36,695 nucleotides of DNA, taken from the NCBI GenBank assembly GCA_005879315.1, contig VBLC01000068.1, positions 1 to 36,695 of the forward strand. The letters are read 5' to 3'. The DNA is from Deltaproteobacteria bacterium (GTDB lineage Bacteria; Myxococcota; Myxococcia; Myxococcales; 40CM-4-68-19). The notes below the pieces were generated by a model. The model did not search any database and was not told the origin of the DNA. It saw nothing but the letters and a program-made list of their open reading frames with translations. How positions within the stretch are numbered: the first letter of the stretch is position 1; each line of letters starts with the position of its first letter. This document shows positions 1 to 36,695 of this stretch, one piece after another. A program made the translations under genes and the position numbers.

Positions 1-631
1 GAACGGCGTTGGCGACGTCCTCGATCTCCGCGACGCGCTGGTTGGGCAGCGTGGGGATCAGCGCTGGACCGACGTCCTGCAGGATCTTCTCGGTCATCGG
101 CGTGCGCACCCAGCCCGGCGAGACGAGATTGACGCGCACCTCGGGGGCCAGCTCCACCGCCAGCGACATCATCAGCGACTGCAGAGCGCCTTTGGAGGCG
201 GCGTAGTGCGAATGCTCCGGCTCGCCGCGCTGCCCGGCGGTACTGCCGATGAAGATGATGTTGTGCAGGCTGGCCGGGAGCAGCTCACGCACGAGGTAGA
301 AGGCGCTGAAAGTGTTGACGCGGAACATTTCCTCCAGCTTCGCCGCGGACATCGAGCTGATGGGGCCATCGTTCCAGATGCCGGCGCAGTGGACGAGGAG
401 GTTCACGCCGCCCAGCTTTTCCCAGGCCTGCTCGGCGAGCTGCAGGCAGCCCTGCTCCGTACCGAGGTCGGCCTGGAGCGCGATCTGGCCGGGCGGGGGC
501 TGCTTGTTGCCCTGCCAGCCGACGCGCATTCCCTGCCCTTCGAGGGCCTTGGCGATTCCGACGCCGATGCCGCTGGAAGCGCCGGTGACCAAGGCGGTGC
601 GGCCTTTCAGGTCGGGATAGGTCGGGGTCAT
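1..631 (-). CDS. SDR-family NAD(P)-dependent oxidoreductase (C-terminus outside window)
   Basis: Short-chain dehydrogenase/reductase, truncated by the window edge; 210 residues are visible of a family usually about 250 long. The frame begins with an ATG at 631 (MTPTYPDLKG). The Rossmann cofactor motif TGASSGIG is at residues 16-23. The expected catalytic set is present: N106 in RVN, S130 in IGSTAG, and Y143/K147 in YAASK, with the usual 13-residue Ser-Tyr spacing. It then runs through the SPGWVRT segment that follows the active site. These features support a soluble NAD(P)H-dependent reductase or dehydrogenase; FabG-like 3-oxoacyl reductase is one possibility, but the substrate cannot be told. 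AACAAT lies 6 nt before the ATG and there is no clear Shine-Dalgarno. The gene is divergent from the ECF sigma operon, with 202 bp between. Confidence 0.9.
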   Translation of the reverse strand, partial: MTPTYPDLKGRTALVTGASSGIGVGIAKALEGQGMRVGWQGNKQPPPGQIALQADLGTEQGCLQLAEQAWEKLGGVNLLVHCAGIWNDGPISSMSAAKLEEMFRVNTFSAFYLVRELLPASLHNIIFIGSTAGQRGEPEHSHYAASKGALQSLMMSLAVELAPEVRVNLVSPGWVRTPMTEKILQDVGPALIPTLPNQRVAEIEDVANAV

Positions 632-833
632 CGCCGCATTGTTTCGCACAAATGGCGGAGCGCGTCGAACCGCCGGGAGCGACGGGAGAATTTGCCGTTC
701 GACTCCTCTTTTCCGGCGGCAACTTGATTCGGGCGGACATCCTCAAAGTCCCCGGCCGCCGTCCAGCCGCCTGCTTGCCGAGCGGCGGCAGCTTTTCTGA
801 AATACATTCGGGCCCCACCCCGTAGAAGAATCC

Positions 834-1469
834 GTGGAAGCCGCCGTCGCCCTCCCCTTCCCCTTGGCCACGCCGACCGAGCTGGTGCATCCCGCCTGCC
901 CCGCCGACGAGGCTGAATGGGCGCGCGCAGCCGCTGGGGGCGACAAGGTCGCCTTCGCCAGGCTGGTGGAGAAGCACAAGCAGTCCGTGTTCGGCCTCTG
1001 CTACCGACTCCTCGGCGGCGGCGAGGAGGCGCGCGACGCGGCGCAGGAAGCTTTCGTGCGCAGCTACACCGGCATCCGTGACTTCGACCCGCGCCAGCCT
1101 TTCGCGGCCTGGGTGCTGCGCATCGCGCGAAATCATTGTATCGATCTCCTCCGGCGCCGGCGGCCTACGCTGGCTCTGGAGGGCCGGAGTGACGAAGGCC
1201 CCGAGACCGGCGTCGCTCCGGAACTTTCCGATCACTACGCCATGGGAGGCGAGCAAGCAGTGCAGGAGATCGAGGCGCAGCGAGATCTCGACCGAGCCGT
1301 CGCCAGTCTTCCGCCGCGATACCGCGAGGTGATCGCGCTCTTTCACGTGCAGCACAAGAGCTACGCAGAGATCGCGGTGGCCCTGGGCGTGCCGATGGGC
1401 ACGGTGATGACCTGGCTCCATCGAGCTCGCAAGGAGCTGAAGGCGCAGCTTGCGGAGCACCTCTCATGA
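834..1469 (+). CDS. ECF-type RNA polymerase sigma-70 factor
   Basis: 211-residue sigma factor with only regions 2 and 4, the extracytoplasmic-function layout. Region 2 spans about residues 40-109, including the RDAAQEAFVRSY helix and the FAAWVLRIARNHCIDLLRRRR promoter-melting/-10 segment. An acidic linker follows. Region 4 covers about 154-206 (LPPRYREVIALFHVQHKSYA, then a helix-turn-helix ending WLHRARKEL). The start is a GTG at 834; an ATG-initiated form would lose the N-terminus of region 2. The stop overlaps the start of the anti-sigma gene in an ATGA, so the two are translationally coupled. It should direct polymerase to envelope-stress or surface genes when released by its partner. An AACTT at 721-725 could be part of an autoregulatory -35, but I cannot pair it with a convincing -10. 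Confidence 0.95.
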   Translation: MEAAVALPFPLATPTELVHPACPADEAEWARAAAGGDKVAFARLVEKHKQSVFGLCYRLLGGGEEARDAAQEAFVRSYTGIRDFDPRQPFAAWVLRIARNHCIDLLRRRRPTLALEGRSDEGPETGVAPELSDHYAMGGEQAVQEIEAQRDLDRAVASLPPRYREVIALFHVQHKSYAEIAVALGVPMGTVMTWLHRARKELKAQLAEHLS

Positions 1470-1969
1470 GCCACCTCACCGAGACCCAGCTGCAGGGGCT
1501 GGCCGACGGAACGCTGCGCGGGCCCGAGGGTCTCGCCGCGCGCGAGCACTGCGAGACCTGCGCCGGGTGCGACGCGGAGCTCTCCGCCTACGGCGCGTTG
1601 GTGCGCACGCTTTCTGCTCTGCAGGATCCCCCGCCGCCGCTCGATTTCACCGCCTCGGTGCTCGCGGCGGTCGAGGTCCGCGAGACGCAGCTCAGCCAGC
1701 GCCGGCACACGCTCCTGGCTTCGCTCCCCGCCGCGGCGATGGCCATCTTCGCCATCGCCGGCTGGGCGCTCTCCACCACGCCGGCCGCGCACGTCGATCG
1801 GCTCGTCGATGGCGTCACCGTGCTCCGCCACCTCTTCGGCGTGCTCACTCCTGTCTTCAACGCCATGCGCCTGCCGCTCGGCCTGGGCGCGTTCGTCTTC
1901 CTCGCCGTCGTGCTCACTGCGCTCTCGCGCACGCTCCGGCCGATCCACGCTCGCGCTCCGGGAAACTGA
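1466..1969 (+). CDS. Zinc-binding (ZAS) anti-sigma factor, membrane-bound
   Basis: 167-residue protein immediately after the sigma gene (ATGA overlap). The N-terminal cytoplasmic part has the ZAS zinc motif H28-x3-C32-x2-C35 (EHCETCAGC) typical of anti-sigma factors that clamp ECF sigma factors. Two hydrophobic stretches at about 83-102 and 136-154 are likely transmembrane helices, leaving a periplasmic loop of roughly 30 residues that includes HVDRLVDGVTVLRHLF. The function is inferred: it holds the sigma factor inactive at the membrane and releases it on a periplasmic cue. Its stop (TGA 1967-1969) overlaps the ATG of the next gene by one base, so all three genes form one operon. No RsrA-type second cysteine cluster is present. 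Confidence 0.88.
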   Translation: MSHLTETQLQGLADGTLRGPEGLAAREHCETCAGCDAELSAYGALVRTLSALQDPPPPLDFTASVLAAVEVRETQLSQRRHTLLASLPAAAMAIFAIAGWALSTTPAAHVDRLVDGVTVLRHLFGVLTPVFNAMRLPLGLGAFVFLAVVLTALSRTLRPIHARAPGN

Positions 1970-3447
1970 TGTTGCTTCTCGTCGCCCTCCTGCTCTCGAA
2001 CGCCCCCGGCAACGCCGCCGAGGCCCTCGATCGCCTGATGGGCCGCATCGCCGCGCACGGCGCAGCCGGCAAGGCGGTGGCCACGCTCGCCGACAAGGTC
2101 CTCACCTTCGAGGTCACTTCCCAGCAGGACCAGTCGGACGAGGAGGACAGCGGCGGCGACGAGGAGAGCGACGACGATCTCGAAGTCATCCCGCCCGTCG
2201 CGCCCGTCGCGCCCGTTCCCCCGGTGCCGCCAGTCCCGCCCGTTCCTCCCTCGCGCCATCGCGGCATCTGGCGCGCGGGCGACAAGAGCTTCAACTTCGA
2301 ATTCCACACCGGCGACTCCGGCGCCGAGCTGCCCCGCTTCACCGAGAAGGGCAAGAACGTAGCCACCGTCGACGTGCTCCATCGCATCGCCCAGACGGCG
2401 GGTTGGTCGATGACCCTCGTCGGCTCTCCCAAGGAGCGCATCGACATCGACGTCCAGGACGCCGACCCGCGCGAGGCGCTGCGCCAGGTGCTCAAGAAGA
2501 GCGGCGCCATGGGCGTGCTCAAGAGCGACCGGCTGGTGGTGGTGGCTTCACCCGAATCGGAGAGCGCGGGGATGCTCGTCGAGCAGGTCGAGCGCAAGCA
2601 CCGCATCCACACCGGCCGCGGTCTCGGAACCGGTCAAAGTGGGTCGCAGCCGGCGAAGAGGCGCGCGCACGACGACGTCGTCCGCTTCTTCAGTGACGCC
2701 GAGATCGGCCAGGGCACCCTGGTGCGGGGCGACGTGGTCTGCATCGGCTGCTCGATCGAATTGCAGTCGGGCAGCGTCGTCCAGGGCGACACGGTCGCGG
2801 TGGGCGGCAGCGTGGTCGTCAACGAAGGCGCGCTGGTGCTCGGCCAGGCGGTCTCGGTGATGGGCGAGGTGCAGGTCTGGCGGGGCGGACAAGTGATGGG
2901 CGACCACGTCCAGGTCGGCCTCGGCAAGTTCTTTGCCGGCCGCTCGCGGCGGACCCGGCTGATGAGCCTCGGGCCCTTCGGGCTCTTCCCCACCATCGCG
3001 CTCTTTGCCGTCATGTATCTCGTCGGCCTGCTCGCGCTGCGGCTGTGGCCCGAGCGGATGCGCAACGTCTCCAGCGCGATGTTCGAGAATCCGGTGCGCA
3101 GCTTCACGGTCGGGTTCCTCTGCTGGCTCTTGATCGTCCCCCTCGTCGTGCTGCTGGCGATTTCGCTGGTCGGGATTCCTCTCATCCCCCTCTTGCCGGT
3201 GCTCATCTTCCTCAGCATCGTGCTCGGACTTTCCTCCCTGGCGCTGCGCATCGGCGAAGCGCTGCCGGCCGGACCCGGACAGCGTTTCGTGCCTCCCGCC
3301 GCGCTGGGGATGGGGATGATGGTGCTTCTCTTGCTCGCTTTCGTGCCCTGGCTGGGCATCTCGCTGCTGGCTCTCTTGCAGTTCTTTGCGCTGGGCGCCT
3401 CCGTCGGCTCGCGCTTCGGCCGCGCCCTTCCGCCGCACCAGACCTGA
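1969..3447 (+). CDS. Exported STN-like/bactofilin-like multi-pass membrane protein, third gene of the sigma operon
   Basis: 492 residues starting at the ATG that overlaps the anti-sigma stop; an upstream in-frame extension is only antiphase sequence of the anti-sigma gene. Order of parts: short signal peptide (1-17); acidic stretch (55-72); proline/valine linker (74-94) of VPPVPP type; a region at about 130-195 that reads like the STN (secretin/TonB-receptor N-terminal) fold (VDVLHRIAQTAGWSMTLVG, then DADPREALRQVLKKSGAMGV); glycine/valine-rich hexapeptide-like beta-helix repeats at 245-317 resembling bactofilin/polymer-forming proteins (GDVVCIGCSIEL, GDTVAVGGSVVV); then four or five transmembrane helices from 335 to 475. 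STN domains in FecA-type receptors contact the anti-sigma regulator, so I infer this protein passes an envelope signal to the neighbouring anti-sigma factor. The combination is unfamiliar to me. Confidence 0.8.
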   Translation: MLLLVALLLSNAPGNAAEALDRLMGRIAAHGAAGKAVATLADKVLTFEVTSQQDQSDEEDSGGDEESDDDLEVIPPVAPVAPVPPVPPVPPVPPSRHRGIWRAGDKSFNFEFHTGDSGAELPRFTEKGKNVATVDVLHRIAQTAGWSMTLVGSPKERIDIDVQDADPREALRQVLKKSGAMGVLKSDRLVVVASPESESAGMLVEQVERKHRIHTGRGLGTGQSGSQPAKRRAHDDVVRFFSDAEIGQGTLVRGDVVCIGCSIELQSGSVVQGDTVAVGGSVVVNEGALVLGQAVSVMGEVQVWRGGQVMGDHVQVGLGKFFAGRSRRTRLMSLGPFGLFPTIALFAVMYLVGLLALRLWPERMRNVSSAMFENPVRSFTVGFLCWLLIVPLVVLLAISLVGIPLIPLLPVLIFLSIVLGLSSLALRIGEALPAGPGQRFVPPAALGMGMMVLLLLAFVPWLGISLLALLQFFALGASVGSRFGRALPPHQT

Positions 3448-3458
3448 TCTCAGGCGCG

Positions 3459-4649
3459 CTACTTGCGATAGGTCACGCGGTAGATCGCGCCGTTCTGCTC
3501 GTCCGAGACGAGCAAGGAGCCGTCGGGCATCTGCAGCAGGTACGCCGGCCGCCCCCAGAACTTGTTCTCCTGCGAATCCATCAAGCCGGTCATGAACGGC
3601 GTCACCTTCGCATTCTTGCCCTCGGCGTCGATCTCCACGCGGGCGACGTCGAAGCCGAACAACTTGGTGCGATTCCACGAGCCCTTCCGGGCGACGAAGA
3701 TGCTGTTCCTGTAGGAAGCGGGGAACATCGCTCCTGTGTAGAAGATCATGCCGAGGGCCGCCGCATGCGGCCCCAGCAGCGCTGCCGGCATGGTGACTCC
3801 CTGGCAGGGAGCGTCCTTCTTGATCTGCGGATCGGGAATCCCTTCGGCATGGCAATACGGGAATCCGAAGTTCAGCCCGACCTTGGAGACGCGGTTGAGC
3901 TCGTCCTCGGGCTCGTTTTCCCCCATCCAGTCGCGCCCGTTGTCGGTGAACCAGAGCTCGTGCGTCTCGGGGTGCCAGTCGAAACCGAGAGTGTTGCGGA
4001 TGCCGCGGGCGATCACCTCCATCCCCGAGCCGTCCCGCTTGTAGCGCCTGATCTGCGCGTACTCTTCGGGCGGCTCGCAGATGTTGCAGGGCGCGCCGAA
4101 CGGAACGTAGAGCTTCTTGTCGGGTCCGAAGGCGATGTACTTCCAGTTGTGGTGCTGCAGCGGCGGCAGATTGAACTCGCGCGTCAGGTCTACCGGCGCG
4201 ACGTCCGGATTGTCCTCGATGCCGTCGTAGCGCAAGATCTTGTCGATCGCCGCCACGTAGAGGGAGCCGTCCGCGAAGGCGACGCCGGCGGGCTGGAGCA
4301 GCTTTTCGGCGACGATCCGCACGGTGCGCTTGCCGCCCCGGTCGGTCACTTCATAGACGCGGCCGATCTGGCGGGTCCCGAGATAGATCTTCCCCTTGCT
4401 CCCGCGGGCCATCGCGCGCCCGCCGGGAAAGCCATGCGCCCAGAGCTCGGCCTTGAAGCCCTCGGGCAGCTTGATCTTCTCAACCGGGATCTCGGCGGGC
4501 GGCGTCTCGGTCAGCTTCGGCGGGAATGGCGCGAGCTTCGAATCGCCCATCTCCGGCGGCCTGCCCTGCTGCCAGATCGGCGCAGGCGCTTGTTGCGCGT
4601 GGGAAGCGAGGGACGCAGCGAGGACGGCGATCGCCAGCAGCTTGTTCAT
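3459..4649 (-). CDS. PQQ-type glucose/sorbosone dehydrogenase family protein, exported
   Basis: 396-residue beta-propeller oxidoreductase of the glucose/sorbosone dehydrogenase family. A signal peptide (MNKLLAIAVLAASLASHAQ) sends it to the periplasm. Family signatures include ARGSKGKIYLGT, LQPAGVAFADGSLYVA, GIRNTLGFDWHPETHELWFT, the acidic DNGRDWMGENEPEDELNRV stretch, FGFPYCH and GRPAYLLQMPDGSLLVSDE. Four cysteines (the CNIC pair, PYCH and PCQG) may bind a cofactor or form disulfides. I chose the ATG at 4649 because GGGAGG lies 8 nt upstream; the alternative ATG at 4655 sits too close to it. Most bacterial homologues are annotated as sorbosone dehydrogenase but lack proven substrates. Divergent from the lipoprotein gene at 4754 and convergent with the sigma operon (11 bp apart). 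Confidence 0.9.
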   Translation of the reverse strand: MNKLLAIAVLAASLASHAQQAPAPIWQQGRPPEMGDSKLAPFPPKLTETPPAEIPVEKIKLPEGFKAELWAHGFPGGRAMARGSKGKIYLGTRQIGRVYEVTDRGGKRTVRIVAEKLLQPAGVAFADGSLYVAAIDKILRYDGIEDNPDVAPVDLTREFNLPPLQHHNWKYIAFGPDKKLYVPFGAPCNICEPPEEYAQIRRYKRDGSGMEVIARGIRNTLGFDWHPETHELWFTDNGRDWMGENEPEDELNRVSKVGLNFGFPYCHAEGIPDPQIKKDAPCQGVTMPAALLGPHAAALGMIFYTGAMFPASYRNSIFVARKGSWNRTKLFGFDVARVEIDAEGKNAKVTPFMTGLMDSQENKFWGRPAYLLQMPDGSLLVSDEQNGAIYRVTYRK

Positions 4650-4740
4650 TGGCATTCCCTCCCGCTGTTCAAGCACGCCACGGCGCAGAACGTTGCGCAA
4701 GGGTCGCCGCGTCGCTCCACGCCCGACCGCCCCGATGACG

Positions 4741-4746
4741 TAGACT
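4741..4746 (+). promoter_or_regulatory. Candidate leaderless -10 element TAGACT
   Basis: TAGACT ends 7 nt before the ATG at 4754. No Shine-Dalgarno lies between, so transcription would start at or next to the start codon. No good -35 is seen at 17 bp. Confidence 0.5.
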
Positions 4747-4753
4747 GGGCTCG

Positions 4754-5722
4754 ATGAGACTCTCGTTCGCCATCGCCGCGGCCCTCGCTCTGTTGGGCTG
4801 CCGCGATCAGACGCCCGCAAAGGCGGCGCCGACGCCCGCGCCCCTGCCCTTCTCGCCGGCGGCCCCGCAGCGCAGCGACATCGCTTGCGAGGCGGCGCTG
4901 GAGGCGCCCGGATCCCGCGAGAAGCTCCGGCCGCCGCAGGGCCAGATTCGCATCGGGGCCTTGGCGGGCCTCAAGGAAGCCGACGAAGAGAACGTCGCGC
5001 AACTGCGCCGGCTGGTCGCCGAGCTCAAGCGGCGCGGCGCCGAAGTGCTGGTCGCCGACGGAGACCTTGGCGACAACCCCGACGAGCAGAAGACGCTGCT
5101 CGGTACGCTGACCGAGAGCGGTCTGCCCGTCATCGCCGCCGCCGGCAACCGCGAGGTGCGGTCCGAGCTGGACGCGGCCGAGGCCGAGCTGCGCAAGAAA
5201 GGGGCGAACATCGTCGACCTCTCGCACACCCGCGTGGTCGATCTCGGCGACGCCGTCCTGGTCGGCCTGCCCGGCGCCTTCGAGCGGCGCCAGCTGCACT
5301 CGGAGGGCGCCTGCATCTACGTGCAGAAGGACATCGACGCGCTCGCCGCCGCGCTGGAGCGGATGAGCGCGGGGCCCCCGGCAGTGCTCGTCGCAGCGGT
5401 GCCGCCGCGCGGACAGGACGCAAAGGCGCTGGACGTGAGCGAGGGACAGAACCTGGGCGATCCGCGCCTGCACGCGCTCTTCAAGCGGGCCCCCTTCGGG
5501 ATTTTCGGGCAGGTCTGGGAGTCGGGCGGCCGCGCCATCGACGGCAAAGGCGCGCCCGTCAAGCCCGACGCCGAGTCCGATCAGCTCTACCTCAACCCCG
5601 GCGCCGCCGACCGCACCGTCTGGCCGATGAGCGACGGCACGATCGCGGCCGGCCACGCTGCGCTGCTCACCATCCGCGGCCGGCGCGCCTTCTGGGAGCC
5701 GGTCCGCCTCGAGGAGAAATAA
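4754..5722 (+). CDS. Lipoprotein with degenerate calcineurin-like metallophosphoesterase fold
   Basis: 322 residues. The N-terminus is a lipoprotein signal with lipobox L13-L14-G15-C16, followed by an Ala/Pro linker, so the protein is probably anchored in a membrane facing the periplasm. The body follows the order of metallophosphoesterases: a strand GQIRIGALAGL where D-x-H is expected, VLVADGDLGDN (GDxxD intact, D104/D107), AAGNREV (GNHE with the histidine replaced by R133), then VAAVPPRGQ and FGQVWESGGR where H and GHxH are expected. Several metal-ligand histidines are therefore missing. It may be an inactive binding or scaffold protein. It is transcribed alone, and a very long hairpin follows the stop. 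Substrate and partner are unknown. Confidence 0.75.
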   Translation: MRLSFAIAAALALLGCRDQTPAKAAPTPAPLPFSPAAPQRSDIACEAALEAPGSREKLRPPQGQIRIGALAGLKEADEENVAQLRRLVAELKRRGAEVLVADGDLGDNPDEQKTLLGTLTESGLPVIAAAGNREVRSELDAAEAELRKKGANIVDLSHTRVVDLGDAVLVGLPGAFERRQLHSEGACIYVQKDIDALAAALERMSAGPPAVLVAAVPPRGQDAKALDVSEGQNLGDPRLHALFKRAPFGIFGQVWESGGRAIDGKGAPVKPDAESDQLYLNPGAADRTVWPMSDGTIAAGHAALLTIRGRRAFWEPVRLEEK

Positions 5723-5725
5723 GCG

Positions 5726-5858
5726 ACCGGGCCCAGGCCCGGGCGCGTACTCGGGTTCGCGGACGGATACGCCGACGGGTTCGGTTCTCGCTCTTCCACG
5801 CCCGTCGCCGTCCACGTACCCGTGAACGTGTACGAACCCGGACCCCGGCCCGGTTTTT
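5726..5858. terminator. Very long imperfect hairpin and T-run between convergent genes
   Basis: The arms 5726-5784 and 5796-5854 are inverted repeats aligned without gaps over 59 nt, with about 40 exact complementary positions plus two G-U pairs and an 11-nt loop. The outer stem begins ACCGGGCC/GGCCCGGT and is followed on the + strand by TTTTT (5854-5858). It lies between the stops of the genes at 4754-5722 (+) and 5862-7820 (-), so it probably terminates transcription from at least the + side. No T-run follows it on the minus side. The stem is much longer than needed for intrinsic termination. Confidence 0.75.
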
Positions 5859-5861
5859 GAC

Positions 5862-7820
5862 TCAGACGAAGCTCATCCCGTCGTGCCCTTCGCCCTGCCC
5901 GTGCAGGATGGCTTCCGTCGCGCTCTTGCGCTTCTCGGTCAGCTGGGAGACGAGCTCGAGGATCTGCGGGTGGGTGAGCACCAGCTCCTGGAAATTCTCC
6001 CGCGGCAGCCGTAGCAGGATGGAGTTGCCCTGCGAGGTCACGGTGGCGGTCGCCGGGTCACGAGTGAGCAGCGACATCTCGCCGAAGATGTCGCCCTCCT
6101 TCAGCCTGGCGAGCTCGATGGGTTGGCGGTCCTTCGCCGTCGCCACTCCGACCGCGCCGTGCAGGACGACATAGAGCCCGTCGGAATTCTCGCCCTCGGT
6201 GATGAGCACCTCGCCGGGACCGGCCTGCTTCATGCGGAACTTCTCGACGATCTGTTTGCGCTCGGCGGGATTGAAATCCTTGAAGAGCGGCGAGATGGCC
6301 ATGACGTTGTTGAGCAGCCGCTGCCGGTAGAAGTTCTTCAGCGAGCTGACCACCTGCGGGTACTTGGCGGCCAGCCCGCGCAGCACCGTGTCGGTGACCT
6401 CGAGGATCTCGGTCTCCTCCTCGGCCGCGACGTTGGCGGTGCGCGGCGCGCCGGAGAGCAGCGCCATCTCGCCGAAGAAGGCCCCTTCGCCCAGATGCGC
6501 GAGGGTGATCTCCTCCTCGTCCGCCATCTTGTACACGCGGACCTTGCCCTCGACGATGATGAAGAAGCTGCGGCCGGGATCGCCCTCGCGGATGATCACC
6601 TCGCCGGGGCCGTGCCGGTGATAGCCGAGCTTGTTGACCAGCTCGACGAACGCCTGCTGCGAGAGATCGTCGAAGAGCGGCACCTTCTTGATCGGCACCT
6701 TCTTGGTTTGCGCAAGCTTGCCGAAAGCGCTCTCCAGCTCTTCATCGGCTGGCGCAGGCTCTCCGCTTTGGCGCTCGACGATCTCTTCATCGGAGGTGAT
6801 CGAGAACAGCTCGATCTCTTCCTCGGCATCGCTGGAGAGGAGATCGGCGATGGGCGATGCGGGCGAGTGCTTCGCTCGCTTCGCTGCGGCGCGCGGTCCC
6901 TTCGCCGCTGGCGCCTCGTCCTCGATGACGATCTCGTCGGAGATGATCACCTCCGGCGCCTTCGCCCTGGCGGGCTTGAGCGGCCGCGAGGGCGGTGGAG
7001 CGGCGGCGGGCTTGATCTCCTCGTCGGGAGTGATCTCGGCCTCGTCGGGGGAGGTGGCGAGGTCCTCTGCGGAAGGCATGAGGATGGCGTCGTCGGGCAG
7101 CTCCTCGGGCTCTTCCTCCGGCGCCATGTCCGGATCGAGATCGATCATGGCCTCCGCGCGCGGAGGCGGCCGGCGTTGCGGAGTGCCTTTCGCCGGCGGA
7201 GCGTCGACCTCGAGCGCTTCCGCGGTCTCGTTCAGATCGATCTCTTCGGGCTCGTCGGGCAAGGGCGGAGGCGGAACGATGGCCTTCCCCGATTTTGGCT
7301 GGAATCCCCGCTGCGGCAGCGCCGGACCGGACCGGGGCGGAGAAGGCATGCCGTCGTCGAGCTCGAGCGGCGCCTCGTCGTCGGGGGGCAGCGCGATCGC
7401 GCCGTCGCGACTCGCCTCCTCGGCGGCGCGCGCCAGCGCAGCGCTCTTGGCCATTTTCAGCCCCGCCTGTTCCAGCGAAACCTTGCCAAAGCGGCGTTCG
7501 TTCACGTTCGTCAGCTGCTTCTGCGCTTCTTCGTTCTGCGGATCGATCTCGAGGATGATCTTGACCGCGCCGATGGCCTTGATCAGCTGTCCTTCGTCGG
7601 CGAAGAACTTCGCGGCGTGCTGATAGGAGCCGATCGCCTTCTCGATCTGGTCCATGCGCCGGTAGGTGTCGCCCAGCCGGAGCCGGTGCTGCATGTCCTT
7701 TGGCTCGGCGCCGACGAGCGTCTCGAGGACCTCGGCCGCCTTCTCGAACTTCGACTTCTTGAGGTACTCGGCGGCCTCGTCCTTGAGCTTGCGAGTGTTG
7801 ACCTGTTCCTTCTTTGCCAT
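5862..7820 (-). CDS. TPR protein with tandem cyclic-nucleotide-binding domains
   Basis: 652 residues, cytoplasmic. Residues 8-110 hold about two to three TPR helical pairs (AAEYLKKSKFEKAAEVLETL, LGDTYRRMDQIEKAIGSYQH). Residues 125-365 are a long acidic, proline-rich, probably disordered linker. Two CRP-like cNMP-binding domains follow at about 378-497 and 508-625. The first has an intact phosphate-binding cassette (FGEMALLSGAPRTA, R460). In the second (FGEMSLLTRDPATA) the arginine position is A590, so it may not bind a nucleotide or may bind something else. There is no DNA-binding helix-turn-helix, so it is not a CRP regulator. I infer a protein-interaction adaptor that responds to cAMP, cGMP or a related ligand. 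ATG at 7820; TTAGAA lies about 12 nt upstream. Confidence 0.9.
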   Translation of the reverse strand: MAKKEQVNTRKLKDEAAEYLKKSKFEKAAEVLETLVGAEPKDMQHRLRLGDTYRRMDQIEKAIGSYQHAAKFFADEGQLIKAIGAVKIILEIDPQNEEAQKQLTNVNERRFGKVSLEQAGLKMAKSAALARAAEEASRDGAIALPPDDEAPLELDDGMPSPPRSGPALPQRGFQPKSGKAIVPPPPLPDEPEEIDLNETAEALEVDAPPAKGTPQRRPPPRAEAMIDLDPDMAPEEEPEELPDDAILMPSAEDLATSPDEAEITPDEEIKPAAAPPPSRPLKPARAKAPEVIISDEIVIEDEAPAAKGPRAAAKRAKHSPASPIADLLSSDAEEEIELFSITSDEEIVERQSGEPAPADEELESAFGKLAQTKKVPIKKVPLFDDLSQQAFVELVNKLGYHRHGPGEVIIREGDPGRSFFIIVEGKVRVYKMADEEEITLAHLGEGAFFGEMALLSGAPRTANVAAEEETEILEVTDTVLRGLAAKYPQVVSSLKNFYRQRLLNNVMAISPLFKDFNPAERKQIVEKFRMKQAGPGEVLITEGENSDGLYVVLHGAVGVATAKDRQPIELARLKEGDIFGEMSLLTRDPATATVTSQGNSILLRLPRENFQELVLTHPQILELVSQLTEKRKSATEAILHGQGEGHDGMSFV

Positions 7821-7840
7821 GGGCGTTCACATTTCTAACC

Positions 7841-9475
7841 CTACTTGCGGGGCGCTGTCTCCTCTGGCGCACCGCAGGCGACGCGGACGCGCCGCTCCGG
7901 GTCGAAGGCGGCCAGCGTCCGGCGCGCCGATTCCAGGTCGGGGCCAGCGCGGGAGCAGGCCTCCGCGCGCACGCCGCCGTCTTCACTCCAGAGGGCGATA
8001 CGAGGGTCGGCAGGCGACGGCGCCGAAGGCGGCGAGGCCGGCGATTCCGCCTCGCCTCGCGCAGCGGCCGCGATGACCGGATCGGGGTCCTCTGCGAACA
8101 GGGCGGCGACTTTGTCCGCGCCTCGGGCGCGCAACGCCAGCGCGGCCAGCAGCGCTGCGGCGATGAAATCGCGATGATCGGCGTGGCCGCCTTGCAAGAG
8201 CTCACTCAGGCGGGCGGCGGCGCCGGCCTTGGACGCCTGCGCTCCGGAACGCTCCTCGAGGCGGGCCATGAGACGGTCGTACTTCTCCTTGTCGGGTGCG
8301 CCGGAAGCCTGCGCGATCCCGGCGGAGACTTCGGCGGGCTCGCGCGGTCTCGCCGCGGTCTGCCGCGCGCGCGCCGTTTGCTCCTTGCGCAGCGCCTCGA
8401 CGAGCGCCGCTGCGGCCACCCGATGGCGCAGCGCCAGCTGCGGCAGGCGGACATCGCGGTCGCCGCTGCGCAGCAGCTTCGAGAGTGGCCGCTCGAGCCT
8501 CGGCGCCGGTCCCCGCGCCGCCATCAGGGCCGAGAGCAACGCTTCGCGATGTCCGCCCTTTTCAAGTCGAACCGCGAACGGCTCGGAATCACATTCCTTT
8601 GCCAGCAGCGCCGCCGCGCGCGGGCGCGCTGCATCGAGCGCCACCGTACAAGTGCGGCCGTCGGCCGCGAGCGCAGCGGCAGCCGCCATGGCTTCGTCGC
8701 CGTCGGCCCTCGCCAGCCGCTCCAGAGCCTCCCGCGCCGTCGCCTGCGCCCGGAGCGCGAGAAGCGCCTCGGCAGCGGCAGCAGCGACCTCGCCTTGTTC
8801 CTTCAAGAGCGCGGCGATCTCCGGCGCTGCACCTGCTGCTCCGGCATCTCCGAGCGCGCGCGCGGCAGCAGCCACCACGACGCCGTCTCTTTCCTCCAGC
8901 AAGGGCAAGAGCGCCTTTGCATCCTCGTCGCGCCCGAGCAGCCCGAGCTCCCGCGCTCCATGCGCCTTCTGCGCTGCGTTCCCTGCGCCGATCTGCGCCA
9001 GCGCCTTCCGCCGGCGCTCCGACTCCTCCTTGCCGAGAACCTCCTGCGCCTGCGTCCCGCACGCGAGCAGGGCCTGCACCGCCTCAGCGCGGACGGTCGC
9101 GCCGCTGTGCGCGAAAGCCAGCCGCAGGTACGCGCGCGCGCGATCGTCGCACTGCGAGCCGAGCGCGCGAACGGCCGCGATGCGGACGGAGTCGTCGGGA
9201 TCGCGCAAGAGCGGCGCGACCGCGTCGGGCGCATCGGCGCGGTGCGATGCGAGGAGCGCCGCGGCTGTCTCGATCCGTACGCCGGGCGCTCCGTCGTCCA
9301 CCTTCTTCGAGAGCGCAGCGAAGACATCGCTGTCGCCCGCCCGGGAAGCGAGCGCCTTCACCGCCTCGGCGCGCTCCTTGGCGCTGCGCGAGGAGAGCTG
9401 CGCCAGAGCGCGCTTCTCTTCCTTCGAAGACTTGCACGCGGCCAAAAGCAGCAAGGCGAGCAAGACGCGCCTCAT
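7841..9475 (-). CDS. HEAT-repeat lipoprotein
   Basis: 544 residues. The start ATG overlaps the rluB stop in ATGA, so it is the last gene of the yciO-xerD-trpS-scpA-scpB-rluB train. The N-terminus MRRVLLALLLLAAC is a lipoprotein signal with lipobox L11-A12-A13-C14. Nearly all of the remainder is alpha-helical, Ala/Leu/Arg-rich HEAT/PBS-lyase-like repeats (for example DDGAPGVRIETAAALLASH, DPDDSVRIAAVRALGS, ERDGVVVAAAARALGDAG). Such solenoids are protein-binding scaffolds; no catalytic motif is visible. Its position downstream of segregation genes may only reflect cotranscription. It ends 20 bp before the start of the TPR/cNMP gene on the same strand. Confidence 0.85.
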   Translation of the reverse strand: MRRVLLALLLLAACKSSKEEKRALAQLSSRSAKERAEAVKALASRAGDSDVFAALSKKVDDGAPGVRIETAAALLASHRADAPDAVAPLLRDPDDSVRIAAVRALGSQCDDRARAYLRLAFAHSGATVRAEAVQALLACGTQAQEVLGKEESERRRKALAQIGAGNAAQKAHGARELGLLGRDEDAKALLPLLEERDGVVVAAAARALGDAGAAGAAPEIAALLKEQGEVAAAAAEALLALRAQATAREALERLARADGDEAMAAAAALAADGRTCTVALDAARPRAAALLAKECDSEPFAVRLEKGGHREALLSALMAARGPAPRLERPLSKLLRSGDRDVRLPQLALRHRVAAAALVEALRKEQTARARQTAARPREPAEVSAGIAQASGAPDKEKYDRLMARLEERSGAQASKAGAAARLSELLQGGHADHRDFIAAALLAALALRARGADKVAALFAEDPDPVIAAAARGEAESPASPPSAPSPADPRIALWSEDGGVRAEACSRAGPDLESARRTLAAFDPERRVRVACGAPEETAPRK

Positions 9476-10305
9476 CTGCGCTGCCGGCCTCTCTCGCGCC
9501 TTCCTCCCGCCGGCGGGGGGCCATGTCCGTGTCGCCGCGCCGGAAGCGAGACCTGCCGCGGACGCGACGCAGCCTCGGCCTTCTTTCCCGCCTGCGACTT
9601 GAGCCGCTCCACCTCCGCGCGCTTCAGCTCGCGCAGCTCTCCGGGCCGCATGCCGGCGACGTCGATGCCGCCGTAGTCGGCGCGATGGAGCTTCTGCACC
9701 GGCGCGCCCACCGCCTCCATCATCCGCTTGACCAGATGCTGCCGCCCTTCCGCCACCACCACCCGAACCCAGGTGTTGCGCGGCGTGCGGCTGTGCACCT
9801 CGGCCTCGAGCGCGCGGGCGCGGCCGTCCTCGAGGCGCACGCCACGCAGGACCCGCTCGATCTGCTCGCTTCTGGGCACGCCGTGCACCTTGGCGAGATA
9901 GGTGCGCCGCACTCCGAAGCGCGGGTGCATCAGCTGATGCGCGAGGTCGCCGTCGTTGGTGACGATGAGCGCGCCCTCGGCGTCGTAGTCGAGCCGTCCG
10001 ACGGGATAGACGCGCTCGGAGACGTGCTCGAGATAAGACTTGATGGTCGGCCGCCCTTCCGGATCGGAGAGCGTCGTGACGCAACCGGCGGGTTTGTAGA
10101 GGACGTAATAGACCTTCTCTTGCGCCTCATGGATGGTGCGGCCGTCGACCTGGATCAGGTCCTGCTCGAGATCGGCCTTGCTCCCCAGCTCGCGCACGAC
10201 CTTGCCGTTGACGGCGACGTGGCCGTCGGTGATCAACACCTCCGCCTTGCGCCGCGAGGCGACGCCGGCGTGGGCGAGAATCTTCTGCAGCCGCTCCAGC
10301 GCCAT
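9472..10305 (-). CDS. rluB: 23S rRNA pseudouridine synthase, RluB/RsuA family
   Basis: 277-residue pseudouridine synthase that isomerises a uridine in rRNA (RluB modifies 23S helix 80 in E. coli). An S4 RNA-binding domain occupies residues 2-50 (RLQKILAHAGVASRRKAEVL, GHVAVNGKVV). The catalytic motif PVGRLDYDAEG carries D106. KPAGCVTT, THxLMHPxF-like HQLMHPRFGVRRTY and GRQHLVKRMMEAVG are family signatures. The C-terminus (about 235-277) is an Arg/Gly/Pro-rich basic tail, common in such enzymes. The ATG at 10305 abuts the scpB stop. The scpA-scpB-rluB order is conserved in many bacteria, which supports the assignment to rluB over rsuA. Confidence 0.93.
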   Translation of the reverse strand: MALERLQKILAHAGVASRRKAEVLITDGHVAVNGKVVRELGSKADLEQDLIQVDGRTIHEAQEKVYYVLYKPAGCVTTLSDPEGRPTIKSYLEHVSERVYPVGRLDYDAEGALIVTNDGDLAHQLMHPRFGVRRTYLAKVHGVPRSEQIERVLRGVRLEDGRARALEAEVHSRTPRNTWVRVVVAEGRQHLVKRMMEAVGAPVQKLHRADYGGIDVAGMRPGELRELKRAEVERLKSQAGKKAEAASRPRQVSLPARRHGHGPPPAGGRRERGRQRR

Positions 10306-11169
10306 CTATTCCTTCTTCTCCTGCTGCTCGGGCTCCGGAGGCGCGAGCACGCCGGCGGCCGCCTTGGCCCGCTCGTCGGCGACGGCCATGGCGCCTTCCA
10401 GCTGTTCGAGCGCGCTGTCGCTCTCGGCGGTGGCAGACGCGATCCGCTCCGCGGCGGCAGGATCCTGCCCCAGCGCGGCCACGCCGTGCATCGGCGGCGG
10501 CGCCTCCTCCTCGACGATCTTGCGGCTCTCCTCCGACAACTCCTCGAACTCGCGCAAGGTCGGCAGCTGCGTCAGGTCGCGGAGGTTGAACAACTCGAGG
10601 AACTCCTTCGAGGTCCCGTAGAGCAAAGGCCGCCCTGGCTCCTCCTTCTTGCCGAGGATGCGGATCAATTTGCGCTCCAACAGCGCCCGGAGGACCGCCC
10701 CGGAATCGACGCCGCGCAGATCTTCGATCTCCGGCCGCGTGATCGGCTGCCGGTAGGCGACGATGGCCAACGCTTCCAGCGCGGCGCGCGTGAGCCGCAT
10801 CGGCTTCACCGCCAGCATGCGCCGGACGTACGCGCCGACCTGCGCCTCGGTGCGCAGCTGCCAGCGCCCGCCGAGATCGACCAGCGCCACGCCGCCCGAG
10901 CCGGCCGCGTAGATCTTCTGCAGTTCGCCGATCGCGGTCTGCAAGAGCTCCTCCGACAGCTGCGTCGCCTCCAGCAGCGTCGGCATGTCGAGCGGCTTGT
11001 CGGCGGCGAAGAAAAGCGCTTCCAGCACCTGGACGGCGCGCTCCGGCGTGGCGAAGCGGGCCGCCTCGCGAAGGTGGGCCAGCTCGCTCTGAGCTGCCTG
11101 CCGCAGCTCGGCCTCGTCGCTCTCCTGCGGCAGAGGTTCGGGCTGCTTGTCGTCAGCCTCGGTAGTCAA
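10306..11169 (-). CDS. scpB: Segregation and condensation protein ScpB
   Basis: 287-residue kleisin-associated subunit of the SMC-ScpAB condensin complex that compacts and segregates the chromosome. The winged-helix core runs from about residue 42 (ERAVQVLEALFFAADKPLDM) through GGVALVDLGGRWQLRTEAQ, TRAALEALAIVAYRQPITRPEIEDLRGVDSG and the second wing (RKLIRILGKKEEPGRPLLYGTSKEFLELFNL), all strongly diagnostic. A Glu/Ala-rich tail of about 75 residues follows. Its start overlaps the end of scpA by 17 bp, and it is immediately followed by rluB. Expression is presumably coupled through the operon. Confidence 0.96.
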   Translation of the reverse strand: MTTEADDKQPEPLPQESDEAELRQAAQSELAHLREAARFATPERAVQVLEALFFAADKPLDMPTLLEATQLSEELLQTAIGELQKIYAAGSGGVALVDLGGRWQLRTEAQVGAYVRRMLAVKPMRLTRAALEALAIVAYRQPITRPEIEDLRGVDSGAVLRALLERKLIRILGKKEEPGRPLLYGTSKEFLELFNLRDLTQLPTLREFEELSEESRKIVEEEAPPPMHGVAALGQDPAAAERIASATAESDSALEQLEGAMAVADERAKAAAGVLAPPEPEQQEKKE

Positions 11170-11947
11170 GCCCCACTCCTTCCGCGGACTCGTCGAGCAG
11201 CGCCTCGGTGCGCGAGAGATAGATCTCGCTGTGCCGCTCCGGCTGATGCACCTTGACCAGCTTGAGCCGCGCCATCTCCAGCACCGCGAGGAAGGTGGGC
11301 ACCACCCGCTCGGCGCTCCTCAGCTCGTCGAAGAGCGAAGTGAAAGTGACGTTCTCGTTCTCCCGCAGGCGATCGATGATCACCGCGATGCGGTCGCTGA
11401 TGGAGAGGCGCTCGACGAAGATCTCGTGCGGGATCTCGATCCGCCGCTCGGCCAGAACCCTGGCGAGCAGCTCGATCAATCGGTAGACCGACACCTCCGG
11501 CGACTTGAGGTACGCCACTTCGTCGGGCGCCAGCGGCAACCGCTCGCGCGCGCGCCGCACGAAGATGTCGCGGCCCAGCTGGGGAAGCCGCTGCAGCCGC
11601 GCGCCGGCATCCTTGTACTTCTGGTACTCGAGCAGCCGGCGGACCAGCTCCTCGCGGGGATCCGGCCCGGCCTCGCCTTCCAGGGCCTCCGGCTCCGGCC
11701 GCGGCAGCAGCATGCGCGACTTGAGGTGCGCCAGCGTCGCGCCCATCAGGAGATATTCGCCGGCGAGATCGATGTTGAGCTCGCGCGCGGCCTCGACGTA
11801 CTCCAGGTATTTGTCGACGATGAAGGCGATGGGGATGTCGAAGATGTCGACCTTGTGCTCGTGGATGAGCGACAGCAGCAGATCGAGCGGCCCCTCGAAC
11901 GAGGGCAGCGCCACGGCGAAGGGCTTCGGTGCTTGCGCTGCTTCCAT
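11153..11947 (-). CDS. scpA: Segregation and condensation protein ScpA (kleisin)
   Basis: 264 residues. Kleisin subunit that bridges the SMC head domains. The N-terminal signature FEGPLDLLLSLIHEHKVDIFDIPIAFIVDKYLEY is clear, followed by LAGEYLLMGATLAHLKSRMLLP. The C-terminal winged helix (NVTFTSLFDELRSAERVVPTFLAVLEMARLKLVKVHQ) is also present. The start is the ATG at 11947 (MEAAQAPKPF), 5 bp after the trpS stop; upstream in-frame sequence belongs to trpS in another phase. It overlaps scpB by 17 bp. Length is normal for the family. Confidence 0.96.
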   Translation of the reverse strand: MEAAQAPKPFAVALPSFEGPLDLLLSLIHEHKVDIFDIPIAFIVDKYLEYVEAARELNIDLAGEYLLMGATLAHLKSRMLLPRPEPEALEGEAGPDPREELVRRLLEYQKYKDAGARLQRLPQLGRDIFVRRARERLPLAPDEVAYLKSPEVSVYRLIELLARVLAERRIEIPHEIFVERLSISDRIAVIIDRLRENENVTFTSLFDELRSAERVVPTFLAVLEMARLKLVKVHQPERHSEIYLSRTEALLDESAEGVGLDYRG

Positions 11948-11952
11948 CGAGA

Positions 11953-12951
11953 TCAGCTCAGCTGCATCGCCGCGCGCACTTTGACCATCGTCTCCTCGGC
12001 GACGGCGCGCGCCTTCGCGGTACCCAGCTGCACCAGCTCCTCGACGCGCTCTGGATTCAGTCTGGCCCGCGCCGCGCGATGCTTCTCCAGCGCAGGGAGG
12101 AGGCTCTCGAGCAGCAGCTTCTTGCAGTCGACGCAGCCGATGCCCGCGCTGCGGCACTCGCGGTCGACCATCTCCACCCGCTCGGGAGAGCTGTAGGCGC
12201 GGTGCAGGTGATAGATGGGGCAGATCTCGGGATGGCCGGGATCGTGGCGCCGCTTGCGCGCCGGATCGGTCACCGCGACCATGATGCGCTTGCGCGCCTG
12301 CTCCGGGTCTTCGCCGAGCTCGACGGCGTTGCCGTAGCTCTTGCTCATCTTGCGGCCATCGAGGCCGAGGATCTTGGGGACCTCGGTCAAGTAAGGGTGC
12401 GGCTCGACCAGCACCCTCCCGTAGAGGTGATTGAAGCGGCGCACCAGCTCGCGCGCCAGCTCGAGGTGAGAGACCTGGTCCTGCCCGACCGGCACCGCAT
12501 CCGCTCCGTAGAGGGCGATGTCCGCGGTCTGCAGCACCGGGTAGCCGAGAAACCCGTAGTTGTTCAGCTCCTTCTCGCCCAGCTCCTGCTGCTGTTCCTT
12601 GAAGGTCGGCACCCGCTCCAGCCAGCCGATCGGAGCGACCATGCCGAGCAGGAGGAAGAGCTCGGCGTGCTGCTTGACCTGGCTCTGCACGAAGAACGTG
12701 CAGCGCTCGGGGTCGAGACCGGCCGCGATCCAATCGGTGAACATCTCGCGCTGCGCCTCGCGGATCCCGGAAGGGTCCTTGTAATCGGTGGTGAGCGCGT
12801 GCCAGTCGGCGGAGAAGAAGAAGCACTCCGCTTTCCTGGAGATCTCGATCCAGTTCTTCACCGCGCCGTGATAGTGGCCGAGGTGCAAGCGCCCGGTCGG
12901 CCGCATGCCGGAGACGACGCGCTTCGGAGTTCGCTGGGGTGCGTCCGCCAT
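11953..12951 (-). CDS. trpS: Tryptophanyl-tRNA synthetase with an iron-sulfur-type cysteine motif
   Basis: 332-residue class I aminoacyl-tRNA synthetase charging tRNA-Trp. The ATP-binding HIGH motif is H23-L-G-H26 and KMSKS is at 201-205. GATE-like specificity segments (GYPVLQTADIALYGADAVPVGQDQ) are intact. Near the anticodon-binding region it has C244-x21-C266-x6-C273-x2-C276. This closely resembles the C-x22-C-x6-C-x2-C cluster that binds [4Fe-4S] in Thermotoga maritima TrpRS. It lies between xerD and scpA in a co-directional train, 27 bp after xerD on the coordinate scale. ATG at 12951; GGAAGGGGA lies about 17 nt upstream, so ribosome recognition is unclear. Confidence 0.97.
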   Translation of the reverse strand: MADAPQRTPKRVVSGMRPTGRLHLGHYHGAVKNWIEISRKAECFFFSADWHALTTDYKDPSGIREAQREMFTDWIAAGLDPERCTFFVQSQVKQHAELFLLLGMVAPIGWLERVPTFKEQQQELGEKELNNYGFLGYPVLQTADIALYGADAVPVGQDQVSHLELARELVRRFNHLYGRVLVEPHPYLTEVPKILGLDGRKMSKSYGNAVELGEDPEQARKRIMVAVTDPARKRRHDPGHPEICPIYHLHRAYSSPERVEMVDRECRSAGIGCVDCKKLLLESLLPALEKHRAARARLNPERVEELVQLGTAKARAVAEETMVKVRAAMQLS

Positions 12952-12978
12952 GGAAGGGGACGCAACATAACACCGGCC

Positions 12979-13896
12979 TCAGGCCCTTGGGTGCCTCGAG
13001 ATCACGGCTTTGAGCCGCTCGCGATCGACGTGCGTGTAGATCTGCGTGGTGGCGATGTCGGCATGGCCGAGCATGGCCTGCACCGCCCGCAAGTCGGCCC
13101 CGCGCTCGAGCAGGTGGGTGGCGAAGCTGTGGCGGAGCGTGTGCGGATGAACGCGCCGCTCGATCCCCGCCGCGCGCGCGTAGCGGCCGAGCAGCTTCCA
13201 GAATCCCTGCCGGGTCATCCGCGCCCCGCGCTGCGTGACGAAGAGATCGGTGGTGCGGCAGCCGCCGAGCAATCTCATCCGCGGTCCGGCGAGATAGACA
13301 TCGAGAGCCTGGCGGGCGCGCTCGCCGACCGGCACGATCCGCTCCTTGCCGCCCTTGCCGCGGACGCGAACCACGCCGAGGTTGCGGTCGATGGCGCCGA
13401 ACGGCAGCGCCACCAGCTCCGAGACACGCAGGCCGCTCGCGTAGAGCACCTCGAGCATCGCCTTGTCGCGCGCGCCGGCGGCGGTGCGCGCATCGGGCTG
13501 CAGGAGGAGGCGATCGACTTCATCGACGGCGAGGAAATCCGGCAGCGGACGGGAGCCGCGCGTCGCTTCGACTCCTTCGGCGGGATCGGCCGGCGCCATC
13601 CCTTCGGCGTTGGCGAACTTGTGCAATCCTCGCACCGCCGCGAGATGCCGCGCCTGCGAAGCGCGCGAGAGCCCTCGCGTGTGCAGCGCCGCCAGATGCT
13701 GGAGGACGAGCGGCTCGGTCACCTCCGCCAGCCGGGAGATTCCCTGCTCCGGGAGCCAGTCGAGATACTCACGCAGGTCGCGCGCGTAGGACTCGAGTGT
13801 GGCCGGCGAGAGCGCGCGCTCGACGCGCAAGTGCGCCAGGTAACGATCGAGCGCCGTGTCCAGCGGGGAAGGCGCTTCCTTGAGGACCGCGTTCAT
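12979..13896 (-). CDS. xerD: Site-specific tyrosine recombinase XerD
   Basis: 305 residues, typical length for XerC/XerD, which resolve chromosome dimers at dif with FtsK. An N-terminal SAM-like core-binding domain spans about 10-105. The catalytic domain has all expected residues: R157 (ASGLRVSE), K181 (RGKGGKER), H252 and R255 (HTLRH), H278 (LGHADI) and the nucleophile Y287 (TQIYTHV). The start ATG at 13896 overlaps the yciO stop in ATGA. I prefer XerD to XerC from the overall pattern and length, but without alignment the choice is tentative. The neighbours are housekeeping, and no attachment site is visible, so it is not a mobile-element integrase. Confidence 0.9.
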
Positions 13897-14522
13897 GCGA
13901 CGTCGAGCCTTCCCTTTCCTTCGCGCAACACGACCGGGACGGGCCCGGTCAGATCCAGCACCGTCGAGGGCTCGTTGAGAACGAGGCCCCCGTCGAGGAT
14001 GAGATCGATGCCCTCGCCCAGGTGCGCCTGGATGTCGGCGGCGTCTACGAGCGGCTCTTCCTCCGGCAGCGAGGCGCTGGTCGTGGCGAGGGGCCGGCCG
14101 AGGCCGCGCACCAGCGCGAGCGCGACCGGCGCGTCGGGAACCCGCACCCCCACCTGCCGCTGCCGCGTCAGCGCGGTGCGCGGCACGAGCCGCGTCGCCT
14201 GCAGCACGATGGTGTACGGCCCCGGCAACAGCCGGCGCATCAAGCGATAGTTTTCGTTGGAGACGATCCCGTAGCGCGCGACCTCCCCCAGATCGGCGCA
14301 GAGGAAGGCGAACGGCTTGCGCGCCTCGCGCCGCTTCAGTTGCGCGAGGCGCTCCATCGCCCGCTTCTGGAACAGATCGCAACCGACCGCGTAGTAGGTG
14401 TCGGTCGGGTAGGAGACGATGCCGCCGTCCTCGAGGATGGTGACCGCGCGCTGCACGTGCCGCGGCTGCGGGTGCCGCGGATCGATCGGCTGGATGGGCG
14501 CACTCCTGGCCACGAGCGCCAT
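13893..14522 (-). CDS. yciO: YciO-type Sua5/YciO/YrdC-family protein
   Basis: 209 residues from the ATG at 14522. A TTG at 14549 could add nine residues, but the family starts close to IxPxNPQxRH, matched here by [15 protein letters not shown]. The YrdC fold is visible: [17 protein letters not shown], then [65 protein letters not shown] and the closing [17 protein letters not shown] together with CxDLxE is characteristic of YciO, whereas threonylcarbamoyl-AMP synthases (TsaC/Sua5) differ at these positions. YciO is proposed to be a weak or alternative threonylcarbamoyl-adenylate enzyme. The stop overlaps xerD. It is the first gene of the train and has no recognisable Shine-Dalgarno. Confidence 0.88.
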
Positions 14523-14601
14523 GTTCCAGTGGCGCGGGGCGAAGAGCAAAAAATCAGGCGCGCGGCAGGAAAGTTGACGCCGGCCGGCGAAGCGCCAAGA
14601 G

Positions 14602-14633
14602 GGCGGGCCGCGGTTCCTCCCGCCGCCCGCCCC
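14602..14633 (-). terminator. GC hairpin downstream of KGG gene 1
   Basis: GGGCGGGC (14602-14609) is the perfect inverted repeat of GCCCGCCC (14626-14633), with a 16-nt loop. It lies 15 bp after the stop of the last KGG gene on the minus strand and before yciO. There is no T-run, so intrinsic termination is only a possibility. Confidence 0.35.
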
Positions 14634-14647
14634 GCCGAAAGGCCGTT

Positions 14648-14989
14648 CTACTCCTCGTCGCCCTTCTTCAAGTTCCCCATCTCGTCGAGGCGCTCACGAC
14701 TCTGCTCGCGGGCCATGCGCTTGCCCTGCTCGATCAACTCGCGCACCTTCTGTCCGCCCTTGTGGCCGATCATCGAGTAGAACTCGGGTCCTCGGGAAGC
14801 GCGCACCGACTCGCCACCCTTCTTGCCGATCTGCTCGTAGAACTCGTGCCCCCGCTCGGCCTTGACCGTCTCTCCGCCCTTGCGGCCGATCTGCTCGTAG
14901 AAGGCCCGGCCGCGCTCCTGCGCGACTTTCACGCCGCCCTTGCGGCCGGCCTCCGCTACCGTCATCCCGCCCTTCTTCTCCTCGGCCAT
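14648..14989 (-). CDS. KGG-repeat stress protein 1
   Basis: 113-residue very hydrophilic protein made of KGG repeats. Three complete 20-residue units of the form G(R/K)KGGxxVxxxRGxxFYxxI run from about residue 15 to 75, preceded by GGMTVAEA and followed by a GHKGGQKVRELIEQGKR terminal half-unit and a charged tail. KGG (GsiB-like) proteins are LEA-type hydrophilins induced by desiccation, heat or osmotic stress in Bacillus (GsiB) and related bacteria; the molecular role is protective and probably cytoplasmic. A clear GGAGG sits 7 nt before the ATG. It is the most downstream of four related genes on the minus strand. Confidence 0.9.
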   Translation of the reverse strand: MAEEKKGGMTVAEAGRKGGVKVAQERGRAFYEQIGRKGGETVKAERGHEFYEQIGKKGGESVRASRGPEFYSMIGHKGGQKVRELIEQGKRMAREQSRERLDEMGNLKKGDEE

Positions 14990-15049
14990 CTCATGCCTCC
15001 GGTGGTTGGAAGGAACCCCCCTCCCCTCCGCCTTCGGCCCCTTCGTAGA

Positions 15050-15075
15050 GTGCCTACGCCTTCCGGCTACGGCAC
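15050..15075 (-). repeat. Hairpin repeat copy A (GNRA-loop element)
   Basis: GTGCC...GGCAC palindromic element with central GCC-TTCC-GGC. On the minus strand the loop is GGAA, a GNRA-type tetraloop closed by C-G. The outer 5 bp pair and 3 middle positions mismatch. It lies between KGG genes 2 and 1. Confidence 0.7.
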
Positions 15076-15081
15076 GTTGGA

Positions 15082-15107
15082 GTGCCTTCGCCTTCCGGCC
15101 ACGTCAC
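15082..15107 (-). repeat. Hairpin repeat copy B (GNRA-loop element)
   Basis: Second copy, 6 bp after copy A and in the same orientation. It shares GAGTGCC(T)..CGCCTTCCGGC and has more mismatches in the outer stem (GTGCC against GTCAC). Confidence 0.65.
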
Positions 15108-15125
15108 TCCGGTTTCAAGAAGCGC

Positions 15126-15383
15126 TCACAGGATGCGCTTCTTGCCCTGCTCGATGAGCTCGCGGACCTTCTGTCCGCCCTTGCGCCCGATCTCCTCGTA
15201 GAACGAGGGACCGTATTTGTCGCGCACCGCCTCGCCGCCCTTGCGTCCTCCCAGCTCACCGCCCTTGCGGCCGATCTCCTGGTAGAATTCGACGCCCCGC
15301 TCGTCGCGGACGCGCTCGCCCCCCTTGCGTCCCGCCTCGGAGACGGTCATCCCGCCCTTGCTGTTTCCGCGAGTCTTGATCAT
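15126..15383 (-). CDS. KGG-repeat stress protein 2
   Basis: 85 residues, hydrophilic and without cysteine. After GGMTVSEA come two 20-residue KGG units (GRKGGERVRDERGVEFYQEI and a second one that begins with the 8-residue insertion GRKGGELG), then the terminal half-unit GRKGGQKVRELIEQGKKRIL. The insertion also occurs as GRLGGLIG in KGG gene 4, suggesting shared ancestry or recombination between copies. GGAGG lies about 9 nt before the ATG. Only 27 bp separate it from the upstream KGG gene 3, so the two are probably cotranscribed. Function as for other GsiB-like hydrophilins is inferred from the repeats alone. Confidence 0.88.
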   Translation of the reverse strand: MIKTRGNSKGGMTVSEAGRKGGERVRDERGVEFYQEIGRKGGELGGRKGGEAVRDKYGPSFYEEIGRKGGQKVRELIEQGKKRIL

Positions 15384-15410
15384 CCCTCATTCCTCCACGG
15401 ACTCGCGGCG

Positions 15411-15857
15411 CTACTCCTGCGCCGGCTCGCTCACTTCGCCGCCCGGCGCGGGCGTCTCGTCCTCTGCTTCCTTGGCCATGGCCTGCTTCAGGTTGGCTGC
15501 CTCGGTCGCCGCCTTCTTGCCTTCCTCGATCAAGGTGCGGACGCGATGTCCGCCCTTCTTGCCGATCTCCTCGTAGAAAGGAGTGCCGCGCTCGGCTTTG
15601 ACGGCTTCGCCGCCTTTCCTGCCGATCTGCTCGTAGAAGCCAGCGCCCCGCTCCGCCTTGACGGTGTCGCCGCCCTTCTTGCCGATCTGCTCGTAGAAGG
15701 CGCGGCCGCGCTCGGCCTTCACCGTCTCGCCGCCCTTGCGGCCGATCTCTTCGTAGAAGGAGTGCCCGTACTTGTCGCGCACAGTCTGTCCGCCCTTGCG
15801 GCCAGCCTCGCTGACGCTCATCGAGCCCTTCTTCTTGCCTGTGTTCTCTTCCGCCAT
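15411..15857 (-). CDS. KGG-repeat stress protein 3 (longest copy)
   Basis: 148 residues from the ATG at 15857, which is preceded by GGGGAGGCGGGACG; an ATG 51 nt further upstream lies inside a hairpin repeat and has no Shine-Dalgarno. The protein has four complete 20-residue KGG units (GRKGGQTVRDKYGHSFYEEI, then three of the VKAERG..FYEQI type), the terminal half-unit GKKGGHRVRTLIEEGKK, and a 40-residue acidic tail rich in Ala, Glu and Pro that the other copies lack. Unit-to-unit similarity extends to the DNA, so copy number could change by slippage or recombination. It is probably a cytoplasmic hydrophilin. Confidence 0.9.
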   Translation of the reverse strand: MAEENTGKKKGSMSVSEAGRKGGQTVRDKYGHSFYEEIGRKGGETVKAERGRAFYEQIGKKGGDTVKAERGAGFYEQIGRKGGEAVKAERGTPFYEEIGKKGGHRVRTLIEEGKKAATEAANLKQAMAKEAEDETPAPGGEVSEPAQE

Positions 15858-15883
15858 CGTCCCGCCTCCCCTCCCGCCATGGA

Positions 15884-15908
15884 GTGCCTTCGCCTTCCGG
15901 CGAGGCAC
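15884..15908 (-). repeat. Hairpin repeat copy C (GNRA-loop element)
   Basis: Best-formed copy: GTGCCT-T-CGCC, TTCC, GGCG-AGGCAC pairs over 10 bp with one bulged base. In minus-strand RNA the loop is GGAA. It lies 26 nt before the start of KGG gene 3 and 12 nt after the stop of KGG gene 4. Confidence 0.75.
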
Positions 15909-15920
15909 ATTGCAAACTCG

Positions 15921-16193
15921 TTAACGTCGCGCTGTTGCGCGCCGCTCGCTCCGCTCGCCCGCCCGCTTGCCCGCGGCGATCAAGTCGCGCACGCGCTGCC
16001 CGCCGAGCTTTCCGATCTCCTGATAGAACTCCACCCCGCGCTCCGCCTTGACCGCCAGGCCGCCCTTGCGGCCGCCGATCAATCCCCCTAGACGCCCGGC
16101 CTCGCGCACTGTCATGCCCCCCGCGCGGCGGGACGGTTTCAATTTGGATGCCGGCCGCTTGGTCGCCTTTCTGCCGGTCATCTTCCGCGCCAT
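15921..16193 (-). CDS. KGG-repeat stress protein 4 (basic N-terminus)
   Basis: 90 residues; first gene of the KGG cluster in the direction of transcription. The first 25 residues are strongly basic (MARKMTGRKATKRPASKLKPSRRAG), unlike the other copies and suggestive of nucleic-acid or membrane-phosphate contact. GGMTVREA follows, then GRLGGLIG plus one complete KGG unit (GRKGGLAVKAERGVEFYQEI) and a terminal half-unit (GKLGGQRVRDLIAAGKR), ending in an Arg/Ala-rich tail. GAGGAG about 7 nt before the ATG is a good Shine-Dalgarno. The 148 bp between it and glnD would hold the cluster promoter, but I see no convincing -35/-10 pair. Confidence 0.85.
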   Translation of the reverse strand: MARKMTGRKATKRPASKLKPSRRAGGMTVREAGRLGGLIGGRKGGLAVKAERGVEFYQEIGKLGGQRVRDLIAAGKRAGERSERRATARR

Positions 16194-16341
16194 CTTCGCT
16201 CCTCGCTCTGCAAGCCGGCTGCCACTTTATCCCACCTTTACGCAGCCTTGGTGTCGCTCACCTTACATCAACGGCCGTAAGCTAGGTCGGTACCTCGGGC
16301 CCCGCAAGCTGGCAACCGTCCGGGACCGCTGGGGAAAGGGG

Positions 16342-18990
16342 TCAGCCCCGGCCTGCGAGGGAAGCGATCGCCGCCTGCACTGCGGCGACGACGGCGTCGA
16401 GGCGGGCGGGGTCCGTAATCTTCGCGAGACGGCCGGGCGAGCGGGCGCTCGACAGGTCCCGCAGGTAGAAAGCGTCGGTAGCGCGATTCCCTTCTGTTGC
16501 AATCCGTGCGACCTCGATGCTCACGCCTGCCCTGTGCAGGGCGTCGGCGATGGTGTGGAGCAGGCCGGGCCGGTCCTGCGCGCGCACGTCGAGAATGGTC
16601 ATCTCCTCGCTGGAGACGTCGTCGACGCGGATGCGGGTCTCCACTTCCGGCTCGGCGGAGGTGGCCCAGCTGGCGCGGCGCAGGCGCTTCTGCACCAGCC
16701 GGTGCGGGTCCTCGCTGCCGGCGAGCAGCTTGAGCAAGTCGACGCGCGCCGCTTCCCAGCGCGTCTCGGAGGGAGCGCCGCCGCCAGCCTCGCGGACCAC
16801 GAAGGTATCGAGCGCGATGCCTCCCTCCAGCGAGTTCACCTCGGCGCCGAGGATGTCGATGCCGTTCGCCGCAAGTGCGGCAGTGAACAGCGCGAGCAGC
16901 CCGGGCCGGTCGCGCGCCACCAGCGTCAGGGCGGCCTCGCCCGACCTCGAGAGATGCAGCTCGCTGGCGAAGCCGGACTTGCGGGCCTGCGCCCAGAGGG
17001 CCAGGTGGCGGACGGCGGGCTCTGGACGGGCGATGGCCAGGTAGCGCTCGGGAACGGCGTTGCTGAAATCGCGCGCCAGGCCCGCATGCTCGCCGGCGAG
17101 CGGAGCGATCCGTTCGGCCAGCCGCTCGCGCCGCGCCTCGACCGAGTGCGCATGCGCGGGCAGGCCTTCGGCGAGGAGCTGCGCGTGGGTCCGCTCGTAG
17201 AGCGTGCGCAGGAGATTCGCTTTCCAGGTGGTCCAGTTCTCCGCCGAGACGCTGGCCATGTCGGCGTAGGTCAAGAGATAGAGCATCTCCAGCCGCTCGA
17301 CGCTCTCCACCTCGCGGGCGAAGTCCTCGATCAGCCGCGCGTCCTCCAGGTCGCGCCGCTGCGAGATGTGGCTCATCTTGAGATGGGCGAGCACGAGCCA
17401 CTGGATGTCCGCCGCATCCGCCGGGTCCAGCCCCGTACGATCGGCGTAGGCGCGCACCAGCTCCGCTCCACGCTTGGAATGGTCGGGGCCGAGGCCTTTG
17501 CCGAGGTCGTGGAAGAGGAGCCCAAGCATCAGCACCAGCGGCCGCTCCTGCGCGCGCGCGACGCGCGTCAGATCCGGCTCCTCCTCGGCCAGCGCCCCGG
17601 CGCGCAGCCGCATCATGCGGATAAGCGCGAACACCGTGTGCGTGTCGACGGTGTAGACATGGTAGATGCTGTGCTGCGCTCGGGCCCGCAGCCGGGCGAT
17701 CTCGGGGAAGAGCGCGCCCAGCACGCCCAGCTCGTGCAGGGGCTGCAGCGGAGCTCCCACGCTGCCCTCGCGCACCAGCACCTGCCAGAACTCGAAGTGA
17801 GCTTCGCGATCGTCGGGACGCAGCCGGTGCAGCTCCTGCAGCAAGAGGTCGCGCGCGTAGCTGTAGACGGGCACGCCATACGTCTCGGCGACGGCGTAGA
17901 GGCGGATCATGTCCGCCGGACGCCGCGCGAACACCTCGCGGTCGTTGACGGTGACGCGGCCGTTCCAGATGTTGAACGCGGCATCGACGGGGTGCGGCTT
18001 GTGCACCCGGCGAGGCTTGGGCGCGTCCTCGATGGCGCAGCGATCGATCAGCGCCTCGGAAGCGCGGGCGAGCTCTTGAAGACCGATGTACGTGTCGCGC
18101 ATCAGCTTCTCGACGCCGAGCTCGCCGCCCGGATCGTCGCGATAGGCGAGCGCTTGCGCGACGCGCCGCTGGTTGTCGAAGGTGAGCCGGTCGTCGCGCC
18201 GGCCGGTCGCATAATGCAGCTCGTTGCGGAGGCGCCAGAGCAGATCGCGGGCGGCGCGCGCTGCCGAAACCTCGCGCGCGGGCAAGAGTCCGCGCTCGCC
18301 GGCTTCGCCCAGGCCCGCCACCTTGTGGCGCGCTCGGGCGATCCAGAGGGCGGCCTGCAGATCGCGCAGTCCGCCTTTGCCCTGCTTCAGGTGCGGCTCG
18401 AGCAGCCAGACCGAGCCGCCGTAGCGCCGCCGCCGCTCGCTGAACTCCTCCAGCTTGTCGGCGATGAACTCCTCCACCTTGCGCGCCTCGAGCTCCGTCA
18501 GCGTGGCTCGCTCCAGCGCCTTGAAGAGCTGCGCGTCGCCGGCGACCAGGCGCGCGTCGAGCAGCGCCGTGCGAATGGTGTGGTCCTCGCGCGCCGTCTG
18601 CAGGCAGCCTTCCAACGTGCGCGCGGCGAAGCCCGCCTCGAGGCCGGCATCCCAGAGCGCGCGGTGGAGCTGCTCGGCGACCTTCTCCGCTCGATCGTTC
18701 TTTTTTTCGGGGAGCAGCGCGAGCAGGTCGACGTCCGAGCGCGGCGACAGCTCGCGCCGGCCATAGCCGCCCGTCGCGACGAGAGCCAGCGACGGCCCTC
18801 CCTGCTCGGCGGAGATGGCGCGAAACAGCTCGGAGACGACTTCGTCGGTGAGCGCCGAGATTCCGCGCACGACCTCCTGTCCGCCGGCGCCCGCGCGATG
18901 ACGCACCAGCAGCGCCGCGTTGCCCTCTTCGAGGCGAGCGCGCGCGAGCGTCGCCAGGCCAGTGCGTCGCGCCTCCGGGCTCAAGGCCAT
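16342..18990 (-). CDS. glnD: Bifunctional PII uridylyltransferase/uridylyl-removing enzyme GlnD
   Basis: 882 residues, full length for GlnD, the nitrogen sensor that uridylylates PII proteins at low glutamine and deuridylylates them at high glutamine. Nucleotidyltransferase motif GGYGRRELSPRSDVDLL at 74-90. The GlnD uridylyltransferase segment includes LKQGKGGLRDLQAALWIARA. The HD phosphohydrolase domain lies at about 440-560 (YTVDTHTVFALIRMM, LGLLFHDLGKGLGPDHSKRGAEL). Two C-terminal ACT domains bind glutamine (about 682-730 and 783-845; ARDRPGLLALFTAALAANGI and AQDRPGLLHTIADALHRAGV). The ATG at 18990 has no Shine-Dalgarno; TAGGTT ends 6 nt upstream, suggesting a leaderless transcript. No amtB or glnB gene lies nearby. 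Confidence 0.96.
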   Translation of the reverse strand: MALSPEARRTGLATLARARLEEGNAALLVRHRAGAGGQEVVRGISALTDEVVSELFRAISAEQGGPSLALVATGGYGRRELSPRSDVDLLALLPEKKNDRAEKVAEQLHRALWDAGLEAGFAARTLEGCLQTAREDHTIRTALLDARLVAGDAQLFKALERATLTELEARKVEEFIADKLEEFSERRRRYGGSVWLLEPHLKQGKGGLRDLQAALWIARARHKVAGLGEAGERGLLPAREVSAARAARDLLWRLRNELHYATGRRDDRLTFDNQRRVAQALAYRDDPGGELGVEKLMRDTYIGLQELARASEALIDRCAIEDAPKPRRVHKPHPVDAAFNIWNGRVTVNDREVFARRPADMIRLYAVAETYGVPVYSYARDLLLQELHRLRPDDREAHFEFWQVLVREGSVGAPLQPLHELGVLGALFPEIARLRARAQHSIYHVYTVDTHTVFALIRMMRLRAGALAEEEPDLTRVARAQERPLVLMLGLLFHDLGKGLGPDHSKRGAELVRAYADRTGLDPADAADIQWLVLAHLKMSHISQRRDLEDARLIEDFAREVESVERLEMLYLLTYADMASVSAENWTTWKANLLRTLYERTHAQLLAEGLPAHAHSVEARRERLAERIAPLAGEHAGLARDFSNAVPERYLAIARPEPAVRHLALWAQARKSGFASELHLSRSGEAALTLVARDRPGLLALFTAALAANGIDILGAEVNSLEGGIALDTFVVREAGGGAPSETRWEAARVDLLKLLAGSEDPHRLVQKRLRRASWATSAEPEVETRIRVDDVSSEEMTILDVRAQDRPGLLHTIADALHRAGVSIEVARIATEGNRATDAFYLRDLSSARSPGRLAKITDPARLDAVVAAVQAAIASLAGRG

Positions 18991-18996
18991 GCCGAG

Positions 18997-19002
18997 AACC
19001 TA
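18997..19002 (-). promoter_or_regulatory. Candidate leaderless -10 element TAGGTT (glnD)
   Basis: On the minus strand TAGGTT is followed by 6 nt (CTCGGC) and the glnD ATG. There is no Shine-Dalgarno. At 17 bp spacing the upstream hexamer is GTGGCA, a weak -35. Confidence 0.5.
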
Positions 19003-19060
19003 ACGCATCGCGCTGCCTCTGCCACGCGAGCCCGGCATGCTGCGGGTGCCGATGCGGTGG

Positions 19061-20443
19061 TCAGGGCCCCCGCGCCAGCCGGCGGCGGGTATCGACGAAG
19101 TCCTTCACTCCGCGCGAAATGGCCTCTGCCGCCGTCTCCTGGAAGCGCGCGCTCTTGAGGCGCGCCTCTTCCGCGGGGTTGGAGATGAAGCCCGTCTCCA
19201 CCAGGACGGCGGGCATGTGCGCGCCGAGCAGGACGTAGAAGAGAGCCTGCTTTACGCCGTGGTCCCTGCCTCGCGTCTTGCGCACCAGCGAGGACTGCAC
19301 TGCCTGCGCCAACTCGCGCGCGTCGCCGGCGTTCGCCTTGGTGGCCAGGTCGGCGAGGATGAGTCGCAGGTCGCTGACCGTGCGGTCGGCCTCGGCGTTC
19401 TCGAATGCGGCCAGCCGCGCGGAATAGCGGTCGCTGCCGACGTTCAAGGTCCAGGTCTCGGCCCCCGCGAGCCGGCGCCGGCGCGAGGCATTGCAGTGGA
19501 TGGAGACGAAAAGGTCGGCGCGCGCCTCGTTGGCGATGCGGGTACGGTCGTCGAGCGAGACGAACCTGTCTTCCTTGCGTGTCATCACCACCGCAAAGCC
19601 GAGCGCGCGCAGCTGCGCGGCTACTCGCTTGGCGATGGCGAGCGCGACGTCTTTCTCGCGGATGCCGTGCGGACCGGTCGCGCCGCGATCCCTGCCGCCG
19701 TGGCCCGGATCGAGGACGACGCGCTTCACCTTGAGGCCCAGTTGCGCAGCGAGCGAGCTGCGCGAAGCCAGCGCGGCGGAGCGTATCTCGCGCGCCTTGG
19801 CGGCGGTCAGGGGCGGGTCTTCCGGCTCGGTCCAGGCGGCGACGGCATCGTTGACCGCCTTGACGATGGGACCGTGACGTTCCGGCGGCGACTCGGGCGC
19901 GACCTCTTCCGGGGGATCGTCCTCGTCGTCGTCACCCTCTTCGGTCTCGACCGGATTGTGACCCCCCGGCGGCGACTGCTTTCCCACCAGAAGGGCGGTG
20001 CGCGCGGCGACCGTTTTCGCCTCGGCGGATTCGGGATATCTCTCGATGAGCCGCCTGGCCGCCGCAACGCGGTCGCCCGCATCCTTGGTGTGCCAGGAGA
20101 GCTGCACGGCGGCGTGCAGCGCTTCTTTGCCCCAGCGTCCCGGGTAGTCGTCGTCGACCCTGCGAAAGGCCGCGATCGCGGCGCGCCCATCGGCGGGCGA
20201 TCTCGAGACACCGAACAACTCCGCCCGCACTCGAGCCGCCAGCAGCGCCGCTTCCGCCGCGCGCGGACCACCGGCCTTCGCACTGGCCTGGAGCTGGCGA
20301 ACGATCGCTTCCCATCCATCGCGATATCTGCTCCGCCGCGGATCGCTGCGCAGCTTCTCCAGCGAGATCTTTGCCGACTCGATCCGATCGGCGCGCGCGG
20401 GCGCCGCGAGACAGAGCGCGAGAGCGAGAGCGAGACAGCGCAC
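19061..20443 (-). CDS. N-acetylmuramoyl-L-alanine amidase (AmiC/Amidase_3 family), exported
   Basis: 460 residues beginning at a GTG; an in-frame stop five codons upstream excludes a longer form. Signal peptide 1-18 (ALALALCLAAPARA). Residues 20-155 are helical and TPR-like (AAFRRVDDDYPGRWGKEALH, RLIERYPESAEAKTVAART), and an acidic linker occupies 165-190. The zinc-dependent Amidase_3 domain spans about 238-455: H248 in DPGHGGRDRGA, E263 in REKDVAL, H316 in SIHCNAS and catalytic E416 in VETGFISN. It cleaves the bond between N-acetylmuramic acid and L-alanine of peptidoglycan in the periplasm, usually for daughter-cell separation. The N-terminal helical domain replaces the AMIN domain found in many homologues and may recruit a division partner. 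Confidence 0.94.
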   Translation of the reverse strand: MRCLALALALCLAAPARADRIESAKISLEKLRSDPRRSRYRDGWEAIVRQLQASAKAGGPRAAEAALLAARVRAELFGVSRSPADGRAAIAAFRRVDDDYPGRWGKEALHAAVQLSWHTKDAGDRVAAARRLIERYPESAEAKTVAARTALLVGKQSPPGGHNPVETEEGDDDEDDPPEEVAPESPPERHGPIVKAVNDAVAAWTEPEDPPLTAAKAREIRSAALASRSSLAAQLGLKVKRVVLDPGHGGRDRGATGPHGIREKDVALAIAKRVAAQLRALGFAVVMTRKEDRFVSLDDRTRIANEARADLFVSIHCNASRRRRLAGAETWTLNVGSDRYSARLAAFENAEADRTVSDLRLILADLATKANAGDARELAQAVQSSLVRKTRGRDHGVKQALFYVLLGAHMPAVLVETGFISNPAEEARLKSARFQETAAEAISRGVKDFVDTRRRLARGP

Positions 20444-20491
20444 GCGGGCACGCTCTCACGGACCTCCGTTCCGTCAACTTTTCGGAGCGGC

Positions 20492-20632
20492 TCATTTCCC
20501 TCGCAGATCAGCCAAGACGAAGAGGCAGCGCGAGAGGCGCTCCGCTTCTTTCCAGCGCCGCCGGCGCGCGCTCTCGCGCAACACCGACCAGCCCAGGACC
20601 AGCGTCACTCCGAGGAAGACGAGCGCGCTCAC
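20492..20632 (-). CDS. Small single-pass membrane peptide, 46 aa, coupled to the zinc-ribbon gene
   Basis: GTG start at 20632 overlaps the stop of the gene at 20629-20922 as GTGA, the same coupling seen at several other gene pairs in this window. The 46-residue product starts with a hydrophobic helix (SALVFLGVTLVLGWSVL, about residues 2-18) followed by a strongly basic segment (RESARRRRWKEAERLSR), a positive-inside pattern, and ends FVLADLRGK. Size and layout resemble CcmD-like or toxin-like small membrane proteins, but there is no further similarity I recognise. It is encoded downstream of a hairpin-gated start and a LexA-box-like site, so it might be induced by DNA damage; that is inference. 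Confidence 0.6.
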   Translation of the reverse strand: MSALVFLGVTLVLGWSVLRESARRRRWKEAERLSRCLFVLADLRGK

Positions 20633-20922
20633 TGCAGCACCACCGCATCGACTTCGAGGTCGAGCTGTCCCTGCACGGCCTCCATCGGCACGCGCTTCAG
20701 CTCGCGCCTGCTGCCACAGCGGCAGCGCTTGAGCGACGCGAGATACGCCGGCCAGGTGGCCTCGCGCGCGAACTGCGAAGAGCGCGACAAGAGCCGCGCG
20801 TGCCGCTGGCGCGCGTAGTCGACGCTCTTTTCGATCAAGAGGCGGTTGCACGCCGGGCACCGCCAGATTCGCTTGCTGGTGCCGACCGCTTCCGCCTGCG
20901 ATACGTTCGACTCGATCGTCAT
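20629..20922 (-). CDS. Small zinc-ribbon-like protein, unknown function
   Basis: 97 residues. C22 and C25 (RCPACNRL) and C67/C69 (RCRCGSRR) are placed to form a zinc site across a helical middle section rich in Arg and Ala (DYARQRHARLLSRSSQFAREATWPAYL). The rest, ending MEAVQGQLDLEVDAVVLQ, is acidic. No family recognised. AGGAGGGA lies 3 nt before the ATG, but it is buried in a 9-bp hairpin (20925-20949). A TAGACT hexamer and a LexA-box-like sequence lie further upstream. Its stop overlaps the 46-aa membrane peptide gene. Its start is 55 bp past the stop of the cNMP/DUF1003 gene on the same strand, so read-through transcription is possible. Confidence 0.75.
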   Translation of the reverse strand: MTIESNVSQAEAVGTSKRIWRCPACNRLLIEKSVDYARQRHARLLSRSSQFAREATWPAYLASLKRCRCGSRRELKRVPMEAVQGQLDLEVDAVVLQ

Positions 20923-20924
20923 GT

Positions 20925-20949
20925 TCCCTCCTGCAAGCTCCAGGAGGGA
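20925..20949 (-). promoter_or_regulatory. Hairpin that sequesters the Shine-Dalgarno of the zinc-ribbon gene
   Basis: On the minus strand TCCCTCCTG (20949-20941) pairs perfectly with CAGGAGGGA (20933-20925) around a 7-nt loop GAGCTTG. The 3' arm contains the AGGAGG ribosome-binding sequence and ends 2 nt before the ATG at 20922. If formed, it would block initiation. Confidence 0.75.
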
Positions 20950-20954
20950 GTCTA
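20949..20954 (-). promoter_or_regulatory. Candidate -10 element TAGACT upstream of the zinc-ribbon gene
   Basis: TAGACT on the minus strand. A transcript starting about 7 nt downstream (near 20942) would lack most of the 5' arm of the SD-sequestering hairpin. No convincing -35. Confidence 0.35.
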
Positions 20955-20964
20955 ACGACCACCC

Positions 20965-20981
20965 CTGACAATCTGTTCAGG
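20965..20981. promoter_or_regulatory. Putative LexA box (Myxococcus type)
   Basis: The + strand reads CTGACAATCTGTTCAGG. It fits 16 of 17 positions of CTRHAMRYBYGTTCAGS, the Myxococcus xanthus LexA consensus as I remember it (position 5 is C, not A). It contains the dyad CTGA-N8-TCAG, overlaps the stop codon of the cNMP/DUF1003 gene and lies 42 nt upstream of the zinc-ribbon start. Confidence 0.55.
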
Positions 20982-21879
20982 TACCGGAGAAAATCCTTGT
21001 AGGACGGGTGCTTGCGGGCTCGCCAGCGCCCGAAGCGAGCTCGATCTGGCTTCGCTCGATCTCCACCAGCCGCTCTTCCATCTCCTTGCGGAGCGCGTTG
21101 ATCTCGCGCGTCAGGGTCTCGATGCCCACCTCGTTCTTCAGGTTGACGCGAAAGTCCGTCGAAGCCTGCGCGCGGTCCTTCGCCGCCTGCCGGTTCTGGC
21201 TCATCATGATCAGCGGACCCTGCAGGCCGACGAGGATGCCGAGGAGCAGGTTGAAGAAGACGTACGGGTAGGCATCGAAGGGCCGGTCGATCATCCAGTT
21301 GAGGGCGGCCCAGCCGAAGGTGACGAGGATCAGGCCGATGATGAACGCCCACGAGCCGTTCAGCTCGGCCACGCGGTCGGCCAGGCGGTCCCGCCAGGAG
21401 AGGCTCTCTTCGAACTCCTTGACCACGTCCTTGGCGGCGCGCTGCGAGAGCATGGCGTTGGTGTCGCGCAGCCGCACCGCCATCTCGCTGAGCACGGCGA
21501 GCACGGCGGCTTCACTGCGCACCACGTCGCGGATGAAGTCCTCGCGCGAGAGCTCGAGCAGCACGCAGTCGGTCTTCGCCTCCGCGCTGGCCGAGCGCGG
21601 CTTTTCGTCGAAGAGCGCCAGCTCGCCGAGATACTCGCCCTCGTTCACTTCCTTGAGGTCGACCCGCTCCGCGCCGCCCTCGGGCGGAAGGAAGATTTCC
21701 ACCTTGCCCGAGAGCACGCAGAACATCGCGTTGCCGGTGTCGCCCTTGGAGAAGACCAGCTCGCCGGCCAGATAGCGCCGCTCCACCAGCCGCTGCGCGA
21801 GTGAGATCTGCGCGCCCTCCGAGAGGCCACGGAAGAGCGGAACGCGCGCGAGCAGCTCATGGGGGTGCATGGGAAGCAT
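20977..21879 (-). CDS. cNMP-binding domain fused to DUF1003 membrane protein
   Basis: 300 residues. A CRP-like cNMP-binding domain covers about 12-125 with an intact phosphate-binding cassette (LGELALFDEKPRSA, E86 and R95). After a helical linker the DUF1003 part has two transmembrane helices (about 176-196 WAFIIGLILVTFGWAALNWM and 206-226 YPYVFFNLLLGILVGLQGP) and the family hallmark IMMSQNRQAAKDR, followed by a coiled-coil-like segment (INALRKEMEERLVEIERSQIEL). It probably changes membrane activity in response to a cyclic nucleotide; DUF1003 itself has no settled function. ATG at 21879; an internal ATG at 21870 is equally possible since neither has a Shine-Dalgarno. Downstream of mutS on the same strand, 60 bp apart. 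Confidence 0.9.
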   Translation of the reverse strand: MLPMHPHELLARVPLFRGLSEGAQISLAQRLVERRYLAGELVFSKGDTGNAMFCVLSGKVEIFLPPEGGAERVDLKEVNEGEYLGELALFDEKPRSASAEAKTDCVLLELSREDFIRDVVRSEAAVLAVLSEMAVRLRDTNAMLSQRAAKDVVKEFEESLSWRDRLADRVAELNGSWAFIIGLILVTFGWAALNWMIDRPFDAYPYVFFNLLLGILVGLQGPLIMMSQNRQAAKDRAQASTDFRVNLKNEVGIETLTREINALRKEMEERLVEIERSQIELASGAGEPASTRPTRIFSGT

Positions 21880-21939
21880 GATCCAACTTCACGGGCGCTC
21901 AGCGCAACCTGGCGAACCAGGCCCCTGCCTGGACGTTCA

Positions 21940-24534
21940 TCAGCGCAGCTTCTTTTGCGCCTCGTCGAGCCAGAAGAGCGCCTCCAGCGGCGTCGTGCGC
22001 GAGAGGTCGAGCTGCCGCAGCGCTTCGATCAGCGGATGTTCCTTCTGCTCGAAGAGCCCGAGCTGCTTGCGCGAGAGCGCAGGCTTGCCGCTCTCGTCCA
22101 ACTCCTTCGCCTCCAGGTTCTCGAGGATCTCCCGCGCGCGCTGCAGCACGCGCTCCGGTAGCCCCGCAAGCCGCGCCACATGGATGCCATAGCTGCGCGA
22201 GGCCGCGCCGGGGACGATCTTGCGGAGGAAGACCACGCGGCCTTCCACCTCGGTGACCGCCATGGTGAGGTTCACCGCGCGCGGCTTCTCCCGCGTCAGA
22301 TCGCAGAGCTCGTGGTAGTGCGTGGCGAAGAGCGTGCGCGCGCCGATCGCGTCGTGGATGTGCTCGGCCACCGCCCAGGCGATGGCGAGGCCGTCGAAGG
22401 TGCTGGTGCCGCGGCCGACTTCGTCGAGAAGAAGCAGCGAGCGCGGCGTCGCCTGGTGGAGGATGCGCGCGCATTCCGCCATCTCGACCATGAAGGTGCT
22501 CTGGCCGCGCGCCAGATCGTCGGCCGCGCCCACGCGGGTGAAGAGACGATCGACGAGCCCGATGCGAGCCCGCCCCGCCGGCACGAACGAGCCGGACTGC
22601 GCGAGGATGGCGATGAGCGCGACCTGGCGCATGGCGGTGCTCTTGCCCGCCATGTTCGGCCCGGTCAGCACCACCAGCCGGCGCTGCTCGTCGAGCAAGA
22701 GGTCGTTGGGCACGAACGGCCCGTCGCTGCTCGATGAGAGCGCCCGCTCCACCACCGGATGGCGGCCGGCGGCGATCTCGATGATCTGCGAATGATCGAC
22801 GGTGGGCCGCGTCCAGCCCCATTCGGCGGCGACGCGCGCCAGCGAAAGGAGCGAGTCCGCTTGCGCGGCGGCCTCGGCGCAGACGCGAAGCTCGGCGCTG
22901 CGGGCGAGGACCGCCAAGCGCAGCTCCTCGAAGATCTGCTGCTCGACCGCGGCTCTCCGCTCCTCGGCGGAAAGGACGCGCGCCTCGTGCTCGGCGAGGG
23001 CGGGGGTGACGAATCGCTCCGTGCCCACCGTGGACGACTTGCGTTGGTAATCGGAAGGGACCAAGTGCAAGTTCGGCTTGGTCACCTCGATATAGAAACC
23101 AAAGATCTTGTTGTATCGAACCTTGAGCGACTGGACTCCGGTGCGCGCCCGCTCCGCCGTCTCCATCGCGGCGATGGCGGCGCGGCCGCCCTGGGCAAGC
23201 TCGGCGAGCTCGTCCAGCTCGGGGCGGAATCCCGGCCGCACGAACCCGGGATCGCGCCCCGGCGGAACTTCATCGAGCAGCGCCCGGTCGAGGAGCGCAG
23301 CCAGATCGGCCAGCTGCCGCAACGGCGGCGCGAGCGATTTGAGCAACGGCGCGCTGCGCTGTTCGAGAGCAGCCGCGAGACGCGGCATCTGTTGGAGTGA
23401 GCCGCGCAGGCCGCCCAGATCTCGCGGAGCGCCCTGGCCCATCGCTAGCCGGCCGAGGAGGCGCTCCATGTCGAGCACGCCGCGCAGATGCTCGCCCAGC
23501 TCCTCGCGGGCGACCGCGGCCTGGGAAAGCTCCTCCACCGCATCCTGCCGCGCGCCGATGGCTTCGAGATCGAGCAGCGGCGCCGACAGCCATCGCGCCA
23601 GCATCCGGCCGCCCGCGGCCGTCAGCGTGCGGTCGACCACCGAGAGGAGCGTGAGGTTGCGCCGCCCATCCGGTCCGCGGAAGAGCTCCAGGTTCTGCGC
23701 CGCCGAGGGATCGATGAAGAGAAAGCGCGACGGCTGCTCCACCTGCACGCGCACCACATGCTGCGCCGCCGAGCGCTGCGTCTCTTGAAGATAGCCGAGC
23801 GCCTCGGCCGCAGCCTGGATCAGCAAGGGATCGCGCAAGCCGAAGCCATCGAGGGTGGCGACTCCGAGATGCCGTTTGAGCAGCTGTTCGGCGGCGAAGG
23901 CGTCGCGAAAGGCGCGCAGCTCGACGTGCACCGCGCCCGACGCCTTGCGCACCTGCTCCGCCAGCGCGGACTGCTCCGGCAAGAGCACCTCGCGCGGCCG
24001 CGCACGCTGCAGCTCGTCGAGCATCGCAGCAAACCTGCCGGGCGGGAGCGCGCGCAGCTCCCCCGTCGAGGCGTCGAGCAAGGCGAGGGCGGCCCGATCC
24101 TCTTCGAGGGCCAGCGCCGCCAGCCAGATCGGCTCGCGCGACTGGAGCGCCTCTTCGTCGACGAGCGTTCCAGGCGTGACGAGCCGGACGATCTCTCGCC
24201 GCACCAGCTTCTTCCCCGGACCGGGCACCTCCACCTGATCGCAGATGGCCACCTTGTGTCCGGCGGCGACCAGCTTCGCCACGTATCCCTTGGCGGCGTG
24301 GTGCGGCACGCCCGCCATCGGCACGCGGTCCTCGCCTTTCGCCCGCGAAGTGAGGGTGATGCCGAGCAGCTGAGCGGCGATGCGCGCGTCGTCGTAGAAG
24401 AGCTCGAAGAAATCCCCCAGCCGGAAGAAGAGGAGCGCGTCGCCGGCTTGCGCCTTCGCCTCCTGGTACTGGCGCAACATCGGGGTGGTCGGGGCCGGCG
24501 CTTCAGACAGGGAAGCTGCAGTCGGCTCGGCCAC
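21940..24534 (-). CDS. mutS: DNA mismatch repair protein MutS
   Basis: 864 residues, standard length. N-terminal mismatch-binding motif F42-x-E44 (RLGDFFELFYDDA), connector, core clamp (including VRYNKIFGFYIEVTKPNLHLVP), and ATPase with Walker A GPNMAGKST at about 622-630 and Walker B LLLLDEVGRGTSTFDG near 700, plus ATHYHEL. The C-terminus (KELDESGKPALSRKQLGLFE, ALFWLDEAQKKL) matches the MutS tail. It binds base mismatches and recruits MutL. GTG start at 24534, no Shine-Dalgarno; TATTTT ends 6 nt upstream on the minus strand, suggesting a leaderless message. mutL is not in the window. Divergent from the DUF5916 gene over 60 bp. Confidence 0.97.
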   Translation of the reverse strand: MAEPTAASLSEAPAPTTPMLRQYQEAKAQAGDALLFFRLGDFFELFYDDARIAAQLLGITLTSRAKGEDRVPMAGVPHHAAKGYVAKLVAAGHKVAICDQVEVPGPGKKLVRREIVRLVTPGTLVDEEALQSREPIWLAALALEEDRAALALLDASTGELRALPPGRFAAMLDELQRARPREVLLPEQSALAEQVRKASGAVHVELRAFRDAFAAEQLLKRHLGVATLDGFGLRDPLLIQAAAEALGYLQETQRSAAQHVVRVQVEQPSRFLFIDPSAAQNLELFRGPDGRRNLTLLSVVDRTLTAAGGRMLARWLSAPLLDLEAIGARQDAVEELSQAAVAREELGEHLRGVLDMERLLGRLAMGQGAPRDLGGLRGSLQQMPRLAAALEQRSAPLLKSLAPPLRQLADLAALLDRALLDEVPPGRDPGFVRPGFRPELDELAELAQGGRAAIAAMETAERARTGVQSLKVRYNKIFGFYIEVTKPNLHLVPSDYQRKSSTVGTERFVTPALAEHEARVLSAEERRAAVEQQIFEELRLAVLARSAELRVCAEAAAQADSLLSLARVAAEWGWTRPTVDHSQIIEIAAGRHPVVERALSSSSDGPFVPNDLLLDEQRRLVVLTGPNMAGKSTAMRQVALIAILAQSGSFVPAGRARIGLVDRLFTRVGAADDLARGQSTFMVEMAECARILHQATPRSLLLLDEVGRGTSTFDGLAIAWAVAEHIHDAIGARTLFATHYHELCDLTREKPRAVNLTMAVTEVEGRVVFLRKIVPGAASRSYGIHVARLAGLPERVLQRAREILENLEAKELDESGKPALSRKQLGLFEQKEHPLIEALRQLDLSRTTPLEALFWLDEAQKKLR

Positions 24535-24540
24535 GGCGGA

Positions 24541-24546
24541 AAAATA
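24541..24546 (-). promoter_or_regulatory. Candidate leaderless -10 element TATTTT (mutS)
   Basis: TATTTT on the minus strand is followed by TCCGCC and the GTG start of mutS. No Shine-Dalgarno and no good -35. Confidence 0.5.
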
Positions 24547-24594
24547 TCACGGCCGTAGACCGCGGCCGGGATTGTTGCCAAAAATTTCCGCGCG

Positions 24595-27333
24595 ATGAAA
24601 TGTGCGCGCTCCTTGCGCGTTTTGAGCGGCCAGATGCGCTCCACCTTGCCGGCCTTGGCGGTCCTCGCGGCGGCCGGACGGGTGTTGGCCGCAGAAGATC
24701 CCCCGGCGGCGGGAGCGCTGCCTGCAGAATCGTTCTACGTCCGCACGGCGCACGCCGCGCGGCGCACCGGACCGATCGAGATCGATGGCAAGATGAGCGA
24801 GCCGGCCTGGCAGGCCGCGCCGCTGGAAGACAATTTCACCCAGGTCAATCCCGAGGAGGGCAAGCCGGCCAGCGTCCACACCGCCTTCCGCGTGCTCTGG
24901 GACGACGAGTACCTGTACTTCGGCGCCGTCTGCGACGATCCCGAGCCGCTCACCATCAGCCTGAGCCGCCGCGACCGCTTCATCGAGGGCGACTCGGTCC
25001 AGTTCGATCTCGACACCACTTTCGACCGGCGCACCGCCTATCACTTCCAGGTCTACGCCGCGGGCCAGCAGCTCGACGCCATCCACTTCAACGACACCGA
25101 CTTCACCACCGACTGGGACGCTGCCTGGGAATCGGCGGTGGCGCGCACTCCCACCGGCTGGTCGGTGGAGATGCGCATTCCCCTGCGGGTGATGCGCATC
25201 CCCGAAGGCGCGCACCAAATGGGCTTCAACGTCTACCGTATCCTCTCCCGCCGCCACGAGGAGGACCAGTGGCGCTTCCGGCCCAACGGCCGCCCGGGCG
25301 ACATCAGCCGGCTGGGAATTCTCGAGGGCATCGACGGCATCCATCCGGTGCGCGCGCTCGAGCTCCGCCCGTACGTCGCCGCCAAGCTGCTGCGCAACGC
25401 GCCCGCGCCGGGCGGGCTCGGACCGCATGGCGAAATCAATGGACTCTGCGGGACAGCCCCCTTCGATCTCCATCGCCAGGGCGGTCTCTGCGCTGGACTC
25501 GACTTCCGCTACAACGTGGCCAGCGACCTGGCGCTGGTCGGCACCGTCAATCCGGACTTCGGGCAGGTGGAGGCCGATCAGCGCGTCCTCAACCTCTCCA
25601 CCTTCGAGACGTTCTTTCCGGAGAAGCGGCCCTTCTTCCTCGAGGGGCTGGACCTCTTCAAGCCCCCGATGCAGGTCGACATGGGCGGGCCCTACGGCGG
25701 GCAGGTCTACCAGATCTTCTACTCGCGCCGGATCGGGCGCGCGACGCCGTCGCTCGATCTCGCCGACGACCAGACCCTCGTCTACCAGACGCCGTTCGTG
25801 CCGGTGCTGAGCGCCATCAAGCTGAGCGGCACGGTCGGCGGCGCGAGCGTGGGCATGCTCGACGCCGTCGAGCCGCGCGTCTCCGAGCAGATCCTCCAGC
25901 CCGGCGGCAGCTTCGAGGACGTGCGCGCTTCCGAGGCGCGCAACACCGCCGTCGTCCGCGTGCGCTCGCCCTCCGGAACGCACGCCATCGGCGGCCTCAC
26001 TGCGACCGCCGTCGATCCGTTCTTGACCGACCCGAGCTGGGGCCTCGACGCCACCCACGCCCACGTGGCGCAGGGCGACCTGACGCTGTACACGGCGGAT
26101 CGCTCCTACGGCTTCACCGGCCAGGCGTCGGGTTCGCTCCTCACCGGCCACACGCCCTCGACCGTACGCGACGGCACGAACATCGGTCTCACCTCGACCG
26201 GCTACGCGCTGAGCAGCCGCCTCTATGCCACCAAGGAGAACTGGTACACCTCGATCTGGACCGACGAGCTCTCGCCCGAGTTCAACGTCAACCACCTCGG
26301 CTACATGCAGCGCGCCAACCTCTTCCGCACGATGGGGTATGTCGGCCTGCGCGATCCGCACCCCGGACCGCTCTGGCAGCGCGCCAACCTCATCCTCTTT
26401 GGCCGCGAAGTGCGCGACGCGAGGCTGCGCTTGTCCCTCGAGCGCGACGGTGGCATCGAGGGGTGGTTCACCACCAACGACTTCTGGTTCTTCGACACAG
26501 GCGGATACCTGGCCGCTTCTTACAAGGATGATCGCGAGCTGGCCGATGGCACCCCCATCGAGCGGCAGGGAAACCGGGGCTGGTACGCATCCGTCTCCAC
26601 CGACTCGCGCAAGCCGGTGCAGCTGCAGTTCTCCTGGAGCTACCAGCGCTCCTTTCCCCGCTTCGAGCGCGCCAACCAGCTGGAGTGGTTCGTCGTCTTC
26701 CGGCCCCTGCCGCAGGTCGACGGCAGCTTCGACCTCGCCTACAACGAGAGCGCCGGGACCATCCGGCAGATCCGCACCGCGGGTCCTCTTCCCGACCCCA
26801 AGTGCTATCCCGTCCCTCCGCCGCCGCCTTACGCTTGTCCCGATCCGACCAGCACCTTCGCGCGATCGCAGGCGGTGCAGCAGGACCGCCTCTATCTGCT
26901 CGCCGCGCAGCAGGCGCGCAGCGTCAGCGGCACGCTGCGGGCCACCTATTCCTTCACGCCTTTCTTGACCCTGCAGGCGTACACGCAGCTCTTCACCGCG
27001 GGCATCTCCTACGACGATCCGCTGCGCGCCACGCGCAGCGCGGGCGACCGGAGCACCGTCACGCTGGGCGAGCTCTCGCCGGCGCGCCCCGAGGACCTTC
27101 CGCCCAATTCCAACGAGCGCCAGGTCGGCCTCAACATCAACCTCATCCTGCGCTGGGAGTGGCGCACCGGCTCGACCCTCTACCTGGTCTACGCACACCA
27201 GAGCACGAACGACATCACCAAGAGGGTCCCCGCCGGCCTGGACTTCGGGCGCGAGCTGGGCGCGCTGAACGAGCGCGGCGTGGCGCACGGCGATACGGTC
27301 CTGGTCAAGGTCGATCTGCTCCGCGCGCTCTGA
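24595..27333 (+). CDS. DUF5916 outer-membrane protein with N-terminal CBM9-like domain
   Basis: 912 residues. A signal peptide is encoded from M14 (MRSTLPALAVLAAAGRVLAA); the start may therefore be the ATG at 24634 instead of 24595, and neither has a Shine-Dalgarno. Residues about 55-235 form a carbohydrate-binding-module-9-like domain (GPIEIDGKMSEPAWQAAP, WDDEYLYFGAVCDDPEP, GWSVEMRIPLRVMRIPEG). The DUF5916 signature comes next (VGTVNPDFGQVEADQRVLNLSTFETFFPEKRPFFLEG), followed by a long stretch of alternating aromatic strands typical of a 20-plus-strand beta-barrel, ending in VLVKVDLLRAL. Such proteins lie in the outer membrane and are thought to bind or import glycans or other polymers; the substrate is unknown. 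UbiB follows 3 bp downstream. Confidence 0.9.
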   Translation: MKCARSLRVLSGQMRSTLPALAVLAAAGRVLAAEDPPAAGALPAESFYVRTAHAARRTGPIEIDGKMSEPAWQAAPLEDNFTQVNPEEGKPASVHTAFRVLWDDEYLYFGAVCDDPEPLTISLSRRDRFIEGDSVQFDLDTTFDRRTAYHFQVYAAGQQLDAIHFNDTDFTTDWDAAWESAVARTPTGWSVEMRIPLRVMRIPEGAHQMGFNVYRILSRRHEEDQWRFRPNGRPGDISRLGILEGIDGIHPVRALELRPYVAAKLLRNAPAPGGLGPHGEINGLCGTAPFDLHRQGGLCAGLDFRYNVASDLALVGTVNPDFGQVEADQRVLNLSTFETFFPEKRPFFLEGLDLFKPPMQVDMGGPYGGQVYQIFYSRRIGRATPSLDLADDQTLVYQTPFVPVLSAIKLSGTVGGASVGMLDAVEPRVSEQILQPGGSFEDVRASEARNTAVVRVRSPSGTHAIGGLTATAVDPFLTDPSWGLDATHAHVAQGDLTLYTADRSYGFTGQASGSLLTGHTPSTVRDGTNIGLTSTGYALSSRLYATKENWYTSIWTDELSPEFNVNHLGYMQRANLFRTMGYVGLRDPHPGPLWQRANLILFGREVRDARLRLSLERDGGIEGWFTTNDFWFFDTGGYLAASYKDDRELADGTPIERQGNRGWYASVSTDSRKPVQLQFSWSYQRSFPRFERANQLEWFVVFRPLPQVDGSFDLAYNESAGTIRQIRTAGPLPDPKCYPVPPPPPYACPDPTSTFARSQAVQQDRLYLLAAQQARSVSGTLRATYSFTPFLTLQAYTQLFTAGISYDDPLRATRSAGDRSTVTLGELSPARPEDLPPNSNERQVGLNINLILRWEWRTGSTLYLVYAHQSTNDITKRVPAGLDFGRELGALNERGVAHGDTVLVKVDLLRAL

Positions 27334-27336
27334 CGA

Positions 27337-29073
27337 GTGGATCTGCCCGCAGCGCTGAGAGAGACTGCCGCGGTGATCCAGGCAGTCCAGGACCTCAAGC
27401 GCTTGCGCGAGATCAGCAAGGTCGTCGTGCGCCACGGCTTCGGCGAGATCCTCGACCGCGCCAAGGTGTGGGACGTGCTCGGCCGCCGAGAGGACGGGCA
27501 GCGGCCCTCCGCCGAGGAGATGCGGGCCACCACCGCGCGCCGGTTCCGCGAGACGCTCGCCGACCTGGGCCCCACCTTCATCAAGCTCGGGCAGATTCTC
27601 TCCTCGCGGCCTGACATCCTCCCGCCCGACTTCATCGCCGAGCTTTCACACCTTCAGGATCGCGCGGCGCCCATGCCGGTCCAGCTCGTCTTCGACCTGA
27701 TCGAGAAGGGGCTGGGCAAGCCGGCGAACCAGCTCTTCGCGCACGTCGATCCCGAGCCGCTCGCCTCCGCTTCCATCGCGCAGGTGCACCGGGCGCGCCT
27801 TCGGTCGGGCGAGGACGTCGTCGTCAAGGTGCAGCGGCCCGGCATCGAGGAGCAGATCCGCAGCGACACCGACCTCCTCTTCTATCTCGCCCGCTTCCTC
27901 GAAGGCGTGATCGCGGAGACCGGCATCTACACTCCCACCGGCATCGTCAGCGAATTCCGCTCGGCCATGCTGCTCGAGCTCGATTTCGAGAATGAGGCGC
28001 GCAACATCGAGCAGTTCGCAAAACATCACCGGGACCGTCCAACCGTGGTCATCCCCAAGCTGCATGGCGATCTCTCGTGCCGCACCGTCATCACTCTCGA
28101 GGAATTGAAGGGCGCGAAGCTGAAGCAGGTGCTCGACGATCCGAAGTTCCCGGGCGTCGATCGCAAATCGCTCGCGCGCCATGTTCTCGACGCGAGCTTC
28201 CACCAACTGTTCAACGACGGCCTCTTCCACGGCGACCCGCACCCCGGCAACGTCATCGTCCTCTCCGGCGATCGCATCGGTCTGCTCGACTTCGGCCTGG
28301 TGGGGCGGCTCACCCGCGGGATGCAGGAGTCGATCATCCTCCTCGTCCTGGCCATCTCGCTGAAGGACCCCGACACGGTTGCGCGACAGCTCTACAAGGT
28401 CGGCGTGCCCGACGAGCGGATCAACCTGCATCAGTTCCGCGCCGACATCCACGACATCCTCGAGCGATACCTGGGCCTCAAGCTGGCCGAGGTCGACTCC
28501 GGGGTCCTGATGAAGGAGCTGATCGACCTGGCGATGAAGTACAAGATCAAGATTCCCAAGGAGTACGCCGTGCTCTCCAAAGCGGCGGCGACGACCGAAG
28601 GGATCATCCGCCAGCTCGATCCCGATCTCGACATCACCCAGGCGGCGCTGCCCTATGCCAAGCAGCTCCTCTACGATCGCTACAACCCCGGCTCGATGAG
28701 CGGCGGCTTCTTGCGCGTGCTCTTGCAGCTGCAAGGATTCCTGCAGGACACGCCCCAGCAGCTCTCGCAGATCCTGATGGATCTGGAGGGCGGCAAGTTC
28801 AACGTCACCGTCCGCAACGAAGAGCTGGTGCGCCTCAACTCCAACGTCAAGGCGCTGGGCCTCCTGCTCTTCGCCGGAATGATCGCCTCGGCTCTCATCG
28901 TCGGCGCCTTCTCGCTGGTGGGCCGCGCCTCGGACGGAAACGAGGCCACGCACTGGCCCATCCCGGCGCTGGTGGGCCTTTCGCTCGCGGCGATGATGTT
29001 CGGCGCCGCGGTCACCTGGACGTTGATCAGCGGCCGGCTGAAAAAGATAAGCGTGCGGCGATTCTTCAAGTGA
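27337..29073 (+). CDS. ubiB: UbiB/ABC1/AarF-family atypical kinase
   Basis: 578 residues from a GTG located 3 bp after the preceding stop, so cotranscribed. The family hallmark KxGQ is K83-L-G-Q86 (FIKLGQILSSRPD). The Ala-rich loop replacing the glycine-rich loop is SASIAQVHRARL, the ATP-binding Lys is K164 (VVVKVQRPG), the catalytic loop is FHGDPHPGN and the metal-binding motif is LLDFGLVG. Two C-terminal transmembrane helices (about 508-528 and 544-564; LGLLLFAGMIASALIVGAF, IPALVGLSLAAMMFGAAVTW) anchor it in the inner membrane. The family supports isoprenoid quinone or other lipid biosynthesis, probably as an ATPase. The symbol is a family name; no ubi/men genes lie beside it to confirm a quinone role. 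Confidence 0.92.
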   Translation: MDLPAALRETAAVIQAVQDLKRLREISKVVVRHGFGEILDRAKVWDVLGRREDGQRPSAEEMRATTARRFRETLADLGPTFIKLGQILSSRPDILPPDFIAELSHLQDRAAPMPVQLVFDLIEKGLGKPANQLFAHVDPEPLASASIAQVHRARLRSGEDVVVKVQRPGIEEQIRSDTDLLFYLARFLEGVIAETGIYTPTGIVSEFRSAMLLELDFENEARNIEQFAKHHRDRPTVVIPKLHGDLSCRTVITLEELKGAKLKQVLDDPKFPGVDRKSLARHVLDASFHQLFNDGLFHGDPHPGNVIVLSGDRIGLLDFGLVGRLTRGMQESIILLVLAISLKDPDTVARQLYKVGVPDERINLHQFRADIHDILERYLGLKLAEVDSGVLMKELIDLAMKYKIKIPKEYAVLSKAAATTEGIIRQLDPDLDITQAALPYAKQLLYDRYNPGSMSGGFLRVLLQLQGFLQDTPQQLSQILMDLEGGKFNVTVRNEELVRLNSNVKALGLLLFAGMIASALIVGAFSLVGRASDGNEATHWPIPALVGLSLAAMMFGAAVTWTLISGRLKKISVRRFFK

Positions 29074-29074
29074 G

Positions 29075-29080
29075 TAGTTT
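29075..29080 (+). promoter_or_regulatory. Candidate leaderless -10 element TAGTTT
   Basis: TAGTTT is followed by CGCCCG and the ATG at 29087. It overlaps the end of ubiB and would give the redoxin gene its own leaderless transcript. Confidence 0.4.
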
Positions 29081-29086
29081 CGCCCG

Positions 29087-29644
29087 ATGGAGCGCAACCT
29101 TTGGGACCCCAAGGCTCCCCGGCCCGGCGAGCAAGCCCCCGACCTCGACCTGCTCGACGAGTCGGGCAGGCCCCTGCCGCTCTCCTCGGTGAGCAGTGCC
29201 GGGCCGCTCCTGGTGCTCCTCTTCCGCGGGCCCGACGACGCGATCGGCCGGCGGCTCTTGCGCGACTATCGCGACTCCACGCTCGCCTTCCGCAGGGCAG
29301 GTGTCGAACTCTGTGCCATCGCGAAGGCCGACCCGATGTCGCTCGCGTACTTGCGCGGCGAGCGCGGTCTCGGCTTTCCGGTCCTCGCCGATCCCGACGG
29401 GTCGGCGCTCTCGCGCTGGGGAATGATCGACCGCGTCGGCCTCTTTCTCCTCGACCGCAATCGGGTCGTGAAGCAGCGCGCCCTCGGTGAGCGCGCACCA
29501 CCGGATGCGCTGCTCACGTTCGTCCGCCGCGGTGGCGTGAAGGCCCGCCGCATTCCCGTCTCACGCCCGCCGCTCGCCGCGAGACTGCGTGCTCGCTGGC
29601 GGACATTACAGCAAAGCTTCAAATCGCTGCGCCCCGTTCGCTGA
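29087..29644 (+). CDS. AhpC/TSA-like redoxin lacking the peroxidatic cysteine
   Basis: 185 residues with thioredoxin-fold peroxiredoxin layout: APRPGEQAPDLDLLDESGRPLPLSSV, the strand LLVLLFRG, helix RRLLRDYRDSTLAFRRAGVELCAIAKAD, then RGLGFPVLADPDGSALSRWGM, VGLFLLDRNRVVKQRALGE. The position after the first strand, where peroxiredoxins have P-x3-C or thioredoxins CxxC, reads FRGPDDAIGRR with no cysteine. The only cysteine lies in VELCAIAK, in the strand that usually follows the active-site helix. It is therefore unlikely to be a classical thiol peroxidase. A basic 35-residue tail (PPLAARLRARWRTLQQSFKSLR) ends the protein. Function unknown; possibly a regulatory or binding relative. Confidence 0.75.
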   Translation: MERNLWDPKAPRPGEQAPDLDLLDESGRPLPLSSVSSAGPLLVLLFRGPDDAIGRRLLRDYRDSTLAFRRAGVELCAIAKADPMSLAYLRGERGLGFPVLADPDGSALSRWGMIDRVGLFLLDRNRVVKQRALGERAPPDALLTFVRRGGVKARRIPVSRPPLAARLRARWRTLQQSFKSLRPVR

Positions 29645-29689
29645 CGGACAAGCGCCGGCTCGTTTGCTGCGCTGCAGGAGTTTGCCGTG

Positions 29690-29695
29690 CACAAT
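29690..29695 (+). promoter_or_regulatory. Possible leaderless -10 element CACAAT
   Basis: CACAAT is followed by 8 nt and the GTG at 29704, with no Shine-Dalgarno. TTGCTG (29664-29669) lies 20 bp upstream, longer than the ideal spacing. Confidence 0.3.
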
Positions 29696-29703
29696 GGGCG
29701 CCC

Positions 29704-31335
29704 GTGACGGAAACATCCAGGCCTGTCGAGATCCTGCTCGTCGATGACAGGCGGGAGAATCTCCTCTCGTTGCGCGCGATCCTCGACGATCAGCCCGGAT
29801 ATCAACTCGTCGAGGCCACCTCCGGAGCGGAGGCCCTGCGCGCGATCCTGAGCCACGAGTTCGGCCTCATTCTTCTCGACGTCGGCCTGCCGGGGATGGA
29901 CGGCTTCGAAGTGGCCGCTTTGATCAAGCAGCGCGAGCGCACCAAGGACATCCCCATCATCTTCCTCACCGCCGGCCTCGATGACGAGATGTTCCGACGC
30001 GCCTACCAGGTGGGCGCGGCGGACTACCTCATCAAGCCCGTCTCGCGCGAGCTGGTTCGCGCCAAGGTGGCTGTCTTCGTCGACCTCGCTCGCAAGACCG
30101 CACAGCTGCGCGAGCAGACGGCGCTGCTCCAGGAAGCGGAGCGCAAGCAGAAGGCCACCGAGATGGCCGAGCTGAAGATGGCCAGCGAGCGCCGATACCG
30201 GCACCTGGCGGAATCGATTCCGCACATGATCTGGCGCGCGCTGCCCGACGGCCAGGTCGAATACTGGAACCAGCGCTGGTACGACTATACGGGCGCGACC
30301 CAGCCGATGTCGGCGGACTCGGGATGGGGCTATGTGCATCCCGACGATCGCGAGCGTTGCGCCAAGCATTGGCTGGAGGCGCTGGAGAAAGGCGTGCCCT
30401 ACCAGTGCGAGGTGCGGCTCTTGCGATCTGACGGCATCTACCGCTGGCACTTGCGGCGGGCGCTGCCCGAGCGCGGCAGCGATCGGCAGATCATCGCCTG
30501 GCTGGGCACCGATACGGATATCGACGATCGCAGGCGGGCCGACGACGAACGCGCCGAGCTGCTGGTCCGCGAGCGGGCCGCGCGCTTCGAGGCGGAGGCC
30601 GCCCAGAAACGCGCCGCCCGGCTCTACGTCGAGGCGCGCGAGGCCGTGCGGATGCGCGACGACTTCCTCACCGTGGCGGCGCACGAGCTGCGTACCCCGC
30701 TCACGACGCTGCGTCTGCAGGCCCAAGGGATGGCGAGGTCGGCGGGGGCCTCCGAGTCGGCGCGAACATTGCTGCGGGCGGTGGAGCGGCTCTGCAAGCT
30801 GGCGGATCAGCTGCTCGACGTCTCGCGCATCGCGGGCGGCCGCCTCGCGCTGCAGATCGAGCGCGCCGACGTGCCTGGCATCGTGGCGGAAGCGTCCCAG
30901 CGGCTCGAGGAGGAGGCGCGCCGCAACGGCTGCGCCATCGACGTGCGCACCGAGGGCGCGCTCCCCGCCGACTGCGATCCGCTGCGCATCGAGCAGGTGG
31001 TGACGAATCTGGTGGTCAATGCCATCAAGTACGGGCGCGGCAAGCCCATCGAGATCGGCGTCGCGCGCCAGGGTCGCTTCGCGCAGATCTCCGTGCGCGA
31101 TCACGGCATCGGCGTGCCCGCCGAGGATCAGGAACGCATCTTCGAGCGCTTCGGCCGGGCCGTCTCGGTGCGCGAGTATGGCGGGCTCGGCATGGGTCTC
31201 TTCATCAGCAGGCAGATCATCGACGCGCACGGCGGCTCGATCCGGGTGGAGAGCGAAGCCGGCAAAGGCGCGACGTTCACCATCGAGTTCCCTCTCGAGC
31301 AGCGCGCGCCCGAAGAGACGCACGTCACCGCTTAG
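29704..31335 (+). CDS. Histidine kinase with N-terminal receiver and PAS domains (REC-PAS-HK)
   Basis: 543 residues, no signal peptide or membrane segment, so cytoplasmic. Receiver domain about 8-125 with acidic pair D14/D15, phospho-acceptor D59 (LLDVGLPGMDG) and K111 (LIKPVS). A coiled helix leads to a PAS/PAC domain at about 160-285 (AESIPHMIWRALPDGQVEYWNQRWYDYTG, HPDDRERCAKHW, LRSDGIYRWHLRRALPERG). The kinase part has H-box H327 (VAAHELRTPLTTL), N-box VTNLVVNAIKYG, G1 DHGIGVP and G2 GGLGMGLFISRQI. The receiver is N-terminal, so the kinase is probably controlled by phosphotransfer from another kinase. GTG start. No cognate regulator is adjacent, although two orphan response regulators lie about 4 kb downstream. 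Confidence 0.94.
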   Translation: MTETSRPVEILLVDDRRENLLSLRAILDDQPGYQLVEATSGAEALRAILSHEFGLILLDVGLPGMDGFEVAALIKQRERTKDIPIIFLTAGLDDEMFRRAYQVGAADYLIKPVSRELVRAKVAVFVDLARKTAQLREQTALLQEAERKQKATEMAELKMASERRYRHLAESIPHMIWRALPDGQVEYWNQRWYDYTGATQPMSADSGWGYVHPDDRERCAKHWLEALEKGVPYQCEVRLLRSDGIYRWHLRRALPERGSDRQIIAWLGTDTDIDDRRRADDERAELLVRERAARFEAEAAQKRAARLYVEAREAVRMRDDFLTVAAHELRTPLTTLRLQAQGMARSAGASESARTLLRAVERLCKLADQLLDVSRIAGGRLALQIERADVPGIVAEASQRLEEEARRNGCAIDVRTEGALPADCDPLRIEQVVTNLVVNAIKYGRGKPIEIGVARQGRFAQISVRDHGIGVPAEDQERIFERFGRAVSVREYGGLGMGLFISRQIIDAHGGSIRVESEAGKGATFTIEFPLEQRAPEETHVTA

Positions 31336-31336
31336 G

Positions 31337-32305
31337 TCATTCGTCCGCCGGCAGCGCTTCGATCACCGGCTCGGCCTGGAGCAACGGCGGCGGCTGGATG
31401 AGCCCTTCTGCATCGGCGACGAGCGCGGCGAGCGCGGCCTGCCGCCCGACCTCGAGCCAGGCAAAGACAGCGGCCCCGGCCAGCCCCACCGCCAGCCGCG
31501 GGGCCAGCGCGAGGAGCTCCGCGTCTGGATCGAAGAAGGCTGCGCTGGAGATTGCCCCGGTGATGGCGCCGGCGGCGGTCGCCACCACCAGCTCGAGGAG
31601 AAGGAAGGCCAGCGCGATGGCGAGACAGGCCCCGAGCCTCGCGCCGAGGAGCGAGGCGGCGCGCGCGAACGCCGCCGAGACGCTGTCGCCGAAGGCTGCC
31701 GCGCGGACCAGGACGAGCCGGGCGAGAAGATCGACGGCGATGGCGCCGACGATGGCGGCCGCTCCCACCAGCGCCACTCCGGCGAGCATCGCCGCCGAGC
31801 GCCGCGCCGCAAAGGCCGGTAGCGCTGCAACGAGCGCCGCGGCACAGGCGAGCCCGAACAAGAGCGCGAGAGCTTGCCCGAGAGCGCCCGCGAGCAGCAC
31901 GCGACTGAAACCGCGCGCGGCGAGCTGGGCGAAATGTCCCGGCGGCGGGCGCGCGTCCATCTCGGCGTCGGCGGCGAGCAGCGGCAGCGCGCCCGACCAG
32001 AACAGCATCCCCAGAGCGAAGCTGACGACCAGGGCGGCCACGAGCGCGCCGAGCGTCGGCCACCGCAAGAGGTCGACAGCCCGCAGCGCGCCGCGCAGCC
32101 CTTTCCACTGCAAGGCCCCCGCGAAGAGCAGCCCGCCCAGGAGGAAGGGCATGAGCGCGAGGAGATTTCCCAGCTGATCGATCAGCGCCTTGCCGAAGGC
32201 CAACTCCGGGTTCCGCGAAGCGGCCCGTAGTCCCAGCCGCACTGCCTGGTTCGCCCGGAGCACCGGCGCGGCTATACGACGGAGCTGAAAACTTGACCAG
32301 CGCAC
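31337..32305 (-). CDS. Multi-pass membrane protein, unknown function
   Basis: Up to 322 residues, Ala/Leu-rich, with about six predicted transmembrane helices (GNLLALMPFLLGGLLFAGAL, LGALVAALVVSFALGMLFWSG, LLAGALGQALALLFGLACAAA, MLAGVALVGAAAIVGAIAVDLL, LGACLAIALAFLLLELVVATA and a last one near RLAVGLAGAAVFAWLEV). No cysteine-rich or catalytic motif is visible. The GTG at 32305 lies inside the lexA promoter (32293-32321), only 24 bp from the lexA start. A second GTG at 32263 (giving VLRANQAVRLG) would leave room for a divergent promoter, and I think it is at least as likely. The gene converges on the histidine kinase with a one-base gap. I do not recognise the family. Confidence 0.7.
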   Translation of the reverse strand: MRWSSFQLRRIAAPVLRANQAVRLGLRAASRNPELAFGKALIDQLGNLLALMPFLLGGLLFAGALQWKGLRGALRAVDLLRWPTLGALVAALVVSFALGMLFWSGALPLLAADAEMDARPPPGHFAQLAARGFSRVLLAGALGQALALLFGLACAAALVAALPAFAARRSAAMLAGVALVGAAAIVGAIAVDLLARLVLVRAAAFGDSVSAAFARAASLLGARLGACLAIALAFLLLELVVATAAGAITGAISSAAFFDPDAELLALAPRLAVGLAGAAVFAWLEVGRQAALAALVADAEGLIQPPPLLQAEPVIEALPADE

Positions 32306-32321
32306 AGCCGTTCAGTACCCT
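32293..32321 (+). promoter_or_regulatory. lexA promoter TTGACC-17-TACCCT
   Basis: -35 TTGACC (32293-32298), a 17-bp spacer and -10 TACCCT (32316-32321), followed by 8 nt and the lexA ATG. No Shine-Dalgarno intervenes, so the lexA mRNA is probably leaderless. Confidence 0.65.
32300..32316 (+). promoter_or_regulatory. Putative LexA operator in the lexA promoter
   Basis: GCGCACAGCCGTTCAGT occupies the promoter spacer. It contains the GTTCAG core and matches 13 of 17 positions of the Myxococcus-type consensus as I remember it. GTTCAG-TACC recurs as GTTCAGGTACC at 20975-20985. The location fits autorepression. Confidence 0.45.
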
Positions 32322-32329
32322 TCGCCACC

Positions 32330-32998
32330 ATGACCGAGCTGCTGACCGAGCGACAGGAAAAGATTCTCTCCTTCATCAAGAAGAGCATCCAGGATCAAGG
32401 GTACCCGCCCACCATCCGCGAGATCGGTGAGCACTTCGGCATCCGCTCCACCAACGGCGTGAACGATCATTTGAAGGCGCTGGAACGAAAGGGTTACCTG
32501 TTGCGCGGCGAGCTCAAGAGCCGTGCCCTCAGCGTCATCGACGGCGGCCGCAGCGGCGCTTTGCCGGCGCGCTTCCCCAAGACCGTGCGGCTGGGCGGCG
32601 AGATCGCCGAGATTCCGGTGATCGGAAAGGTGGCGGCCGGCGCGCCCATCCTCGCGCAGGAAAACATCACCGATCACGTCCGCATCGACAGCATGCTTCT
32701 CGGCGACAGCGGCCGGAAGGTGTTCGCCCTGAAGGTGAGCGGCGATTCGATGATCGGCGACGGCATCTTCGATGGCGACTACATCTTCGTGCGCAAGCAG
32801 CTGCAGGCGAGCCCCGGCGAGATCGTCGTCGCGATGATCGAGGATGAAGCGACCGTGAAGCGGTTCTATCCGGAGGGCGATCGCATCCGCTTCCAGCCGA
32901 GCAATCCGCGCCTCAAGCCAATCTACGTCAGCCGCGAGCAGTTCCGCGAGACGCAGATCATCGGCCTGGTGGTGGGCGTCTATCGCCGGATGCAGTGA
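32330..32998 (+). CDS. lexA: SOS repressor LexA
   Basis: 222 residues. The N-terminal winged helix-turn-helix (YPPTIREIGEHFGIRSTNGVNDHLKALERKGYL, about 25-57) binds SOS boxes. The C-terminal S24 peptidase domain has the self-cleavage bond A103-G104 (KVAAGAPI), nucleophile S140 (SGDSMIGDGI) and general base K177 (EATVKRFY). RecA-ssDNA filaments stimulate cleavage and release the DNA-damage response. The ATG at 32330 follows a consensus-like promoter with a LexA-box core in its spacer. No recA, dnaE2 or imuB gene is in the window. Confidence 0.97.
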   Translation: MTELLTERQEKILSFIKKSIQDQGYPPTIREIGEHFGIRSTNGVNDHLKALERKGYLLRGELKSRALSVIDGGRSGALPARFPKTVRLGGEIAEIPVIGKVAAGAPILAQENITDHVRIDSMLLGDSGRKVFALKVSGDSMIGDGIFDGDYIFVRKQLQASPGEIVVAMIEDEATVKRFYPEGDRIRFQPSNPRLKPIYVSREQFRETQIIGLVVGVYRRMQ

Positions 32999-33044
32999 GG
33001 CGATCGACCGCTTGTCGGAAACTTTGCATCTCGAGGGGTTGAGC

Positions 33045-33050
33045 TACAGT
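33045..33050 (+). promoter_or_regulatory. Candidate leaderless -10 element TACAGT
   Basis: TACAGT is followed by 8 nt (TTTCATCA) and the GTG at 33059. The upstream hexamer TTTGCA at 33023-33028 has a 16-bp spacing. Confidence 0.5.
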
Positions 33051-33058
33051 TTTCATCA

Positions 33059-33271
33059 GTGGAGCTCTGGACCGTTTACGACCGCCCGCGCGACTTCCCC
33101 CAACACTGTGCGGTGCGCAAGGTCCTCGTCGAGGAAGACGGCCTCGAGCCCGCCGACTGGCATCTCTTCCGATCGCTGCAGGAGGCGCGCGCCGCCCTCG
33201 CAAGGCGCGGCCTGATTCCGGTGCCGCGCGGCGTGCGCGACGATCCAGCCCTGGTCGAGACCTGGCTGTAG
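33059..33271 (+). CDS. Small conserved hypothetical protein (VYDRPRDFP family)
   Basis: 70 residues from a GTG. The opening ELWTVYDRPRDFPQHCAVRKVLV and the ending RGLIPVPRGVRDDPALVETWL match a small uncharacterised protein type that I recall from proteobacterial genomes (VYDxPRDFP at the start, DDPxxVExWL at the end). A middle helix LQEARAALARRG links them. There is no signal peptide or membrane helix, and one cysteine. Function unknown. TACAGT 8 nt before the start suggests a leaderless transcript of its own. It lies 60 bp after lexA and converges on the 61-aa gene at 33329. Confidence 0.75.
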   Translation: MELWTVYDRPRDFPQHCAVRKVLVEEDGLEPADWHLFRSLQEARAALARRGLIPVPRGVRDDPALVETWL

Positions 33272-33328
33272 CGGCACGATCTCAGAGGTTACGAACGAAT
33301 CCGTAGACCGTGAACAGGCGTCCGGCGA

Positions 33329-33514
33329 TCACTTTTCCGGCAAGGGATCGACTTCGTTGCCGGTCTGCGATCCTTGCGACTGATCGAGCGAGCCCCGGTC
33401 GTTGTCGGCCTGGTTCAGGTTCGGGTCGCGGATCAGCCGCCGGCGTGCGGGCGGCGCCTGCTGCACGTCGGTGTCCTTGAGCACGTCCTTGAGCGCGTCC
33501 TTCTTCCTCTTCAT
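33329..33514 (-). CDS. Small disordered hypothetical protein, 61 aa
   Basis: 61 residues from the ATG at 33514 (MKRKKDALKDVLKDTDVQQA). It is hydrophilic and rich in Asp, Asn, Gln, Lys and Arg, with no cysteine or aromatic residues, and ends QTGNEVDPLPEK; such a composition is unlike antiphase translation of GC-rich DNA, which gives Arg/Ala/Pro runs. No Shine-Dalgarno precedes it. A longer in-frame form to 33634 has an arginine-rich, shadow-like N-terminus, so I rejected it. No family recognised; it may be an intrinsically disordered stress-type protein. Confidence 0.5.
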   Translation of the reverse strand: MKRKKDALKDVLKDTDVQQAPPARRRLIRDPNLNQADNDRGSLDQSQGSQTGNEVDPLPEK

Positions 33515-33844
33515 GCCAGAGAAGGTACGTCGCCGGGGGCGCCAAAGCGGTCGGGCTTGCGCTCCGCGCAGCGCCCGGGGAGCGGCGGCTGACCGGCAGC
33601 ATCTGAAACCGGCCGCGCTTCGTAAAGTAGTCAACGCGACTGGGCGGACTCACCTCGCGTCAGGGGCGCGGACCCGGGCGCGTTATGTCATCTGCTATGT
33701 GCTGCCGAGCAAAGCGCCACCGAGGCTGGAGATTTGCCGGGGTAGGCGCAATACGCTGTAGCAGCGCGTGTTTTTCACCTTTGCTCCCTAGCGGTCAGTC
33801 TCGCATGGGGGTCAAACTCCGCTGTACTTGTAACGGAGGCTTCA
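33515..33844. other. Intergenic region upstream of the collagen-like gene
   Basis: 330 bp between divergent genes, visibly less GC-rich than its surroundings. Frames through it translate to Arg/Ala-rich shadows. It contains a short hairpin plus T-run (33754-33775) on the + strand and GGAGG at 33835-33839 that serves the next gene. A small RNA ending at the hairpin is possible, but no promoter for it is obvious. Confidence 0.4.
33754..33775 (+). terminator. Short hairpin followed by TTTTT
   Basis: CGCTG-TAG-CAGCG (33754-33766) is a perfect 5-bp stem, followed after CGTG by TTTTT (33771-33775). It could end a transcript in the intergenic region or act as a leader attenuator for the gene at 33845. 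The stem is short. Confidence 0.4.
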
Positions 33845-35011
33845 ATGACCGCCCGCTATGGACTGTCCCTCGCCGCCCTGCTTCTCGCTGCCGCTGCTCG
33901 CGCCGATGACGGGCGCACCGCACCGCACATCTCGATGGTGAGCCCGCAAGGGACGGACCTGGTCATCGAGGGTGTCGGATTCGGCACAGCTGACATCCCG
34001 CGCATCTTCCTGGGCGACAAGGAACTCTCGGTTCAGCTGGGCAATACCGACACGACGATCGTGGCCACGCTGCCCGATGCGCTCGTGCCGGGATCGTACT
34101 CGCTACTGGCCATGATGTGGTACGGCGCGCAAGGCTCGGATCTGGCGGCGCAGCCGTTTGGTCGGATTCGGCTCGATCGTACCGAGGTCAAAAGCATGGA
34201 CCGCCACCCCAGGTACGCGACGTTCGAAGTCGCGCTCGGCGTGACGGGTCCCAAGGGTCCTAGCGGACTCGCAGGCTCGGTCGGTCCCGCCGGCCCGAAG
34301 GGAGATGTCGGCCCGAAGGGAGACGCCGGCCCTGCTGGTCCCGCCGGCCCTGCTGGTCCCGCCGGCCCTGCCGGCGCTGCCGGTCCCGCCGGCCCTGCTG
34401 GTCCCGCTGGCGCTGTTGGTCCCGCCGGCGCTGCTGGTCCCGCCGGCCCTGCTGGTCCCGCCGGCCCTGCCGGTCCCACCGGTCCTGCCGGCCCCGCCGG
34501 TTCCGCCGGCCCTGCTGGCCCGACCGGACCCGCAGGCAGCCCAGGCGCGCAGGGCCCGCAAGGTCCTGCTGGCGTGGGCCCCGCTGGCGCCGTCGTGTTC
34601 TTCAATCTCACCGCCTGTCCTGACGGCTGGGCCGCCTTCGCTCCCGCTCAAGGTCGCGGATTGGTCGGCGCGCCTGCGGGCGGCAAGGTGGGCGGCACGG
34701 TCGGCACTGCTCTCGCCGACCTCGAGGAGCGCCAGCACAGCCACGTCGCGGCCAGCCACTCCCACGGCTACAACGGCACCTTTACCACCTCGCGCGCGGG
34801 CCTCCTCGACAAGATGGGCTACACATGCTGCGGCTACGACAACGGCTACTACGTCGAGGACACCATGAGCGACGAGACCCGTGGCTCCCAGCACAACCAT
34901 TCCGTCACCATCAGCGGAACGACGGCGGCTTCGGGGGCGGCGCCAACCTCGTCGGCGTCCACCAGCGACTCGATGCCGTACCTGCAGCTCCTCGCCTGCC
35001 AGAAGCTCTAG
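33845..35011 (+). CDS. Secreted collagen-like protein with IPT-like N-terminus and collar-like C-terminus
   Basis: 388 residues; GGAGG lies 5 nt before the ATG. Signal peptide 1-20 ([14 protein letters not shown]). Residues 26-110 look like an IPT/TIG beta-sandwich ([50 protein letters not shown]). A collagen-like Gly-x-y region of about 37 triplets (132-242, mostly GPA with GPK/GDA at its start) follows. The C-terminal domain (245-388) reads [24 protein letters not shown], then [23 protein letters not shown] and [12 protein letters not shown], resembling tail-collar-like domains that trimerise phage and surface fibres. I infer a trimeric surface or outer-membrane fibre. No other phage gene is nearby. 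Confidence 0.88.
34238..34570 (+). repeat. Collagen-coding tandem repeat
   Basis: Near-identical 9- and 18-bp units such as GGTCCCGCCGGCCCTGCT encode Gly-Pro-Ala triplets. The low-complexity tract is prone to length change by slippage. Confidence 0.85.
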
Positions 35012-35046
35012 GCGCGCGGTTCGAAGGGCAGCAGGTCTGCGGAGAA

Positions 35047-35076
35047 GCGCCCTCTGGTTGCGACGCCAGAGGGCGC
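35047..35076 (+). terminator. Perfect 11-bp hairpin after the collagen-like gene
   Basis: GCGCCCTCTGG (35047-35057) and CCAGAGGGCGC (35066-35076) pair perfectly around an 8-nt loop, 35 bp after the stop. There is no T-run. It probably ends the upstream transcript and insulates the response regulator promoter. Confidence 0.65.
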
Positions 35077-35092
35077 CGTCGCGCCGAGGCGC

Positions 35093-35098
35093 TAGACT
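35093..35098 (+). promoter_or_regulatory. Candidate leaderless -10 element TAGACT
   Basis: TAGACT is followed by TCGAGA and the ATG at 35105; no Shine-Dalgarno. The same hexamer precedes the gene at 4754. Confidence 0.5.
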
Positions 35099-35104
35099 TC
35101 GAGA

Positions 35105-35470
35105 ATGCGCATTCTCGTGGTGGACGACGATGCATCCTCACGGAAGCTGCTGACGACTGCCTTCGAGGTAGAAGGATTCGAGGTCCGTGCCGTGGCCGAA
35201 GGCCTCGATGCGCTGGGTGCGCTCGCGAGCGAGAAGTGGAAGCCGGACGTCATGGTGCTCGACTACATGATGCCAAACTTCACCGGCGGAGACGTCCTCG
35301 ACGCGATGGATGCATTCCCCGGATTGCGCCAGGTCCCCGTCATCATCGCTTCGGCTTCGGACCAGCTGCCTCCGAAGGTGCTGACTCGGGCGAACCTCGT
35401 CATGAAGAAGCCGGTGAACATTGGCGAGCTGGTGGAAGCGGTCAAGAAGCTCGCGCCGGACAGCACGTAG
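35105..35470 (+). CDS. Single-domain response regulator (CheY-like)
   Basis: 121 residues, only a receiver domain. Acidic pocket D8/D9, phospho-acceptor D53 (VMVLDYMMPNFTG) and K102 (LVMKKPV) are present. The switch Thr/Ser position reads IASASD (S83 or S85). With no output domain, it should act through protein contacts or as a phosphorelay intermediate. No kinase is adjacent; the REC-PAS-HK gene at 29704 is the nearest candidate on the same strand. The ATG follows TAGACT by 6 nt, consistent with a leaderless transcript. Separated from the collagen-like gene by a strong hairpin. Confidence 0.93.
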   Translation: MRILVVDDDASSRKLLTTAFEVEGFEVRAVAEGLDALGALASEKWKPDVMVLDYMMPNFTGGDVLDAMDAFPGLRQVPVIIASASDQLPPKVLTRANLVMKKPVNIGELVEAVKKLAPDST

Positions 35471-35872
35471 TGTTCGCGAGGCGAGAAGTCGCGTTCATGT
35501 ACGGAACGGACCCGCAAGCTCGATCACGAGCCCGTGGACCGTATTCGAGCTACCTCGCATCGATGGCGGTGCCGCATTACGCGAAGAGACGGCCGAGCCA
35601 CGAGCCCGCCGCAAGAGCGAGCTCGCCAGAGGCTCGCGGTATTTTCGTTGGCCGGGTTTCCACATCGCAGTGTTCCCTGCAAGCGCAGAGGCCGAACCGC
35701 ACTGCAATGAGGACTTTCGCGGGCACTCCCGGCGCACATTGCCACGACCGCCACGCGATCGACTTACTGCACCGCTGACATCGGACCCGATTCATGCCCA
35801 CTGGTAGAGCAAGCCGCGAGCCAGCGCCGTCGCGAGCGGCACGTCTTCGGGGTCGAGGTATACTTCACGACG
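35471..35872. other. Intergenic region between two response regulators
   Basis: 402 bp without a convincing gene: all frames give short, shadow-like peptides. GCGAGC (35617-35622) and GCTCGC (35632-35637) form a 6-bp stem with a 9-nt loop followed by GGTATTTT, a weak terminator candidate. A TATACT near the end belongs to the next gene. Confidence 0.45.
35859..35864 (+). promoter_or_regulatory. Candidate leaderless -10 element TATACT
   Basis: TATACT, close to the sigma-70 consensus, is followed by 8 nt (TCACGACG) and the ATG at 35873. No Shine-Dalgarno and no clear -35. Confidence 0.55.
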
Positions 35873-36412
35873 ATGAAAGTCCTCGTCGCCGAAGACGATG
35901 CCGTCTCGCGGACCCTTCTGGGGAAGATTCTCCAGACGCTCGGGTACGAGCCGATCCTGACGGTGAACGGCCGCGAGGCGCTCGCGCGCATCCAGCGCGA
36001 GGAGATCGCTCTGCTCGTCACCGATTGGCAGATGCCCGACCTCGATGGCCCCGAGCTGTGCCGGAGGCTGCGCGTGCCTAGCCGCACGGCCTATACGTAC
36101 ATCATCCTGCTCACCGCGCTCTCGGGGAAGAGCCGTTACCTCGAGGGGCTGGAGGCGGGCGCGGACGATTTCATCACCAAGCCTGTCGACCCCGACGAGC
36201 TGGCGGCGCGACTCAAGGTGGGCCAGCGCATCATCGCGATGCAGAAGGAGCTCCGGCGGATGGAGGGATTGGTCTCCATCTGCGGCGTCTGCAAGAAGGT
36301 CCGCGACGGCCAGAGCTGGGTGCCAGTCGAAAGATACGTGGCCGGCCGGACGGCCACCTCGTTCTCGCACTCCCTCTGCCCGGAGTGTCTGGCGAAGCAG
36401 ATCGCGGACTGA
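35873..36412 (+). CDS. Response regulator with C-terminal Cys/His (zinc-type) domain
   Basis: 179 residues. The receiver domain (1-120) has D8/D9, phospho-acceptor D51 (LLVTDWQMPDLDG), T81 and K103 (FITKPVD). A short helix (IAMQKELRRMEGLV) leads to a compact C-terminal module: C137-x2-C140 (ICGVCKKVRDGQSWVPVERYV) and H166-x2-C169-x2-C172 (FSHSLCPEC). This ICxxCKKxRD...FSHxxCPEC module is recognisable at the end of many receiver, PAS and GGDEF proteins and probably binds a metal; its role is not established to my knowledge. The ATG follows TATACT by 8 nt. It converges on the next receiver gene with a 2-bp gap. Confidence 0.92.
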   Translation: MKVLVAEDDAVSRTLLGKILQTLGYEPILTVNGREALARIQREEIALLVTDWQMPDLDGPELCRRLRVPSRTAYTYIILLTALSGKSRYLEGLEAGADDFITKPVDPDELAARLKVGQRIIAMQKELRRMEGLVSICGVCKKVRDGQSWVPVERYVAGRTATSFSHSLCPECLAKQIAD

Positions 36413-36414
36413 TT

Positions 36415-36695
36415 TCAAGTCTGCGAGAGAAGATCCAGAACGCGCTGTCTCAGGACTTTGGGCGAGAAAGGCTTCTCCACGAAGGTGACCCCGACGGGCA
36501 ACGTTCCCCGCCTGGTGAGCTCGGTGTCGGAGTAGCCCGATGTGCAGATCACGGGCAAGTCGGGCCGGCTCGCTCGCACTCGCTCGATCAGCTCCGGTCC
36601 CGTCAGGCCCGGCATCGTCATGTCCGTCACCAGCAGTCCGATCGACTCCTCGTGCTCTTCCCAGAGCCGGATGGCCTCGTCGCCCCGGGCGGCGA
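36415..36695 (-). CDS. C-terminal receiver domain of a two-component protein (start outside window)
   Basis: The frame stays open to the window edge, so the N-terminus is missing. The visible 93 residues are most of a receiver domain: AIRLWEEHEESIGLLVTDMTMPGLTGPELIERVR (phospho-acceptor D in VTDMTMPG), DLPVICTSGYSDTE (switch Thr/Ser) and FVEKPFSPKVL (conserved Lys), ending LLSQT at the stop. A receiver reaching the very C-terminus with SGYSD and KPF motifs is typical of hybrid histidine kinases. The preceding kinase domain would lie beyond 36695. Confidence 0.85.
   Translation of the reverse strand, partial: AARGDEAIRLWEEHEESIGLLVTDMTMPGLTGPELIERVRASRPDLPVICTSGYSDTELTRRGTLPVGVTFVEKPFSPKVLRQRVLDLLSQT

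Follow-up and report, generated by a model that had tools for sequence, protein, structure and literature searches.

The question raised by this locus is what a putative envelope protein of new domain make-up, here called P3, does as the third gene of an ECF sigma factor operon. The first-pass annotation of the window (the whole stretch of DNA analysed, 36,695 nucleotides) had taken it for a possible sensor, whose STN-like segment would talk to the anti-sigma factor as in Fec-type signalling and so provide an envelope-sensing route that needs no TonB receptor.

Organisation of the operon and its regulators

The features on which our analysis rests are the following:

798-824, + strand: predicted autoregulatory promoter TGAAATA-N16-CGTA, SigW-like, conserved upstream of orthologous sigma genes
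834-3447, + strand: three-gene operon (sigma, anti-sigma, P3), co-directional and overlapping head to tail
834-1469, + strand: ECF sigma gene, 211 aa, with Pfam Sigma70_r2 and r4_2; closest profile SigW, below cut-off
1466-1969, + strand: anti-sigma gene, 167 aa, with a zinc-type N-terminal domain, two transmembrane helices and a short loop
1969-3447, + strand: third gene P3 (ATG at 1969), 492 aa, predicted envelope protein
1969-2019, + strand: P3 signal peptide region, hydrophobic N-terminus MLLLVALLL...NAA, with similar N-termini in relatives
2128-2250, + strand: P3 acidic, then Pro-rich spacer, read from the translation and variable in relatives
2338-2547, + strand: P3 STN/N0-fold domain, residues 124-193, from AF2, structural alignment and relatives above the Pfam cut-off
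2677-2916, + strand: P3 bactofilin-like beta-solenoid, residues 237-316, from AF2 (pLDDT about 80) and alignment with BacA
2986-3426, + strand: P3 membrane bundle of at least four helices, residues 340-486, from hydropathy, with AF2 helices at low confidence

The sigma and anti-sigma genes overlap in an ATGA (1466-1469), and the anti-sigma stop overlaps the P3 start in a TGATG (1967-1971). No TonB receptor gene lies within the operon (834-3447), PADLOC returned no match, and the gene adjoining P3 downstream is convergent and unrelated, being glucose/sorbosone dehydrogenase-like. Elsewhere in the window, the minus-strand gene at 5862-7820 encodes a protein that has two cyclic-nucleotide-binding domains and whose middle is acidic and Pro-rich; it is followed by scpB, scpA and a tyrosine recombinase gene (10306-14382).

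The sigma factor matched Sigma70_r2 (E 1.9e-19) and Sigma70_r4_2 (E 7.6e-19) and has none of the larger sigma70 regions, the composition that defines an ECF factor. Against the NCBIfam SigW profiles it scored 150.3 and 138 bits, where the cut-offs are 209 or 243, and it therefore falls outside the SigW equivalog. Its partner carries the N-terminal zinc motif HX3CX2C (H28, C32, C35) of zinc-type class I anti-sigma factors of the RsiW/ChrR kind, matched the NCBIfam antisigma profile (E 2.5e-6) and, by hydropathy, has transmembrane helices at 83-101 and 136-154 with a periplasmic loop of about 34 residues between them. The zinc motif recurs in 44 of the 48 anti-sigma relatives and the pair of helices in 40; in three orthologues (L053, L062, L044) the zinc-ligand cysteines are missing from an operon that is otherwise intact. 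While Fec-type anti-sigma factors combine a single transmembrane helix with a periplasmic CJM+STN receptor (PMC7186176), the anti-sigma protein here has two helices, and no FecR-type CJM+STN domain was found in it. By its sigma domains and its zinc motif, the module belongs with the ECF sigma/zinc-type anti-sigma systems.

Domains and fold of P3

The domain order that the first-pass annotation had read into P3 was borne out. An acidic stretch (2128-2184) and a Pro-rich one (2191-2250) do separate the signal peptide from the STN part in the translation, and the STN-like segment itself is supported by profiles, relatives and predicted fold. AlphaFold gave STN topology at residues 124-193 with a pLDDT of about 80-87, in agreement with the expectation that residues 130-195 would fold in this way, and the region aligned structurally with the STN/N0 domains of EscC, PilQ, DotD, GspD, FpvA, FecA and PupR at Z 7-10 (VIA Z 9.6 to EscC, 7.4 to FecA and PupR). 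Our fold assignment rests on these structural-alignment Z-scores and not on Foldseek E-values, which were weak for the whole P3 model (best E 0.012) because only a single domain was matched. Residues of about 124-193 have the STN/N0 fold.

Profile searches, which had been proposed as a check for both domains, succeeded for one of them only. The window's own P3 does not reach the Pfam STN cut-off (PF07660; E 0.12, 12.6 bits against 28.4), while relatives from other families exceed it at E 5e-16, 3e-13, 9e-8 and 6e-9. A profile made only from the STN of other families matched residues 130-180 of the window protein at E 5.7e-8; the same profile matched none of 1000 shuffled copies at E <= 10. Pfam Bactofilin (PF04519), on the other hand, found no match in the window's P3, and the best relative reached 23.5 bits against a cut-off of 27.9. 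P3 as a classical bactofilin was rejected on this cut-off; the same genomes encode true bactofilins in genes of their own. A sequence search of the PDB with the P3 beta repeats gave weak antifreeze/ice-binding and autotransporter matches only.

The bactofilin-like character of the repeats comes from structure: residues 237-316 aligned with the bactofilin BacA (2n3d) over 77 residues at Z 8.5 and rmsd 2.1, whereas several left-handed hexapeptide helices aligned at an rmsd of about 11, as expected of a right-handed beta-solenoid. Together with the hydropathy of the C-terminal part, this alignment supports the proposed joining of STN, bactofilin-like repeats and membrane bundle in one protein, with the STN and beta-solenoid parts predicted to face the periplasm. 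The bundle was modelled at a pLDDT of about 50-62, alone or in context, and we give its fold no name. The N-terminal part of P3 varies between families, with PEGA plus STN in one relative (L042, 4699-7026) and tandem STN in family f6 (L060). In two genomes of family f9 (L048, L061) STN is absent from P3, and in L061 the operon is kept.

Conservation across the Myxococcales

Among 145 Myxococcales genomes, 118 encode both the orthologous sigma factor and P3, 15 neither, seven P3 only and five the sigma factor only. All five sigma-only cases are cut by contig ends and six of the seven P3-only cases lie at contig ends, which leaves a single genuine exception, G024 (L048), where P3 stands mid-contig with no sigma pair and no STN. 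A true loss of P3 from a genome that kept the sigma gene was never seen in this set. Orthologous sigma factors split cleanly from their paralogues in the order (E below 1e-70 versus above 1e-51). The named relatives, obtained by a family-alignment search of genome contigs, are ten soil MAGs labelled Deltaproteobacteria or Myxococcales; a genome-contig search with the single P3 protein as query gave no match.

The gene order is equally stable. Of 39 P3 loci with upstream sequence, 38 are directly preceded by the sigma gene on the same strand, as are 17 of a further 20, where the three exceptions are secondary duplicates; four P3 homologues from outside the Myxococcales also have a sigma/anti-sigma pair upstream. 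In all 38 relatives compared, the distance between the anti-sigma gene and P3 lies within -4 to +26 nt. The anticipated conservation of the three-gene order was therefore confirmed, and homologues of P3 are not routinely found away from sigma pairs (four of the 59 loci checked, three of them the duplicates just mentioned). With 118 genomes, chance clustering of the three genes was rejected. Nearly all Myxococcales carry this self-activating sigma/anti-sigma stress switch with P3 as its third gene.

Promoter and predicted regulon

Upstream regions of the window's family share TGAAATA-N15/16-CGTA, and a motif of the GAAATA or GCAATG type precedes 35 of 39 orthologous sigma genes. In Bacillus subtilis the SigW consensus is TGAAAC-N16,17-CGTA (PMC2375139), from which the operon promoter motif differs by one base. 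The sigma factor is predicted to use TGAAATA-type promoters. In 26 of the 35 promoter-bearing orthologues exactly 9 nt separate CGTA from the sigma start codon, as they do in the window, whereas the figure is mostly 20-35 nt at other regulon genes. With this distance transcription would begin at about the start codon, so that, judging from sequence, the sigma mRNA is probably leaderless and conserved as such across the order. Compared with families f1 and f6 (L032-L070), the -35 element has changed from GAAATA to GCAATG in family f4 (L046-L067), with CGTA and spacing retained, a possible case of co-evolution between sigma factor and promoter.

Regulon searches used strict promoter patterns only, with the reversed pattern as control. 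Sites outnumbered controls by 5 to 0 in the window's own genome, 19 to 1 in its family, 39 to 2 in eight other genomes and 29 to 5 in five Myxococcaceae-type genomes. Genes close behind the sites encode, among others, secreted or lipoprotein-like peptidases (M3, S8 twice, M13, S9, DUF885) as well as Yip1, PspC, DUF2807, DUF4097, DUF1232 and a signal peptidase. Not every site is real: in the larger genomes, several have no convincing gene behind them. The genome also encodes other ECF sigma factors, which might use similar promoters, and for this reason the regulon is best read as predicted. As such it would be of the envelope-stress type, and the envelope link that had been proposed for the module gains support from its peptidases, PspC, Yip1, DUF2807 and DUF4097. 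Five relatives have no strict site in the genome other than the operon promoter, which would leave P3 as the sole non-regulatory product in them. Two further candidates, a secreted methyltransferase-like protein (L135, L152) and a secreted protein starting ...WSLDLTVxDVGxGIG (L142, L168), each stand behind the promoter in two genomes and belong to no Pfam family.

Besides P3 itself, the P3 core profile picks up small secreted proteins with a bactofilin-like beta-solenoid, in effect a soluble P3 paralogue. From 20 such genes picked by similarity and blind to promoters, 15 have a promoter site close before the start (L236, L239, L240, L242, L244-L249, L251-L255), where shuffles would lead one to expect 0.08 regions, and at least two more carry the one-base variant GCAATC-N15-CGTA (L238, L241). 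The soluble paralogue is present in several families, often some kb to tens of kb from the P3 operon in Myxococcaceae-type genomes; none was detected in the window's own family. Two P3 duplicates that have lost both regulatory genes (L116, L117) retain the promoter too, and there it is followed by an apparent relic of the sigma start. L120 is likewise a duplicated P3 without sigma and anti-sigma.

What P3 might do

Computation establishes the operon, its domains, its strict co-inheritance and its conserved promoter, the last also in front of P3 duplicates and the soluble paralogue. Building on these, we favour, at about even odds, a reading in which an envelope-stress circuit has P3 as a main output: a periplasmic scaffold anchored in the membrane, perhaps with a feedback role. 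At rest, the two-helix zinc-type anti-sigma factor would hold the sigma factor at the inner membrane; envelope damage would free it, and free sigma would transcribe its own operon from TGAAATA-N16-CGTA along with a small set of envelope genes. P3 would then be the built-in output, its C-terminal bundle sitting in the inner membrane and its STN domain and bactofilin-like beta-solenoid exposed to the periplasm, where, with the co-induced soluble paralogue, it may act as a scaffold that protects or organises the envelope under stress. The output role is favoured because P3 is encoded behind the sigma factor's own predicted promoter, because it resembles another product of the same regulon, because promoter-bearing duplicates survive without regulators, and because it would be the only non-regulatory product of strict sites in the five relatives mentioned above. 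Against it count the absence of a detected soluble paralogue from the window's family, the other ECF sigma factors and the lack of a confident model for the bundle, as well as the regulatory role that third membrane proteins often have in sigma operons. A more specific version, in which P3 and the soluble beta-solenoid make up a stress-induced periplasmic bactofilin-like scaffold, an extracytoplasmic counterpart of the bactofilin cytoskeleton, strikes us as unlikely.

Regulation is indeed the role that competes most directly. As a co-regulator, P3 would place its bundle with the anti-sigma helices, and envelope damage would be sensed by its periplasmic part, or titrate it, in the manner of RseB; alternatively, P3 would serve as another anti-sigma subunit and so complete a negative feedback loop. 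We regard this as a serious alternative, though somewhat less probable than an output role. B. subtilis YhdK is one precedent for a co-regulator of this kind. Another is RseB, which is encoded in the operon and binds the periplasmic domain of RseA (PMC8103513). That P3 is never truly lost from a sigma-bearing genome fits output and co-regulator equally well, and its constant position right behind the anti-sigma gene and the membrane bundle, the most conserved part of the P3 family, also speak for a regulatory partner. However, P3 contains no RseB-like domain, its duplicates persist under the promoter without either regulator, G024 has retained P3 although the sigma pair is absent, and the co-regulated soluble paralogue, itself a beta-solenoid, suggests a structural product.

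The Fec-like route of the first-pass annotation, with the STN domain contacting the anti-sigma periplasmic loop and relaying an envelope signal without TonB, now appears quite improbable. There is a real STN fold beside the anti-sigma gene, and STN domains are known to bind one another as well as the receptor domains of anti-sigma factors (PMC7186176, PMC11637429), but the zinc-type anti-sigma protein lacks the defining receptor domain and offers only its short loop. Moreover, the STN domain is dispensable, as the family f9 operon in L061 shows, and its copy number changes (two in f6, PEGA added in L042) with no obvious change in the anti-sigma loop. What survives of the proposed TonB-free route is that the operon contains no TonB receptor; signalling between STN and anti-sigma factor found no support. 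Nor is a sensor our leading reading of P3, given the f9 proteins without STN, its place behind the sigma factor's predicted promoter and the duplicates without sigma and anti-sigma.

Comparison with known systems

What emerges is a predicted envelope-stress circuit that is near-universal among the Myxococcales, an order in which predatory and multicellular bacteria abound. Its promoter is predicted, its regulon can be tested, and its obligate third component has a new domain make-up; bactofilin-type solenoids may, on this evidence, also serve outside the cytoplasm. By phylogeny the operon is expected in Myxococcus xanthus, where these predictions are testable. In the literature searched, which included few subscription journals, we found no description of an obligate third gene with STN, bactofilin-like solenoid and membrane bundle, and work joining bactofilin, anti-sigma and ECF came to a review and an unrelated study only. 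Within that literature, the pairing of STN with a bactofilin-like solenoid has not been reported before.

Among the closest known systems is SigW-RsiW of B. subtilis, whose regulon answers envelope stress and includes PspC, DUF4097 and peptidases. Shared features are the SigW-closest sigma profile, the zinc-type anti-sigma factor, a near-identical promoter with TGAAAT-N16/17-CGTA here against TGAAAC-N16,17-CGTA there and, as predicted here, a regulon with the same kinds of genes. The present module differs in its two-helix anti-sigma factor, its obligate third gene with STN and beta-solenoid, its Gram-negative host, its apparently leaderless sigma mRNA and a sigma factor below the SigW family cut-off. 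What it shares with RpoE-RseA-RseB is an autoregulated operon that encodes a sigma factor, a membrane anti-sigma factor and, as its third product, an envelope protein. However, P3 is membrane-anchored, the anti-sigma factor has no long periplasmic domain, and membership was rejected since neither the window protein nor its relatives had a Pfam match to an RseB/MucB domain. The Fec/Pup/Fox systems likewise combine an ECF sigma factor, a membrane anti-sigma factor and an STN-bearing protein, but membership in this group was rejected as well: there is no FecR/PupR-type receptor domain, and the STN of P3 leads into a beta-solenoid and an inner-membrane-type bundle instead of being part of a TonB-dependent transducer. 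Bactofilins (BacA, BacM, BacN-P) share the beta-solenoid fold that aligns with BacA, whereas P3 is predicted to be periplasmic, adds a signal peptide, STN and membrane bundle, and stays below the Pfam Bactofilin cut-off. Overall, by analogy the module would work like SigW-RsiW and RpoE-RseA, as an autoregulated envelope-stress sigma factor held by a membrane anti-sigma factor.
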